This document shows positions 1-64,000 of a stretch of 64,000 bases of DNA, piece after piece. The notes under the pieces were generated by a model, which was not told the DNA's origin, searched no databases, and saw nothing but the letters and a program-made list of their open reading frames with translations. A program made the position numbers and the translations under genes. How positions within the stretch are numbered: the first letter of the stretch is position 1; each line of letters starts with the position of its first letter. The DNA lies in contig JASJAY010000002.1 in the NCBI GenBank assembly GCA_030066775.1, positions 1 through 64,000 on the forward strand. The letters run 5' to 3'. This stretch comes from Planctomycetota bacterium. Its GTDB lineage: Bacteria; Planctomycetota; PLA2; JAEUHO01.

Positions 1-226
1 CGCGCACGTCGCGCAGGTTGAGGAGGCGCGACGAGACGATCACGGCGTCCGCGCTCTCGGCGCGCGTGAGCGTGGCCTTTCGGACGCGTGCCCGCTTGGG
101 CCACGGGCCGAGCTGGAGCTGGATCCCCGCCGCCGCCAGCGCGGCCTCGTAGGCCTTGTAGCGATGGCGTACGACCGGCCCATCCGGGTCCGACGAGACG
201 ACGAGCAGGGTGCGTTCCCGAGCCAC
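1..226 (-). CDS. Glycosyltransferase, N-terminal fragment (runs off the window)
   Basis: About 75 codons from a GTG at 226 remain open to the window edge. The visible N-terminus (ERTLLVVSSDPDGP, then a KAYEAALAAAGI helix) looks like the first Rossmann strand and helix of a GT-B glycosyltransferase, in which a paired beta strand is followed by a long helix. It lies 50 bp downstream of the GT4 gene in the same orientation, so it is probably the next gene of the LPS operon. No strong ribosome-binding site precedes the GTG, so the start is uncertain. The family call rests on the N-terminus and context only. Confidence 0.5.
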   Translation of the reverse strand, partial: MARERTLLVVSSDPDGPVVRHRYKAYEAALAAAGIQLQLGPWPKRARVRKATLTRAESADAVIVSSRLLNLRDVR

Positions 227-275
227 GGCCCAAGTAGACGCGAAGGACCGGGTTCCGCGAAGCCCGTATGGACGC

Positions 276-1427
276 TCAATCGAGCGTGTTGCGACAGATG
301 TCCAACACGCGATCGAGGCGGGTTGTTTCGCGGTTCTTCATGGCGAGGTAGCGGGCGTCGTCGGCGCTGAAGGCGCGCATCTCGGGATCGGCGAGCACGC
401 GGATCGCCACGGCCAGCGCCTCGGGGTTGCCGGGCTCCTCGATCACGATGCCGCCGCGCTGGCCCATTACGTCGCGCACGCCGTTTCGCGGCGTGGTGAT
501 GACGGGCAGCTCCATGGCGAGCGCCTCGAGGCAGACGAGAGAGCAGGGGTCGTACCAGGTCGGGTGCACCAAGACATCCGCCGCCGCGTACGCCACGCGC
601 GGATCGTCGAGCTGACCGAGCGCGTGCACCTGCGACGCGACACCCAGCGAGCGCGCCCGGCTCCAGGCCTTGCGCGGTACCGGGCCGCCCACGACGAACA
701 GATGCACGGGCCGGTCGATGTCGTCGGCGACCTCGGTGCGCCCCAGCGCCTCGATCACGGTGTCGACGCCCTTGAGCACGGGATGGTGCGCCATCAGGAG
801 CAGCACCAGCGCGTCGCCCTGGACGTGCCGACTGCGGAGGTCCTGGCCGGCGCGCGCCGAGGCGCTGCGCTCGAAGTGCTCGCCATCGACGCCGTTGATG
901 ACCGTCCGGATGCGCTCCTTCGACGCGGGGTAGCGCGACGCAATCCGGGCGGCGAGGAGGTGCGAGACGGCGATCACCGTCGGTCCGTCGGGCCGGCCGA
1001 GCAGCGCGCGTTCGGCCTCCTGGAAGAACGCATGCTTGCGGCTGAAGGCGCGCGCAACGCGCGTCCAGAACGAGACGCCGCCCGCGGCGCGGTCCTTCGC
1101 CGCACGCGCGTCGTCGACCAGGCCGCCGTGCGGGAAGTAGACGTCGCAGTCGAGCGCATGGCGAATCGCGAGCACGACGTCGGCGCCCGCCTCGCGCAAG
1201 CGCTTCGCCCCTTCGCGAGCGAATGCCTCGTCGCGCTCGGGCCGGCTGCGCGGCGCGTCGATCGTGAGCAGCGTGACGCCCGGCGGAACGAGCTCCGAAT
1301 CGCAGTCGAGCGAGGCGAGCAGCGCCGCCCCCTCCTCGCGCGCCGCCTGCGCGAGCAGCGCGAGCGTGTGCCGCTCGGCGCCACCGACGGGCGCCTTCAC
1401 CCGGTCGAGGAGCACGCCGAGCTTCAC
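276..1427 (-). CDS. GT4-type glycosyltransferase, LPS core/oligosaccharide
   Basis: The 383-residue protein starts at a GTG that overlaps the TGA of the preceding kinase gene (GTGA), a sign of translational coupling. The N-terminus carries GGAERH, typical of GT-B donors/acceptors that act on LPS core sugars (WaaG-like). VSHLLA and RTVINGVD mark the middle hinge. The C-terminal domain has LVHPTWYDPCSLVCLEALAMELPVI (shown split: EALAMELPVI with upstream E), the usual nucleotide-sugar-binding E-x7-E region of GT4 enzymes. It probably adds a sugar to the heptose-containing LPS core on the cytoplasmic face. The exact sugar cannot be read from sequence. Confidence 0.85.
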   Translation of the reverse strand: MKLGVLLDRVKAPVGGAERHTLALLAQAAREEGAALLASLDCDSELVPPGVTLLTIDAPRSRPERDEAFAREGAKRLREAGADVVLAIRHALDCDVYFPHGGLVDDARAAKDRAAGGVSFWTRVARAFSRKHAFFQEAERALLGRPDGPTVIAVSHLLAARIASRYPASKERIRTVINGVDGEHFERSASARAGQDLRSRHVQGDALVLLLMAHHPVLKGVDTVIEALGRTEVADDIDRPVHLFVVGGPVPRKAWSRARSLGVASQVHALGQLDDPRVAYAAADVLVHPTWYDPCSLVCLEALAMELPVITTPRNGVRDVMGQRGGIVIEEPGNPEALAVAIRVLADPEMRAFSADDARYLAMKNRETTRLDRVLDICRNTLD

Positions 1428-2224
1428 GCGGCCCCGCCTTCGGGTGCGTCACGGCCCGCAACGATGTCGCCCACAGGCGTCCGCGGGATGTGCCGCGCCA
1501 TGCGGCGCGCCTTGGTGCGTACGCGCCGCGCGAGCCCCGCCAGCACGCCGCGGCGCGGCAGGTCGCGCGCGCGCAGGTAGCGCGCGAGGAAGCGGGTCAT
1601 CTCGCCTTCCGTGATCGTGCCCTCCGGCACGGCGTGGCGCAGCGCAGCGAGGTCCTTCACGACCCAGCGACCGAGGGCGCGGCGATGGCGCGCCACGCGC
1701 TCGACGTCGATGAGGCGCACCGTCAGGTCCGGATCGGCCGGGTCGAGGTAGAGGTGGTTGAGGTAGAGGTCCTTGTGGTGCAGGGCCGCCGCGTGCAGCC
1801 GCGCGACGGTGCGCGCCAGGACCTTCAGCACCCTCCTGCGGGTCGCGGCGTCGAGTACGCCGTCCTCGAGCAGCTCGTCGAGCGGGCGCGCGGGATCGAG
1901 CGAGGCCGTCCCGGTCACGGCGCCGTGCGTGGCGTCCATGGCCCAGAAGGCGAGCGCCGCGGTCGGCACCTCGAGCTGCGCCAGCCGCTCGAGGGTCGCC
2001 GCCTCGCGCGGCCGGGCGTCGCGCCGTCGGGGCCGCTTGGTGCGCTTCACGAACCACGTGCGGTCGTCCACCTCGAGCACGTGGTTCGAGCGGTCGTCGA
2101 GATCGCGCACGCAACGGCTTCGTTCGAGGACGTCGGCGGCCGTGCGGATGCCCGCGGCGTCGAGCAACGCCAGCGTCTCGGCAACGCCTGCGAGCGCGCC
2201 GTCCTTGGGAGGCCGCTCCCCCAC
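1424..2224 (-). CDS. WaaP-like LPS core kinase
   Basis: The 266-residue protein starts at a GTG inside the TAGTG overlap with the upstream fusion gene. It has the fold-defining motifs of the WaaP/InaA/KdkA lipopolysaccharide kinase family: a TWFVKR nucleotide-binding lysine segment, the catalytic loop HHKDLYLNHLYLDP (WaaP members have H-x-D-x-Y-x-N-H) and RLIDVERV as the metal-binding aspartate motif. The known role of the family is ATP-dependent phosphorylation of core heptose or Kdo, which stabilises the outer membrane. Genes for making activated heptose lie directly upstream, which supports heptose as the acceptor. Confidence 0.82.
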   Translation of the reverse strand: MGERPPKDGALAGVAETLALLDAAGIRTAADVLERSRCVRDLDDRSNHVLEVDDRTWFVKRTKRPRRRDARPREAATLERLAQLEVPTAALAFWAMDATHGAVTGTASLDPARPLDELLEDGVLDAATRRRVLKVLARTVARLHAAALHHKDLYLNHLYLDPADPDLTVRLIDVERVARHRRALGRWVVKDLAALRHAVPEGTITEGEMTRFLARYLRARDLPRRGVLAGLARRVRTKARRMARHIPRTPVGDIVAGRDAPEGGAA

Positions 2225-3486
2225 TAGCCGCCGACCTCGCGGAACGTGCCGCGGTCGCGAATGCGCTCCATGCGCTTCTCGATCGCCGCCATCCACGGCC
2301 GGGCCGCACGCAGGCTGCCGCCCAGGTAGGTGCGCATCGCCGCCGCCTCGAACCGCGCGTCGACGTACGGGCGAAGAGAGAGTGTCAAGGCCGCGAGCCC
2401 GACGGCGGCCTGGCCCTTGCGAATGCGCCCGCCGGCGCGCGTCACGCGCTGCAGGTCGATGAAGGTGATCGCGTCGAGGCCGTCCGCGGGCGAGCCCTCG
2501 ACGAGCAGGTGCCAGGCCTGCAGGTCGGGATGCAGGAAGCGCGCCGTGTGGAGCGCGCGCACAGCGGCCCCAACGCCCCGCGCCATGGCGAGGCGCTCGG
2601 CCGGCGAGGCCGACGCATAGCCGTCCCGCAGCAGGTGGTCGAGGCGCACGCCGGGTGCCTCGCGGGTCACGAGCACGCCGGTCTGGGTCCCGTCGACGGG
2701 ACCCTCGGCGGCCAGCCACGGCTCGGGCGCGCGGATGCCCACGGCGCGCAGGGCCAGGTGGTTCTGCAGCTCGACGATCGGGCTGCGCCCGCGCTCGGCG
2801 GGACGCGTCACCTTCACGTAGAGCGGGATGCCGCCGACCAGCAGGCGGTTCACCCACCGCTTGGTCGTGCCCTCGACGCGCTCGGCCTCGTCGGTGGTCG
2901 CGAGCTTCGCGACGTCGAGCCAGCCGTGGCGCGCGAGGTGGCGGCGCGCCCCGCGCAGCACGTATCCCGTGCGGTTCACGTCGTCCAGACGCATAACGGC
3001 GTCCGGGCGCGGGCGCGCGACGCGGCGCGCGAGGCCGGTTGCCGCGCGCTCCTTCTCGTCGCCGACGAAGGCCATCTCGATGCCCAAGCGCTCGTTCGTC
3101 TCGCGCTCGGGCAGCGTGGGCACGTCGTAGTCGCGCCCCTTGGCGTGCACGTGCGGGCGCAGCGTCTCGAGCAGCCGGTCCACCGTGTCGTCGGCGAACA
3201 CCAGCACGTGGTCGACGGGGGCCAGCGCCGCGACGACCTCGGCGCGCTCGGCGGCGGGCACCACGGGCCGGCCCGGGCCCTTGGCGCGCGCGACGCTCGC
3301 GTCGTCGTTGATCGCCACGACGAGCACATCGCCGAGTGCAGCGGCTGCCGTGAGCGCGCGCACGTGGCCGACGTGCAGCAGGTCGAATCCGCCGTTGGTG
3401 AACACGATCCGTCGACCCGCGGCGCGATCGGCCTCGAGCGCTTCGGCCAGCGCGGCCTCGGTGGTGACCTTGCCCACGCCGCTCAT
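2224..3486 (-). CDS. Fusion: heptose-1-P nucleotidyltransferase (HldE-C type) + LPS kinase domain
   Basis: The 420-residue protein has two domains. Residues 1 to about 150 form an RfaE/HldE domain II nucleotidyltransferase with FTNGGFDLLHVGH (HxGH at 38-41), which adds a nucleotide to heptose 1-phosphate. Residues from about 165 to the end are a WaaP/KdkA-like kinase with LYVKV, an HPDLQAWHLLVE catalytic loop and FIDLQRV. The ATG overlaps the gmhB stop (ATGA) and the stop overlaps the next GTG, so it sits within a coupled operon. The two activities are normally on separate proteins. A full HldE is also encoded at 7884-9350, so this domain duplicates one activity or uses another substrate. Confidence 0.85.
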   Translation of the reverse strand: MSGVGKVTTEAALAEALEADRAAGRRIVFTNGGFDLLHVGHVRALTAAAALGDVLVVAINDDASVARAKGPGRPVVPAAERAEVVAALAPVDHVLVFADDTVDRLLETLRPHVHAKGRDYDVPTLPERETNERLGIEMAFVGDEKERAATGLARRVARPRPDAVMRLDDVNRTGYVLRGARRHLARHGWLDVAKLATTDEAERVEGTTKRWVNRLLVGGIPLYVKVTRPAERGRSPIVELQNHLALRAVGIRAPEPWLAAEGPVDGTQTGVLVTREAPGVRLDHLLRDGYASASPAERLAMARGVGAAVRALHTARFLHPDLQAWHLLVEGSPADGLDAITFIDLQRVTRAGGRIRKGQAAVGLAALTLSLRPYVDARFEAAAMRTYLGGSLRAARPWMAAIEKRMERIRDRGTFREVGG

Positions 3487-4103
3487 GCCAGCAGCGTCCC
3501 GCCCGGCGCGTCGGGCAGCTTCGCGTGCTCCTCCTTCAGGATCCAGAGCACGGCTTCACGGAAGTCGCGCGCGACAAAGTCGGGATCGAACGGGCCCTTC
3601 ACGGGCAGCGGCCACTTGTCGCGTCCGCCGGCGAGCAGCACCGCGCGCGTCCCCGCGCGCTTGCCGGCCACCACGTCGCGCTCGCCGTCGCCGATGCTGT
3701 ACGAGCGGGCGAGGTCCAGCGGATGCTCGGTCGCCGCGCGGCGCCACATGCCGTCGTTCGGCTTGCGGTCCTCGTGCTCGACGTCGTAGGGGGCGACCAC
3801 CCCGTCGGGGTGATAGGGGCAGAAGTACGACGCGCGGATCGAGACGCCCTCGGCCTCGAGCTGCTCGAGGACGCGCGCGGCCACCTCCTCGTATTGCGCG
3901 ACTGTGTACTTGCCGCGGGCGATCCCGCTCTGGTTCGTGACGATCACGAGCTCGAAGCCGAGCCCCTGGAGCGCACGCAGGCCGTCGGCCACGCCGTCCA
4001 GCAGGCGCACGCCCTCGGGATTCGAGAGGTAGCCCGGATCGTGGATCAGCGTGCCGTCGCGGTCGAGGAAGACGGCGCGGTGGCGGGGCTCCGAATCGGC
4101 CAT
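3483..4103 (-). CDS. gmhB: D-glycero-D-manno-heptose 1,7-bisphosphate phosphatase (GmhB-like)
   Basis: The 206-residue HAD phosphatase starts at ATG 4103; the open frame continues upstream, but homologous sequence begins here. It has FLDRDGT with Asp14 as nucleophile and Asp16 as acid/base, VTNQSG as motif II, DRKP around the motif III lysine, and SIGDGERDV as motif IV. It would dephosphorylate heptose bisphosphate between the two HldE steps. Usual GmhB enzymes bind zinc through C-x-H and a later C-x-C before RKP. Here CPYHPD is present but the second pair is replaced by EHED, so the zinc site looks lost or changed. First gene of the coupled LPS operon. Confidence 0.85.
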   Translation of the reverse strand: MADSEPRHRAVFLDRDGTLIHDPGYLSNPEGVRLLDGVADGLRALQGLGFELVIVTNQSGIARGKYTVAQYEEVAARVLEQLEAEGVSIRASYFCPYHPDGVVAPYDVEHEDRKPNDGMWRRAATEHPLDLARSYSIGDGERDVVAGKRAGTRAVLLAGGRDKWPLPVKGPFDPDFVARDFREAVLWILKEEHAKLPDAPGGTLLA

Positions 4104-4176
4104 GGTGGCGGATTGTATTGGCACGGCCCCGCCGCCTGCCGCGCCGGCCGGAGCGCGGCTCGCGTATTCTCTGGCC

Positions 4177-5382
4177 ATGCGCGTGCGCCGCCTGCCGATG
4201 CTGCTCCTCCTCCTGTGCCTCGCGCCCGGGGCCTGGGCCAAGGATCCGCCGAAGCCGAAGCCCAAGGAGGAGATCAACGACCCGTACCCGCCGGCGTTCC
4301 GCAAGGCGGTGAACGCCGCCGTCGACCGGGGCGTGGAGTACCTGCTCGGCAAGCAGCGCTCGGACGGGAGCTGGCCCGCGGCGGACGACGCCCTGCGCCC
4401 CCACCGGATGGGCGTGACCGCCCTCTGCACGCTGGCTTGCCTCAAGGGCGGCGTGAAGCCGAACGACGCGCAGATCCGGAACGCATTCACCCACTTGCGC
4501 GCGCAGCCGCTGATCAAGACGTACGACGTGGCCGTGCTGCTGATGGCGATCCACGCCCGCTACGCACCGCTGGAGGAGCTCGAGGCGCTCAAGACCGACA
4601 AGTACGGCAACCGGATCATCAAGGACCCGTGCCAGTCGCGCATGTCGAAGGAAGACCGCCGGTGGATGCAGAAGGCGGTGAAGTTCCTGATCGACAACCA
4701 GGTGGACGGGCACTGGCGCTACCCGGAGGGCGGCGTCGACCTCTCGAACACGCAGTACGCGTTGCTGGGTCTGTGGGCCGCCAGCCGATGCGGGCTGAAG
4801 ATCCCCCCCAAGGTGTGGATGGACTCCCTCAACTGGCTGCTCGGCGTGCAGGAGCGAACCGGGCGTCCCGTCAAGCTGCTCGTCAACGAGGTGCGCGGCG
4901 ACTACCGCATCGCTTGGACCGAGAACGCGCGAGCGCGCGGCTTCCGCTACCGGCCCGAGAACCCCGTCACCGCAGCCATGACGACCGCCGGCATGGCGAG
5001 CATCGCGATCTGCCAGGACGAGCTGTGGAGCTCACGTCGCTTCAAGCCGAAGGACCGCATGCGCACGCGCCGCGCGATCCGCGACGCCATGGCGTGGATG
5101 CAGGACAACTTCGACGTGACGAAGAACCCCGGTGAGCCGACCGGCGGCTGGCACTATTACTACCTCTACGGCCTGGAGCGCGCCGGGATCCTGGCGCGCG
5201 CCCGCTTCATGGGGAAGTACGACTGGTACAAGGAAGGCGCGGACTACCTGCTCGCCAAGCAGGGCGCGGAGGGGAACTGGATGAGCAGCCACCCCCACCT
5301 CGACACCGCGTTCGCGATCCTCTTCCTGAAGCGCTCGAGCCAGCGCACCCGCAACCCCGTCATCACTCCCAGCGGCGGCTGA
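4177..5382 (+). CDS. Secreted protein with squalene-cyclase/prenyltransferase-type repeats
   Basis: The 401-residue protein starts at ATG 4177 with a Sec signal peptide (MRVRRLPMLLLLLCLAPGAWA). Repeats with the pattern G-x2-YLLGKQRSDGSWP, KFLIDNQVDGHWRYP and DYLLAKQGAEGNW match the QW-like repeats of the alpha/alpha toroid seen in squalene cyclases and prenyltransferases. Such secreted proteins are common in Planctomycetes and are not thought to be true cyclases: no DXDD-type acid motif is visible. Function unknown. It is divergent from gmhB with 73 bp between the starts. Confidence 0.75.
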   Translation: MRVRRLPMLLLLLCLAPGAWAKDPPKPKPKEEINDPYPPAFRKAVNAAVDRGVEYLLGKQRSDGSWPAADDALRPHRMGVTALCTLACLKGGVKPNDAQIRNAFTHLRAQPLIKTYDVAVLLMAIHARYAPLEELEALKTDKYGNRIIKDPCQSRMSKEDRRWMQKAVKFLIDNQVDGHWRYPEGGVDLSNTQYALLGLWAASRCGLKIPPKVWMDSLNWLLGVQERTGRPVKLLVNEVRGDYRIAWTENARARGFRYRPENPVTAAMTTAGMASIAICQDELWSSRRFKPKDRMRTRRAIRDAMAWMQDNFDVTKNPGEPTGGWHYYYLYGLERAGILARARFMGKYDWYKEGADYLLAKQGAEGNWMSSHPHLDTAFAILFLKRSSQRTRNPVITPSGG

Positions 5383-5425
5383 GCCGGGCGCGCGCGCGCC
5401 AAGCGGACGGCGCGGCGTTGCGGCG

Positions 5426-6118
5426 TCATTCGCCGTCGTCGCTGCCCCCACTCCCCGGCGCGAACAGCGCGGGCGTGTTGGTGTTCGTGATCGAGCCGTT
5501 CGGGAAGAACATCACGATCAACCGCTCCTTGTTGTGGAAGAAGTCGGCGTCCGCATTGCCGTTCATGTCGAGCGTCTGCGCGACCGTGTGCGGCCCAGCC
5601 GTCACCGGAGAGACCACGGTGTACTGCAGATACAGGGGATCGGCCGGCTCCCCGACGGCACCCGCCTCGAGATAGGGCACCCAGCCGCCCGGCATGACAT
5701 CGACGCCGTCGAGCGTGGGAATGAGCCGGAAGATCTGCTGCCCCGCCTCCTGGTTGTTGATGAAGACGCCGCCCGAGATGACAAGGACGCCGTTGCTCGG
5801 CGCGTTGATGGACAGGGAGTTGATCTCCTTGCTGGCCGCGTCGATGACGTTCACGCCGCCGGAGTTCGCATCCTGCTCTGCCCAGACCCGGGGGCCGTTC
5901 ACGAGAGCCTGGGTGTTCGCGCTGATCCGGGTGTCGTTGTCGTTGACCGCCGCCTCGACCGCGGCGAAGTTGGCATTCACCTGATTGGCGTCGGCGACGT
6001 CGCCGGGTACGAAGGTGTTGGGGACGTTTACCGGACCCGCCACCGACACGCTGAACACGGCCAGGACCAGGACGAGCGCGGGGGCGAACGACCAGCGCAT
6101 TCTCTGCTTGTGATTCAT
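5426..6118 (-). CDS. Secreted protein of unknown function with a tail-fibre-like N-terminal segment
   Basis: The 230-residue protein starts at ATG 6118, six bases after a clear AGGAG. It has a signal peptide ending near SVSVAGP, then FVPGDVADANQVNANF and a short coiled segment (AAVEAAVNDNDTRI). That N-terminal motif recurs in exported proteins of unknown function and resembles trimeric fibre stalks. The remainder is predicted beta-rich, with an acidic Gly/Ser tail (GSGGSDDGE). It follows the small lipoprotein gene in the same orientation, 22 bp after its stop, so they may be co-transcribed. No catalytic motif seen. Confidence 0.7.
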   Translation of the reverse strand: MNHKQRMRWSFAPALVLVLAVFSVSVAGPVNVPNTFVPGDVADANQVNANFAAVEAAVNDNDTRISANTQALVNGPRVWAEQDANSGGVNVIDAASKEINSLSINAPSNGVLVISGGVFINNQEAGQQIFRLIPTLDGVDVMPGGWVPYLEAGAVGEPADPLYLQYTVVSPVTAGPHTVAQTLDMNGNADADFFHNKERLIVMFFPNGSITNTNTPALFAPGSGGSDDGE

Positions 6119-6140
6119 CGGGTTTCTCCTGTGGCGGCCG

Positions 6141-6293
6141 CTACGGGCCCCACGTGCCTTCGTTCCATCGCATCTCGTTCCATTCCTTCGAGCCGGCGCC
6201 GGCATCCGCATCGCCTCCGCCGCCCCCGCCGCACGCGGCGAGGCCGAGCAGGAAGACGGCGGCGATCAGCAGCGCCCCTACGCATCGCGTCAT
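6141..6293 (-). CDS. 50-residue lipoprotein
   Basis: A short open frame from ATG 6293 to TAG, with GGGAG seven bases ahead of the start. The product begins MTRCVGALLIAAVFLLGLAA and then has the lipobox cysteine at residue 21, followed by six glycines. The mature part is only about 30 residues and ends with a Trp-rich tail (KEWNEMRWNEGTWGP). The signal peptide, lipobox, ribosome-binding site and position directly ahead of a secreted-protein gene support it as real. Function unknown; the Trp-rich end could contact a partner or a membrane (inference). Confidence 0.6.
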   Translation of the reverse strand: MTRCVGALLIAAVFLLGLAACGGGGGGDADAGAGSKEWNEMRWNEGTWGP

Positions 6294-6412
6294 GAGCTGC
6301 TCCCTTCATCGCGGGGAGGGCGGAAACCGGGCGGAAGCCCGGCGCCGCGCCCCCTCGAGATCCAGAGCGCGAACGGGGGCGGTCGCCGACGCACATTTCG
6401 TAGGATGGGCGC

Positions 6413-7876
6413 ATGACTCGACCGCTGCTGCCCCTCCTCGCTCTCTGCCTCCTGCTCCTCCTCGCGCCCCAGCCCGCTTCGGCGGAGAAGGCGTGGATGA
6501 AGGAGGAGGGCTACAAGCGCCTGCTGCGCGCGGAGGCCAAGACGCTCAAGCCCCTGCTCGAGGCCGCGCTCAAGGCCGACTACCGGCGCCAGGCCTGGTA
6601 CCTCGCGGACCGCATCGTGTCGGCGGACCCGGACGACGAGCTCGCGACCCAGACGCTCGAGAAGTGGGGCATCGAGGAGCTGCAGCTGGGCGCCCCGCTC
6701 AAGAAGGCGTGGGACAAGAAGCTGACCGGCGTGCTCAAGCGCATGGGCGACGACTACTTCCACTTCGGCGAGACGCTCGAAGCGGCCGGCATCGATCCGC
6801 TCGACTACTACCCGATCAACGTGCGCGCGCAGGCCTACGGCAGCGTGGCCGGCCCGCTCGTCTCCTCGATGCAGCAGAGCGGCTACATGTGGATGGGCAC
6901 CTACGGCCACGAGGAAGAGAAGGTCGTGCGCGAGATCCTCGGCCCCGAGCTCTCCGAACAGGTCACGTTCCCGCCCGAGTGGGACGACGAGTACCTGCGC
7001 TTCCGCTCGGTCTGGTCCGAGTGCCGCGTGGTGGAGGCGGGGAACTGGCGGATCGTCACGGACCTCAAGTACGACGAGGCCCTGCGGGCGCTCAAGCGCT
7101 GCGCGGACGTCGAGCGCTGGGTCGTCAAGCGGCTCGGCAAGGGCAAGCCGCTCGACGTGGTGAACACGATCGTGCTGTTCCGGGACCGCGAGACGTACGT
7201 GAAGGTCGGCAAGGACCTCGTCCGAAAGCGCTACCGCGATCCCTTCGTGCTCTCGTCCGGCTTCTGGATCGACAAATACAACCGCGCCTTCGTGGCGAGC
7301 ACCGACTCGCGCAACGAGTGGCTCGGCGAGATGGTCACGATGCAGGGCATGGTCGTGCGCGCGATGGCGCGCACGCGGTACGCGCGAGCCGCCGGGCCGC
7401 GCATCACCGGCCCCGGCGAGTGGTACCTGCAGGGCCTACGCGGCCTGGGCGAGGCCTTGCGCTACGAAGACCGGGCGAAGGGGACGATGACGCTCGACAT
7501 CGGCTCGAGCTGGCGGCTGGCCGCCGCGCGCGCCTTGCAGGATCAGGAGGCGCTCATCCCCTGGGGCGAGATGTTCGACTACACCGAGAAGCGCCGGCTC
7601 GCCGCCGAGCGCCCGGAGACGACGACGATCGCCATGCGTGGCGCCACGTACGAGCTGAAGGGCGTCGACACGGTTTCCGCCCAGGCCACGACCTTCGTGA
7701 TGGCCGTCTTCCGCTCCGACAAGAAGAAGGGCCCCAAGGCGCTCGCGAAGCTGCTCGGCGAGCTCTACAAGAAGGGCACCCTCGACGATCCGTGGAAGCC
7801 GCTGAAGTGGAAGCCGGTCGAGCTGATCGTGGCGATGAACGGCGTCCTCAAGGCGGTCGAGGCGCCGAAGAAGTAG
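6413..7876 (+). CDS. Secreted DUF1570-like protein, probable inactive metallopeptidase relative
   Basis: The 487-residue protein has a signal peptide (MTRPLLPLLALCLLLLLAP, cleavage after ASA). The middle follows the order of DUF1570-type gluzincin-like proteins: NTIVLFRDRETY, then SSGFWIDKYNRAFVAS, a helix where HExxH would be expected, then a GEWYLQGLRGLGEAL segment resembling the usual W-x2-EGLAEY motif. In the expected zinc-binding helix the sequence is LGEMVTMQGMVV, with no His pair. It therefore looks like a pseudo-peptidase. Family assignment is from pattern only. It is convergent with hldE (7 bp gap). Confidence 0.6.
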   Translation: MTRPLLPLLALCLLLLLAPQPASAEKAWMKEEGYKRLLRAEAKTLKPLLEAALKADYRRQAWYLADRIVSADPDDELATQTLEKWGIEELQLGAPLKKAWDKKLTGVLKRMGDDYFHFGETLEAAGIDPLDYYPINVRAQAYGSVAGPLVSSMQQSGYMWMGTYGHEEEKVVREILGPELSEQVTFPPEWDDEYLRFRSVWSECRVVEAGNWRIVTDLKYDEALRALKRCADVERWVVKRLGKGKPLDVVNTIVLFRDRETYVKVGKDLVRKRYRDPFVLSSGFWIDKYNRAFVASTDSRNEWLGEMVTMQGMVVRAMARTRYARAAGPRITGPGEWYLQGLRGLGEALRYEDRAKGTMTLDIGSSWRLAAARALQDQEALIPWGEMFDYTEKRRLAAERPETTTIAMRGATYELKGVDTVSAQATTFVMAVFRSDKKKGPKALAKLLGELYKKGTLDDPWKPLKWKPVELIVAMNGVLKAVEAPKK

Positions 7877-7883
7877 CGGCGCG

Positions 7884-9350
7884 TCAGCTGCCCTTGATGC
7901 GATCCACGACGGAGGTCGTGCTGCGCCCCTCGAGCAGGTCGACGAGCACGACCTCGCCGCCGTTCGCCTCGACCACATCTCGTCCCACGACGCCCTTGTC
8001 CTTCCAGTCGACGCCCTTGACCAACGCATGCGGCAGCAGCGACTCGATGAGCGTGATCGGCGTGTCGTCCTCGAACACGACGACGTAGTCGACGGCGGCC
8101 AGCGCGGCGAGCACGCGCACGCGGTCGTCGGCGGTCTGGATCGGACGCTCGGGTCCCTTCAGGCGCTTCACGCTCGCATCGGAGTTGAGGCCGACGACGA
8201 GCACGTCGCCTTTGGCCTTGGCCGCCTGCAGGAAGCCGACGTGGCCGGCGTGCAGGATGTCGAAGCAGCCGTTCGTGAAGGCGATGCGCTTGCCCTTCGC
8301 GCGCAGGCGATCCCCCAGGGCGCGCGCCTCCAGCAGCTCGATCTGCTTGGTCTGCGCGCCCTCCGCGGACAGCGCGAGGCGCGCCGCGAGCTCGCCGCGC
8401 GTGACCGTCGCGACGCCGATCCGCTCGACCGCGATCCCGGCGGCGGCGTTGGCGAGGCCGGCGGCCTCCTCGGGGGTGGCGCGGCTCGCCAGGGCGGTCG
8501 CCAGGGCGGCGAGCACCATGTCGCCGGCGCCGGTCACGTCGAAGACCTCGCGCGGCGTGGTGGGCAGATGCGTGCCCGGGGCGTCGCGGGTGCGCACGTA
8601 GATGCCCTCGCGGTCGAGCGTGACGAGGGTGAAGTCCAGGTCCAGCGAGGTCACCAGCTCGGTTGCGGCACGCTCGGCGTCGTCGAGCGTGCGTACCTCG
8701 ATGCCCGTGGCGCCGAGCGTCTCGGGGCGGTTGGGCGTGATCGCCGTCGCGCCGCGGTAGCGCGAGAAGTCGGTGCCCTTGGGATCGACGATCACGGGCA
8801 GGCCGCGGGCGCGGGCGGCCGCGATCAGGTGCGCGATCACCTCGGGCGTGAGGCAGCCCTTGCCGTAATCGCTGAGCAGGACCGCATCCACCTCGTGGAT
8901 CGCGTCGTCGGCGATCGCGAGGAGGGCCTCGCGGGTCTCCGGGGCGAGCGGCTGGGCGGACTCCTGGTCCACGCGCAGCACCTGCTGATGGGTCGTGTGG
9001 CTGTGCGCGAGGAAGCGCGTCTTCACGCTGGTCCGACGGCCGGCTTCGCTGACCGTCCGCAGCACGATGCCGGCCTCGTCGGTGAGGCGCCGAAGCGTCT
9101 CGCCCTCTGCGTCCTCGCCCGCGAGCCCGACGAGCGTCACCTCGGCGTTGAGCACGGCGGCGATCAAGGCGACGGAGCCGGCGCAGCCGAGCCCTTCGTG
9201 CTCGTGCTCGACGCGCAGGATCGGAATCGGCGCTTCGGGGCTGATGCGCTCGACCGCACCGCTCTTGTAGCGGTCGACCGCGATGTCCCCCACCACCAGG
9301 ACGCGCGGGTTGCCGAGCGACGCCAGGACCTCGGGCAGCGCGCGCGTCAT
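7884..9350 (-). CDS. hldE: Bifunctional heptose-7-phosphate kinase / heptose-1-phosphate nucleotidyltransferase
   Basis: The 488-residue protein has the complete HldE layout. Residues 1 to about 325 are a PfkB/ribokinase-type kinase (VVGDIAVDRY near the start, DPKGTDFSRY, and the catalytic GAGD at 274-277). Residues about 350-488 are the nucleotidyltransferase with FTNGCFDILHAGH (HxGH at 367-370). It phosphorylates D-glycero-D-manno-heptose 7-phosphate at C1 and later makes the ADP-sugar for the LPS inner core. Its ATG overlaps the stop of the upstream gene (ATGA), so translation is coupled. GmhB is encoded 4 kb away; gmhA is not in the window. Confidence 0.95.
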   Translation of the reverse strand: MTRALPEVLASLGNPRVLVVGDIAVDRYKSGAVERISPEAPIPILRVEHEHEGLGCAGSVALIAAVLNAEVTLVGLAGEDAEGETLRRLTDEAGIVLRTVSEAGRRTSVKTRFLAHSHTTHQQVLRVDQESAQPLAPETREALLAIADDAIHEVDAVLLSDYGKGCLTPEVIAHLIAAARARGLPVIVDPKGTDFSRYRGATAITPNRPETLGATGIEVRTLDDAERAATELVTSLDLDFTLVTLDREGIYVRTRDAPGTHLPTTPREVFDVTGAGDMVLAALATALASRATPEEAAGLANAAAGIAVERIGVATVTRGELAARLALSAEGAQTKQIELLEARALGDRLRAKGKRIAFTNGCFDILHAGHVGFLQAAKAKGDVLVVGLNSDASVKRLKGPERPIQTADDRVRVLAALAAVDYVVVFEDDTPITLIESLLPHALVKGVDWKDKGVVGRDVVEANGGEVVLVDLLEGRSTTSVVDRIKGS

Positions 9351-10348
9351 GACGTGCCCTCCGCCGCGGCCAGGATGGCCATGCGCAGGAGCGGGACCGT
9401 CATCTCGTGCTGGCCGGCGATGTCGTAGCCGCTCACCGCGGGACGCTCGAGCACGTTCACACGCGGCCGGTAGTGGCGCAGCATGTCGAGGTTGCCCGTC
9501 GTGATGCGGATGCGGGCGGGCTCGGCATCGGGCTCCGCGTTCGCGTTGTGCGCGATCGCCACGGCCTTCATGAAGACCTCGGGCAGCAAGACGGCGCTGC
9601 CGACGTTCACGTACACGCCGCCGTCGAGGCCCTGGACGAGCGTGGCCAGGCGCAGGAAGTCACGGTGGGTCGCGGCGCCCACATGGCCGCCGTCGCACTC
9701 GGGATGCATGTGCACCGTGTCGGTCCCCACGGCGACGTGCACCGTCACCGGCAGGCCCGTCTCGGCCGCGCAGCAGAGGATCGAGAGCTCGGGGTTCTTC
9801 GGCCCGGCGGCGGCGACCGCGCGGGCCAGGGCGGTGCCGAAGCCGATGCCGTCGTCTACGGCGGCGCGGGCGGCGGCGGCGAACAGCGTCCCCGTCTCCT
9901 CGGCGGAGCCGTAGGTGCCGTCGAAGAGGCCCCCGCCCACGTCCTCGGACGTGCTGCCGACGAGCGCGACCTCGGCATCGTGGATGGCCGCGGCGCCGTT
10001 CATCACGATGCCCTGCACATAGCCGCGCCGATGGAGGTCGACGAAGAGCGGGCCCAACCCGACCTTCACGACGTGACCGCCCATGCCCCAGAGGACGGGC
10101 GCGCCCTGACTGCGGGCGTCCACGATCGCCTGCGCCAGCGCGCGCAGGTTCTTCGCCCCGAGGAAGTCGGGCAGCGATGCGATCAGCGCCCGGGCGCTGT
10201 CGTCGGGCTCGAGGACCTTCGCGAAGCGCTCGGTCTCGACGAGGTGCGAGCGACCGGCCAAGGGCTTCGTGCGAAACCGCGACAGGTCGAACGGCGGGAC
10301 CGGGTCGTCCCCCGCGGGGGCCCCCGATGCGGGCGGCACAGTGTCCAT
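9347..10348 (-). CDS. Deoxyhypusine-synthase-like Rossmann-fold protein
   Basis: The 333-residue protein starts with a pattern (FDLSRFRTKPLAGR) and core (VLWGMGGHVVKVGLGPL, GIVMNGAAAIHDAEVAL, GSTSEDV) that I recognise from bacterial proteins often annotated as deoxyhypusine synthase-like. The lysine-containing active-site stretch of true deoxyhypusine synthase is not recognisable, and bacteria generally lack hypusine, so a different NAD-dependent or sugar-related role is likely. Its stop overlaps the hldE start, suggesting a task in the same heptose pathway (inference). The family call is from memory and is moderate. Confidence 0.55.
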   Translation of the reverse strand: MDTVPPASGAPAGDDPVPPFDLSRFRTKPLAGRSHLVETERFAKVLEPDDSARALIASLPDFLGAKNLRALAQAIVDARSQGAPVLWGMGGHVVKVGLGPLFVDLHRRGYVQGIVMNGAAAIHDAEVALVGSTSEDVGGGLFDGTYGSAEETGTLFAAAARAAVDDGIGFGTALARAVAAAGPKNPELSILCCAAETGLPVTVHVAVGTDTVHMHPECDGGHVGAATHRDFLRLATLVQGLDGGVYVNVGSAVLLPEVFMKAVAIAHNANAEPDAEPARIRITTGNLDMLRHYRPRVNVLERPAVSGYDIAGQHEMTVPLLRMAILAAAEGTS

Positions 10349-10406
10349 GCGCCGCAGATGGTACGAGAGCGCGCTGGAAAAGCGCGAACCGGGGCGTCAG
10401 GCGGGC

Positions 10407-11570
10407 CTAGTCGCCGAAGAGGGCGTCGAGGTTGCGCGTGATCTTGGTGGCGTCCATGTCCCCGTCCTCTTCCGCGTCGGCGGCGGGTTCGGGGGCGGGC
10501 GGCGGGGGCGCGGCGGGGGTCGCCCCCGGGCTCCCGCTGTCGTGCCACGACGAGTGCTGGGGCACGAGCTCCTGGTTGTAGTCCGTCTGCGGACGCGCCG
10601 GCACGTCGTCTTCCTCGGGGAAGGCGAAGGCGGGATCGTTCTCCGGATCCCAGTCCTCGCCGACGCTCGGCACCGGGAGCGGATCGAGCTTCGCGCTGTC
10701 CTCGCTCGCGAACGGATCGATGTCGAGCGGGTTCGTGAGCTCCTTCGGCCGGAGGAAGGACGGCGTTTCGGCCGCCTGCTCCGTGCTGTGCTGCTGGAAG
10801 GTGCCGATCCCGTCGACGCTGCGGATCTGGGTGTCGGCCTTGCCGACCCGACCCGGGTGGAGCTCGCCGTGGCGCGGGCGCAGCACGAGCCACCAGCCCG
10901 CCAGGAGCAGGACGAGGCAGCCGGCCACGATCCCGCCGTACTTCATGTAGAGGCCCCAGTCGCGGCCGGGGGCCACCAGGCGCAAGCCGCCGAGGACGCC
11001 TTCCCAGGCGTCGGCGTGCTCGATCTCGGTGCCGCTGGGCGCGTCGTAGGCCAGCACGTAGATGTAGCCGTGCGCCGCGGTGACGGCGAGTCGCACGGAG
11101 GTGGTGACACCGCCTCCCTGAGACTCGACCAGGGTCGCCTTCACGCCGGTGTGGAGCGCGTTCAGCTTCTCCTTGCGCACGTCGCGCACGGCCTCACGGC
11201 CGGAGCCGCCCACCGCGACGTCCCAGGCCCGCTGGAGCTGGTCGGGGTTGAAGCTGTCGCCGTCCAGCGTCCCCGAGCCCTCCGGCACGCGGAACTGGAG
11301 CACGACCAGCGTGGCCGGCATGTCCGTGCCGATGCGGCTGAAGACGCGCGCCTTGGGCGCGCCCGTGAGCGGCAGGCCGGATCCCGACATGAGCGCCTGG
11401 ATGCGGCCTTGGAGCTCGCTGCCGCGGCTGGAGGGGGCGCGCTGGAAGCCGCGCGGGAGCCGCAGTCGATAGCCCTCGCCCTTGTACGCGATGCCCGCCG
11501 CTTCGACGGGGGCGGCGAGAAGGGCCACGAGGGCCGCAGCGAGGAACAGGAGGTTGAGCCTGTGATTCAC
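10407..11570 (-). CDS. Secreted/anchored membrane protein of unknown function
   Basis: The 387-residue protein starts at GTG 11570. It has a signal peptide (ending APVEA), an exported domain of about 170 residues beginning GIAYKGEGYRLRLPRGFQR, one transmembrane helix around GGIVAGCLVLLLAGWWLVL, and a cytoplasmic tail of about 150 residues rich in Pro, Asp and Glu that is probably disordered. The tail ends with MDATKITRNLDALFGD, a possible short interaction helix. It lies between lpxL and the hldE pair, all on the minus strand. No known domain recognised. Confidence 0.65.
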   Translation of the reverse strand: MNHRLNLLFLAAALVALLAAPVEAAGIAYKGEGYRLRLPRGFQRAPSSRGSELQGRIQALMSGSGLPLTGAPKARVFSRIGTDMPATLVVLQFRVPEGSGTLDGDSFNPDQLQRAWDVAVGGSGREAVRDVRKEKLNALHTGVKATLVESQGGGVTTSVRLAVTAAHGYIYVLAYDAPSGTEIEHADAWEGVLGGLRLVAPGRDWGLYMKYGGIVAGCLVLLLAGWWLVLRPRHGELHPGRVGKADTQIRSVDGIGTFQQHSTEQAAETPSFLRPKELTNPLDIDPFASEDSAKLDPLPVPSVGEDWDPENDPAFAFPEEDDVPARPQTDYNQELVPQHSSWHDSGSPGATPAAPPPPAPEPAADAEEDGDMDATKITRNLDALFGD

Positions 11571-11664
11571 GGTGTCAGCGCCTGCAGGACCGGAGCCGGG
11601 GAAACGGGGTACCTCCCCATCGGCCCCGCCCGGCCGGCAGGATTAGCGCTTTCCCCCGACTGAC

Positions 11665-12681
11665 TCAGAGCGCGACGCCGCCGGCGGCGGAATTTGCCGC
11701 TTCGCGCCGGGCGGCCCGCTCCCGGGGCCGGAGGGCCGGGCGCTTGGCACCGTAGGCCGGTGTTCGGGGTCCGGGCTCCTCGTCGACCGGCCGCGTCTTC
11801 CAGCGCCGATGCGACCAGTTGTAGCGCTCGGGGCTCTGCCGGACCCAGCGCTCGATGACGGCGTTGACCCGCCGCATCACGTGCTGGATGTGCTCGTCCT
11901 CGGAGAGGCCCTCGGGGGCCGGCTCGAGCTGCTCGAAGTGCATGTCGTAGTGGAAGCGCGTGCCGGGCCGCTCGAAGCAGTACGCCATGACGAGCGGCAT
12001 GCCGATCCGGCGGTTGAGCACGGCGGGCACGGGCACGGTCGAGGCCGGCACGCCGAAGAAGGGCACGAAGACCCCGTGCCGCCCGGCGTTCTGGTCCGCG
12101 AGGAACGCGATCCAGCGCCCACTGCGGACGGCCCGCATGATGCCGCGCACCGCGCCCTGCTTGCGGATCACGCGCTCCTCGCCGCCGCGGCGGCGCGTGA
12201 TGAACGCGTCCAGCTGGGGATCGTCCAGGGTGCGCGCCACGACCTGCAGCGGGATCCCCAGGCTCTGGATGGCGTACGAGCCGACCTCCCAGTGCCCGAA
12301 GTGCGCGCTCACCATCATCCCGCCCTCGCCGCGGCGGGCCATGTCGCGGACCACGTCCACGTCCCCGTGGTAGTGGATCCGCCGCGCCGGCGCCCCCCGG
12401 GTGGCGTGCAGGCGGTCGACGGAGATCAGCGTCCCCATGGAGCGGCCGAAGTGCCGGAAGGACTCCCGCGCGATCCGGCGGCGCTCCGCTTCGGGCAGCT
12501 CGTCGCCGAACGCGATGCGCAGGTTCTCGTAGGCGATCCGACGCCGGTCGCGGCTCAGGTGGAACCACAGCATGGCGAGCCAGCCCGCCACCTCCATCGA
12601 GAGGCGCGGCGGAATCGAGCAGAGCAGGAGCTCGAGCAGCCCGACGGCGGTGCGGTGGAGGATTCCGGGGAGCGGCTTCAC
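11665..12681 (-). CDS. lpxL: Lipid A biosynthesis acyltransferase (LpxL/LpxM family)
   Basis: The 338-residue protein has an N-terminal hydrophobic helix (VGLLELLLCSIPPRL) and the family active site: HFGHWE gives the H-x4-E motif at His127 and Glu132. LADQNAGRHGVFVPFFG is the conserved stretch that follows. The enzyme transfers an acyl chain from acyl-ACP to Kdo-lipid A precursors at the inner membrane. The C-terminus (after RPVDEEPG) is an Arg/Ala-rich extension beyond the catalytic domain. It is divergent from the ATP synthase operon (119 bp between starts). Which of the LpxL/LpxM steps it catalyses cannot be decided. Confidence 0.9.
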   Translation of the reverse strand: MKPLPGILHRTAVGLLELLLCSIPPRLSMEVAGWLAMLWFHLSRDRRRIAYENLRIAFGDELPEAERRRIARESFRHFGRSMGTLISVDRLHATRGAPARRIHYHGDVDVVRDMARRGEGGMMVSAHFGHWEVGSYAIQSLGIPLQVVARTLDDPQLDAFITRRRGGEERVIRKQGAVRGIMRAVRSGRWIAFLADQNAGRHGVFVPFFGVPASTVPVPAVLNRRIGMPLVMAYCFERPGTRFHYDMHFEQLEPAPEGLSEDEHIQHVMRRVNAVIERWVRQSPERYNWSHRRWKTRPVDEEPGPRTPAYGAKRPALRPRERAARREAANSAAGGVAL

Positions 12682-12800
12682 ACGCGCAGGATACGGGGCC
12701 CCTCCGGCCGACGCGCCGTCTGCGCCGCCACGACCCTCGTGCCCGGCTCGGGAGCGCGGCGCCAGCGGACTACCCTGGTCGGGCTGCTTCCGGAGCCGCC

Positions 12801-13091
12801 GTGTCCGAGGACTTCAAGCCGTACAAGCGCCCCACGCTCCCCCACGAGCGCGAGGCGGATCCCGCGTTCCGCGCGGGCGGCCTGGCCGCGGCCGGCATCG
12901 AGTTCGCGATCATCGTCGGGGCCTTCGTGTGGGGCGGCCGCTGGCTCGACAACAAGCTCGACGCGGAGCCGTGGTTCACCATCGTCCTGGCCATGCTGGG
13001 CGTGGCGGCGGCCATGACGCTCTTGATCCGCCAGGCCATGCGACTCGGCACGAAGCGCGGACCGGACGGACAGGAGGGACCGGGCGCATGA
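12801..13091 (+). CDS. AtpZ/AtpI-family small membrane protein of the ATP synthase operon
   Basis: The 96-residue protein starts at GTG 12801, with CGGAG nearby. Two transmembrane hairpin helices are visible, IEFAIIVGAFVWGGRWLDN and WFTIVLAMLGVAAAMTLLI, in the arrangement of AtpZ-type proteins, which help Mg uptake or c-ring assembly in other bacteria. It is the first gene of the operon, and its stop overlaps the next ATG (ATGA). Confidence 0.8.
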   Translation: MSEDFKPYKRPTLPHEREADPAFRAGGLAAAGIEFAIIVGAFVWGGRWLDNKLDAEPWFTIVLAMLGVAAAMTLLIRQAMRLGTKRGPDGQEGPGA

Positions 13092-13555
13092 AGTACGGCT
13101 TCGGCTGGTTTGCCGTCAGGGCGCTGCTCGTCGTGGTCGGCTGCTTCGCCGTGGTGGCCTGGCCCGCGTGGGCCTGGGACGGCACGGACGGCCTGATCGG
13201 GCTCGGCCTGGCGGCCGCGCTCTGCTTCGTCGGCGCGCTCGCCGGGCAGGGCGTCGTGCGCGTCGTCTACCGCGCAGTCGAGGGGCCGACGCGGGGCATC
13301 ACCGCGCTGAACGCGGGGATCGGCTCGCGCCTTCTCGTGACCCTGGCGCTATCCCTGGTAGTGCTGATCATGGAGCCGTTTCGGCTCCTGCCTTTCGCGG
13401 TGTGGTTGGCGCTCTACTACGTCTCCCTTTTGTGTTTGGAAGTCTTCGTCGCCGTGAAGGAGTTCGGCCAAAATCCCGGGTCCACCGAGTCATCCGGGGT
13501 GGATTCCGAGGGAGCGGCCGAGGCGGCTCCCCAGGACGCCGACGCCCGCGACTAG
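13088..13555 (+). CDS. AtpI-like (ATP synthase subunit I) membrane protein
   Basis: The 155-residue protein starts at ATG 13088, overlapping the previous stop. Four hydrophobic segments are visible (ALLVVVGCFAVVAWPAWAW, LIGLGLAAALCFVGALAG, LLVTLALSLVVLIMEP, LPFAVWLALYYVSLLCLEV), followed by an acidic tail. The size, helix count and position between an AtpZ-type gene and atpB fit AtpI, a chaperone for c-ring assembly. Identification rests mainly on context. Confidence 0.7.
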   Translation: MKYGFGWFAVRALLVVVGCFAVVAWPAWAWDGTDGLIGLGLAAALCFVGALAGQGVVRVVYRAVEGPTRGITALNAGIGSRLLVTLALSLVVLIMEPFRLLPFAVWLALYYVSLLCLEVFVAVKEFGQNPGSTESSGVDSEGAAEAAPQDADARD

Positions 13556-13654
13556 GTGCTTCTCGCACGTTCGAGACCGGTCGTGCACCGGTTCGAGCGA
13601 CGCACGAACGCAACGAACCGCACGCGACCACCACGTCGAGGGAGCCGCCGAACG

Positions 13655-14506
13655 ATGACGCCGCTCTGGGCCTCTGCCAACGGCATCACGAGCTCGATTC
13701 TAGTTGCCGGCGCCGGTGACCCGTTGAGTCACGTCCTGCCGCACGAGCTCGTCGACAAGGACGTATTCGGGTTCGCGTTCACGAACCACATGTTCATGCT
13801 GCTGGTCTCGATGGTCCTGCTGATGATCATCATTCCCATCGCAGCGAGCAAGAAGGGCATCGTCCCCAAGGGCTTCCGCAACTTCCTCGAAGCCCTGATG
13901 CAGTTCATCCGCGAGCAGGTCGTGCGTCCCGCGCTCGGCTCGGCCACGGATCAGTTCATCCCCTACCTCTGGACGTTCTTCTTCACCATCCTGATGGCGA
14001 ACCTGCTGGGCATGATCCCGCTGGGCGCGATCGTGATGGGCGCCGGCGGGTTGGACGCCACGCTTGCTCACTGGGGCGGCACGGCCACGGGCAACCTCGG
14101 CGTCACGGCGGGGCTCGCGATCTGCGGGTTCTTCCTGATCCACTTCGGCGGCATGGCCAAGCAGGGCGCCGGCGGCTACTGGAAGAACTACTTCTTCGGT
14201 CACGCCCCCATCGCGCTCGCACCCCTGATGATCCCGCTCGAGATCGTCGCCGGCCTCGTGAAGCCCTTCGCACTCGCCGTGCGTCTGTTCGCGAACATGA
14301 CCGCCGGGCACATCGTGCTCGCGGTGCTGCTCGGCTTCGCCATCACGGCCGCCACGAACGGCGGCCTCCAGTACGGCATCACGGTCGCCGCCGTGCTGGG
14401 ATCCGTCGCCTTCAGCCTGCTGGAGCTCTTCGTGGCGTTCCTGCAGGCCTACATCTTCACGTTCCTGCTCACCCTGTTCATCGGCGCGGCGATTCACCAC
14501 CACTAA
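13655..14506 (+). CDS. atpB: F1Fo ATP synthase subunit a
   Basis: The 283-residue protein starts at ATG 13655 (GGGAG upstream). It carries the essential stator arginine in VKPFALAVRLFANMTAGH (Arg210), preceded by PLEIVAGLVKP and followed by the conserved H and the helix ELFVAFLQAYIFTFLL. It forms the proton half-channels against the c-ring in the inner membrane. The open frame extends upstream to 13556, but the Arg-rich stretch there is not part of the protein. Confidence 0.96.
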   Translation: MTPLWASANGITSSILVAGAGDPLSHVLPHELVDKDVFGFAFTNHMFMLLVSMVLLMIIIPIAASKKGIVPKGFRNFLEALMQFIREQVVRPALGSATDQFIPYLWTFFFTILMANLLGMIPLGAIVMGAGGLDATLAHWGGTATGNLGVTAGLAICGFFLIHFGGMAKQGAGGYWKNYFFGHAPIALAPLMIPLEIVAGLVKPFALAVRLFANMTAGHIVLAVLLGFAITAATNGGLQYGITVAAVLGSVAFSLLELFVAFLQAYIFTFLLTLFIGAAIHHH

Positions 14507-14586
14507 GGCGGTCGAACCACCGGGCCGAGGAGTCCCACCGAAAACGACGCGGCGCAGCACGCGCCCTTTTGAAGGAGAACCCAAGC

Positions 14587-14847
14587 ATGGGCCTCATGGA
14601 TCTCGTTCTGGGCACGCCCCTGGCAGAGATGATCTTCAACCTCGACATCATCGGCAAGGCGCTCGGCGCCGCCCTGGTGACGATGGGTGCCGCAAAGGGC
14701 ATCTCGGCCATCGGTGCGAAGGCCGTTGAGTCGATCGCCCGTCAGCCGGAAGCCGGCGGTGCGGTGCAGACGGCCATGATCATCTCGGCCGCGCTCATCG
14801 AGGGCTTCACGTTCTTCGCCCTCATCATCTGCATGATCGCGAGCTAG
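14587..14847 (+). CDS. atpE: F1Fo ATP synthase subunit c
   Basis: The 86-residue hairpin protein starts at ATG 14587, ten bases after AAGGAG; an in-frame ATG at 14569 is less likely. The first helix has the small-residue pattern (GKALGAALVTMGAAKGIS), then the ARQPEA loop, and the second helix carries the ion-binding carboxylate Glu72 in ALIEGFTFFALI. The residues after the Glu are Gly-Phe, not the Ser-Thr typical of Na+-binding rings, so proton coupling is expected (inference). Confidence 0.96.
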   Translation: MGLMDLVLGTPLAEMIFNLDIIGKALGAALVTMGAAKGISAIGAKAVESIARQPEAGGAVQTAMIISAALIEGFTFFALIICMIAS

Positions 14848-14871
14848 CTGCTCGCACGGCCCTTGGTGGGA

Positions 14872-14902
14872 CGGGTGGCGGCTCGATGCGGGCCGCCACC
14901 CG
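14872..14902 (+). promoter_or_regulatory. Perfect 11-bp hairpin between atpE and atpF
   Basis: CGGGTGGCGGC (14872-14882) pairs perfectly with 14892-14902 around a 9-nt loop. It begins 25 bp after the atpE stop. There is no U-tract, so it is unlikely to be a complete terminator. A hairpin at this spot could protect the upstream mRNA or partly attenuate transcription, raising c-subunit output relative to b (inference). Confidence 0.65.
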
Positions 14903-14987
14903 AGCACCGGCGCCTCGGGCCACGTCTCTGAACCGGTGACGACGGGTATCCGTCGCCATGGCGACGGACTGGATGCGGAGTCAGATC

Positions 14988-15584
14988 ATGCGACTCGTGA
15001 CGAGCCTCTCGCTCGCGCTCTTCATGCTGGCAGCCACCGCTGCACCGGCGTTCGCCGGCGAAGGCGAGGGCGGTGCCGGCGCGCTGATGAACGTCGACTT
15101 CTGGACGGTGATCCTCACGATCGCTGTCTTCGCCATCCTGCTGATCTTCCTCTCGAAGACGGCCTGGAAGCCGATCCTGAACGCGCTCAAGCAGCGCGAG
15201 GAGACGATCGCCAAGGCGCTCGACGACGCCAAGGCGGCCAACGAGAGGGCGCAGGAGACGATCGCGGCGTACGAGGAGAAGATCCAGCACGCCAAGGAAG
15301 AGGCGCAGGAGATCGCCGAGGAAGCACGTCGCGACGCCGACGAGATCCGTCAGCGCATGCAGGCCGACGCCCAGAAGGAGTCGGACGCGATCGTCGAGCG
15401 CGCGAAGCGTGAGATCGACCAGCTCACGGCAAAGGCCTGGGACACGATCGTTCGCGACGCCGCAGGCGTCGCAACCGAAGCGGCTCGCCGGATCATCTCC
15501 AAGGAGCTGAGTGACGAAGGCCACGCGGCCATCGTCGCCGACGTCGTGTCGCAGTTCTCCCGCGAGGGCGGGGGCAGCGCCTGA
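14988..15584 (+). CDS. atpF: F1Fo ATP synthase subunit b
   Basis: The preferred start is ATG 14988, because GGAG lies seven bases ahead; upstream in-frame ATGs at 14958 and 14973 lack this. The 198-residue product begins with a cleavable-looking signal sequence (MRLVTSLSLALFMLAA, then APAFAGEG), followed by the membrane helix VILTIAVFAILLIFLSKTAW and a long charged helix that forms the peripheral stalk. The b-subunit normally has one N-terminal anchor. An extra signal peptide has been noted in some other lineages and would place the mature N-terminus in the periplasm. The stop overlaps the atpH start (TGATG). Confidence 0.93.
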   Translation: MRLVTSLSLALFMLAATAAPAFAGEGEGGAGALMNVDFWTVILTIAVFAILLIFLSKTAWKPILNALKQREETIAKALDDAKAANERAQETIAAYEEKIQHAKEEAQEIAEEARRDADEIRQRMQADAQKESDAIVERAKREIDQLTAKAWDTIVRDAAGVATEAARRIISKELSDEGHAAIVADVVSQFSREGGGSA

Positions 15585-16148
15585 TGTCGATGGCCCACGC
15601 CAGCCCCGGCGCCATGGTCTACGCCAAGGCGCTCTTCGAGGCGGTCGACGCGGCCGGCACGGACGAGGACCTGCGCGGCGTCGACGAACGGCTCGCGCGG
15701 ATGCGCCGCGCCTGGCTCGAGATCCCCTCGCTACGCGGCTATTTCCTCTCGGCCACGATCCCCGTGAGCCAGCGCGAAGCGGCGCTCGAGAAGCTCACGA
15801 GTACCGTGCCGACGCTGCTCCGGAACTTCCTGCGCCTGTTGCTGCGCCGCGGCCGCATGGCGCTCGTGCCCGAGATCGCCCTGGCGTTCGACGAGCTGCT
15901 CGACGAGCGGCTTGGCCGCATCCAGGTGACCCTGACGACGGCCGTGCCCGTGGCCGAGTCCGAATTCCGCGACTGGACCGCCCAGATCCGGACCGCCATC
16001 GGCGGCGAGCCGGTGGTCCAGCACGTGGTGAACCCCGACATCGTCGCCGGCGCGATCATCCGCGTCGGCGATCGCGTGATTGACGGCAGCGCGCGCCGGA
16101 AGCTCGTCGCGCTCCGCGAGAACATCGTCCAGAGAGGGAAGCAGACCC

Positions 16149-16165
<17 letters not shown>
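15584..16165 (+). CDS. atpH: F1Fo ATP synthase subunit delta
   Basis: The 193-residue protein begins at the ATG of the TGATG overlap. AKALFEAV near the N-terminus and the C-terminal hallmark [19 protein letters not shown] identify the delta (OSCP-type) subunit, which joins the b stalk to the alpha3beta3 head. The 3' end overlaps the first codons of atpA by 17 bp. Confidence 0.95.
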
Positions 16166-17687
<1,522 letters not shown>

Positions 17688-17717
17688 CCAGGACCCCAGG
17701 AGCCGAGACCCCGACCC

Positions 17718-20049
<2,332 letters not shown>

Positions 20050-20080
20050 CGGGCACGAACGAGAGGAACGCGAGGATCCG

Positions 20081-20506
20081 ATGAGCGACAACCTGCTCAA
20101 GGTCGCGGTGATCACCCCGGAGGGGGCGGCGTTCGAAGGCGAGGCGACGACGGTGGTCGTGCCCGCCTTCGACGGCGAGGTCGCGTTCCTCCACAACCAC
20201 GCCCCCTTCGTCGGCGCGCTCGGCGCCGGCGAGCTGCGCGTGATCCCCGAGAGCGGGGACGGGCAGCACTTCTTCCTGCAGGGTGGGGTCGTGCGCGTGG
20301 CCGACAACGAGATCGCGATCCTCGCCGAGCAGGTGGAGTCGCTGGATGCACTCGACGTCGAAGCCGAACAGCGCCGCCTCGCGGAGGTGCTGGGCACGCC
20401 GGTGATCGGGAGCCTCGAGGCCCTCGACGCGAAGCAGCTGGCCGTCGACGCCGCCCGCGCCCGCCGTCGTCTCGCCGATCGCCGCGCCGGCAACAGCAAC
20501 AGCTGA
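20081..20506 (+). CDS. atpC: F1Fo ATP synthase subunit epsilon
   Basis: The 141-residue protein has an N-terminal beta-sandwich (VITPEGAAFEGEATTVVVPAFDGEVAFLHNHAPFVG) and a C-terminal helical region that ends Arg-rich. It regulates rotation and inhibits ATP hydrolysis. It is the last gene of the operon and converges on aat with a 12-bp gap. Confidence 0.95.
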   Translation: MSDNLLKVAVITPEGAAFEGEATTVVVPAFDGEVAFLHNHAPFVGALGAGELRVIPESGDGQHFFLQGGVVRVADNEIAILAEQVESLDALDVEAEQRRLAEVLGTPVIGSLEALDAKQLAVDAARARRRLADRRAGNSNS

Positions 20507-20518
20507 CGCCGAGAACGG

Positions 20519-21166
20519 TTACCAGGTGACGGGCAGGTCGCGTACGGCGCGAACGCGTTCGAGGTAGGCGTCGCGCGGCATCTCGAGCGTGCCGAACTGC
20601 TTCAGGTGCTCCGTCGTGAACTGCACGTCGAGCAGCTCGAAGCCGCGCCCACGCAGGTGCTCCACGAGCTTCACGAGCGCCAGCTTCGACATGTCGCGCT
20701 CGCGGTGGAACATCGACTCGGCGGCAAAGCCGCCGCCGAAGGCCACCCCGTAGATCCCGCCGACGAGCCGGTCCTCGCGCCAGACCTCCAGGCTGTGGGC
20801 GTGGCCGGCGCGGTGCATCGCCACGTAGCAGGCGACCATCTGCTCGTGGATCCAGCACCCGTCGGGCCGGCCTTCCGTGCAGCCGCGCATGACGGCTTCG
20901 AACGCGCTGTCCAGGCGGATCTCGACGTCGCTCGTGCGGAGGGTGCGTGCGAGTCGCCGCGGGACGTGGAACCGCTCATCTAGGGGTAGCACCGTGCGCG
21001 GCTCGGGGGACCACCAGAGCACGGGCATGCCCGCGTCGAACCAGGGGAAGATGCCGTGGCGGTAGGCCTCGAAGGCGGCCTCGGGATCGAGCTCCAGGGT
21101 GACCGCCACGAGGTCCTGTCCGGGCGGAAGCACGACCTGTGACCAGCGCACCATGGGATCGCTCAC
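20519..21166 (-). CDS. aat: Leucyl/phenylalanyl-tRNA-protein transferase
   Basis: The 215-residue protein has the family signature: YRHGIFPWFDAGMPVLWWSP, RTVLPLDERFH, the EGRPDGCWI region and GGIYGVAFGGGFAAESMFHRERDMSKLAL, ending DVQFTTEHLKQFGT. It transfers Leu or Phe from tRNA to proteins with N-terminal Arg or Lys, marking them for the N-degron pathway with ClpS/ClpAP. Length is normal. No clp genes are nearby. Confidence 0.97.
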   Translation of the reverse strand: MSDPMVRWSQVVLPPGQDLVAVTLELDPEAAFEAYRHGIFPWFDAGMPVLWWSPEPRTVLPLDERFHVPRRLARTLRTSDVEIRLDSAFEAVMRGCTEGRPDGCWIHEQMVACYVAMHRAGHAHSLEVWREDRLVGGIYGVAFGGGFAAESMFHRERDMSKLALVKLVEHLRGRGFELLDVQFTTEHLKQFGTLEMPRDAYLERVRAVRDLPVTW

Positions 21167-21369
21167 GGAAACGGCCCTTCCGGCCTCGTGCCCGGGGGCC
21201 GTGCGTTAGGGGACTTTACGCCGAGAAGCCAGTCTAACGCCTTGTTCGCCCGTGGCTTGCGTCCGATCCGACCGCAGCGCCGTCCTTGCTCATCGCGGTT
21301 CGCCTCCCTACGCTCTTGCCATACGGACGAGTGTTGTCGGGTGGGACCGGCTTCACGGTGGAGATGGAC

Positions 21370-22389
21370 ATGCAGGTTCTTGTGACGCGAGCCATGGCTC
21401 GCGCGAGGGTGGCACTGCCCCTCGTTGCCTCGCTTGCACTGATCGTGGCCGTCGGCGGTTGCAGCGCACCCGTCGCCGCGCGGACGACAGCAGCACCTGT
21501 CTACGTGCCGGAGTCGATCGCCGACGCCGGACGCGGCGACTGGGAGACCGGACCCAGCGCACGCGAGCAGGCGTACCAGGGCGGCACCATTCGTGCGGCC
21601 TCGGCGCCCACCGTGGTGCCCGTGCGCTACGACACGACGCGCGCGCCGACCTACACCACGACGGTGCCGGCGACCTTCAACGACGACATCCCGCCGCCGC
21701 CGCCGCCGCCGCCGGCGTCCGACCTGAGCGTCAGCGACCTGCAGGCGCCGCCGCCCGCGGGCGCCACCGCCCCCGCGCCGGTCTTCGTCGGTCCGTCGAC
21801 GAGCATCGCCGATCCCTGCGCACCGTGTCCGCCCGCCGCGGCTCCGGCGCCGATCAGCTCCTGCAACCTGCCGTGCACCGAAGGCACGAGCATGTGGCAC
21901 ATCCGCGGTCTCGGCGGCTTCGTCGTCTACGAGGGCGATGACCCCGGTGACAACTGCGGCTACTGGGGCGTCGACTTCGGTCGCACCTTCTGCGGCTGCT
22001 GGGGTCTCGACGTCTTCTACCGCTGGAACAGCGGCACGTTCGATCGCGCCACCGCGCTCGGCCCCGCCGAGGACGGCGGCGACTGGCACCACTTCGGCGT
22101 GAAGATCACCTACGAGGGGCAGTTCGCCACGAACTCGCGTCTCTTCTGGTGGGTCGGGCTCGGCCCCGAGTACTTCACCACCGACGGCTACGACGATGAC
22201 GACTCGGGCTTCGGCGTCTACGCCGAGGCCGGCATCGGCTACTTCGTGAACCGCAACTTCCGCATCCGGGCCGGCGTCGGCATCCACGGCGTGGACACGG
22301 ACGTGGGTCGCGAGAACCCGGCCGACGACGGCGAGAAGCGCTGGCTCTGGATCATCGGCCCGCACATCGGCGTCGAGGTCAACTTCTAG
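21370..22389 (+). CDS. Outer-membrane lipoprotein with proline-rich linker and beta-barrel-like C-terminus
   Basis: The preferred start is ATG 21370, six bases after GGTGGAG; the open frame extends to 21286. The 339-residue product has a signal peptide and a lipobox-like AVGGC, a low-complexity region with eight consecutive prolines, then a domain of about 165 residues whose alternating aromatic strands (WGVDFGRTFCGCWGLDVFYRW, FGVYAEAGIGYFVNRNFRI) and final IGVEVNF resemble an outer-membrane beta-barrel. Six cysteines before and at the start of this domain could form disulfides. Function unknown. Confidence 0.65.
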   Translation: MQVLVTRAMARARVALPLVASLALIVAVGGCSAPVAARTTAAPVYVPESIADAGRGDWETGPSAREQAYQGGTIRAASAPTVVPVRYDTTRAPTYTTTVPATFNDDIPPPPPPPPASDLSVSDLQAPPPAGATAPAPVFVGPSTSIADPCAPCPPAAAPAPISSCNLPCTEGTSMWHIRGLGGFVVYEGDDPGDNCGYWGVDFGRTFCGCWGLDVFYRWNSGTFDRATALGPAEDGGDWHHFGVKITYEGQFATNSRLFWWVGLGPEYFTTDGYDDDDSGFGVYAEAGIGYFVNRNFRIRAGVGIHGVDTDVGRENPADDGEKRWLWIIGPHIGVEVNF

Positions 22390-22688
22390 CCGGGAAGCCC
22401 ATGGCACGACGCCTCCCCCATCCCCGAGACCGGTCCCGCTGCCGCCCCCGCGGCGATGTTCACCGTTCTCGACATCTGATGCGCCGGGTGAACGGGGCAT
22501 GACGCCCTGATCGCACCCGGCCATCTGTGCACGCCCTACGCAACTACCTGGAAATCAACGATTAACGCTGTCTTCGCTGCTTCCGCGACCCCCTCGGCAT
22601 GGCATGGCCTGGGATGTGCCATAGGAGGGGTGCCCGGCCGCCCGGACGTCAGGTCCGGTACCGCGAAGGGCTTCGAAGGATCGGGATC

Positions 22689-24803
22689 ATGAGAATCAAG
22701 CACCTTGTCATCGGACTCGCGTTCCTGACGATCGCAGGCTGCGGTTGCGGCGACTCCGGACCGTCCAGCCCCTCGGCAACCACGCCGGCGTACTCGATCT
22801 CCATCGAGGTGCCGCCGTGCGAGTTCCCGTGCACGCCGGAAACGCAGCAGGAATGCCTGATCGACGTCGTCTTCGCGATCGACGACTCGGAGTTCATGAA
22901 CCGCCCGTTCGGCATGACGGCCGGCCTGCCGCAGGTGCCGCAGGGCGACAGCCGCAGCCGCAGCGTCGTCGCGCAGCGCATCTTCGCGGACACGCAGGCG
23001 CGCCTGCTCGCGAAGATCAACGAGGCGAAGCAGAACGGCCTGATCCCCCAGGACGTGATCATCGATCTCGCCTTCGCCGTGGTGCGCTACGAGGACTTCG
23101 GCGGCACGACGGTCCCCTACCAGGGCGAGCCGGGCACGATCGACGCCGGCGCGCGTCCCTACTTCCTCCAGATGCCGCTCTTGCGTGAGCTCCACCCGAG
23201 CTTCGGTGTGAACTTCGCCCAGGCGCTGGTCGAGTCGACCCCGCTCAACAACGGCAATCCCGTCGTGACGGCGGGCACGCCGCCGCGCCAGGACCCCCAG
23301 TCGGCGATCGAGATGCTGCACCAGGTGGCGACCGGTGCCGGTATCGACGGCAACCTCGCAAACGGTACCGTCGACAACGGCCCGCCCTGCAGCCCCACGG
23401 CAAAGGGCACGGTGGCAGGCAGCTTCACGGACGTCCCGGCGGTGACCTACGCCGCCAACGGCCAGGACCCGCAGGATGCAAACCGGCCGCTCTTCCTCGT
23501 CCAGGACGAGAACGGCGCCGGCGTGCAGACCTGCATCTCGAGCGGCAACGAGGGCGGCGTCGGCTTCCGCCCGAACTCGCTGCGCTGGGTCATCTTCGCG
23601 AGCGACATCGCGACGGTCGCGCCCTTCCGCGACTCGAACGGCCAGCCGGCCGACCCGGCCTCGAACGCCGATGCCGCAACGGTGAGCACCCCCGAGGGCT
23701 CCGTGCCGGCCACCGCGTTCGACGGCGTGACGGGCCGCTACGGCGCCGCAGGCATGATGCCCGTGCCGCCGGTCGGGACCGCGACGTTCTCGCCGGCCTA
23801 CGCCGCGGGCGTCGAGCAGACCGTGAACGAGCTCGTCGGCGCCGGCATCGAGGTCATGGCCCTCGGCGCCGGTGGCGCGCAGCCGGGCCAGACCAAGCCC
23901 AACGTGCCCCCCGCCAACGACCCCGATCCGAACCGCGAGCCGGCGATCATCGCGCCCAGCGCCCCGGACTTCACGCCCTTCACGATGGAGAGCGCGATCT
24001 CGATCCTCACGGGCTCCGAGGTGACCGACGAGACGACCCCGGCCAACCCGGGTCCCTTCCCCGCCGTGTTCAACCTCGGCACCGTCGGTGCGGTGGACCT
24101 ACTCAACCAGGATCCGATCGTGCCCACGATGTCGGCAACGATCGTCAACGACGACCTGATCGACGCGCTCATCGAGCGCATCGTCGCGCGCATCGCCGAG
24201 AAGGAGCCGACGCAGATGCCGGGCGACTGCCCGCAGCTGCCCGAGCTCACGGCGAGCATCACGATCACGCTGAACGAGTCGCAGGGCGACGGTACGGACA
24301 ACTACTTCCGTGCGACGGCGCCCGTGACGCCCGTCTCGCTGACGATCCCCTCGTACTACCGGGACACGGTGACGAACGAGATCTTCACGGTCGACGCCGG
24401 TGGGAACCGCGTACCGCTGGCGGCCGTGCCCGCCCCGGTTCGCGTCCAGCTGGCAGACAACATCGCGTACCTCTTGCGCGATCCGAACCTGCTGCTCGGC
24501 AACAACCCGCTGCCGCTCGACATGCTCTCGTTCAACGTGAACGCGGTGGAGCAGAGCATCTCGAACGACACGACCGAGAACGCACAGCGCGTTGCGACGC
24601 TCCGCACGAAGCTGCCCGCGTTCCTCTCGAGCGGCCAGGTGACGATCCAGGCCCAGCGCATCCCGGCGAACCCGAATCTGCGTAATGCAGTCCTGCTCCC
24701 GGGGGCGTCTTCTGGTTACTGCCTCATCTACCAGGAGGTGACGGGCGGTATCGGCCCGTTCCCGGAGGAGCGCGTCGGCGCGACCTGCCCCGCTCAGCCG
24801 TAG
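22689..24803 (+). CDS. Large lipoprotein with von Willebrand A-like segment
   Basis: The 704-residue protein starts at ATG 22689, with GAAGGA upstream. The signal peptide ends in a lipobox (LTIAGC). Near residue 55 the sequence CLIDVVFAIDDSEFM resembles the first strand and MIDAS D-x-S-x-S loop of a VWA domain, although the last serine is Phe. Later segments (SLRWVIFASDIATV, GIEVMALGAGG) fit the inner strands of such a fold. The rest is predicted extracellular beta structure. It may be a surface adhesion or binding protein (inference). No close family recognised. Confidence 0.65.
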   Translation: MRIKHLVIGLAFLTIAGCGCGDSGPSSPSATTPAYSISIEVPPCEFPCTPETQQECLIDVVFAIDDSEFMNRPFGMTAGLPQVPQGDSRSRSVVAQRIFADTQARLLAKINEAKQNGLIPQDVIIDLAFAVVRYEDFGGTTVPYQGEPGTIDAGARPYFLQMPLLRELHPSFGVNFAQALVESTPLNNGNPVVTAGTPPRQDPQSAIEMLHQVATGAGIDGNLANGTVDNGPPCSPTAKGTVAGSFTDVPAVTYAANGQDPQDANRPLFLVQDENGAGVQTCISSGNEGGVGFRPNSLRWVIFASDIATVAPFRDSNGQPADPASNADAATVSTPEGSVPATAFDGVTGRYGAAGMMPVPPVGTATFSPAYAAGVEQTVNELVGAGIEVMALGAGGAQPGQTKPNVPPANDPDPNREPAIIAPSAPDFTPFTMESAISILTGSEVTDETTPANPGPFPAVFNLGTVGAVDLLNQDPIVPTMSATIVNDDLIDALIERIVARIAEKEPTQMPGDCPQLPELTASITITLNESQGDGTDNYFRATAPVTPVSLTIPSYYRDTVTNEIFTVDAGGNRVPLAAVPAPVRVQLADNIAYLLRDPNLLLGNNPLPLDMLSFNVNAVEQSISNDTTENAQRVATLRTKLPAFLSSGQVTIQAQRIPANPNLRNAVLLPGASSGYCLIYQEVTGGIGPFPEERVGATCPAQP

Positions 24804-24854
24804 CCCCGAGGGCTACAGCCGACGGGGAGATCGATCCCCTTCCTTGCAGGATCT

Positions 24855-24881
24855 GGCCGCCGGGCGCGTTGCCCGGCGGCC
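24855..24881 (+). terminator. Perfect 11-bp hairpin after the VWA-like lipoprotein gene
   Basis: GGCCGCCGGGC (24855-24865) pairs with 24871-24881 around a 5-nt loop, 52 bp after the stop at 24803, and is followed by the weakly U-rich CGCTTCAATT. A smaller GGGGA/TCCCC hairpin precedes it. The two together probably end transcription before the next lipoprotein gene. Confidence 0.65.
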
Positions 24882-25090
24882 GCTTCAATTCAGGGCCGAC
24901 GGTGCGCCCGGCGTGAGCGAAACCACACGCGGCGGCCCGGGAGCCCGGATCCGCGCGGGCTTCACAGGTCTTAAGGGCCGACGCGGCAGGCGGTTGCAGC
25001 GCTCGCATGCGGGGGGATCATGGGGCACGACCCGTGCAGGGGGGTAACGCACGGGCCTCCGGTAACCCCTGTACTTCGAAGGCACTCCCC

Positions 25091-27430
25091 ATGACACGCA
25101 ACCTGCATCGATTCTCCCGCCGGGCTCCCGTTCTGCTCGCCCTGCTCGCGCTCAGCCTGGGCGCCTGTGGCGGCGGCGGCGGTGGCGGCGGCGGTGGTGG
25201 CGGCGGCGGCTCGGCCGTCCCGACCGCGGCCTGGGTCGCGCCGGCCGGCAGCCTGGCAATCCTCGCCGGCACCTCGAGCCCGGTCACGATCGTCACGAAC
25301 GACGACGGCGCGGCGACGGTCACGATCCACAGCGACGTGGACGGCAACCTCGCCACCCAGGGCGACCAGGTCCAGCTGGCCGGGCCGACGGGGCAGTCCG
25401 GTGGCGCCAACGCCGTCATCAACGTGAGCACCGCGGGCCTCGTGGCGGGCACGTACACGGTGTTCATCCGCATCGTGGACAGCGACAACCCCGCCGTCGA
25501 GGTCCCGCTCGGCGGCACGCTCGTGGTCTACAACGGGTTTGCAGCCGCGCGGAACGTGGTCGGCGGCTTCCTGCCGCGCAACCGCGTCGCTCTCTCCGGC
25601 GGCTTCGTGTTCGTCACGATCGGCGAGGCCGAGAACGGCAACGTCAACTACGGCGGCAACGGCACCGCGACCGAGGCCGTCATGGGCGTGATCGACCTCG
25701 CCAACCCGGCGGCGTTCGCCCCCAGCACCGTCACCGCGGATGTGACCGGCACGAACGCGACGTCGGGTGTGCCGCACGCCGGCAACGCGTTCGGCGGCGT
25801 CTTCGCGTGGCCCGTCCGTGAGCAGGACCAGGGCAACGTGAACGCCGATGCCGACTCGATGGACCAGGTGCTCGCGTTCGTGGACGCCAACGTCTCGGTC
25901 ACGCCCGTGCTGAACACCCTGGGCGGCGTCGGCCCGATCTTCTACGCGGATCCGCTCAGGATCGTCGTCTCCATCGACGAGACCCAGGACGGTGTGGCCA
26001 TGCCGGACCCCAACGGCGACGGCATCGGCGACGTGTTCTACGCCGCGCTCGACACGACCTCCCCGGGTGCTGCGCTGGCGCAGTACAGCCCCTGGTTCGC
26101 GCCGAGCCCTCCCGGCAACGCGGCCCTCGTGGCTGACGGGCCCGGTGCGGTGGCGTTCCTCGTCGACGAGGCGCAGCAGCTCGTGGGCTTCGACTTCAAC
26201 GGCGACGGCGACGCGGCGCCCGCGGACATCCTGATCGGCGTCTCGAACCTGGCCACGCCCGCACCAGGCTTGAACCCCTTCCTTGCGTTCGCGGGCGCCC
26301 CGGCACTCGGGGGCGGCGGCGCCGCCATCGACGCCACGGCGGCGTTCACCGTGCAGGACGCCAATCCGTTCATCGATGCGCTGTACTACGTGAACGAGCC
26401 GACCACGGGCGCGGCACCCACCGACGTGAACCTCGATACGGACGCGCTGGACGTGGTTCCGGCGATCTGGCGCTGGGACACCGGCATGAACACCGGCGTG
26501 CAGACGGTGATGGCCGTCGGCGCGGCGCCGGCCGGCGCGCTCACGGCCAACCCGGGGGCGACGACCGCGATCATCGACGGGTCGCGCTTCTTCTTCGAGG
26601 CCCAGGAGGGCGGTCGCAGCGGACAGGTGCAGGGCAGCAACGGCGACGGTGACGGCACCGACACGCGCATCCTGTTCTGGTACGACCTGAACGTGCCCGG
26701 GGTCGCCAGCAGCAACCTCACGTTCAACAACATGCCGGGCGTGACGCTCTTCGGCCTGACCCTGGACGGCGGCTCGATCGTCAAGGCGACGCCGGGCCGG
26801 CTCGTGGTCGTCGCCAACGAGGCCACCAACCAGGACCTCAACAACGACGGCGACACGCTCGACAGCGTCTTGCTCATCATCGACACCACGACCGCGACGC
26901 CCACCGTGCACATGCCCGGCAACGGACTCGTCACGGGCCTCGTGCCCTTCGACAACACGGGCCTCGCCACGCGCGGCAACATCCCGGCGACGGGCGTGAG
27001 CGACAACATGGGTGTCGTCGTCCAGGTCAAGGAAGGCGGGAACAACGGGATCCTGAACGGCGACGGCGACAACACGGACACGCTGCTCGGCTACGTCTCG
27101 TTCGCGGCGCCCGGCGCGATGCAGGTGCTCGATGCCGGCGGCGACCAGGTGACCCTGGACGGCGGCCGCATCGCGGCCACCGTGGCCGAGACCTACACGG
27201 CCGATGACGCCCTCGATGGGTTGGCCAACGGCGCGGCCGGCTTCGCGCTGCGCGTGTGGGACACCTCGGGCAACGTGCTCGCGTCCGGGATCCCGTCGGC
27301 GCAGCAGTCGATCCCCGTCACCGACGGCGGCGGCTTCTGGGTCTACTACCGCGACGAGGTGATCGAGGGCGCCGACCTGAACGGCGACACGGACCAGCTG
27401 GACCTCGTCTACGCGCTCCTCGCCCTGTAA
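25091..27430 (+). CDS. Large lipoprotein with poly-Gly linker and Asp/Asn-rich metal-binding-type repeats
   Basis: The 779-residue protein starts at ATG 25091. The lipobox LSLGAC is followed by 14 consecutive glycines. The body contains many D-x-N-x-D-x-D-like loops (DFNGDGDAAPADI, NGDGDNTDT, DLNNDGDTLD, DLNGDTDQLD, DPNGDGIGD) of the kind that bind Ca2+ in dockerin/EF-hand-like repeats, spaced along a beta-propeller-like secreted protein. It is probably exposed on the cell surface. Function unknown. It converges on the next gene with a 6-bp gap. Confidence 0.7.
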   Translation: MTRNLHRFSRRAPVLLALLALSLGACGGGGGGGGGGGGGGSAVPTAAWVAPAGSLAILAGTSSPVTIVTNDDGAATVTIHSDVDGNLATQGDQVQLAGPTGQSGGANAVINVSTAGLVAGTYTVFIRIVDSDNPAVEVPLGGTLVVYNGFAAARNVVGGFLPRNRVALSGGFVFVTIGEAENGNVNYGGNGTATEAVMGVIDLANPAAFAPSTVTADVTGTNATSGVPHAGNAFGGVFAWPVREQDQGNVNADADSMDQVLAFVDANVSVTPVLNTLGGVGPIFYADPLRIVVSIDETQDGVAMPDPNGDGIGDVFYAALDTTSPGAALAQYSPWFAPSPPGNAALVADGPGAVAFLVDEAQQLVGFDFNGDGDAAPADILIGVSNLATPAPGLNPFLAFAGAPALGGGGAAIDATAAFTVQDANPFIDALYYVNEPTTGAAPTDVNLDTDALDVVPAIWRWDTGMNTGVQTVMAVGAAPAGALTANPGATTAIIDGSRFFFEAQEGGRSGQVQGSNGDGDGTDTRILFWYDLNVPGVASSNLTFNNMPGVTLFGLTLDGGSIVKATPGRLVVVANEATNQDLNNDGDTLDSVLLIIDTTTATPTVHMPGNGLVTGLVPFDNTGLATRGNIPATGVSDNMGVVVQVKEGGNNGILNGDGDNTDTLLGYVSFAAPGAMQVLDAGGDQVTLDGGRIAATVAETYTADDALDGLANGAAGFALRVWDTSGNVLASGIPSAQQSIPVTDGGGFWVYYRDEVIEGADLNGDTDQLDLVYALLAL

Positions 27431-27436
27431 CGCGCT

Positions 27437-28159
27437 CTAGCGCACGCCGCTCGATCGCGATCCCACGTACCCCGGGATCGCGATCAGCAGGAACCCGGCC
27501 ATCCCGATCCAGAACCCGGGTGCGAACGCATCCCCGACGCGCTCGGCGAGCTGGGCGAAGGTCAGGTGGTCCACGTAGTCGCGCACGTGCGTGCACGGCA
27601 GCGTCAACCCGTGGACGAACGCCAAGAGCGCCTGGGCTGCGACGGTGCTCTCGACCGCGCCCAGCTGCCGATCGGCCGGGCGTCGGAACACGAGCATGGC
27701 GCAGACGACGCACCAGGCGATGCCCGTCTCGAGGCTGCCGAGGAGCTTCGGGAAGAAGGGCCGGTAGTCGCTCTGGAGGTACAGCGCCTCGAGCACGACG
27801 ACCCCGAGCGTGAGCAACCAGAGCAGGGCGCCGGCCGCGCGCCGATGCCGGCGCGCCATGAGGAGCCCCAGGATCCAGAACGGCACGAGCGCGTAGGCGT
27901 AGATCGGACGCCGGCGCCAGAGCGCTTCGGCGCCGCCGCCCGCACCCGCACCGAGCGATTCCATGACCCCGCGCCCGACCTCGACGGCGGGCGTGCGCTG
28001 CCGGCTCCCCTCGCCCACCAGGATGACCTGGCCGGCGGTGGGGACCCACGTACCGGGCAGGAACGGACGCCCCGTCTTCCACGCGAACGCCGGCAGCGCG
28101 GCGCTGACGACGACGAGCAGGATCCCGATCCACTGCAGGCGGCGGAGGGCGGTGGGCAT
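27437..28159 (-). CDS. Polytopic membrane protein of unknown function
   Basis: The 240-residue protein starts at ATG 28159, 15 bp after the MlaF-MlaE fusion. Hydrophobic segments occur near residues 9-27, 90-102, 110-130, 140-160 and 215-232. The loop after the first helix (TGRPFLPGTWVPTAGQVILVG) would be outside the membrane. A CTHVRDYVDHLTFAQLAERVGDAF segment may be amphipathic. The tight spacing suggests it belongs to the same lipid-transport operon. No known family recognised. Confidence 0.6.
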   Translation of the reverse strand: MPTALRRLQWIGILLVVVSAALPAFAWKTGRPFLPGTWVPTAGQVILVGEGSRQRTPAVEVGRGVMESLGAGAGGGAEALWRRRPIYAYALVPFWILGLLMARRHRRAAGALLWLLTLGVVVLEALYLQSDYRPFFPKLLGSLETGIAWCVVCAMLVFRRPADRQLGAVESTVAAQALLAFVHGLTLPCTHVRDYVDHLTFAQLAERVGDAFAPGFWIGMAGFLLIAIPGYVGSRSSGVR

Positions 28160-28174
28160 CCGAGAAAGGGTGCG

Positions 28175-29725
28175 TCAGAACTCGAGGAACGCGAAGAAGG
28201 CGTGCACCGCAAGCACGAGGAGCAGGGCGCGAAGCAGCGTCTTGTGGATCCCCTTCACGACCTGGCCCGGCTCGTACTTCGGTGAGGTGCCCGTCCGGAA
28301 CGCGACGAGCGCCACCCCCAGGGCGGACACCCCCACCTTGGCGACCAGCCAGCCGGCGTGCGCCCACTCGACCTCGCGAACGAAGGACTCATGGAAGTAC
28401 CGCGCGGACCACCCGGGATGCATCGCGAGGAACACGACCATCGAGGTGACGTAGGCCAGCGCCACCGCGAGCACGGTGGCCAGGCACGCCGCGATGAGCT
28501 GGCCGCTCGCGGTCGGCCACAGGAGATGGCGACGTGGGGAGATGCAGAGCAGCCGCAGCGCGTCCACCTGCCGCGTGAAGCTCATGTGGCCGAGCTGAGC
28601 CGCGGCCGCGGCACCCAGCTTGGCAGCCAGCAGCACCGAGACCATCAGGGGAATGCCGATGCGGGTGTAGATCAGCCCCATGCCGGCCAGCAGATCGTCC
28701 TGGATGAGCGGCTCCGCGTACTCGCGCTCCGGCAGCTGCTCGAACAGGAAGTACGTGCCGGTGAAGCTGACCAACATGGCCGAGATGGCGATGAAGAGCG
28801 CCACCCCGGGGCCGAGGTCGCGTTTGAGCGCCTTGCGAACGCGCGGGCCGTCGATGGCGTGCGCGGCGCGCAGCCACGCCAGCGGGACCAGCACGAGCGA
28901 CAGGGCGTCGACCAGGGTGTCGACGGTGCCGACCGCGAGGCGCTGCCAGCCGACGCCGAGGCGCTGCCACCAGGAGAGCCGCGGACGTCGCGTGCCGGCT
29001 CCCGTCGTCGGGGCGGTCTCGAGCGCGGCGCGCAGCCGCTCGAACGAGGCGGGCGACGGATCGAGGCGCACGGCACGGCGCACTTCCGGATCGAGGAAGA
29101 GCACGACGTCGGCCTCGCCCTCGAAGGCGGCATAGTCGTGCGTCACGACCAACGTGAGCCGTCGATGCGAGTCCGCGATCGCGGACACCACCTGCTTCTT
29201 CGCGGCCGGGTCGAGTCCCGTGGTGGGCTCGTCGTAGATCAGGACCCCGGCGCCGCGTAGGAGCGTGCGCGCGATGGCGATTCGCATCTGCTCGCCGCCG
29301 GAGCACTGCGGGATGGGTCGGCGGGGATCGACGTGGTCGAGGCGCAGGGTGCGAGTGACCTCTGCGCGCGCCGCCGGGTCCGCCGAGCCGAAGCGCAGGT
29401 TCTGTGCGACGGTCAGGTCGTCGAAGAGGCCGAGGGCGTTCAGCTGGAACACGGCGCCCAGGCGTGCGTCGCGCGCCTCGGGCTCGAGGTCGAGCAGCTC
29501 GGTGCCTTGGAGGCGAGCGGATCCCCCGATCTCGACGCCGGGCGTATCGCGACCGACGAAGCCGAGCAGGAGGTTCACGAAGAGGCTCTTGCCCGAGCCG
29601 GACGGCCCCACGATCAACACGCGGTCGCCTTCGTGGAACGTGAAGCTGCTGGGCCCGAGCAGCTCGCGGCCCCCGACCGCAACGGCCAGGTCCCGTACCT
29701 CCAGCAGGGGCGCGCCGGTGCTCAT
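28175..29725 (-). CDS. Fused MlaF-type ATPase and MlaE-type permease (lipid-transport ABC protein)
   Basis: The 516-residue protein joins two parts usually encoded separately. Residues 1 to about 245 are an ABC ATPase with Walker A GPSGSGKS (40-47), signature CSGGEQ (141-146) and Walker B VLIYDEPTTGLDP. Residues about 290-516 are hydrophobic and resemble MlaE permeases (GMGLIYTRIGIPLMVSVLLAAKLGAA and a LLCISPRRHLLWP loop). The known system moves phospholipids between inner and outer membranes through MCE proteins. The neighbouring anchored protein (29736-30815) is the likely MCE partner. Confidence 0.8.
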   Translation of the reverse strand: MSTGAPLLEVRDLAVAVGGRELLGPSSFTFHEGDRVLIVGPSGSGKSLFVNLLLGFVGRDTPGVEIGGSARLQGTELLDLEPEARDARLGAVFQLNALGLFDDLTVAQNLRFGSADPAARAEVTRTLRLDHVDPRRPIPQCSGGEQMRIAIARTLLRGAGVLIYDEPTTGLDPAAKKQVVSAIADSHRRLTLVVTHDYAAFEGEADVVLFLDPEVRRAVRLDPSPASFERLRAALETAPTTGAGTRRPRLSWWQRLGVGWQRLAVGTVDTLVDALSLVLVPLAWLRAAHAIDGPRVRKALKRDLGPGVALFIAISAMLVSFTGTYFLFEQLPEREYAEPLIQDDLLAGMGLIYTRIGIPLMVSVLLAAKLGAAAAAQLGHMSFTRQVDALRLLCISPRRHLLWPTASGQLIAACLATVLAVALAYVTSMVVFLAMHPGWSARYFHESFVREVEWAHAGWLVAKVGVSALGVALVAFRTGTSPKYEPGQVVKGIHKTLLRALLLVLAVHAFFAFLEF

Positions 29726-29735
29726 GAGCCGGCCC

Positions 29736-30815
29736 TCACTCCCCGTCGGGGATGGGCACCGAGGGCACGTCGGGGCGCTCGAGCAGGATCAGGGCGCGCT
29801 TCTTCCCGAGCAGGGTCATGCGCAGCATCGCGGCGAAGCGGACCCGGAAGCCGCCCTCCTCGGACTCGACGACCTCCTTCATGGCCATGCGCACGAGCGC
29901 CTCGCCTTCGTCTTCGAGCCGCTCTTGGTGCTCCTCCAGCAGCGGCTCGAGGAGCTCCGTGCGCGCGGCCTCGAGCACGTCTTTCTCGAGCCACTTGCGG
30001 ATGTCGGGCAGGCGCTCCTCGAACGTGTCGCCCAGCGCCGTGAGCACCTTGTCCTGGTTGGCCGCCCACCACGCCCGCGCGGCCTTCTCGGCAACGGGCT
30101 GCACCCGGCGCTGGATGCCCTTGCCGTCACCGCGCACGAACTTCCACAGCACGCCCATGCGATCCATGAAGTCGAGGCGTTTCTCGAGCGCCTTGGTGAT
30201 CGTCTTCAGGAGGTCGTCCATGAGCGGACGCATGCGCTTCATTGCGTCGTCGCCGAATCCGGTCAGGAGCTCGCGCGACGCGCCGTCCTTGCGCGGATCG
30301 ATGCGATCGAGGAAGGCCGGCAGCCGTTCGGCCATGGTCGGGCCGATCTCGTCGCGCCAGAGCACGTCGAGCCGCTTCTGCATCGCCCGACCGACGCGCC
30401 GCGCCGTCTCCGGCGGAACCGCCAATCGGAACGAGTCGGCCAGGCCGCGCCGCGGCGGGTGGACGCGCAGCGCCCAGGGGCCGGAGCCATCGAAGTCCGG
30501 CGCGAAGCGGATGCGGACCGCGGGCGCGCCGGCGTCGGTCGTGGTGACGCGCACGACGTGCGCCACCGGCGCGCGCTCGTGACCCGTCGCGAGGTAGTAG
30601 ACCGGTGCGCCGACGGTGACGCCCTTGAGCGTCTCGGCGGGCAGCACGAGGTCGTCCGCGTGCGCGTCGACGAACCCGCTCGCGATCGCGCGCCCGACGC
30701 GCTGCGCCGGCTCGGCAACCAGCGGCGAGCTGAGCACGGCGATCCCGAGACCGACCGCGCCCAAGAGCAGGGCGGAGCCGAGCCAGACCTTCGTGCGGCG
30801 CGCGTTCACGCGCAC
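29736..30815 (-). CDS. Membrane-anchored periplasmic protein, divergent MCE-like
   Basis: The 359-residue protein has one N-terminal anchor (VWLGSALLLGAVGLGIAVL) and then a domain with LKGVTVGAPVYYLATG...VAHVVRV...AVRIRF. This order (L-x2-G-x-PV-x-Y, V-x-V, then a strand) resembles the MCE/MlaD core. The remaining 200 residues are mostly charged helix, which could form a barrel or stalk as in other MCE proteins. It is directly upstream of the MlaF-MlaE fusion (10-bp gap), which strengthens the call. Start is GTG 30815; GTG 30809 is also possible. Confidence in the domain is moderate. Confidence 0.6.
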   Translation of the reverse strand: MRVNARRTKVWLGSALLLGAVGLGIAVLSSPLVAEPAQRVGRAIASGFVDAHADDLVLPAETLKGVTVGAPVYYLATGHERAPVAHVVRVTTTDAGAPAVRIRFAPDFDGSGPWALRVHPPRRGLADSFRLAVPPETARRVGRAMQKRLDVLWRDEIGPTMAERLPAFLDRIDPRKDGASRELLTGFGDDAMKRMRPLMDDLLKTITKALEKRLDFMDRMGVLWKFVRGDGKGIQRRVQPVAEKAARAWWAANQDKVLTALGDTFEERLPDIRKWLEKDVLEAARTELLEPLLEEHQERLEDEGEALVRMAMKEVVESEEGGFRVRFAAMLRMTLLGKKRALILLERPDVPSVPIPDGE

Positions 30816-30852
30816 ATCCTAGGGGGCGAGGCGGGGGGCACGCGCCGCGACG

Positions 30853-31464
30853 CTACGTCGGGGGGGCTTCCGGGGCCGCGTAGGGCGGAACGCGCGAGGC
30901 CACCAGGGCCTGGAGCGCCTCTTCCTGCCCCTCGAGAAGCGCCTCGGGCCGGCAGTCGTAGACGGTGCGCCCGTCGAGATCGCGCACAACGAAGCCGACG
31001 GTGTGCCGGCGCTCCACCTGGACCTGGAAGTCGCGGGCACCCGCATCGAGCAGCGCCTCGTAGACGGCCGTGCGGTCGCGGCGGGCGGCGAACACCTCGA
31101 CCGGCCGGTCGATTCGTCGCGCCGCGTGGGCGGCCCACGCCGCGAGGGCATCGCCGTAACCGTCGGTTCCCGGCAGCCCGTCGAGCGCCAGGAGGAGATG
31201 CCTCCGGAATCGGCTCCACAGCTGATCGGCGGCGCCGGCATGGATGCCATCGATCTCGCGATCCGCCTCCGCCTCGCGCGCGCGATCGACGGCCATGCCG
31301 CGGGCGCGCCCCAGGTCGCGCGCGGCGCCCTCCAGCTCCGCGAGGCGGTCCTCCGCGGCGAGCTCGATCTTGCGCGCTTCACCGAGCGCGCGGTCCTCCT
31401 CCGCGAGGCAGGCGCGGTCGGCATCGTCGAGCACGGTCGCGACCAGCTTGTCGAGTGCGCCCAT
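30853..31464 (-). CDS. V-type ATPase subunit E-like stator protein
   Basis: The 203-residue protein has a long N-terminal charged helix (about residues 8-85) and a C-terminal alpha/beta domain with RRHTVGFVVRDLDGRTVYDC, which matches the G-G-hydrophobic-x-D-x-D-G-R strand turn of V/A-type subunit E. In known enzymes E pairs with G/H to form the peripheral stalk. It follows the subunit I-like gene with a 3-bp gap. Confidence 0.65.
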   Translation of the reverse strand: MGALDKLVATVLDDADRACLAEEDRALGEARKIELAAEDRLAELEGAARDLGRARGMAVDRAREAEADREIDGIHAGAADQLWSRFRRHLLLALDGLPGTDGYGDALAAWAAHAARRIDRPVEVFAARRDRTAVYEALLDAGARDFQVQVERRHTVGFVVRDLDGRTVYDCRPEALLEGQEEALQALVASRVPPYAAPEAPPT

Positions 31465-31467
31465 GGC

Positions 31468-33363
31468 CTACCCCCCCGCCAGTCGGACGCGTCGCGCCAG
31501 AGGCGCGAAGGGCCGCGTGAATCGACGCCCGCCGAGGGACAGGTCGTAGGGCACGCCCATCGCCAGGTGCGCCGGGTCGGCGAGCACGGCGAGGGCGCCG
31601 ACGAGCAAGGCAGGCGGCACCACGAGGAACGCGATCGGCGTCGGATCGACGAACGCCGCGAAGCCGCGCTCGAAGAGCAGCAGCGCGCCGCCGCCCACGA
31701 CGACGAGGCGCAGCACGCCGACGAGGTCGAGCGCCAGGCCGAAGAGGAAGGCGCGCGCCCCGCCGAGCACGAGCAGCACGAGGATCGCCGCCGGTGCCAT
31801 GGGCCACAGCGCGTGCATGGCGTGCGCGGGCGGCAGGGCGCCGAACGCGAGCCCCGCGACGCACGCGAAGTAGAGCGCGCTCGTCAGGCGCGCACGTGCC
31901 CGCGCCACGTGCTCGCCGCGCCAGCTCTGGAGCATGAGCAGCACGCCCCAGGCGGCGACGCCCAGCGCGACCTGCCCGAGCACGTAGAGCACGCCGACGA
32001 AGGGCGCGGCGAGATCTGAGGTTCCGGAATCGAGCAGCGTGACCCCCGGCGCAAGCCCCCATCCCGTGCCGAACCACGCCTCGCCGGCCGCGCCGAACGC
32101 ACGCCCGGACAGCACGCCGAAGAGCAGGCACACGAAGCCGGCGACCTGGCCGAGCAACGCGGTGTCGCGCCGCGGCGACCCGACGCCTGCCCCGGCACCG
32201 AGCAGCGCCCCGGCCAACAGCAGGACGAGACCGCCCGCCACGTCGGCCCAGATCGCGCCAACGGCAATCGGTGCGAAGAGCGCGAGGAGCGACGCCATGG
32301 GCACGTCGCCGTACGTCCGCGGGCGCAGGCCCGCGAGCGCGCCAAGCGGCACGGGCGCGACCTGGCGCGGGACGGTGGGCTCGTCGCCGGCCTCGGCCAA
32401 GGGACGCAGCACGACGACGTCGCCGAACTCACGCAGCATGCGGTCGCGCAGCTCGAACGCGTTCTCGCGCCGCACGTACACGCGCGCGGCGGCCACGTGG
32501 CGCGTCGCGGCCAGCTGCTTGCGCGCGTCCATGCGCGTGTCGGCATCCTCGAGCGCATCGAGCAGCAGGCGCGCCCGCGGACCGACCTCGGCCACGCGCG
32601 CGAGCAGCGCGGCGCGCGCTTCCTGCTCGGTACGCAGGGCCGCGTCGCGCGCCTCGACCACCCGCGCGCGCACCTCGTGCGCGGGACGGCCGGCGACGTC
32701 GGCGTCGAAGGCGAGGGCCAGCGCTCCGACGGACGACGCGATCGGCTGGATCTCGGCATCGCCGGGCACGTCGAGCAGGACCACGACACGCGTGCGTCGC
32801 CCGTGCGCCTTGTGCACCGTGAGCCCGGTCTTGCGCAGGCGGCGCGCGAGCCGGCCGATGCGCCGTGTCGAACGCGGCAGCGCGAGCACGCGCACACGCG
32901 TACAGTCGGCCGCGCCGCGCGCGGCCGCCACGCGGGCCGCCGCAGCGAGCGCATCCTGGCGCTCGACCGCCTCTTCGGCGCGGGACACGGCCTCGAGGCG
33001 TTCACGGATCTGCGTGGAGAGCCCGAGCGACTCGTCGCGCAGAACGGAGAGCCGGACGGCATCGCCTGCGCCGGGTGCGAGCTGCCAGTCGGGTCGGTCC
33101 TGGTCGCTCGAGACGCCGCGCGCGGTGCGGCTCGGCGGCAGTACGCGCTCGACGGCGCGCAGCGCGCGGCCTGCCTCGCTGCGCACGAGCTCGGCCTGCA
33201 GCTCCTCGAGGCTGGGCTCCGGGCGGGCGATGCCGTTCTCGCCTTCGAGGCCGTGCATGGCGTCGGCCAGATGGCACGTGCCGAGGTCCTGGAGCACGGC
33301 GAGCCAGCCGTCCAGGCTCGCGCGCGGCCCGAGGATCTCGTAGTGGACGAAGGCGCCGTCCAT
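31468..33363 (-). CDS. V-type ATPase subunit I (a)-like membrane protein
   Basis: The 631-residue protein has the subunit I layout: a soluble N-terminal half of about 340 residues with coiled-coil helices, then about seven membrane helices. The segment PRTYGDVPMASLLALFAPI-VGAIWADVAGGLVLLLAG corresponds to the Y-G-x-D and F-G-x-M-x-G-D-x-G-Y-G region of true subunits; here the Gly-rich FG-M motif is altered. The C-terminus (LGGRRFTRPFAPL) fits the family end (GG-x2-F-x-PF). The canonical essential arginine cannot be placed with certainty; VGVLRLV is a candidate. The sequence is divergent from usual subunit I. Confidence 0.65.
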   Translation of the reverse strand: MDGAFVHYEILGPRASLDGWLAVLQDLGTCHLADAMHGLEGENGIARPEPSLEELQAELVRSEAGRALRAVERVLPPSRTARGVSSDQDRPDWQLAPGAGDAVRLSVLRDESLGLSTQIRERLEAVSRAEEAVERQDALAAAARVAAARGAADCTRVRVLALPRSTRRIGRLARRLRKTGLTVHKAHGRRTRVVVLLDVPGDAEIQPIASSVGALALAFDADVAGRPAHEVRARVVEARDAALRTEQEARAALLARVAEVGPRARLLLDALEDADTRMDARKQLAATRHVAAARVYVRRENAFELRDRMLREFGDVVVLRPLAEAGDEPTVPRQVAPVPLGALAGLRPRTYGDVPMASLLALFAPIAVGAIWADVAGGLVLLLAGALLGAGAGVGSPRRDTALLGQVAGFVCLLFGVLSGRAFGAAGEAWFGTGWGLAPGVTLLDSGTSDLAAPFVGVLYVLGQVALGVAAWGVLLMLQSWRGEHVARARARLTSALYFACVAGLAFGALPPAHAMHALWPMAPAAILVLLVLGGARAFLFGLALDLVGVLRLVVVGGGALLLFERGFAAFVDPTPIAFLVVPPALLVGALAVLADPAHLAMGVPYDLSLGGRRFTRPFAPLARRVRLAGG

Positions 33364-33365
33364 GC

Positions 33366-33758
33366 CTACTCCGTCTCCCCCGCCGCGACCACGGGCGCGG
33401 TGTCGCGTGCGGGCGCGCGCGTGAGCTCCGCGAGGGCCTCCGCCACGATCTCATCGAGCATCGCCTCGCAGCGTCCGACCCAGGTCTCGACGCTCCGACG
33501 CGCCGCGCTCACCCGATCGACGGCGCGGCTGTCGACCTCGCGCACGGCATCGGCCTCCGCGTCCACCACGGCCTGACGCAGCCGCTCGCGGCCCGTCTCC
33601 TCGAGCGTCGCGGCGTGCTCCTGGGCTGCACGCAGGCGGGCCTCCGCCTCGTCACGCGCGCCCGCCAGACGCTCCTCCATCCAGGCCTCGACAGCGAGGA
33701 ACGCCGGGAGTGCGGAGCGCCCCGGGGCCACCGGGGGCAGGTCGGGTCGATCGGTCAT
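33366..33758 (-). CDS. V-type ATPase subunit G/H-like helical stalk protein
   Basis: The 130-residue protein is almost entirely charged helix (VEAWMEERLAGARDEAEARL and onwards), with short disordered ends. Length, heptad-like pattern and position directly before a subunit I-like gene (2-bp gap) fit the small G/H stalk subunit that pairs with E. Composition alone would not prove this, so the call depends on the neighbours. Confidence 0.5.
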   Translation of the reverse strand: MTDRPDLPPVAPGRSALPAFLAVEAWMEERLAGARDEAEARLRAAQEHAATLEETGRERLRQAVVDAEADAVREVDSRAVDRVSAARRSVETWVGRCEAMLDEIVAEALAELTRAPARDTAPVVAAGETE

Positions 33759-33803
33759 CGCGGCGCAGGATAGGCCTGGCCACCGACGTCCCAGGAGGCT
33801 CGC

Positions 33804-34718
33804 TCAGCGCCCGGAGGTGGCCGGATGGGCCTTCAGCCACTTGGCCATGCGATCGCGCACCGGCACGTAGGCGTCCCCCACCTTCACGTCCACGCTCTGG
33901 AAGAGGGGGGCGATCAGCTGGCGCCGGTCGTCGTCGGAGAGGTCCTCGTCCTCGAGGGCCTCCTCGAAGAGGTAGGCGACCTCCTCCTCGACGGTCTCCA
34001 TGCGCAGCGCAAGCCAGCCGAGGAAGCCCTTGCCGGGCTTCTTGATTCTTGTGCGAAGGGTCGCGAGGCGATCCAGCGCCGTGCGCCACGTTTCCTCGTC
34101 GAGGGCTTCGAGCGCGGCCTTGGCGAGGGGGATCAGCGCCGTGCCCTCCTTCACCCCAAGCCCGTCGCCCAGCTCCTTCTGCATCGTCTTGGTGGCGTCC
34201 TTGATCCCCTTCGAGGTGAACTGCGCCTCCTCCTTGATCGGGACGATCTTCCCGTCGGGTTGCACGAGCCAGGAGTTCGGGGCGAGCTCGATGAACGGGA
34301 CCACGGGCAGCTCGTCATCGCGGGAGTTGTCCGTCTCGACGGCGATGTCGAGGTGCTCGCGGCAGGTAAGGCCGGGATAGAGGGGACAGCGCTGCGTGTC
34401 CTCGCCCGTGACGTTCTCGTCCTCGATCGGCTCGTGGCCGAGCTCGTTGTGCGCAACGAGGATGACGACGTTCTCGTTGGCCCACTTGATGAAGCTCTTG
34501 TTCGTCAGCACCGACCGGTACTGGTTCGTGCAGCGGCCTCAGAAGTCCTTGTGGCGCGAGAAGAAGATCGGCACGTTGCGCAGGCGCGCCTCGAGCATCG
34601 CGTCGGCGTACGTCTTCTGATACCGGAGGTGCGCTCCCTTCGGATGCGTCTCGTCGGCGAAGCCGACCTGCAGGAAGGCGAGCGCCAGGCCCAACGCCAG
34701 CAGCATGCGATACGTCAT
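33804..34718 (-). CDS. Exported thioredoxin-like selenoprotein (U-G-R-C), TGA recoded
   Basis: Read through an in-frame TGA at 34541-34539 (codon 60), this gives 304 residues from ATG 34718. The N-terminus is a signal peptide (MTYRMLLALGLALAFL, cleavage after GFA). Then comes NVPIFFSRHKDF-U-GRC, so the TGA is the first position of a C-x2-C-type redox motif (Sec60, Cys63) at the end of a strand, as in thioredoxin folds. Downstream are SFIKWANENVVIL and ELAPNSWLVQPDGKI, also thioredoxin-like. A hairpin starts 15 nt after the TGA. Probably a periplasmic thiol/selenol redox enzyme. It ends 45 bp before the V-ATPase-like genes. Confidence 0.8.
34506..34523 (-). promoter_or_regulatory. Candidate bacterial SECIS hairpin for the 34718-33804 gene
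   Basis: On the minus strand CAGTACCG (34523-34516) pairs with CGGTGCTG (34513-34506) using one G-U pair, leaving GGTC or GT as the apical loop. The loop begins about 23 nt after the TGA. A G at the loop tip at this distance is what SelB recognises in other bacteria. It lies within coding sequence, as bacterial SECIS elements do. Confidence 0.7.
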
Positions 34719-34727
34719 GCGCCAAAG

Positions 34728-34795
34728 GGTACCGGGTTTCGTCGTCTCATGTTCGTGGCGAAGGTCACGGAGATGAGACGACAACACCCGGTACC
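34728..34795 (-). terminator. Long inverted repeat between 36110-34806 and the selenoprotein gene
   Basis: The arms 34728-34750 and 34773-34795 (both beginning with the GGTACCGGGT or matching end) pair over 21 of 23 positions around a 22-nt loop. It begins 11 bp after the stop of the upstream gene. Its far arm ends only about nine bases before ATG 34718, so besides terminating it could hide the ribosome-binding region of the selenoprotein gene. Confidence 0.7.
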
Positions 34796-34805
34796 GGACG
34801 ACGCA

Positions 34806-36110
34806 TCAACGGAGCGGGATATCGGCGAGGGTGAAGCGCAACGTGCCCTCGACCTCGCGCTCGTACCAGCGCACGCGGATGGAGGCGGGCTTGGCGTCGC
34901 CGCGGGGCCAGGCGCGCACGGTGAGGTTGAGGGTGCCGTCGGCGGCGAGACTGCGCCCCCCCATCACGTGCAGGCGCTGCTCGCGGCCGTCGCTCCAGGT
35001 CACGAAGACCTGGGCCGAGCTGCGGGCGACCCTGTTTGGCAGGCGGCCCGCCAGCTCGACCACGTACTGGGCGCGGCGCGCGTCGCCCTCGCGCGTGATG
35101 GAACGGAGCTCGATGGAGCCGGGGGTACCGGCCGGGACCTTGGCGCCCGTGCCGTCCTGGACCTGCGGCAGGGTGTCGAGCTCGTTGAAGACCGTCCCCC
35201 GTGCATCCGTCCGCATGCGCAGGCCCGGAACCTCGATCGTGAGCTTCGCGAGGTGCTCCTTGCAGGCGGCATCGTCGGGGCGCAGCCCGAGGCCCACGGT
35301 GCGCGAGGTCTGGGTGTAGCCGATGCCGAAGGTGGTCGTGGAGCGTCCCGCCGTCCCGCTGAACGTGAGCCCGGCGTCATCGACGGCCGAGATCAACCGC
35401 GGCGCGGAGAGCTGGGTGAGCTGCACCGACGGCACCCAGCGCAGCTCGAGCTCGAGGCTGTAGCGCCGGAGCGCGCGCGAGGTCAGGTTGCGTGTGGCCG
35501 AGACCTCGACGACGCGCACACCGAGCGGCCCCGCGGCAGCGTGGGGGGCGCGGGGCCGGCCCTGCTTCCAGGGCTCGAGCTTCAGGGTGCCCGTGGCGTC
35601 GAAGGGCCGCGACGCACCGAGGGTGGACTTCGCAGCGAGCGTCTCCAGCACCGCGAAGAAGGGACCGCGCACGGGCTCGTCCAGCGCCAAGGCATCCGCG
35701 TGGTTCATCGGGAGCTCGAAGCGCGCGCCCAGGCCGGAACCGATGCTTGCGAGGGCTTCGCGCACGGACGTCGCGCCGCGCGGCACCTCCACCTGGGCGA
35801 GCAGGCCCAGATCCACCACCGGCTTCGGCTTGGGCTTCGGCGCCCAGCCGGGTCCGAGCAGCTCGCGCACGGTGCGGCGCACCTCGGCATCGGGATCGTC
35901 GACCAGCGCTTCGAGCAGGTCGGGTGCGCGGCGGCCGTGGACGCGCAGCTGCTCACGCGCCTTGCGGCGCGTCTCGTAGGCGTCGGCGCGCAGGTCCTCG
36001 AGCCAGCCCTGGATCTGCGTGCGCAGCGCGGCGTCGGCGGGCGGCGGATCCTCGGCCCACGCGACGTGCGCAGGCAGGACCAGCAGGAGGACGAGCAGCA
36101 GGCGACGCAT
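34806..36110 (-). CDS. Secreted protein with N-terminal HEAT-like helical segment, function unknown
   Basis: The 434-residue protein starts at ATG 36110; a GTG-type extension upstream lacks a signal. It has a signal peptide (MRRLLLVLLLVLPAHVAWA). Residues about 30-85 (ALRTQIQGWLEDLRADAYETR, LLEALVDDPDAEVRRTVRELL) look like one or two HEAT repeats. The rest is beta-rich with no recognised domain. It is the first gene of the minus-strand run that continues into the selenoprotein and transport genes. Confidence 0.65.
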   Translation of the reverse strand: MRRLLLVLLLVLPAHVAWAEDPPPADAALRTQIQGWLEDLRADAYETRRKAREQLRVHGRRAPDLLEALVDDPDAEVRRTVRELLGPGWAPKPKPKPVVDLGLLAQVEVPRGATSVREALASIGSGLGARFELPMNHADALALDEPVRGPFFAVLETLAAKSTLGASRPFDATGTLKLEPWKQGRPRAPHAAAGPLGVRVVEVSATRNLTSRALRRYSLELELRWVPSVQLTQLSAPRLISAVDDAGLTFSGTAGRSTTTFGIGYTQTSRTVGLGLRPDDAACKEHLAKLTIEVPGLRMRTDARGTVFNELDTLPQVQDGTGAKVPAGTPGSIELRSITREGDARRAQYVVELAGRLPNRVARSSAQVFVTWSDGREQRLHVMGGRSLAADGTLNLTVRAWPRGDAKPASIRVRWYEREVEGTLRFTLADIPLR

Positions 36111-36147
36111 GCGCGTCCATCCTACCGCGTCCCGCATCGCGCCGAGA

Positions 36148-38181
36148 TCAGGCGTGCGCCGGCTCCTTGGACTTGGCGATCACGTCGGAGGCGAGGTGCG
36201 CCGGCACCGGCTCGTAGTGCGAGAGCTTGAACGAGTAGTCGCCCTCGCCGGCGGTGATCGAGCGCAGCTCCGTGCTGTAGTTGAGGATCTCGGAGAGCGG
36301 CACCTGCGCCTTGATGTGCGCGTGGTCCTGGTCCTGCTCCATGCCCTGGATGCGGCCACGGCGGCTGTTCAGATCGCCGCTGATGTCGCCCATGAAGCGC
36401 GACGGGATCTCGATCTCGACCTCCATGATGGGCTCGAGCAGCGAGGGACGCGCGTTTTCGACCGCGGCGCGGAACGCGGCCGCGGCGGCCAGCTTGAACG
36501 AGAACTCGTCGCTGTCCACGTCGTGGAACTTGCCGTCGTAGACCGTCGCCGCGACGTCCACGAACGGGTAGCCGGCGATGACGCCCTTCTCGAGCTGCTC
36601 GTTGATGCCCTTCTCGACCGCGGGGATGAAGTTGCGCGGAATCGAGCCGCCCACGATCTCGTCGACGAACTCGAAGCCCGAGCCACGCTCGCGGGGCGCC
36701 ACGCGCAGGTGCACCTCGGCGAACTGGCCGCGTCCGCCCGACTGCTTCTTGTGCCGGTGCCGGCCGTCGCCGTTGCCCATGACGGTCTCGAGGTAGGGCA
36801 CGCGCGGGGTGCGCGTGACCGTCTCGACCTTCTTGCGGGCCAGGCGGCCCAGCACGATCTGCAGGTGCAGCGTGCTCATGCCGTACACGACCATCTCGTT
36901 GGTCGCGTTGTTGCGCTCGGCCTTGAAGCCCACGTCCGACTCGTTGAGCTTCGTGAGCTCCGGGCCCATCTTGGCCTCGTCGTTGCGGTTCTTGGGCTCG
37001 ATCGCGAGCATCACCTTGGGCTCGGGGGCCGCGATGGGCCTCAGGGTGAAGTTGGCCGAGCCGTCGGTGACGGTGTCGCCGATACGCAGGTCCTCGACCT
37101 TGGCCACGGCGACGAGGTCGCCCGCCGCCGCCTTGGCGACGGGTTTGCCTTCCTTGCCCTGCATGTAGAGGAAGTCGCCGATGCGCTCGGTCTCCCCGGT
37201 ACGCGCCACGACGAACTGGGTCTTGGCGGCGAGCTCGCCGCTCCAGACGCGGAGGAAGGCCAGCTTGCCGACGTGCGGGTCGATCTGCACCTTCCAGACC
37301 TGGGCCGAGAACGGGCCCGTCTCGGCCTGGACCGGAACGTCCTCGCCGTCGGCGCCGACGGCCGGGCGGATCAGCTCGCCGTTACGGCGGCAACCGTGCG
37401 GGCAGTCCTTCGAGATGAAGTTGAGCAGCTGGTTCACACCGATGTCGTTGTCGACGGCGACGTGCAGGATCGGGACGATGTTGCCCTGGCGCAGCGCGCG
37501 CGGGAACGCGTCGGCCAGCTCGGCCTTCGAGATCTCACCGGTCTCGAAGTACTTCTCGAGCAGGGCGTCGTCGCACTCGACCACACGGTCGGTGGCCTGC
37601 TGCACGAACTCCGCAGCCTGGTCCTTGAGCTCGTCGGGCAGGTCCTCGGCGAAGATGTCGTGCACGCTGCTGACGTCGTGCCCGAACACGTTCGGCATGT
37701 TGACGGGGACGGCGCGCTCGCCGATCGCCTTCTGGATGCCGGTGTACAGCTCGTCCGGCTGGATGTTCTCGCCGTTGACGCGCGTGACGACCACGACGCA
37801 AGCGAGACCGAGGTCGCGCGCGAGGCGGAAGTGACGACGGGTGGCGACGCTGACGCCGTCGTGGGCGTTGACGCAGATGAGGGCGGTCTCGACCGCGTTG
37901 AGCGCGCACGCCGTCTCGGCGATGAAGTCGAGCGCGCCGGGACAATCGACCAGGTTCAGCGTGTTGCCGTCCCAGGGCAGGTGGACGGGCGACGCGAGGA
38001 TCGACTGCTGGCGTTCCTTCTCGTCGTCGTCCCAGTCCGTGACGGTGTTCTTCTCGTCGATGGACCCGCGACGGTTGGTGACCTTGGCCTTGTGCAAGAG
38101 GGCCTCGACGAGGGTCGTCTTCCCCGCCCCACCGGCACCCACGAGAGCCACGTTGCGTACCGCGTTGGGATCACCTGCCAT
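36148..38181 (-). CDS. Elongation factor G-like GTPase (FusA2-type paralogue)
   Basis: The 677-residue protein starts at ATG 38181; the frame extends to 38256. The G domain has G1 GAGGAGKTT (15-23), G3 DCPGALDF (79-86) and later EF-G domains II to V are recognisable (SGGRGQFAEVHLRV, and a C-terminal PLSEILNYSTELRSITAGEGDY that matches EF-G domain V). Compared with EF-G the G1 is AHIDAGKTT-like only in its P-loop, and G4 NKxD is replaced by TRVN. That is typical of secondary EF-G-like proteins, which are not essential translocases. Its exact role is not known. Confidence 0.85.
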   Translation of the reverse strand: MAGDPNAVRNVALVGAGGAGKTTLVEALLHKAKVTNRRGSIDEKNTVTDWDDDEKERQQSILASPVHLPWDGNTLNLVDCPGALDFIAETACALNAVETALICVNAHDGVSVATRRHFRLARDLGLACVVVVTRVNGENIQPDELYTGIQKAIGERAVPVNMPNVFGHDVSSVHDIFAEDLPDELKDQAAEFVQQATDRVVECDDALLEKYFETGEISKAELADAFPRALRQGNIVPILHVAVDNDIGVNQLLNFISKDCPHGCRRNGELIRPAVGADGEDVPVQAETGPFSAQVWKVQIDPHVGKLAFLRVWSGELAAKTQFVVARTGETERIGDFLYMQGKEGKPVAKAAAGDLVAVAKVEDLRIGDTVTDGSANFTLRPIAAPEPKVMLAIEPKNRNDEAKMGPELTKLNESDVGFKAERNNATNEMVVYGMSTLHLQIVLGRLARKKVETVTRTPRVPYLETVMGNGDGRHRHKKQSGGRGQFAEVHLRVAPRERGSGFEFVDEIVGGSIPRNFIPAVEKGINEQLEKGVIAGYPFVDVAATVYDGKFHDVDSDEFSFKLAAAAAFRAAVENARPSLLEPIMEVEIEIPSRFMGDISGDLNSRRGRIQGMEQDQDHAHIKAQVPLSEILNYSTELRSITAGEGDYSFKLSHYEPVPAHLASDVIAKSKEPAHA

Positions 38182-38393
38182 GCTTGATGCTCCGAGCCAG
38201 ATCTGCCAGTTGTCGGGGGGCTTGGGATACCGCCAAGGGGCGCACCGGTCAACCAACCGAAGGGCCGCAAACCCGCGAAAGACAGGCTTCTGCGGCGGTT
38301 CTGGGGCCTGCGGAGCCGGAATGCTGGGCCGTGCCTCGACTGGCTCCTAGACTCCCCCCTGCCGGGGCAGGCAGGGAGCCCGGCAGAACCTCC

Positions 38394-40373
38394 ATGTCCG
38401 AGCTCGACACCACCGCCGCGCTTCAAGAGACGCCCACCCGGCGACGCATCACGCGCAACCTGCGCGACGTGCTGCGCTACGCGAAGCCGCACCTCAAGCT
38501 CGTGATCGTCTCGATCCTGCTCATGATGCTCCAGTCGGCGGCGAACTACGGCCGGCTCCTGATCTTCATCCCGGTGTTCACGAAGGTGATCGAGGTGGAG
38601 AGCGGCAAGGAGCGCGAGCAGATCGAGATGGTGGAGAAGGAGGCCGCCGGCCTCGTCGTCTTCCTCGAGGACATGCTCGAGGCGTCCAACGGGATCACCG
38701 AGTCGTTCGTGAGCGAGAGCTGGTACGCGAGCCGGCTCGAGGGCCTCGAGGGGGAGGAGCGCGAGGCCGAGGCCGCGCGCTGGCTGGACCGCCTCGCGAC
38801 GATGTTCTCCATCACCCTCATGTTCGTGCTCCTCATCGGGGTGATGTGTGCGGCCACGTACGGGGAGACGTACATCGCCACGCTGGCGCAGCTGCGGATC
38901 CTGATGGACGTGCGGGAGGCCGTGGTCAGACGCCTGCTCCTGCAGCCCGTGTCGTTCTTCGACGGGCGGAGTCGCGGCGAGCTGGTGCAACGCGCGCTCG
39001 GCGACGTGGGCGGCTACGGCATCGGCCTCGGCATGATCTTCTCGCTGGTGCGCACGCTGATCTCGCTCGGCACGCCGCTCATCCTGATGTTCATGCTGTC
39101 GCCGATCCTCATGCTCTCGATGCTGATCGCGATCCCCTTCCTCGCGCCCATGCGCAAGCTCTCGATGCGCACGCTCAAGCGCGCCCACCGGCGCCAGGAG
39201 CAGTCGGGCAAGCTGGTGCAGGTGCTGCTGCAGATCTTCTCGGGCGTGCGCATCGTCAAGGCGTTCGGCTCGGAGGAGAGCCGGGCGAAGGAGTTCCGCG
39301 AGACGGACGAGGAGGTCACGCGCCGGGCGCTCAAGGTGCAGCGCGCCAAGTCCACCGCGTCGGCGCTGATCACGTTCCTGAACAACCTGCTGATGATGCT
39401 GCTGCTCGTGGGCGGCGGCCTGCTGGTGCTGACCGGCACGCTGAACGTGCAGCCGGCGCTGCTCTTCGCCTTCCTGATGATGGCGGCGGCGATGTACCAG
39501 CCGTTCAAGCGCTTCGTGCGCAACCTCAACAACCTGCTCGACTCGATGGCGGCGATCGAGCGCACGACGGCGTATCTCGAGATGCCGATCGGGCGCGTCG
39601 ATCCCCCGAACGCAAAGCCCTTCGCCGGCGTGCGCGACGCCATCCGCTTCGAGAACGTGGGCTTCGCCTACGTGGCGGACCAGCCGGTCCTCCACGACGT
39701 GTCGTTCGAGATCCCGCGCGGAGCGACGGTCGCGCTCGTGGGCCCGTCGGGCGGCGGCAAGTCGACCATCTGCGACCTCTTGCTCGGCTTCTACCAGCCG
39801 ACCGCCGGCCGGATCGCCGTGGACGGCGAGGACCTGGAGCAGTTCAAGCGGGAGAGCTACCTGCAGCGCGCGGCGATGGTCGGGCAGTCGCCCTTCCTCT
39901 TCCACGACACGATCCGCGAGAACATCCGCCAGGGCCGCCCGGGCGCCACGGACGCAGAGATCGAGGAGGCCGCGCAGGCTGCTTACATCCACGACGACAT
40001 CCTGGCCCAGGACGGCGGCTACGACGCCGAGGTGGGCGAGGAGGGCATCCGCCTCTCGGGCGGCCAGCGCCAGCGCATCACGATCGCCCGCGCGCTGGTG
40101 CGCGATCCCGACGTGCTCGTCCTCGATGAGGCCACGGCGAGCCTCGACACGGCCAGCGAGCAGGCCGTCCAGGCCGCGCTCGACGCGCTGCGCGAGGGCC
40201 GCACCACGCTGGTCGTGGCGCATCGGCTCTCGACCATCCGCGACGCGGACCAGATCCTCGTCGTGGCGGACGGCCGCATCGCGAACCAGGGGACGCACGA
40301 AGAGCTGATCGCCCATGGCGGGCTCTACGCCGAGCTCGTGGAGATGCAGGACGTCTCGAGCCGGCAGGGCTAG
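38394..40373 (+). CDS. MsbA-like ABC exporter (lipid/LPS flippase type)
   Basis: The 659-residue half-transporter starts at ATG 38394. An N-terminal domain of six membrane helices (LKLVIVSILLMMLQSAANYG onwards) has an extra acidic insert between helices 1 and 2 (about residues 70-135). The nucleotide-binding domain has Walker A GPSGGGKST, Q-loop GQSPFLFHDTI, signature LSGGQRQR, Walker B VLVLDEATASLD and the switch His in VVAHRLST. Such exporters flip lipid A-core or other lipids. Given the LPS genes nearby, an LPS substrate is plausible but not proven. Confidence 0.88.
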   Translation: MSELDTTAALQETPTRRRITRNLRDVLRYAKPHLKLVIVSILLMMLQSAANYGRLLIFIPVFTKVIEVESGKEREQIEMVEKEAAGLVVFLEDMLEASNGITESFVSESWYASRLEGLEGEEREAEAARWLDRLATMFSITLMFVLLIGVMCAATYGETYIATLAQLRILMDVREAVVRRLLLQPVSFFDGRSRGELVQRALGDVGGYGIGLGMIFSLVRTLISLGTPLILMFMLSPILMLSMLIAIPFLAPMRKLSMRTLKRAHRRQEQSGKLVQVLLQIFSGVRIVKAFGSEESRAKEFRETDEEVTRRALKVQRAKSTASALITFLNNLLMMLLLVGGGLLVLTGTLNVQPALLFAFLMMAAAMYQPFKRFVRNLNNLLDSMAAIERTTAYLEMPIGRVDPPNAKPFAGVRDAIRFENVGFAYVADQPVLHDVSFEIPRGATVALVGPSGGGKSTICDLLLGFYQPTAGRIAVDGEDLEQFKRESYLQRAAMVGQSPFLFHDTIRENIRQGRPGATDAEIEEAAQAAYIHDDILAQDGGYDAEVGEEGIRLSGGQRQRITIARALVRDPDVLVLDEATASLDTASEQAVQAALDALREGRTTLVVAHRLSTIRDADQILVVADGRIANQGTHEELIAHGGLYAELVEMQDVSSRQG

Positions 40374-40404
40374 ATCGCGCGCCCCTCCACAGTTCGCCAC
40401 GCGA

Positions 40405-40482
40405 ACGAGAACGAGCACGCGTGCGCGCTCGGCCAGAGTGGGCCTCTTCGCGACTCGAGCGCGTACGCGTGCTCGTTCTCGT
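40405..40482. terminator. Long inverted repeat, bidirectional terminator between convergent genes
   Basis: The arms 40405-40431 and 40456-40482 pair at 26 of 27 positions; the one exception would be a G-U pair in RNA. The loop is 24 nt. It lies between the stop of the exporter (40373, plus) and the stop of the glycosyltransferase (40512, minus), so it can fold in either transcript and probably ends both. Confidence 0.8.
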
Positions 40483-40511
40483 GCTCGTGACCAAGGTGCG
40501 GCTCGGTCACT

Positions 40512-41324
40512 TCACTGCGATTCGTCGACGAGTCCTCTCTCACAGCGCACCGGCCTCGGAGACTTGTAGTAGTCCCACTGCTTCTTGCGGCCGCCGCCCT
40601 CGCCGACCGGATGCCAGAGGTGGTAGACGTCGTTCTCGAGGTAGAGGTTCTTCACGCGCGCGCGCGGGCGATGCCGCATCGCGCGGTCGCGCAAGTCGCT
40701 ATCCTCGCCGATCCCCCACGACGTGAAGCGCTCGTCGAAGCCGTTCAGCGAGTCGAAGAGCTGCCGATCGGCGGCGAAGTTGAGGCCCAGGATCTTGGGC
40801 CGGTTCTTGCGGCGGAAGCGCACGCCCCAGTGGCTCTTTCGGCGGCGCTTCCGGAGATCCTTCTCGTGCTCGGCCGTTCCGAGGGTCTCGTGCCGGCCGG
40901 CGTCGATGTCGGCCTCGGTGAGCGCTTCGGAGTCCTCGCGACTGAGCCGATAGCAGCCGCCCACGTGGAAGCTCCATGGCTCGTGCACGTCGATGTGCTT
41001 TGCGACGAACGACGCGGGCGGCACGCAGTCGCCGTCGCTGAAGACGAGCAGCGGCTCATCCTCGGCCTCACGCACGGCCTCGTTGAGAATGCGCGTCTTG
41101 CGGAAGCCGTCATCCCGCTGCCACACGTACGCGAAGGGAATGCCCTTCGCCTCGAACGCGGGCCGGATCTCCTCGATGTAGGCCTTCGTGCCGTCGCTGG
41201 ATCCGTCGTCGGCGATCGTCAAGGCGAAGTCGGTCGTCGTCTGACGCAGGTAGCCGCGCAGCGCCTTGCGGAAGAGCGCAAGCTGGTTGTAGGTCGCGAC
41301 GATGACGCGGGCGGCACGGGACAC
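40512..41324 (-). CDS. GT2 glycosyltransferase (chondroitin-synthase-like)
   Basis: The 270-residue GT-A protein has VIVATYNQLALFRKALRGY at the N-terminus, IADDGSSDGT for nucleotide binding, VFSDGDCVPP as the DxD metal site, and a C-terminal GFDERFTSWGIGEDSDL with the catalytic acidic pair typical of the GT7-C-like extension. It probably extends LPS or another surface polysaccharide. Last gene of a four-glycosyltransferase cluster; 9 bp from its neighbour. Confidence 0.88.
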   Translation of the reverse strand: MSRAARVIVATYNQLALFRKALRGYLRQTTTDFALTIADDGSSDGTKAYIEEIRPAFEAKGIPFAYVWQRDDGFRKTRILNEAVREAEDEPLLVFSDGDCVPPASFVAKHIDVHEPWSFHVGGCYRLSREDSEALTEADIDAGRHETLGTAEHEKDLRKRRRKSHWGVRFRRKNRPKILGLNFAADRQLFDSLNGFDERFTSWGIGEDSDLRDRAMRHRPRARVKNLYLENDVYHLWHPVGEGGGRKKQWDYYKSPRPVRCERGLVDESQ

Positions 41325-41333
41325 GCCGAGATC

Positions 41334-42044
41334 CTACTTGCGCGCGAAGAGGCACTTGAGGAGTCCCCCAAGGGCCTGGGTGCTGTCGGGCTTCTTCTTC
41401 CACCAGCGCCAGAACCAGGGCCGCGCCTCACGGCGGCGGCCCACGCGCGCGAGGTAGCGCGCCCGCCGCCGAATCAGGTCCAGGGCATCGCGCGCGCACG
41501 CAGGGCACGCTGCGGCGTAGCGCGCGCGCACCTCGTCGGCCTCCAGCGCGCGGAGCTCGTCGTCGGGCTCGGCGCGCTCGCCGTACTCGACGAGCGTGGC
41601 GGGGTTCTCCACCACGCGCGCGCCGCCGGCCACGACCTGGAAGAGCCAGTCGAGCGTCGACGCGGCCTCCAGGCCCTCGTCGAAGCGGACGGCCTGCGCC
41701 GTCGCGGTGCGCACGACCACAGCACTCAGGTGCGCGAAGGCGCCGCCGCAGAGCGCCTCGATGGACGACGGCGTCCGCCAGTCCGGGCGGTCGAAGCTCG
41801 TCGCGTAGAGCCCGCCCGCGTCGCCGACGTAGCGACAGCCGGCTACGACGAGATCCGCGTCCGGCTCGGCGTCGAGGACGGCCAGCTGCGATGCGAGGTA
41901 CTCGGGGGCCCAGCGGTCCCGGGGGTCGAGGAACGCCGTCCACGGCGTCGTGACGTCCGCCAGGGCGGCGTTGCGGGCTGCGGCCGTCGGTCCCGTGTCG
42001 GCACCGAGGACGGTGACGTCCTCGCGGGTGTGGGCGCCCTCCAC
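41334..42044 (-). CDS. GT2-like glycosyltransferase lacking the usual N-terminus
   Basis: The 236-residue protein starts at GTG 42044 in a TAGTG overlap with the upstream gene. It contains the second half of a GT2 core: GPTAAARNAALADVTTPW and FLDPRDRWAPEYLASQLAVLD, where usual GT2 members have FLDxDDxW. The first 40-50 residues of a normal GT2 (VSVIIPTYNR and the D-D-G-S strand) are absent, and the metal DxD is DPRD. It may be inactive or need a partner. C-terminus is Arg-rich. Confidence 0.6.
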   Translation of the reverse strand: MEGAHTREDVTVLGADTGPTAAARNAALADVTTPWTAFLDPRDRWAPEYLASQLAVLDAEPDADLVVAGCRYVGDAGGLYATSFDRPDWRTPSSIEALCGGAFAHLSAVVVRTATAQAVRFDEGLEAASTLDWLFQVVAGGARVVENPATLVEYGERAEPDDELRALEADEVRARYAAACPACARDALDLIRRRARYLARVGRRREARPWFWRWWKKKPDSTQALGGLLKCLFARK

Positions 42045-43030
42045 TAGGCCATGGCCTCGACGGCCTGCGCGAGCGTCTCGTACCCGCCGAGCGCGGGCAA
42101 CGGGTACGTCCGGAAGATCGGCGCGCCGAAGTCCGTGGTCGCCTGGTAGTCCTCGAGCGCGCGGCAGACGCCCACGCGCTCGGCGCAGAGCGGCTTCTCG
42201 AGCGCGACGGCGTCGAGCATCGAGAAGCCGAGCGTCTCGCTGCGCGAGAAGCACACGTATCCGGCGCAGCGCCGGTACAGCGAGTACAGCTCTTCGCGGC
42301 TCGGGGCGAGCACGAGCTCCAGATTCGGATGACCGCGGATCTCGTCGACCGCCGCTTCGATGCGCGTGCCGTACTTCTTCTTGCGCCGCGCGAAGGTGAT
42401 CGGGTCGTAGCACCACACGAGGCGCTTGTCGGCGCCGTCGAGGAATGCGGGGATGCGGTCGTGGCCCTTGACGCTGCCATACGGCGTGAACGCCGTCAGG
42501 TAGGCGTCGAGGGGCTCGTCGTCGCCTTCCCGCGTCGGCGGGATCGTGGGCCGCGGATCCGGCATCGCCACGACATGCGGACGCGGGAGCGGGTCGTCGC
42601 GCGGGGACTCGCAGTGCAGCACGTCGGTCACGTCGATGTACTTGCGCTTCGGGTCGAGGTCGAGCACGACGCGCCGGACGCGGATCTGCGCGAGGCGCGG
42701 CAGCCAGCGTCGACGGCCCAGGCCGGACGGCATGATGTACGCGAAGCTGTAGTCGGCCTCGGCGAGCTTCTTGCTCCACGCCCCGCTCGGCAGGACGCGC
42801 ACCGTGTCGGACGGCTCGATGGTGTACGGCCCGTCCGGCATGTTGGTGTGCTCGAAGATCATCGTGGCCGTGTAGCCCGAGTCCCGCACCCAGTCGGCGA
42901 AGCAGCGCGTCAGGCGCTCGACGCCGCCGACGCCGCCCTGGAACGGCCCGACGAACAGGATCCGGCCGCGCGGCCCGGGCGGCAGCGGCTCGGCTTTGGG
43001 CGTCACGAGATCGGAGAAGCGCCAGCGCAT
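42044..43030 (-). CDS. GT-B (GT4-like) glycosyltransferase
   Basis: The 328-residue protein starts at ATG 43030. It begins ILFVGPFQGGVGGVERLTR, a glycine-rich acceptor-site loop, and has the C-terminal FSRSETLGFSMLDAVALEKPLCA region with the E-x7-E-like carboxylates of GT4 enzymes. The middle of the protein is shorter and less typical than usual GT4. It is coupled to the truncated GT2 by TAGTG. Confidence 0.75.
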   Translation of the reverse strand: MRWRFSDLVTPKAEPLPPGPRGRILFVGPFQGGVGGVERLTRCFADWVRDSGYTATMIFEHTNMPDGPYTIEPSDTVRVLPSGAWSKKLAEADYSFAYIMPSGLGRRRWLPRLAQIRVRRVVLDLDPKRKYIDVTDVLHCESPRDDPLPRPHVVAMPDPRPTIPPTREGDDEPLDAYLTAFTPYGSVKGHDRIPAFLDGADKRLVWCYDPITFARRKKKYGTRIEAAVDEIRGHPNLELVLAPSREELYSLYRRCAGYVCFSRSETLGFSMLDAVALEKPLCAERVGVCRALEDYQATTDFGAPIFRTYPLPALGGYETLAQAVEAMA

Positions 43031-43058
43031 CGCGGGGCACCCTACCGCGGCGCTGTCC

Positions 43059-43886
43059 CTAGGCGGACAAGAACGAGGCCAGGGCGGCCTCGGGATCGGC
43101 GCTGCGCGTGGTGCGCTTGCCGCGGCGCGCGTAGCGCCGACGACGCCGGCCGTAGTGCTTGCGCAGCACGCGGCGCCACAGCGCCGAGGCCTTGCCGTAG
43201 CCGTGCTGCGCGCGCACGCGCTCGAGCTCCGCGGCCGTGGCCGCGTGCAGCACGCCCGACTTCTGGTCGCCGTGCTCGCGGAACGCCGCCGTGAACGCAT
43301 CGAGCAGGCCGGCGGGACCGCCCTGGAGCAGGCGCAGGTACCACTCGACGTCCATGATCGACGTGAAGCTCGGGTCGATCCCCCCCGCCGCGTCGTAGGC
43401 CGCACGCGTCCAGAAGGCCGCCGGCTGCGCGAAGCCGGGATTGGTCCCGCCGAAGAGCACGGCGCGGTACGTCGGCGGCGCCGCGTACCAGCGGCGGATG
43501 GGGCGCCCCAGCGGATCCAGGCGCAGGGCATGGCTCACGAGGAAGCGCCGCGCCGGGTCCGCCGCGAACCAGGCCCCCACCGCGGCGAGCGACCCGGGCA
43601 GGAGCAGGTCGTCGGCGTTGACCCAGCAGAGGACGTCACCCGTCGCGCGCTCGAATCCGGCCTGGATCGCGTGGGTCTGGCCCTCGTCCGCCTCGCTCTG
43701 CCAGTGCGTGATCCGATCCGCGTAGCGCTCGAGGATTTCGACGCTGCCGTCCGTCGAGCCGCCGTCCATCACGATGTACTCGAGATGGGGATAGTCCTGC
43801 TCGACGACGGAGCGCACCGTCGTCTCGAGCACGCGCCCCATCTGGAACGACGGCGTGACGACGGTGATGCGCGGCAACGCGGACAT
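43059..43886 (-). CDS. GT2 glycosyltransferase
   Basis: The 275-residue protein starts at ATG 43886 (MSALPRITVVTPSFQ); an in-frame ATG at 43946 is less likely. It has YIVMDGGSTDGSV, CWVNADDLLLPGS with the metal-binding DD, and AAGGIDPSFTSIMDVEWYLRLL. The family pattern is typical of WaaE-like/rhamnosyl-type GT2. It is the first of four glycosyltransferase genes on this strand. Confidence 0.88.
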   Translation of the reverse strand: MSALPRITVVTPSFQMGRVLETTVRSVVEQDYPHLEYIVMDGGSTDGSVEILERYADRITHWQSEADEGQTHAIQAGFERATGDVLCWVNADDLLLPGSLAAVGAWFAADPARRFLVSHALRLDPLGRPIRRWYAAPPTYRAVLFGGTNPGFAQPAAFWTRAAYDAAGGIDPSFTSIMDVEWYLRLLQGGPAGLLDAFTAAFREHGDQKSGVLHAATAAELERVRAQHGYGKASALWRRVLRKHYGRRRRRYARRGKRTTRSADPEAALASFLSA

Positions 43887-43961
43887 GGGCGGATTGTCGG
43901 TTACGAAACCCGGTAGGGAAGCGCGTGCCGAGCGCGCCGGGAGCAACCGCGAGACCGTTCG

Positions 43962-44474
43962 CTAGTCGTCGTTGTCGTGGACGACGATCGCGTTCCGGGT
44001 CGGGTACCAGCTCATGATGTGGGGCTGCAGGACGAGATCCAGCACCTTGGGCACGGGCGTGCGCCCGCGGTCCATCGTGACGCGGATCTGCTCGAGCCGA
44101 CGGCGCATGGTTCGACTCAGCTGGAGTTCCTTGCCCGCCGCCTGGGCCAACTGCTCCAGGACGATGACCGCGTTCTCATCCGTCCAGGTCGCGCGGTCGA
44201 TGAACTTGTCGGCGAGCGGAAGACGCGGCCGGCTCGGCGCGGCCTCCGAGACCTCGGGCACCTCCGCCGGCGGCACGGGCTGCGGGATCGGTGCGCTGCC
44301 GGGAATGGGCGCGGGTCGCACAGGCTCCGCCGTCGAGTCGGCCGACGAGTCATCGGCCTCACGAGCGGGGATGGGAAGGTCTAGAGGCTCGACCGGCTCG
44401 GACTCGTGGGCAAACGTCCACCATCCAACGGCGCCCACGATGGCAACCAGCAGAACGAGGGCCAGCGGCTTCAT
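43962..44474 (-). CDS. Membrane-anchored protein of unknown function
   Basis: The 170-residue protein has an N-terminal anchor (MKPLALVLLVAIVGAVGWWTF), a Pro/Glu/Ser-rich linker of about 60 residues, and a small C-terminal domain (residues about 88-170, ending SWYPTRNAIVVHDNDD). The C-terminal domain (VLEQLAQAAGKELQLSR, VPKVLDLVLQPH) has some resemblance to secretin/TonB short N-domains, which bind a periplasmic peptide. That is a weak guess. A perfect hairpin lies just upstream. Confidence 0.6.
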   Translation of the reverse strand: MKPLALVLLVAIVGAVGWWTFAHESEPVEPLDLPIPAREADDSSADSTAEPVRPAPIPGSAPIPQPVPPAEVPEVSEAAPSRPRLPLADKFIDRATWTDENAVIVLEQLAQAAGKELQLSRTMRRRLEQIRVTMDRGRTPVPKVLDLVLQPHIMSWYPTRNAIVVHDNDD

Positions 44475-44538
44475 GAGGCGAGACTCCTAGCGACACGGAC
44501 AGCGTACGCGCTGCGCCCGGTCTACCTGAAACGAGAGC

Positions 44539-44562
44539 GGGCCCCCGCCCAGGCGGGGGCCC
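44539..44562 (-). terminator. Perfect 11-bp hairpin after the octaheme cytochrome gene
   Basis: GGGCCCCCGCC (44539-44549) pairs with 44552-44562 with only two bases between them (in RNA the innermost pairs would open to give a 6-nt loop). It is about 33 bp past the cytochrome stop on the minus strand, so it is a likely terminator for that gene. Confidence 0.75.
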
Positions 44563-44594
44563 GTCGTGTGCTGACGATGAAGCCGGTGTCGGGC

Positions 44595-46328
44595 CTACGG
44601 GACCTTGTCCGTATGGAAGCCCTCCCAGTCCATCGGGAGCGTCGGGACGTCGAAGAAGCCCGGTCCGCCTGCGTAGTGGCACTGGCGGCAGGCCTGATCG
44701 AGCGTCAGGTAGGGAAGCCGGAACTTCCCATCGGATGTGAGGGCCGGAGGCGCGCCGATGATGTCGATGCCGAAGATGTGCGAGGTCACGTCACCCCGCG
44801 TCACCCCGTTGGGCAACGTTGTCGAGGTAGCCGACTTCGAGGTCTTGGGCATGTGACAATCGACGCAGTTCAGCCCCGCCATGGTCCCACGGAAGGCGTT
44901 GGCCGGGTCGTAGGTCGCGGCCGAGTGACACGCCAAGCAGGACGCGTTCGACGAGTCGACACCGGCGGGTCCCGTGTAGGACGCGTTGTTCCGGTTGACC
45001 GTCGAGGCGTGCGAGTTGGTGTGACACGTGGCGCAGTCACCGTGCGTCGCGGCGAAGCTCGCCGTACGCGTGCTGAACGGCACGAGGTAGGTACCCAGGT
45101 TCATGGGATCCTCGTTCGGATCCAGGCCCAGGATCTCGTCGTACTGCTCGTGGTGACGAACCAGTCCGCCCTTGGCTGCGATGCGCCCGCCCATGTCCGG
45201 CCAGTTGGCATCCCCGGTCCAGCCCGCAGCCTGCGCTGCGCTCTGGAAGGTCGGGTAGTCCCGCTCGCCATCGCGGGTGTGGCACTCACCGCATGCGACC
45301 GCCGCGCCGTAGCCGAGCTTCGGCGACGCGAAGTCTGCAGCGGTGCGCGGGCCGGCCTTGAGAACGATGTCCGCGGCCAGCTCGGTCTGCGCGTGCGTGC
45401 TACCTGCACCGTGACAAGCCTCGCAGCGGATGCCACCCTCTTCGAAGGTGCCCCGCATGCCGGCGAGCCCATCCTGTCCAACGGGGTTGTCCATCGGATC
45501 GGTGTGCTTCCAGCCCGTCGTGTGGCAGTTGCCGCAGGTGTACGCCTTGTCGTCCTCGTTGTTGTGGTACGAGGTTATCGTCGGCATGGTCAGGTTGCCG
45601 CCCGGGATCACGAAGTTGTACTGAACCTGCGTGCCCGTGACGATCCAACCCTGCGTATCGATGAAGCGCGTCTTCCAGTGGTACCCACCGATCACATAGG
45701 TGATCTCGTTCCACGACATCGGCGTGCCGGCCGGGTTGTCCGTGCCCATCGCCGGGTCGGCCAGGCCACCCATGATGTCCTGGTCGTCATCGGCCAGGAG
45801 TGCGAGTGCCGGCGAGATATCCGTGAACGGATACGTGGGCGGCACACCGCCTTCGACCTTGTTGAGCTTGTAGGGGTGACCGGTCTGCAGGTGGTTGGCC
45901 AACTGCGTCGTGTGACATACACCGCACGACTGGGTGCCGATGTAGGTGCCCGCCGCGAGCGGGACCATGTCGAAGTCGAACGTGGTGGTCTGCCCTGCCG
46001 TGACGGTGACCATGGAGGGCGACGTGTAGTCCTCATAGCCGGGGCGAACCGCCGAGAGGGTGTAGTCCCCAGCGGGCACGGCCGCGGCGTACGTGCCGTT
46101 GGTCTGTGCCGCAAATGGGGTGGTGCCGCCGGCCGGGGTGAGCGTGATGATGACGTACTCATCGAGTGCGCCACCACCCATGGCCGACGCGGTGCCGGCG
46201 ATTGCGGTGACCGGAGGCGGCGGGCTGCCGCTGCTTCCGCCGCAGCCGGCGAGGACGAGCGTTGCGACGAGCGCGAACGCGACTGCGACTGCCCTTGGAT
46301 GGCCGCCGCTTGGACTACTCTTGTTCAC
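44595..46328 (-). CDS. Octaheme c-type cytochrome lipoprotein with N-terminal Ig/CarboxypepD-like domain
   Basis: The 577-residue protein starts at GTG 46328, six bases after a strong AGGAGG. The lipobox LVLAGC (Cys29) anchors it to a membrane. A domain of about 85 residues (IAGTASAMGGGALDEYVIITLTPAGGTTP) resembles carboxypeptidase regulatory-like beta-sandwiches. The rest carries eight CxxCH sites: CGVCH, CGNCH, CEACH, CGECH, CATCH, CLACH, CVDCH and CRQCH. It is presumably an extracytoplasmic electron carrier or oxidoreductase. No close enzyme family (hydroxylamine, nitrite or tetrathionate octaheme) is clearly matched. Confidence 0.85.
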   Translation of the reverse strand: MNKSSPSGGHPRAVAVAFALVATLVLAGCGGSSGSPPPPVTAIAGTASAMGGGALDEYVIITLTPAGGTTPFAAQTNGTYAAAVPAGDYTLSAVRPGYEDYTSPSMVTVTAGQTTTFDFDMVPLAAGTYIGTQSCGVCHTTQLANHLQTGHPYKLNKVEGGVPPTYPFTDISPALALLADDDQDIMGGLADPAMGTDNPAGTPMSWNEITYVIGGYHWKTRFIDTQGWIVTGTQVQYNFVIPGGNLTMPTITSYHNNEDDKAYTCGNCHTTGWKHTDPMDNPVGQDGLAGMRGTFEEGGIRCEACHGAGSTHAQTELAADIVLKAGPRTAADFASPKLGYGAAVACGECHTRDGERDYPTFQSAAQAAGWTGDANWPDMGGRIAAKGGLVRHHEQYDEILGLDPNEDPMNLGTYLVPFSTRTASFAATHGDCATCHTNSHASTVNRNNASYTGPAGVDSSNASCLACHSAATYDPANAFRGTMAGLNCVDCHMPKTSKSATSTTLPNGVTRGDVTSHIFGIDIIGAPPALTSDGKFRLPYLTLDQACRQCHYAGGPGFFDVPTLPMDWEGFHTDKVP

Positions 46329-46838
46329 TGCTACCTCCTGGCCCGGAGCCGGTCGCGCCGGGCCGAGTCCGGGCGAGCGTGCACACGTGGCGCTTGCTGA
46401 CGATGGTGCGGCACCTCCCGCGGCTGCCACGCCTCCCCTCGAAGCAAAGGCCCTGCCATGAAGCGGGTCATGAGTCGGGCCCTGGAAGACCCCCTTGGGG
46501 AGCGATCTCGCGCCAACACGAGCCCTCGATGTGGCGGGGTATTGCCCGACGTGCGGACTGCCCCCCACGGGGTGCGTGAGAACGCCCACAAGGCTCGATA
46601 TGCCGGGTCGTACATCCTGGCGCGGAGCGCCCCATGGCGCTCCGAATACATGTGAATTCCGCGCGTACGGAACTGGTGATCGCGCCCCGACGGGTGTAAG
46701 CGCATGCACACGTTTACCGTGCAATCCTGCGCTGTCCCGCGGACTCGCACACTCGCGCGGCGCCGCTCTGCCGCGTCGATGCGCACACGGAGACGTCCTG
46801 CACTGGCCGCAGCATTCGCGGCTCTGTAGCCTGTGCGC
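46329..46838. other. 510-bp noncoding region between divergent cytochrome and selenoprotein genes
   Basis: This is the only gene-free stretch over 300 bp in the window. It separates two divergent genes, so it must hold both promoters and leaders. No convincing ORF, tRNA or known riboswitch was recognised. It contains a perfect 9-bp hairpin (46623-46644) and a weaker TTCCG/CGGAA stem just downstream. Base composition looks less GC-rich than in the neighbouring genes. Confidence 0.55.
46623..46644. promoter_or_regulatory. Perfect 9-bp inverted repeat in the divergent region
   Basis: CGGAGCGCC (46623-46631) pairs with GGCGCTCCG (46636-46644) around the loop CCAT. It lies about 195 bp before ATG 46839 and about 295 bp before GTG 46328. 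It could be an operator or a leader hairpin; it is too far from any stop to be an obvious terminator. Confidence 0.45.
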
Positions 46839-48317
46839 ATGAAGACGCACCCGACCCCTTACGTCGCAATCGGCATGTTGCTGTGCATGGCCGGCATCTG
46901 CTTCGCCGGCCCGGAAGCCGAGCTGCAGAAGAAGTACGAAGAGAAGATCGCGAAGCCGTTCGTCGCCCACGGCGGATGGAGCGTGGACTACGACGAAGCA
47001 CGTGAACGTGCGGCCAAGGAGCAGAAGCTCATCTTCACCTACTTCACGCGTTCGTATGCACGGTGAGGCCCTTGTGACGCATTGGAGAGCGGTCCGCTCT
47101 CCGCGCCCGAGTTCGTGGCGTTCGCGAAGAAGGTCGTTGCGTACATGCACGTGACGACACGCATCCCGGATCGCAAGCACGATGGGCTGCTCCAGGAGAA
47201 GGGCTTCGGCGGCTTCCCCACGCTGGCGTTCCTGGACGCCGAGGGCAACGTCCTCGCGGAGCCGAACGGACGCAGCGTCGAGGCCTTCGAAGCCACACTC
47301 GTCGCCATCGGGCAGCTCGACGAGCTCAACCGCCGCATCGAGGCGGGGGAGACGGGCCTCGAGGCAGAGCTGCTGCTCGTCGAGCACACGCTGGGCAAGG
47401 TGCGGGGACTGGCGTTCGATGAACGTGCCGCGGCGCTGGAGAAGGTCACCGACGCACAACGCGTCCGCATCGATCAGATCCTCGTGGACAACGAGGTCAT
47501 GCGGCTGGCCGTCATGCCCCGACAGGGAGGACTGGAGGGGCTGAAGAAGGCGGCGGAGGGCATGCTCGCCCTGCTCGACAAGGGGAAGCACCCGACGAAG
47601 GACATCCGCTACATCTATCCCCTCTGGTCCACGATCGGCCGGTACGGCTTGGAGACGAAGAACAGCGCCCTGCTGAAGAAGGCCGCCGACGGCCTCTCGA
47701 CCGACCTGCCGGAAGAAGAGGCGCTCAAGCCCGTCGCGGCGCAGTTCCGGGAGTCCGCCACTCGGCTCGATCACCACGCAGCGATCCTGAAGCGCGTGGA
47801 AGCGGGGGAGCAAGGGCTGGAGGCCGCGCTGCTGCTGGCCGCCTTCCGCATCGGCACCGTGAAGGGCGACGCATTCAAGGCGCAAGCCACGGCGTTGCTC
47901 GACAAGGCGACGGACGAGGAGCGCGGGCAGCTCGGAGAGGCGCTGCGCGAGGTCGCGTTCGGCGCGCACATCCGGCCGTTCCGTTCGCGCGAGGAGGCCG
48001 ACGCCGCGTGTGCAGAGATGCTGAACATGATCGACGTGGCGGGCGATCCGCCCGTGGGCGTGGCGAAGCAGGTCTGGGGTCTCTTGCTCGGATACGCGAC
48101 GCGCCAAGCGGATCCGGACCTGATGGAGCGGGTCGCGGACAAGTTCATCGAGGCCTACACCGGCAACAAGGGCGCGCAGGACTACGCGCGCGGCATCAAG
48201 ACACAGGCGCAGAAGCTGCGGGCCGAACAGGCCAAGGCGGCGGAGGACGCGGAGAAGGCCGAGGGCGACAAGCCGGCGGATGACAAGCCGGACGACGACA
48301 AGTCCGGCGGCGGATAG
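46839..48317 (+). CDS. Exported thioredoxin-like selenoprotein (U-G-P-C) with long helical C-terminus, TGA recoded
   Basis: Read through the in-frame TGA at 47064-47066, this gives 492 residues from ATG 46839. A signal peptide (ending GICFAGP) precedes KLIFTYFTRSYAR-U-GPC, so the TGA (codon 76) replaces the first Cys of the classical thioredoxin C-G-P-C. Then FGGFPTLAFLDAEGNVLAE matches thioredoxin's cis-Pro region. From about residue 165 to the end it is mostly helical, with an acidic Lys/Asp tail. A perfect 8-bp hairpin begins 17 nt after the TGA. A periplasmic redox role is likely; the substrate is unknown. It is divergent from an octaheme cytochrome. Confidence 0.85.
47084..47102 (+). promoter_or_regulatory. 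Candidate bacterial SECIS hairpin for the 46839-48317 gene
   Basis: GGAGAGCG (47084-47091) pairs perfectly with CGCTCTCC (47095-47102); the 3-nt loop is GTC. The loop begins 25 nt after the TGA, within the 16-37 nt range usual for bacterial SECIS elements, and its first base is G. The tip CGGTCCG resembles the tip of the 34506-34523 hairpin. Confidence 0.75.
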
Positions 48318-48371
48318 GCGACCCGCTCAAGCGTTCGACCGGAGCGCCGCCCCGACCGCCTTTCCCTTCGA

Positions 48372-49238
48372 TCAGAAACGGAACTCGGCGCTGAGCACGG
48401 TCTGGTGCAGCCAGGCGAACGTGTACACCGTGTCGTTGTCGGCACCGCCTTCGATCGTCCGGTAGCCCAAGCCGATGCTCCAGCGATCGTCGATGTCGTA
48501 GAAGAGCTTGGCCGAGAAGTCGAAGGCGCGTCCCTGCGGCGCCCATGCGCCGTCGAGATCGGCTACGAAGCGCCAGCACGGCGCGAGGCGCTTCTCGAAG
48601 GCCACGTGCAGGAGCGGCACGAACCCCAGGTCCGTGTCCTTGGCGGACGTACCACCCTGCTCGAGCTCGATCTTCGCGTCGCGGATCTTCGCCGTCGCGC
48701 CGACATGGAGCGACCAATCGCACCCGCAGCCGAGGAGGTAGCGGTACGTGAGGCGATACGAGTTGAACTTGTACGTCGCCTTCGTGCGCTGGCCCGCGGC
48801 GAAGAGCTGCCCGTCGAAGGAGACCTGCTGATCGAGGGTGTCGGTGCCGGAGAGCTCGAGCGGCGCGACGACCGCGCGGACGGTGTGGCGCGGCGCCACG
48901 TGCCAGTCGAACGTGAGCCGTCCGTAGGGGAAGGGCCCCGCGCCCGTGAGGTCGTCGAGATCGAAGCGGGTGCCCGTGTCGCCGGGGATCGCCACCTCGT
49001 TCCTCGACTGCCACACCGGCCCGGCCTCGAGCTCCAATCGGAACCGCTTGTACGCGCGCTCGCGCCGGGGGCCGCACGTCCAGTCCAGACAGCACGGCTC
49101 GCCCTGCGCGATCGTCCCGTCCTGCGCGAAGGCACGCCGCTCGACCACGGCACCGCGCTGACCGATCGCGAGCTGGGTGCGGCAGCCGGCGAGCGCCAGC
49201 AAGGCCACGGCGAGACATCCCATCCAAAGTCGGTACAC
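48372..49238 (-). CDS. Outer-membrane beta-barrel lipoprotein of unknown function
   Basis: The 288-residue protein starts at ATG 49238. The signal peptide ends in a lipobox (LALAGC, Cys19). The body has repeated alternating aromatic strands (TYKFNSYRLTYRYLL, AFDFSAKLFYDIDDRWSIGLGYR) and ends ...VLSAEFRF, with a terminal Phe as in proteins inserted by BAM. A Cys cluster (EPCCLDWTC) near the N-terminus may form disulfides. Function unknown. It converges on the selenoprotein gene, 54 bp apart. Confidence 0.7.
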   Translation of the reverse strand: MYRLWMGCLAVALLALAGCRTQLAIGQRGAVVERRAFAQDGTIAQGEPCCLDWTCGPRRERAYKRFRLELEAGPVWQSRNEVAIPGDTGTRFDLDDLTGAGPFPYGRLTFDWHVAPRHTVRAVVAPLELSGTDTLDQQVSFDGQLFAAGQRTKATYKFNSYRLTYRYLLGCGCDWSLHVGATAKIRDAKIELEQGGTSAKDTDLGFVPLLHVAFEKRLAPCWRFVADLDGAWAPQGRAFDFSAKLFYDIDDRWSIGLGYRTIEGGADNDTVYTFAWLHQTVLSAEFRF

Positions 49239-49291
49239 GTCGCTTGCTCCCGCTCCGTCTGCGTGCCCTCCCTGTGGGCACGCCCCCCGTC

Positions 49292-52200
49292 CTACATCGA
49301 AGCGGCCCCGATCCGTCGCACGAGATCCACCGCGTCGAAGGCGGGGCGGTCCGCGGCGTCGAGGCTCGCACGCATGTGATCGAGCAGCTGGGTGGCGCGT
49401 GCAAGGTGCGACGCGTCGCCGCCCGCCTCGTAGAGCGCGTACCAGGCTTCAGCACGGTCGAACGCCGGAAGCGCCGGGGCCCGCGCCTCGAGCGTGTGGA
49501 CTGCGGGCTCCAGCGTGGCGGCATCGAGCTTCGTCTGGAGCGCCACGGCGAGGACGCCCGAGGTGTCGATGCCCACGTCGGGCGCGTCGAGGACCTCAGC
49601 CAGATGCATGGCCGCGACGTCCGGTCGATCGGTGCAGAGCGCGGTGCGCCCCATCCCCGTGAGGGCGCGGAGCGCGTCCGCGCTGGACGCCGCCGCCGCG
49701 CGCGACCGTTCGTGCAGCGCGTACGCCTCGTCGTAGCGCGCTTCGGCCTCGCACAGGCGCGCCTCGACCCACAGGGCGTGCGGCGCCCACCGCGCGTCGA
49801 CTGTCTTGCCGTGGCGTTCCGTCATGTCCGCCAGGGCCTCGCGCGCCTGGGTGAGCTGCCCCGCGACGGCCCAGGCATGGACCAGCCGGCCGACGATGTG
49901 GCGCAGCAACCCGAGGTAGCCCATCGCCTCGACCGCGTCGCGCGCTTCCACGAGATGCCGGAGCCCCTCGCCCAGCTCCCCGGTGTGCACGCAGAGCCAC
50001 CCCTGGTTCGCCGTGGCGAACGCCGCGGCGATGGGCTCGTCGCTCGTCTCCGCGAGGCGGACCGCCTCCCGGGCCTGGCGCGTGGCGTCCTCGATGCGGC
50101 CGAGCTCCATCAGGGTCTCGCTGAGGTTGCCGCGGCTGATGATCTCGTGCTTGCGGTCGCCGAGCTCCATGCCGAGTGCGAGCGAGGCCTCGAGCTGCTC
50201 GAGCGCCTCCCCCATCCGCCCCCGTCGCTGCAGCAGGCCCGCGAGAACGGCCTGTGCCCGGCTGGCCGTGCGCAGACCCCCGACCTTCAGGCACTGCTCG
50301 AGCCCCTCGCGCAGGATCGCCTCGGCGCCGCTCGGATCGGCGCTCTCGGCGGCGAGCAAGCCGAGCGAGACGGTGGCGCTCGCCACCGCCATCGTCGCAC
50401 CGAGCGCGCTTGCGCGGTCTCGCGCCGCCTCGAGCGCCCGCATGGCTTCATCCGTGTGCCCGAGGTTGCCCAGGATGACGCCCGCGGCGATCCGACACCG
50501 GGTCTCGGCCTCCTCTTGCCCGCTCGCCTGCGCCTCTTCGGCGGCGCGCTCGTAGTACGCACGCGCGTCGGCCAGGTTGCCGCTGGTCCGGGCCAAGCGG
50601 CCCTCCAGCTCCAGGAGCTGGACGGTGCCGAGCTCCGGGTTCATCGTGGCGATCGCCGTCGCCTCGTAGCACGCCGCGCGCGCCTCCTCCGGTCGCGACA
50701 TCGTGATGAGCGCCCGCCCCTTGGTGCACAGGGCGCGCACGCGGAGCTCGGCGGGAATCTCCGCGTCGCTCTCCAGGACGGCCGTCACGAGCGCGTCGAC
50801 CTCGGCGGGTCGGGAGAGGTCGAGCGTACGCAAGACCTCCTCCAGGTACGGCGCGATGCGTTCCGCCTGTCCTGCGGCGAGGAAGTGGCGCGCCATCACG
50901 ATGGCGCGCGGCCCGGGCAGGGCGTACTTCGGTTCGTCGCCCGCGTCGGCGAGGCACGCCGCTAACGTCTCATGGAGCGTCGCACGCAATGCCTCGTGCA
51001 TGCGCTCGAGCAGCGCTTCGTGCGTAAGGCGGTGGCTGAAGCGATAGAGGCGTCCCGCGGACTCGAGAAACCCGTCGGCGCGCGCGAGGCCGTCGAGGGT
51101 GCGCAGCACGCGGATGCGCGGCAGGCCGAGCGCGTCCGCGATCCAACACGGGTCGAACCGGGGACCGGCACACGCGGCGGCGTCCAGCAGCTCGCGGGCG
51201 TTGTCGTCCAGGTCGGCCAGGTGTGCTTCCAATGCGTGCTGCAAGGAGTCGGGCAGCTCGGCGGCGCCATCTCGACCCAGCATGCGCCCGAGCTCGACGA
51301 GGTAGAGCGGGTTGCCGCCGGCCCGCTCCGCAGCCGCGTCGAGACGGCGCTCCGTCACGTCGACATCTTGCGTCGACGCGCGCAGCAAGCTGCGCGCATC
51401 GCTCGGGGGCAGCACGCCGAGCGCCAGCTGCTGGATGGCGTCGGAACGCAGGTGCGGCACCAGGACCGCCGGCGGCTCGGCGGACGTGATGCCGATCACG
51501 ACGATCGGCGCGTCGCGCGCCGCGAGGGCGATGCGCACGAAGGCCTGCTGGTCCTCGCGGCTGGCGCGATCCAGGTCGTCGAACGCGAGCAGGACGGGGC
51601 CGTCGGCGGCGAGCGCGCGCAAGACCTCGACGAACGCCGTCGCCCGGGCGTCCGGCGTGAGCGTGCGCGCCGCCTCGGACTCGATGCCGCGCAGGACATC
51701 GGCGAACGGGCCGGCGACGGCCGAGAGCCCCGTGAGCATCGTCGCGAGCCGGTGCTCGAGATCGGCGGGACCCAGGTGCTCGCCGAAGGCCGCGGCAAGG
51801 GAGGTCGAGACTTGCCCGACGCCGGCGCCACCAGCCAGGACACATCGCGGGTGATGCGAGCTCCGCGAGGCCCGGGCGAGCCACACGCGCAGGAGATGCG
51901 TGCGCCCCAGACCGGGATCGCCGGAGACGACGAGGGCGCCGCCGCGCCCGCTGCCGACGCGGGTCAGGAGCGCGTCGAGCCGCCGCAGCTCGCCCTCGCG
52001 TCCGACGTGCGGTTCGGGGAAGGGGAAGGCGGTCTCCGCGGTGGACTCGGCCATGCCGGTCTCGAGCCACCAGGCCGAGTCCTCGCCCTCCGCCAGGATC
52101 GTGGCGACCTCGTCGGCGCTGTCGAAGCGGTCCGTGCGCTCGGTCTGCAGCAGGCGCGCGACGACCGCGTCCATGAGCCGGGAGACCTGCGGCACCGCGT

Positions 52201-53089
52201 CGCGCACGCGCGGGAGGACACCCCGCCGCGCAGTCGGGTCCATCGCCGTGCCGTCCGGCGCGAGCCAGGCGTGCTGTCCGGTCAGCAGCTCGTAGAGCAC
52301 GAGCCCGAGCGCATACAGATCCGTGCGCTCGTCGAGCTCGCCGCCGAGCAGCTGTTCCGGTGCCGCGTAGAGCCGGCTGCCCACGAACTGGCCCGTCACC
52401 GAGAGCCGCGTGACGCCCTCGCGCTGGAGCGCGATGCCCATGTCCATCAGCTTGATGGTCTCGTCCGGCGTGATCAGGATGTTCTCGGGCTTGACGTCGC
52501 GGTGCAGGAGCCCGGCTGCGTGGACGGCGCCGAGCGCCCGTGCCACGTCGCGCCCGACCAGACGCACGAGCCGCTCGGACATCGGGCCGCTCTTCACCGT
52601 GGCGCTGTAGAGGTCCTCGCCCTCGACGTACTCGAGGACCAGGAACGGGCGGGGCGACTCCTTGGAGCCCGTCCATCCGAGCTCGAGCGTGCGCACGATG
52701 CCGGGGTGATCGAGGCGCATGCCGGCTTCCGCTTCGCGCAGGAACCGCCGGTAGTAGTCCGTGTTGCCGAGCAAGTGCGCATGCACGAGCTTGATCGCGA
52801 CCGTCGTGCCGGAGGGCGCGCGCGCCTCGAACACCGCCCCCATGCCGCCCTGGCCGAGCCGGCGCACGATCTCGTAGGGGCCGATCGCCTCCGGGAGCTC
52901 GTCCCCCGAGCGCGCATGCGCGCCTTCCATGGCCATGAGGACGGGGAAGAGGTGGCGAATGCGCTCGGCGAGCTCGGGGTGCTCGGTCGCGTACGCCTCG
53001 ATGTCGGGCGTCTCGCCCTCACGCAGGCGCGCCGAGAACGACTCGGCCAGCTCATCGAGGCGGTCTTCGAGCTCGTCGTCCGTGCTCAC
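49292..53089 (-). CDS. Ser/Thr protein kinase fused to NTPase and TPR domains (PknK-like regulator)
   Basis: The 1265-residue protein is best started at GTG 53089 (AGG seven to ten bases before); ATG 53140 is possible. An N-terminal helical segment precedes a kinase: G-loop LGQGGMGAVFEA, Lys100, HRDVKPEN (His196), DMG at 216-218 in place of DFG, and AAPEQL. An NTPase follows, with HVGREGELRRL and GDPGLGRTH (390-398), where the P-loop lysine is Arg, and FDDLD as Walker B. The last about 700 residues are TPR-type helices. It probably links a signal to a downstream kinase output. No target is visible. Confidence 0.9.
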   Translation of the reverse strand: MSTDDELEDRLDELAESFSARLREGETPDIEAYATEHPELAERIRHLFPVLMAMEGAHARSGDELPEAIGPYEIVRRLGQGGMGAVFEARAPSGTTVAIKLVHAHLLGNTDYYRRFLREAEAGMRLDHPGIVRTLELGWTGSKESPRPFLVLEYVEGEDLYSATVKSGPMSERLVRLVGRDVARALGAVHAAGLLHRDVKPENILITPDETIKLMDMGIALQREGVTRLSVTGQFVGSRLYAAPEQLLGGELDERTDLYALGLVLYELLTGQHAWLAPDGTAMDPTARRGVLPRVRDAVPQVSRLMDAVVARLLQTERTDRFDSADEVATILAEGEDSAWWLETGMAESTAETAFPFPEPHVGREGELRRLDALLTRVGSGRGGALVVSGDPGLGRTHLLRVWLARASRSSHHPRCVLAGGAGVGQVSTSLAAAFGEHLGPADLEHRLATMLTGLSAVAGPFADVLRGIESEAARTLTPDARATAFVEVLRALAADGPVLLAFDDLDRASREDQQAFVRIALAARDAPIVVIGITSAEPPAVLVPHLRSDAIQQLALGVLPPSDARSLLRASTQDVDVTERRLDAAAERAGGNPLYLVELGRMLGRDGAAELPDSLQHALEAHLADLDDNARELLDAAACAGPRFDPCWIADALGLPRIRVLRTLDGLARADGFLESAGRLYRFSHRLTHEALLERMHEALRATLHETLAACLADAGDEPKYALPGPRAIVMARHFLAAGQAERIAPYLEEVLRTLDLSRPAEVDALVTAVLESDAEIPAELRVRALCTKGRALITMSRPEEARAACYEATAIATMNPELGTVQLLELEGRLARTSGNLADARAYYERAAEEAQASGQEEAETRCRIAAGVILGNLGHTDEAMRALEAARDRASALGATMAVASATVSLGLLAAESADPSGAEAILREGLEQCLKVGGLRTASRAQAVLAGLLQRRGRMGEALEQLEASLALGMELGDRKHEIISRGNLSETLMELGRIEDATRQAREAVRLAETSDEPIAAAFATANQGWLCVHTGELGEGLRHLVEARDAVEAMGYLGLLRHIVGRLVHAWAVAGQLTQAREALADMTERHGKTVDARWAPHALWVEARLCEAEARYDEAYALHERSRAAAASSADALRALTGMGRTALCTDRPDVAAMHLAEVLDAPDVGIDTSGVLAVALQTKLDAATLEPAVHTLEARAPALPAFDRAEAWYALYEAGGDASHLARATQLLDHMRASLDAADRPAFDAVDLVRRIGAASM

Positions 53090-53219
53090 GCCGCTGACCT
53101 GCCTCCATCTCGGGACCGACGCTGTCGGCCCGCGCGCCAAGGCGCGGAGCGTACGTCGCTGCCGCCCGGCGCGCCAGCCAGGCCATGGTTCGTGATGCCG
53201 GCGCCGTGCGCGCCGTGGT

Positions 53220-54680
53220 TCACCGGCTCAGGTCGAGCGACTCCCGCACGAGGTTCCAGCCCTCGAACGTGAGCGTCGCGCGTAGGTGCTTCCCGTCCGC
53301 GTGGACCTCGATCTCGAGCGTGCGCGGCAACGAGAGCCCCTGGACGCGGGCCCAGGTCATCGTCTCGATGGACCGGGGCGGATCCCGGAAGGAGGACTGC
53401 GTGATGCGCTCGAGGCGGGTGGGCAGGTAGTGCGGGAACGGCACGTGGAACGGCACGCCCCGCGAGCGGAGGACGCGCTGGTACGTGTACCGGCTGATCT
53501 CCGTCACTTCCATCTGCGCGCTGTGGTCGCGGACCTCGGCAAGCGTGCCGTTGGACGCGAAGACGAGCGTGCGGTCCAGCGGCACCTCGACGTACTCGAT
53601 CATGGTGCGGGTCTCGAGCACGGTGCGCGTGCCGTCCTTGCGCACCTTGGGGGCGAAGGGGCCCAGCTGCTTGCGCAGCCAGTAGCGCTCGAAGACGCGA
53701 TCGAGCCAGTGCCGCCAGGCTTCGGTCTCGACGACGGCGTGGCGCTTCGCTTCGGGCCACGTGAGGCGTCCCGTCCGGCCGTCGTAGTGATAGGTGCCGC
53801 GCACCAGCTTTCCATCGACGCCGGGCGCGACGACCTGGCAGGTACCGCGCACGTAGCGCCATCGACCGGGGTTGTACGCCGTGGCCTCGTAGGCCTCCAC
53901 GGCCTTCCGCGCCTCGGGCACGAGCTTCGGGCCGACCTCGCTGCCGAAGCGCCAGCCGCGCATCCAGAGCGTCATGTCCATGCGCGTCGTGTCCTGGCCG
54001 ACGACGAGGTCCATACGCACGGGAACGGGCCGCCCCTGCACGCGGACCCACTTGATGGTGCCTTCCTCGAACTGTCGCTGGTCGACGCCGAAGCGCGTCT
54101 CCAGGACGAAGCGGCGAACCAGGTACAGGTCGTTCCAGCGCTGGTACGTGAACCGCACCTCGCCGAGGTGGATCTTCCCCTCCGGTCCCGGCACGCCGGT
54201 CTGGAGGCCCGTCAACACACCCTCTCGATCGAAGCGGAGGATGCGCAGCGGCGACGGTCCGCGCACATGGATGTCCGTGCCGGACGCGGTGGCCTTCGCC
54301 GTGAGCGTGCTGCCGCGCAGCATGGGTAGCCGGCCGAGGTCCAGCTGAAGCGCTTCGAACTCGGCGCGCCACCAGCCGCGCTCGAACACGCCGTCGCCCT
54401 TCGACACGCGCCAGTCGTAGTCCGCCATGAAGTAGTCGAAGAGGAAGTCGCCCTCGAGGAACTTGGGCTTGGGCGCCTTCACACCCTCGATCCAGAGCGT
54501 GCACGCGGCACGATGCGTTCCGGCCTTGCCGAGGGCGTAGCGCTTGGCCTGCCACGCCGTGAGCAGCGCCGTCGCGCGCTCGTCTGCCTTCAGCCCGGGA
54601 ATGCGGAGATCGTCTCCGCTCGCCTCGAGCCCCGTCGACACCAACAGCACCAGGACGAGCAACCCGCGCACACAACGCAT
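53220..54680 (-). CDS. Secreted protein of unknown function
   Basis: The 486-residue protein starts at ATG 54680, five to six bases after GGAGGTG. It has a signal peptide (MRCVRGLLVLVLLVSTGLEA), then a beta-rich protein with many Arg/Trp strands (RYVRGTCQVVAPG, RTMIEYVEVPLDRTLVF, ISRYTYQRVL). The pattern of alternating short strands suggests a large beta fold, perhaps lipoprotein-carrier-like (LolA/LolB-type). No motif allows a firm call. Confidence 0.65.
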   Translation of the reverse strand: MRCVRGLLVLVLLVSTGLEASGDDLRIPGLKADERATALLTAWQAKRYALGKAGTHRAACTLWIEGVKAPKPKFLEGDFLFDYFMADYDWRVSKGDGVFERGWWRAEFEALQLDLGRLPMLRGSTLTAKATASGTDIHVRGPSPLRILRFDREGVLTGLQTGVPGPEGKIHLGEVRFTYQRWNDLYLVRRFVLETRFGVDQRQFEEGTIKWVRVQGRPVPVRMDLVVGQDTTRMDMTLWMRGWRFGSEVGPKLVPEARKAVEAYEATAYNPGRWRYVRGTCQVVAPGVDGKLVRGTYHYDGRTGRLTWPEAKRHAVVETEAWRHWLDRVFERYWLRKQLGPFAPKVRKDGTRTVLETRTMIEYVEVPLDRTLVFASNGTLAEVRDHSAQMEVTEISRYTYQRVLRSRGVPFHVPFPHYLPTRLERITQSSFRDPPRSIETMTWARVQGLSLPRTLEIEVHADGKHLRATLTFEGWNLVRESLDLSR

Positions 54681-54863
54681 CGCACACCTCCAGTGCGCGT
54701 CAGGGCGCAAACCACGTTCCGGCCCCGCCCGGGCGCCACGGGCCCGCCCGGCCGCCCGCGAGGGGACTCTCCCCCACCGGCCTGCGCAGGGAGCCCCGCC
54801 GCCGCGGCGCGCCGCGTGCCAGGCGTGCATTCCAGCGCTAGGCTGGCAGCGGGCGGTGGATCC

Positions 54864-56270
54864 ATGGTGAGCCTCATGCAATCGCGACGAAGCGACCTCG
54901 CGTTGATCACGTGCCTCCTGTTCGGCGTCGCCTGCATGGCCTGCGGCGGCGGAGGCGGCGGCAGCGCCGTCGGCACGGGCGCCCCGCCCGCGGCGCCCGG
55001 AGCCTGCGGTGCCGTCGCGACGATCGAGGACGGGCGTGTCCCCGCGCGCGAGGTCCACGTCGCCGAGACGGGCGACGACCAGACCGGCAACGGCACGGCC
55101 GGCGCACCGTATGCGAGCGTCGCCCGCGCCCTTCAGGGGATCACGCCGGGCACGGCCGTGCGCATCCACCCCGGCACGTACACCGGCACCGTCTGGGTGA
55201 CCGGCGTGGCCGGCACGGCCGCGGACCCGATCTGGATCGGGGGCGTACCCGGGCAGCAGCGCCCCACGCTCGTCGGTGGATCGGAGGCGATGCACCTCTC
55301 GACCGTGCGCTACCTCGTGCTGCACGATCTCGAGATCACGAGCGCGCCGGCGAACGGGATCAACTGTGACGACGGCGGCAACCGCAGCGACCCCGACGCC
55401 ACGCGACACCTGCTCTTCCGCGACCTGTGGTTCCACGACCTCGGCGCGGGCGGGAACAACGACGGGCTGAAGCTCTCGGGCGTCGACGACTACGTGGTGC
55501 GGGACTGCGTCTTCGAGCGCATCTCGGCCGGCAGTGGCATCGACCACGTCGGATGCCATGGCGGTCTCATCGTCGACTGCCGCTTCGAGACGATGGGCAG
55601 CAACGCCATCCAGGTGAAGGGCGGCTCCGCGGACATCGAGATCCGCGCCTGCACGTTCGAGGACGCCGGGCAGCGCGGCATCAACATCGGCGGCTCGACG
55701 GGCTTCGACTTCTTCCGGCCCCCGCTCTCGGCGACGCAGCCGAACACGGAAGCGCGCAACGTGCGCGTGTACGCGAACCGGTTCGGTTCGTGCGGGACCC
55801 CCTTCGCATTCGTCGGCGCCGTGGACTGCATTGCCGCCAACAACACCATCTACGGCGGCACGCACACGTGGCTGTTCCGCATCCTGCAGGAGACGACGAC
55901 GTCGGGCGGCTTCGCGTTCCTCGAGACCCAGGACTGCGAGGTGTCGAACAACCTGTTCCACTTCGACGAGGGCGCGCTATCGACGTACGTGAACATCGGC
56001 GGCAACACGCAGGCCGGCACGTTCGTGATCCGAAACAACCTCTGGTACGCGCACGACGATCCCAGCCGATCGACGCCGACGCTCCCCGTTCCCGAGGCCG
56101 ACGGCGTCTACGGCGCGGATCCGTTTGCCGGCAATCCCGGCGCGGCGCCGGTCCCCGCCGCGAGCGGGCCCGCCGACGGCGCCGGGGTCGTCATCCCGGG
56201 GCTCACGGGTGACCTCGCGGGCCGCTGCTACGCGAGCCCGCCGGCGATCGGCGCCCACGAGGCCCCCTGA
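54864..56270 (+). CDS. Lipoprotein-like secreted right-handed beta-helix protein
   Basis: The 468-residue protein starts at ATG 54864 (ATG 54876 also possible). A signal sequence leads to CMACGGGGGG, a probable lipidated Cys followed by glycines. The start AETGDDQTGNGTAGAPYASVARALQGITPG with HPGTYTGTV is the entry of a DUF1565/parallel beta-helix domain, followed by regular coils (LHDLEITSAPANGINCDD, VRDCVFERISAGSGID, IEIRACTFEDAGQRGINIGG). Such folds bind or cleave polysaccharides. No lyase catalytic residues are obvious. Confidence 0.7.
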   Translation: MVSLMQSRRSDLALITCLLFGVACMACGGGGGGSAVGTGAPPAAPGACGAVATIEDGRVPAREVHVAETGDDQTGNGTAGAPYASVARALQGITPGTAVRIHPGTYTGTVWVTGVAGTAADPIWIGGVPGQQRPTLVGGSEAMHLSTVRYLVLHDLEITSAPANGINCDDGGNRSDPDATRHLLFRDLWFHDLGAGGNNDGLKLSGVDDYVVRDCVFERISAGSGIDHVGCHGGLIVDCRFETMGSNAIQVKGGSADIEIRACTFEDAGQRGINIGGSTGFDFFRPPLSATQPNTEARNVRVYANRFGSCGTPFAFVGAVDCIAANNTIYGGTHTWLFRILQETTTSGGFAFLETQDCEVSNNLFHFDEGALSTYVNIGGNTQAGTFVIRNNLWYAHDDPSRSTPTLPVPEADGVYGADPFAGNPGAAPVPAASGPADGAGVVIPGLTGDLAGRCYASPPAIGAHEAP

Positions 56271-56312
56271 CGCGCATCGCCCCGACAAGCCCGTTGGGTA
56301 GGATCGGGCGCC

Positions 56313-57080
56313 ATGCACACCTTCTCCGTTGCCGGATCCGACGGCCGCGCCGTGCGCGCGGTGGCCCACGGCCCCGAGGACGCCCCTGCGGTGCTGATTG
56401 CGCATGGGTTCAAGGGCTTCAAGGACTGGGGCATGTTCCCGTGGATGGCCGAGCGGCTGGGCGCGGCGGGATTGCGCGCGATCCGGTTCGACTTCTCGCA
56501 CAACGGCGTCGAGGAGACGGACTTCGATCGGCTCGACCTGTTCCTGCTGGACACGCCCACCCGTCACCAGGAAGACCTGCGCGCGCTGGCCGATGCGATC
56601 GAAGGACCGTTCGGCCTGCTCGGCCACAGCCGCGGCGGCGGCGACGCGATCCTGTTCGCCGCGGGGGAGCCGCGGGTACAGGCCGTCGCGACGCTGGCCG
56701 CGGTCGCGACCACGGTCTTCGAGCCCCCGGACTGGGAGGATCAGCTCCGCGGGCAGGGCTACTACGGCATGCCCAATGCGCGCACGAAGCAGCTGATGCC
56801 GATCGGCCGGCATGCGTTCGAGAGCGGGCGGGCCTGGTCGATCGAGGACGCGGCGCGCGAGCTGGACCGGCCGGTGCTGTTGATCCACGGCACCGCCGAC
56901 GAGTCGGTGGCCCCTGGATCGATGGACCAGCTCGCAGCCTGGTGCAAGTCCGCGGAGACGCTGCCGATCGAGGGCGCCGGGCACACGTTCGGCGCGGTGC
57001 ATCCGTTCCAGGGATCCACCGCTGACCTCGAGACGGCGCTCGATCGCGTGGCGACGTTCTTCCAGGCGCACCTGATGTGA
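56313..57080 (+). CDS. Alpha/beta hydrolase
   Basis: The 255-residue protein has the fold's elements: LIAHGFKGFKDWG near the oxyanion site, nucleophile elbow GHSRGG (Ser106), IHGTADESV with the acid, and GAGHTFG with the catalytic His. The family includes dienelactone hydrolase- and esterase-like enzymes. The substrate cannot be predicted. It lies between a beta-helix protein and the convergent peroxiredoxin. Confidence 0.88.
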   Translation: MHTFSVAGSDGRAVRAVAHGPEDAPAVLIAHGFKGFKDWGMFPWMAERLGAAGLRAIRFDFSHNGVEETDFDRLDLFLLDTPTRHQEDLRALADAIEGPFGLLGHSRGGGDAILFAAGEPRVQAVATLAAVATTVFEPPDWEDQLRGQGYYGMPNARTKQLMPIGRHAFESGRAWSIEDAARELDRPVLLIHGTADESVAPGSMDQLAAWCKSAETLPIEGAGHTFGAVHPFQGSTADLETALDRVATFFQAHLM

Positions 57081-57082
57081 GA

Positions 57083-57115
57083 ACGGGGCCCGCCGACGCC
57101 GTCGGCGGACCCCGT
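57083..57115. terminator. Inverted repeat between convergent hydrolase and peroxiredoxin genes
   Basis: The arms 57083-57097 and 57101-57115 pair at 14 of 15 positions around a 3-nt loop. It starts 2 bp after the hydrolase stop (57080) and is 28 bp from the peroxiredoxin stop (57144), so it may end both transcripts. Confidence 0.8.
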
Positions 57116-57143
57116 AGTGGGATTCAGGCGAGACGCGTACGCG

Positions 57144-57767
57144 TCAGGCGGTCTGGCCCTCGGTGAGCGCCTCGTGCACGCGGCCGACCATCTCGGGGCC
57201 GGGGCGCAGCGTGGCGTCGCCGTCGTCCTTCCACTTGGACGGGCAGCCCTCGTCGGGCTTGCGGGCGAGGTAGAGGTTCGCCTTGAAGCGACGCATGAGC
57301 TCGTCGATGTTGCGGCCCATGTTGTAGAAGTTGACCTCGCTGTTCAGCAGCTGCCCCTCGGGACTGATGATGAACGTGCCACGGAGGTTCAGGCCGCTGC
57401 CTTCGTCGTAGACGCCGAACAGGCGGCCGATCCGGCCCGTGGGATCGGCACCCATGGCGAAGCCCACGTCGGCGAGCTCCTTCTCGTCGCGCTGCCACGC
57501 GAGGTGCACGAACTCGGTGTCATTGCTGATCGTCACGATGTCGGCGCCGAGACGCTTGAAGCGCTCGTGCTGCTCTGCCAGAGCAGCGAACTCGGTCGCT
57601 CACACGAAGGTGAAGTCGGCCGGATAGAAGAAGAGGATCGACCAGCGACCGTTCTGCTTCTGCTCGGACAGACTGAACTTGCCGAAGGCATGCTTCGTGG
57701 GCTCGTAGGTGTTGATCTCGAAGTCAGGGACCATATCGCTGACGCCGAGGGGACGCGGGGTATCCAT
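57144..57767 (-). CDS. Selenocysteine peroxiredoxin (AhpC/Prx1 type), TGA recoded
   Basis: Read through the TGA at 57602-57600, this gives 207 residues from ATG 57767, six bases after AAGGAG. It has all AhpC/Prx1 hallmarks: ILFFYPADFTFV-U-ATEF, where U (codon 56) is the peroxidatic position normally Cys; LGADIVTISNDTEFVHLAW; GADPTGRIGRLFGVYDEGSGLNLRGTF; and the resolving Cys175 in EGCPSKW. It would reduce peroxides through a selenol. A perfect 8-bp hairpin with loop GGC begins 12 nt after the TGA. Without recoding the gene would be a short N-terminal fragment plus a headless C-terminal fragment. Confidence 0.92.
57569..57587 (-). promoter_or_regulatory. Candidate bacterial SECIS hairpin for the peroxiredoxin gene
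   Basis: On the minus strand GCTGCTCT (57587-57580) pairs perfectly with AGAGCAGC (57576-57569); the loop is GGC. The loop starts 20 nt after the TGA. The first loop base is G, as in known bacterial SECIS elements. It lies within coding sequence. Confidence 0.8.
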
Positions 57768-57887
57768 CGGTAGCTCCTTTTGGTGTGCGGGCAGGGTAGC
57801 CGACCTGATCCGCGGCGCTTCTTTTATCGGATCGATCGATCACTGGTGATTATCAGCGTGATCGACCCGCCCGGGCGCGCGACGGCG

Positions 57888-58718
57888 CTATCGATCCGCG
57901 AGGAAGGCCGCGACCGCGCGCCAGTAGGCATCGCCTTCGGCGAACCAGATGTCGTTGTGCCCGCGGCCCGGGAAGGTCACGAGCTGCTTCGGCTCGACGG
58001 CCCGTGCGTAGAGCGCGCGCGCGTGCTTGGGCGTGATGATGCGATCCGCCTCGCCGTGCAGCATCAAGAGCGGACACCCGATCGATGCGATCTTGGACGC
58101 ATTGTCGAAGCGGTCGCGCATGAGCCACAGGGCCGGAAGGAAGGGGTAGGCGTCCTGCCCCACCCGGGCCACGGATGTGGGCGCGGCCGTCAGGATCAGG
58201 CCGGCCGCGTCGTGCCGGCGCGCGATCTCCACCGCCACCCCCGTGCCGACGCTGGAGCCGGCGAGGACGATGGGCCCCTTCGTGACCTCCCGGATGTAGG
58301 CCCACGCCGCCTCGCCGTCGAGGTAGAGCCCCTCTTCCGACGGCGAGCCCTCGCTGCCGCCGTAGCCACGGTAGTCGGGGACGCAGGCGCTCCAGCCCAG
58401 CTCGCGGATGCGGCGCATCCAGAACAGGCGATCGCCGCGATTGCCCGCGTTGCCGTGGAAGAGGAGCACCGTGCCGCGGGCAGCCGGGACGGGCCAGTAC
58501 CAGGTCTCGATGCGCACGCCGTCGGATGCCTCGAGCACGACGTTCACGAGACCCGCCGCGGCCTCGACCTCGGGAATCGTCGGCGCGGCCGTGGTCGGCA
58601 GGAAGAGCAGGCGCCGCTGGAAGAGCCACGCCAGCGCACAGATCACGGCATAGACGATCAGCAGCGCCAGGAGGACGCGCCGAACGGGCCCTGAGAGGAA
58701 GGTGCTCAGCTTGGCCAC
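57888..58718 (-). CDS. Membrane-anchored alpha/beta hydrolase
   Basis: The 276-residue protein starts at GTG 58718, inside the last codons of the upstream glycosyltransferase. An N-terminal anchor (VLLALLIVYAVICALAWLF) is followed by a hydrolase domain with LLFHGNAGNRGDRLFW, YRGYGGSEGSP, nucleophile elbow GSSVGTG, HGEADRIITP with the acid, and GHNDIW with the catalytic His. It resembles the BEM46/YheT-like class of anchored hydrolases. Last gene of the second LPS operon; substrate unknown. Confidence 0.85.
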   Translation of the reverse strand: MAKLSTFLSGPVRRVLLALLIVYAVICALAWLFQRRLLFLPTTAAPTIPEVEAAAGLVNVVLEASDGVRIETWYWPVPAARGTVLLFHGNAGNRGDRLFWMRRIRELGWSACVPDYRGYGGSEGSPSEEGLYLDGEAAWAYIREVTKGPIVLAGSSVGTGVAVEIARRHDAAGLILTAAPTSVARVGQDAYPFLPALWLMRDRFDNASKIASIGCPLLMLHGEADRIITPKHARALYARAVEPKQLVTFPGRGHNDIWFAEGDAYWRAVAAFLADR

Positions 58719-59830
58719 GTTGCCGCCCGCACCTCGTCCAAGGCCTCGAGGAAGCGCGCGGCGACCCGCGGTGCGTCGTAGCGCTCGCGCGCGCGGTCCT
58801 CGGCGGCCGCCCCCATCGTGCGCAGGCGATCCCGATCCTGGACGAAGGCCGCCATGGCGTCGGCCCACGCCGCGGGGGTCTCCTCGGCCACCACGCGTCC
58901 CGTCACGCCGTCCTCCACGATCGACGGCAGCGGGGCCCGCGCCGTCACGAGGCTCGGCACCCCGAGGGCCATGCCCTCACGCAGGGCGCGGCATGTCGGA
59001 TCGCTGCCCGGCACGAGGAAGATCTGCGCATCGAGCGCCGCGAGGGTCGATGCATAGTCGATGCCGCGCAGGTAGCCGGGAAAGCGCACGACGTCCTGGA
59101 GACCCAGCTCCTGCACCGGCTGGTGCGCGACCGTGGCCTGGTTCGTGCCGCGGCCGATCGCGGCGAGACGGAAGGCAAGGCCCTCCTGCTTCAGCTTCGC
59201 GACCGCCTCCCACAAGAGCTCGAACCGCCGGTGGGTCTGCATCCGCGCGACGATGCCGAAGAGGAAGGCGTCGGGCGCGACCTCGAGTGTCTCGCGCGCA
59301 CCGCTCCAGTCGCCCGCCTCCGCGCGCAGCGTGTCGATCGAGAGCGCCGGGTCGAGCCGGCGGATCTCGAACGGGGCTTCGGCCGGCGGCGTTTCCGGCA
59401 GGAACGCGAACACGAGGTCGGTGGGCTCCCGCGGCGCCGTCTCGACGACCTCGGCAATCGGCTGGAACGCGAGGCGCACGAGGGTGGGCGCGCGCTTGCC
59501 CTGCCGCGCGCGCGCGGCGATGCGGTGGTCGTTCTGGAGCGTCGTGATGACGGCGTCGTAGGAGACCTCCGCCAGATGGCGGCGCAGCCGCCGGGCGTCG
59601 CGTCGATCGCGCAGGAAGAACCGATGCTTGTCGAGCGCCAGGCCGATGTCGACGACCTCCAGCCCGCGCGCGGCGGCGGCCTCCGCGGCGCCGTTGTTGC
59701 GACCGCGCGGCGCGCGACCGTAGATCACGCGCACGCTGTGCCCCTTCGCCCGGACGGCCGCGGCCAGGTCCAGGCTCGGCTCTACGGGCCCGGTGCGCTT
59801 CCAGTTGCTCAGGGTCCAGAGCAGGTTCAT
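58706..59830 (-). CDS. GT4-type glycosyltransferase
   Basis: The 374-residue protein begins MNLLWTLSNWKRTGPVEPSL, a GT-B start. The C-terminal domain has FGIVARMQTHRRFELLWEAV, VRFPGYLRG and GSDPTCRALREGMALGVPSLV, the E-x7-E-type donor region of GT4. Its ATG overlaps the stop of the double-kinase gene (ATGA), so it belongs to the coupled LPS operon. Confidence 0.88.
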   Translation of the reverse strand: MNLLWTLSNWKRTGPVEPSLDLAAAVRAKGHSVRVIYGRAPRGRNNGAAEAAAARGLEVVDIGLALDKHRFFLRDRRDARRLRRHLAEVSYDAVITTLQNDHRIAARARQGKRAPTLVRLAFQPIAEVVETAPREPTDLVFAFLPETPPAEAPFEIRRLDPALSIDTLRAEAGDWSGARETLEVAPDAFLFGIVARMQTHRRFELLWEAVAKLKQEGLAFRLAAIGRGTNQATVAHQPVQELGLQDVVRFPGYLRGIDYASTLAALDAQIFLVPGSDPTCRALREGMALGVPSLVTARAPLPSIVEDGVTGRVVAEETPAAWADAMAAFVQDRDRLRTMGAAAEDRARERYDAPRVAARFLEALDEVRAATWPS

Positions 59831-61443
59831 TCGATCGGCTCGTCCACCACGACGATCTTCTGCGCGAGCTCCCCTGCGACCGCACGCGCCACCGCCCGCT
59901 CGTCCAGCACCAGGCCGAGCGCCGCTTGATAGCGCCGGAACCAGCGCAGCCGGTCGGTACGGGTCACGTCGCGCGGGATGGACGCCGCAAGCTGGGCCAG
60001 GTTCTTGATCCGACGCCGCTCGGCGACCGGGCGCCCGCCGACGAGCACGCGATCCGTGTCGATGAGCCAGAAGACGTGGCGCGCGCCCGACGCGTCGACG
60101 CGCACGTTCACGCCCTTCAGGTCGCCGTGGTAGACGCCGCGCCGGTGCAGCGTGCCCAGCCAGTCGGCGCTGTCGCGCAGCAGGCTCCGCGCCGAATCCG
60201 GGTCGCCGCTGCGGAACGTGTCCCGGGCGAGGAGATCGAGGCGCGCGTATGCAGAGAGATCCGTGAAGAGCGAGAACACGCGACCCCGGCGGCGCAGGTA
60301 CGCCAAGGGCTGGGCCGCGTGGACGCCGAGGAACGCGAGGCGATGGGCGTTGCCGTAGGCGTGCCGATGGCGGTCGGGGGCCAGGCGGTCCTTCAGCCGG
60401 CCGAGCCAGTCCGCGGGGATCGTCTCCTTCACGACGAGGTCGCCGTGCACGGTCACGAGCCCCTTGCGACCGCGCTTGGCGACCCGCGCGTCGTCCAGGG
60501 CCAATGCCGTCTCGTGCTCGCGCAGGGCGTCCTCGAGGCGCTCGAGGGTCAGCCGCCGGGAGCGGTAGCCGCGGCCGGCGCCGACGTCGCGCGTGTAGCT
60601 CGTGCTCTCCTTGAAGCAGCGCTTCGCGCGACTCGCGAGCCAGCGCGTGTGGATCCGGCGTCGGACCCGCTCGACGCGTGCGTAGAACGCGCGGCGCACG
60701 TCACGCGACGCCCCCTCGCCGAGGTACGCGCCGACGAGCCGCAGGCGGGCGCCGGCGTGGACCTGGTCCTGGATCGAGTGGAGCCATTTGCCGAGGGCCG
60801 CCGCGCGGCGCGCGCGGCCGAGCGGTGCGCCCATCCGCGCGCGGTGGAGGTCCACGATCGTCATCGCGCGGACGTCGCCGGGGCCGGGCTTCACGAGGAT
60901 GTTGCCGGCGTGCAGGTCACGGTGGTCGAAGCCGCGGTCGTGCATGGCGCGGATGAGGCCGACGGCACGGCGCAGCAGGGCGCGCTGCTTCGCGCGCGGC
61001 TGGTCCTCGCAGAGCGCCTCGTCGAGGCGCTTCACCCCGTCGAGGAACTCGCCCACGAAGAAGGCCCCCGAGAGCGTGCCGGCCGTGCGCGCTTCGCCGT
61101 AGGCGAACGGGCGCGGGACGGGGATGCCGATCGCGGCCAGGTGGCGCGCGATCGCCCACTCCGTACGCGCGCGGCTCGGCTTGAACCACGAGAGCAGCCG
61201 TTCGCCCAGGCCGCGCGCCCGGTGCACCTTCACCAGCAGCGCGCGACCTTCGCGAACCGGCACGCGGCTCGTCACGCGGTAGCGGTTCTCGCTGAGGATG
61301 CGGCCCGCGCGGGCGCGCGCCTCCGGCGCGGCCAGGAGCTCCGCCAGCAGCACGCGCTCCACGTCGCGCTCGAGCAGGCCGCGATACGGCGGGGCCTCGA
61401 AGTCGCGGACGGAGCCGGAGGAGGGCATGGCGATCCGGCTCAT
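59827..61443 (-). CDS. Protein with two tandem LPS-kinase (WaaP/KdkA-like) domains
   Basis: The 538-residue protein starts at ATG 61443, overlapping the upstream GT2 stop (ATGA). The first domain (about 1-260) has LLVKVHRARG, HDRGFDHRDLHAGNILVK and TIVDLHRAR. The second (about 290-538) has LVVKETIPADW, LHRRGVYHGDLKGVNVRV and WLIDTDRV. Both keep the catalytic Asp and the metal Asp. The family phosphorylates sugar units of LPS. Two such domains in one chain is unusual and may give two phosphorylation sites or one regulatory domain. Confidence 0.85.
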   Translation of the reverse strand: MSRIAMPSSGSVRDFEAPPYRGLLERDVERVLLAELLAAPEARARAGRILSENRYRVTSRVPVREGRALLVKVHRARGLGERLLSWFKPSRARTEWAIARHLAAIGIPVPRPFAYGEARTAGTLSGAFFVGEFLDGVKRLDEALCEDQPRAKQRALLRRAVGLIRAMHDRGFDHRDLHAGNILVKPGPGDVRAMTIVDLHRARMGAPLGRARRAAALGKWLHSIQDQVHAGARLRLVGAYLGEGASRDVRRAFYARVERVRRRIHTRWLASRAKRCFKESTSYTRDVGAGRGYRSRRLTLERLEDALREHETALALDDARVAKRGRKGLVTVHGDLVVKETIPADWLGRLKDRLAPDRHRHAYGNAHRLAFLGVHAAQPLAYLRRRGRVFSLFTDLSAYARLDLLARDTFRSGDPDSARSLLRDSADWLGTLHRRGVYHGDLKGVNVRVDASGARHVFWLIDTDRVLVGGRPVAERRRIKNLAQLAASIPRDVTRTDRLRWFRRYQAALGLVLDERAVARAVAGELAQKIVVVDEPIE

Positions 61444-62243
61444 CCCTCGCGCCTCGCCTGCTTGTCGCGCCGCACCAGATCCCAGAGCTTGGCGTACTTG
61501 AGGAAGCCGGCGTACGCGTGCAGCACGGCCACGATCAGGCCCGCCTTGCCGTCGAGGAAGCCGCCTCGCAGCACGTACATGTGCAGGAACCGCCAGGGCG
61601 GCTTGAAGATGACGGAGGGCAGCGCGACGCGCTTGCCGCGATCGAAGAGCTGCTGCGCGCCCACCGCCGTGAAGCGGTTCATCTGCCGCAGATGGTCGTC
61701 GATCGAGCGGTAGGTGAAGTGCTCCAGGTTGCCCTGGCGGATGCGGGCGACGCGCGCGTCGGTCTCCACGCGATCGTGGGGATCGATGCCGCCCCAGCGC
61801 GCGTGTGCGCGGTGGAAGAGGCGGGTACGCCACTCGGGATACCAGCCGCCGTGCTGGATCCAGCGGCCGAGGTAGAAGACGCGGCGCGTCATGTCATAGG
61901 CGCGCGGGCTGTCGGCCTGACCCAACGCCCCGTCGCGCAGGGCCTCGATCGCGGCGCGCAAGGGGGGGTCGACGCGCTCGTCCGCGTCGAGCGACAGGAT
62001 CCAGTCGTGGGTCGCGGCCTCGACCGCGCGGTTCTTCTGCGCGACCCAGCCGGGCCAGTCGGTCTCGATGACGCGCGCGCCGGCATCACGGCAGAGGTCG
62101 GGCGTGCCGTCCGTGCTGCCGGAGTCGAGGACCACGATCTCGTCGCAGAACGCCACGCTCTCGAGGCACGGACCGATGCGGTCCGCCTCGTCCTTGGCGA
62201 TGATGCAGGCCGAGATCCGAACGTGGTCGCCGGCCCCTGTCAC
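61440..62243 (-). CDS. WaaE/KdtX-like GT2 glycosyltransferase (LPS core)
   Basis: The 267-residue protein starts at GTG 62243, overlapping the upstream TGA (GTGA), with GGAG eight bases before. It has ISACIIAKDEADRIGPCLES, DEIVVLDSGSTDGT and WILSLDADERV, and RTRLFHRAHARWGGIDPHDRVE. The start IIAKDEADRI and the DADERV site are typical of WaaE/KdtX enzymes that add glucose to the LPS inner core. Confidence 0.9.
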   Translation of the reverse strand: MTGAGDHVRISACIIAKDEADRIGPCLESVAFCDEIVVLDSGSTDGTPDLCRDAGARVIETDWPGWVAQKNRAVEAATHDWILSLDADERVDPPLRAAIEALRDGALGQADSPRAYDMTRRVFYLGRWIQHGGWYPEWRTRLFHRAHARWGGIDPHDRVETDARVARIRQGNLEHFTYRSIDDHLRQMNRFTAVGAQQLFDRGKRVALPSVIFKPPWRFLHMYVLRGGFLDGKAGLIVAVLHAYAGFLKYAKLWDLVRRDKQARREG

Positions 62244-63154
62244 GTGCGGCTCCGAAGCATCGGGGGCGGCTCGTCGCCGTAGGCCCGCCAACCGGTCCAG
62301 GGGCGGTTCTCGCCGATCAGGCGCCACCACGCCATGCGTAGCGAGAGCCCGCGACGCAGCCGCGACCGCACGCGCTCGAGCCACTCGTGCGCGGCGTCCA
62401 GGCTGCCGGCGTATCCCTCGAGAAAGCGCAACGACTCGCGCCGCCCGGTGGTGAGGCCCTTCATGCGGTGCTTCTCGATCCCGCGGCCCATGCGCGCGAG
62501 GTCGCGGATGCGGGCGCTCTCCGGCAGCGGGTGGTCGAGGGCGTGGGCCTTGTCGAGGTCGAGCACCAGCACCTTGCCTTCGCTGGTGAGCAGCAGGTTC
62601 TTGAGGTGCAGGTCGGGATGCGAGACGCCCTCGTCGTGCAGACGCCGCACCGCACGCCCCGCCCGCCGCAGGACCTCTTGCGACGAGAGCCCGGTCTCCA
62701 GCGGCACGCCGTAGGACCACGCCTCGAGGTCGACCGAGCGCGGCACCTCGTGCGTGAGCAGGAACCCGCGCCAGCCGAGCGCGCCGCGCAGCACGACGCA
62801 GCCGACCGCCTCCGTGACGGGCACGTTCACGGCGTGGAGCCGGCGGTGCAGGACGAGCTCCATGAGCGGCCGCCAGCGACCGAAGAAGCGCCGTCCGCGC
62901 ACGAAGCGCAGGAGGCCGCCCTTGCGGTACTCGCGAACCAGGACCGTGCCGAGCTCCGACTCGAGCTGCGTCAGCGGGCGGCGGCCGCCCCGGGTGGAGG
63001 CCGGCAGCGCATCGGGATGCGCGGCCACGCCGCGCACGGCGATGTCGTATCCCGGCAGGCACGCGAGCACCTCGCGTCGATCGACGCGCAGCTGGATCCC
63101 GTCGGGCACCTCGTACCGGCGCCGCACCTCCCTGGTCAGCTCGGATTCGGCCAC
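62240..63154 (-). CDS. KdkA-like LPS kinase
   Basis: The 304-residue protein has VREYRKGGLLR as the nucleotide-binding segment, VSHPDLHLKNLLLTSEG as the catalytic loop and VLDLDKAHAL as the metal-binding aspartate. This set fits KdkA (Kdo kinase) better than WaaP. It is the first gene of the coupled operon of LPS kinases and transferases (62240-57888). The exact acceptor sugar is inferred. Confidence 0.82.
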   Translation of the reverse strand: MAESELTREVRRRYEVPDGIQLRVDRREVLACLPGYDIAVRGVAAHPDALPASTRGGRRPLTQLESELGTVLVREYRKGGLLRFVRGRRFFGRWRPLMELVLHRRLHAVNVPVTEAVGCVVLRGALGWRGFLLTHEVPRSVDLEAWSYGVPLETGLSSQEVLRRAGRAVRRLHDEGVSHPDLHLKNLLLTSEGKVLVLDLDKAHALDHPLPESARIRDLARMGRGIEKHRMKGLTTGRRESLRFLEGYAGSLDAAHEWLERVRSRLRRGLSLRMAWWRLIGENRPWTGWRAYGDEPPPMLRSRT

Positions 63155-63236
63155 GCCCCCATCGTCGCAGGGAGTCGGGGAGACGCGAAGCTCTCGACCG
63201 CGGCAGAGGCCACGGCGCGCGACGGAAGCGCTACTT

Positions 63237-64000
63237 CTACTTCTTGGCGAGCTTCTTCTGGATCTCGGGAATGATGTCGCGCACCGCCGGGTCGTCGCCG
63301 CCGCGCTGGACGTACTCGAGGTAGTACTTCAGCGCCTTCTCCAGGTCCTCGGTCTCGTACATCGAGATGTCGGCGATGGCGATGAGCACGTCGAGGTCCT
63401 CGGGGTCCAGCGTGCTGGACTTCTCGAGCGCCTTGACGGCATCCTCCCAGCGCTTCATCTGGGAGAGCGTGTAGCCCATGCCGCGCCAGGCGAAGAAGGA
63501 CTTCTCGTCGAGCTCGATGGCCTTCTGGTACCAGCGCAGCGCGTCCTTCCACTTCTTCTGGAAGTAGTGGTTGTCCGCGATCCAGGTCGTCAGCTGGGCG
63601 TCCTTGGGCGCGAGGTCGTGCGCCTCCAGCAGGTACCTGAGCGCCTTCGGGAACGTGCCCAGGGACTCGTAGTCGAACGCGCAGTTCACGAGCGCGCGGA
63701 AGTTCTTCTCCATGCCTTCGGTGGACAGGATCTTCTCGTAGACCTTGATGCCCTCGCTGTACTTGGCCTGCGCGTCGTAGGTTGCGCCCAGGTTGAGCTG
63801 CGCCGTGACGAAGTCGGCCTTCAGGTCCATTGCCTTCTTGAACTGGACCTGCGCGTCCGAGATGCGGCCTTGCTTGAACATGACGTAGCCGAGCGAGTTG
63901 ATCGCCATGTGGTTCGACGGGTCGATGCTGGCGACCTCGGCGTACTGCGCCTCCGACTGCTCGTACTTCTCCTGCAGCTCGTAGAGCCAGCCGAGACCGT
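63237..64000 (-). CDS. TPR-repeat protein, C-terminal part (starts outside the window)
   Basis: The frame is open to the window edge and gives at least 254 residues. Many TPR units are visible (NSLGYVMFKQGRISDAQVQFKKAM, NLGATYDAQAKYSEGIKVYEKIL, YLLEAHDLAPKDAQLTTWIADN, WRGMGYTLSQMKRWEDAVKALEKS). TPRs are protein-protein binding scaffolds. The N-terminus is missing, so localisation is unknown. It ends 82 bp before the KdkA-like gene. Confidence 0.85.
   Translation of the reverse strand, partial: GLGWLYELQEKYEQSEAQYAEVASIDPSNHMAINSLGYVMFKQGRISDAQVQFKKAMDLKADFVTAQLNLGATYDAQAKYSEGIKVYEKILSTEGMEKNFRALVNCAFDYESLGTFPKALRYLLEAHDLAPKDAQLTTWIADNHYFQKKWKDALRWYQKAIELDEKSFFAWRGMGYTLSQMKRWEDAVKALEKSSTLDPEDLDVLIAIADISMYETEDLEKALKYYLEYVQRGGDDPAVRDIIPEIQKKLAKK

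Follow-up and report, generated by a model that had tools for sequence, protein, structure and literature searches.

Thioredoxin-fold selenoproteins with Sec at the first position of a UxxC motif have been described previously. The thiol:disulfide interchange selenoprotein of PF13098 and the GOS Trx-like 2/3 proteins were predicted to have a periplasmic redox role (PMC13188914, PMC2398784), and the GOS_C hypothetical selenoprotein (NF045500), which also carries UxxC in a Trx-like fold, was assigned to cd02973 (PMC9312934). A Thioredoxin_7-type domain able to carry Sec is found in the Trx7/PDZ (seleno)protein (NF041199, GOS PDZ family), where Sec is the second residue of the motif (CxxU) and a PDZ domain is present; it was the sole Thioredoxin_7 selenoprotein that we found in reviews. 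Similar domains using Cys are DsbH (NF043050; PDB 2ju5), an exported single thioredoxin domain of ~166 aa, and the C-terminal (gamma) domain of DsbD (1uc7, 1vrs), which is fused to a membrane electron carrier. Selenoproteins of planctomycetes are the subject of one paper (PMC4807772).

The window, which is the whole stretch of 64,000 nucleotides analysed from a Planctomycetota bacterium, holds a gene whose translation has one internal TGA only, at codon 76, in the context FTYFTRSYARUGPCDALESG (YFTRSYAR-U-GPC being residues 68-79). The features of the locus are listed in Table 1. An earlier note had read this TGA as replacing the first Cys of a C-G-P-C motif, which the translation bears out. 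The same note took the motif for that of thioredoxins; Sec indeed stands at the CxxC position, yet the protein is no classical thioredoxin, an identity that was rejected since the window protein has no match to PF00085 (Thioredoxin) at E <= 1, and only 5 of the 46 aligned family members match that profile, weakly. Across the family, UPPC is as typical a motif as UGPC, and the positions invariant in the 46-sequence alignment are Y68, U76, C79, E83, P127 and G136, among which P127 presumably occupies the cis-proline position of the thioredoxin fold.

Table 1. Features of the selenoprotein locus (positions in the window)
Feature	Coordinates	Strand	Basis or remark
Octaheme c-type cytochrome lipoprotein, divergent neighbour, linkage not conserved	44595..46328	-	8 CxxCH
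Selenoprotein gene, 492 aa, one Sec (U76), TAG stop	46839..48317	+	translation, homologue comparison
Predicted N-terminal signal peptide, approx. residues 1-23, export	46839..46907	+	inference
Thioredoxin-fold domain, residues ~47-142, Thioredoxin_7/DsbH-like	46977..47264	+	profile and structure matches
UGA codon read as Sec (U76), first position of UGPC	47064..47066	+	translation, alignment
Resolving cysteine C79 of UxxC	47073..47075	+	invariant in 46-sequence alignment
SECIS hairpin, 8 bp, loop GUC	47084..47102	+	pairing, covariation, bSECIS model in PMC13188914
P127 (GFP)	47217..47219	+	invariant proline in alignment
First helical unit, residues ~147-303, common to family	47277..47747	+	alignment, model
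Second helical unit, residues ~304-476, internal duplicate of first	47748..48266	+	self-comparison, alignment

By sequence, the nearest relatives are Thioredoxin_7, DsbH and DsbD-gamma. The window protein scores 26.6 bits against PF13899 (Thioredoxin_7), where the cut-off is 27, and 43/46 members match this profile at E <= 0.01. In the AlphaFold model (pLDDT 93.7), a signal peptide is followed by a thioredoxin fold and then by an all-helical extension; the best PDB matches of the fold are DsbH 2ju5 and DsbD-gamma 1uc7/1vrs, with weak Foldseek E-values (best 1.6e-3), and a viral structure library returned generic thioredoxins only. The signal peptide is predicted from a hydrophobic N-terminus ending in AG, a low-confidence helix in the model and a hydrophobic leader found family-wide. 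The extension, put at about 300 residues in the earlier note, comprises about 330 residues and is helical throughout according to the model. It has no structural relatives at E <= 0.001, matching generic helical repeats only. Residues ~165-284 and ~318-434 form an internal repeat (34% identity, E 5e-7), and this duplicated unit is present only in the window gene, in its paralogue on contig C226 and in the homologue of genome G005, the other members having one unit.

DsbH is the best match of the window protein in both sequence and fold, with CxxC at the same place. However, DsbH uses Cys and lacks the helical extension, and the window protein reaches 32.5 bits against NF043050, whose cut-off is 190. 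DsbD-gamma resembles the domain in fold and differs in its Cys and its fused membrane carrier. Regarding the selenoproteins, the Trx7/PDZ protein has its Sec second and a PDZ domain, whereas the planctomycete family combines UxxC with the helical extension; NF041199 matched 19/46 members weakly, and neither it nor PDZ matched the window protein. The PF13098 selenoprotein shares UxxC but belongs to another Pfam family, the window protein scoring 16.9 bits, below the cut-off of 27, and NF045500 matched 0/46 members at E <= 0.01. For the PF13098 selenoprotein and GOS Trx-like 2/3, no helical extension is described, a distinction drawn from descriptions. In NCBIfam the window protein is above no model's cut-off and the selenoprotein models match members weakly, while among the 119 prokaryotic selenoprotein families inventoried in 2026, none of Thioredoxin_7 type combines UxxC with a helical extension. 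Hence this is apparently a new, undescribed family of UxxC thioredoxin-like selenoproteins, set apart from GOS Trx-like 2/3 by descriptions. An earlier sighting of single members, in PMC4807772 or among the GOS Trx-like proteins, is possible.

Homologues were detected in 57 of 199 related genomes, mostly with exactly one internal TGA. A profile search found the family in 91/392 genomes of the same phylum, about a quarter of those sampled, with TGA nearly always present and often two to five copies per genome. The window gene's paralogue on contig C226, from the same genome and 56% identical, has its TGA at exactly the same codon. A DNA pattern spanning the codon, which selects for TGA, matched at least 115 stretches; among the 80 pattern matches listed with titles, most were labelled Planctomycetota and some only "bacterium". 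Once duplicates among the listed matches of these searches were removed, 143 distinct genes bore the motif; TGA stands at the codon in 141 of them and Cys in 2, in a set biased to TGA as it was partly gathered with the TGA-requiring pattern. The unbiased set alone contains ~75 Sec genes and 3 Cys genes (CAPC, CPPC and CGFC, the last being L078), plus a few degenerate paralogues. Comparison with Cys-containing homologues, proposed in the earlier note, thus found nearly all homologues to carry Sec and Cys to be rare at this codon. In the tree the two motif-matched Cys genes sit in different Sec clades, which suggests Sec-to-Cys replacement; as the tree is unrooted and the L032 branch long, this is a lead and not a proof. 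A full-length protein scan of the genome contigs returned no match, and no plasmid matched the family.

Several members depart from the common arrangement. Two or three Sec genes of the family stand in tandem at L049 (G126:C29), L048/L051 (G014, G016), L128 and L199, and the assembly of isolate OFTM109 holds at least six copies (L099, L105, L107, L146, L151, L166). Degenerate paralogues without the Sec/Cys pair were also found (L055, L056 at G120:C35:60495-61718, L079 and L089; for example FTRSDVDYAAC), one of them immediately preceding an intact Sec copy. Since the pair is gone in these paralogues, the fold can be put to non-redox use, and they are possible non-redox derivatives. In L052 (G169:C255) the motif is UAPA, with Sec kept and the resolving Cys lost, so that a different resolving thiol would be needed. 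Members also occur on contigs labelled Gemmatimonadota, Proteobacteria and Bacillota (L114, L152, L160); these labels are probably wrong, and L160 clusters tightly with genes from Planctomycetota.

Immediately downstream of the codon, the perfect 8-bp stem-loop reported in the earlier note was recovered, GGAGAGCG-GTC-CGCTCTCC, starting 17 nt after the TGA with a UGA-to-loop distance of 25 nt and an energy of -14.6 kcal/mol, all within published bSECIS limits (PMC13188914). By itself, without relatives, this hairpin would be weak evidence: the 60-nt stretch folds no better than shuffled sequence (z = -0.09), and a count over the whole window gave 22 perfect hairpins whose stem reaches 8 bp or more and whose loop spans 3-5 nt. 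Comparison with the relatives removes the doubt left by this single-sequence fold. The stems fall into two registers whose loop centres differ by one nucleotide, with loops GTN (88 genes) and GGN (47 genes), while 6 genes pair best in a third register. In register 58 (GTN), 92% of cells are paired and both sides have changed in 47 cells, where shuffles give 9.5; for register 56 (GGN), the values are 97.7% and 47 cells against 16, the paired percentages being biased upward as registers were assigned by best pairing. Both pairing and covariation are lost once the partner strand is shifted by 1-3 nt. Covarying pairs at silent third codon positions (C-G, U-A, G-C at +26/+32; G-C, C-G at +20/+38) would be hard to explain otherwise. 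Moreover, the stem averages 7.6 pairs, compared with 4.4 in synonymous-codon shuffles of the same proteins, and the hairpin is absent from both Cys genes tested.

These comparisons bear directly on the possibility that translation truly ends at the TGA, the gene being a pseudogene or starting downstream at TTG 47082 and the hairpin arising by chance. A TTG-started ORF of 411 aa does exist there, and the hairpin alone is thermodynamically unexceptional, but the sequence on both sides of the TGA is conserved over about 140 genes, with the TGA kept at exactly this codon, and the hairpin covaries. A downstream start would in addition remove the signal peptide and the active site. The comparative data already refute a true stop in practice, and it deserves next to no weight.

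The genome also encodes what Sec insertion requires: SelB (L007), SelA (L010), a tRNA-Sec with anticodon TCA (UCA) (L011) and SelD (L214), so that the absence of Sec machinery, which the earlier note had named as speaking against its reading, is not what is observed. The gene for SelD (G000:C206:72506-73423, minus strand) directly adjoins selA and carries a TGA in frame within the part encoding the active loop (GGUAAK); SelD is thus apparently a second selenoprotein of the genome, in an apparent selA-selD operon. Across the genomes, SelA was detected in 49/53 with a Sec member versus 90/146 without one (Fisher p = 1e-5), and the 4 Sec-bearing genomes lacking a detected SelA are each 77-84% complete. 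A genome-wide recoding of TGA, for instance as Trp or Cys in a code 4-like manner with no selenium involved, is hardly credible: no supporting point was found, the full SelA/SelB/SelD/tRNA-Sec set is present, and the codon at which family members repeatedly have TGA is that of the redox Cys. In addition, TGA terminates ordinary genes, such as the neighbour at 48372-49238, and even several family members themselves, and thus the code is not reassigned.

The conserved TGA, the rarity of Cys homologues, the covarying SECIS and the complete Sec machinery together argue very strongly for a Sec-decoded selenoprotein of thioredoxin fold, a grading that concerns decoding and fold and not the reaction; SECIS-driven Sec insertion, as far as sequence comparison can tell, is close to certain. 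UGA-76 would be read as Sec by SelB and tRNA-Sec at the in-gene SECIS hairpin just after the codon, and the mature exported protein would have a DsbH/DsbD-gamma-like thioredoxin fold. The U76 selenolate may then attack a substrate that is a disulfide, some other oxidised sulfur species or a peroxide, with C79 resolving the selenenylsulfide. The U76/C79 pair would most likely be re-reduced across the membrane by a DsbD-type protein, whose gene was found in the genome, and the C-terminal helical solenoid probably binds a substrate or partner. We infer an extracytoplasmic selenol-disulfide oxidoreductase with the helical part as its recognition module, and reduction of disulfides is the somewhat favoured direction of the reaction. 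Alternatively, the protein could act mainly as a peroxidase or as a persulfide- or selenide-handling enzyme; Sec is favoured in oxidant-facing enzymes and UxxC is also found in Prx-like selenoproteins (PMC13188914), but sequence and fold side with DsbH/DsbD-gamma/PDI-like reductases and not with peroxiredoxins, which leaves this an unlikely though still appreciable alternative to a disulfide reductase.

The gene is divergent from an octaheme cytochrome with 8 CxxCH motifs, as the earlier note had claimed, and from this a shared redox role had been proposed. In other bacteria, the thiols needed for heme attachment come from DsbD/CcdA-type proteins, and both neighbours are predicted to be exported; the selenoprotein could therefore be a redox partner of the cytochrome, with cytochrome c maturation and extracellular electron transfer as conceivable settings. 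Yet no other family locus has an octaheme-like or other close multiheme gene nearby or a tblastn match to the cytochrome, and the co-occurrence check, performed at family loci only, found the pairing in the window locus alone. No conserved operon or neighbourhood was detected either, the largest neighbour clusters covering 10/143 genes. The partnership was accordingly set aside as very improbable, its linkage being conserved at no other family locus. With no conserved neighbourhood and the octaheme pairing at no other locus, the selenoprotein probably acts alone or on many clients. The heme regions of the cytochrome itself are MtrC/cytochrome c554-like, and its N-terminal domain is carboxypeptidase-regulatory-like. 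Elsewhere in the window, the minus strand at 49292-53140 encodes a large protein that joins a Ser/Thr protein kinase to an AAA ATPase and TPR repeats.

Taken more broadly, the family may form a Planctomycetota-centred, multi-copy, selenium-dependent thiol redox system outside the cytoplasm, in which Sec is both ancestral and near-obligatory and the helical domain recruits substrates; we put this forward tentatively, as a reading somewhat short of probable. Sec is here the rule and Cys the exception, the reverse of the pattern on which discovery methods based on Cys/Sec pairs rely, and since Cys homologues are so rare, the family could be missed by such methods. Ordinary gene callers would truncate every member at the active site. 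The hairpins, which fall in two registers and are compatible with coding sequence, make up a natural collection of SECIS elements, and the family as a whole provides a test case for the question of what makes selenium necessary to an exported thioredoxin in some lineages.
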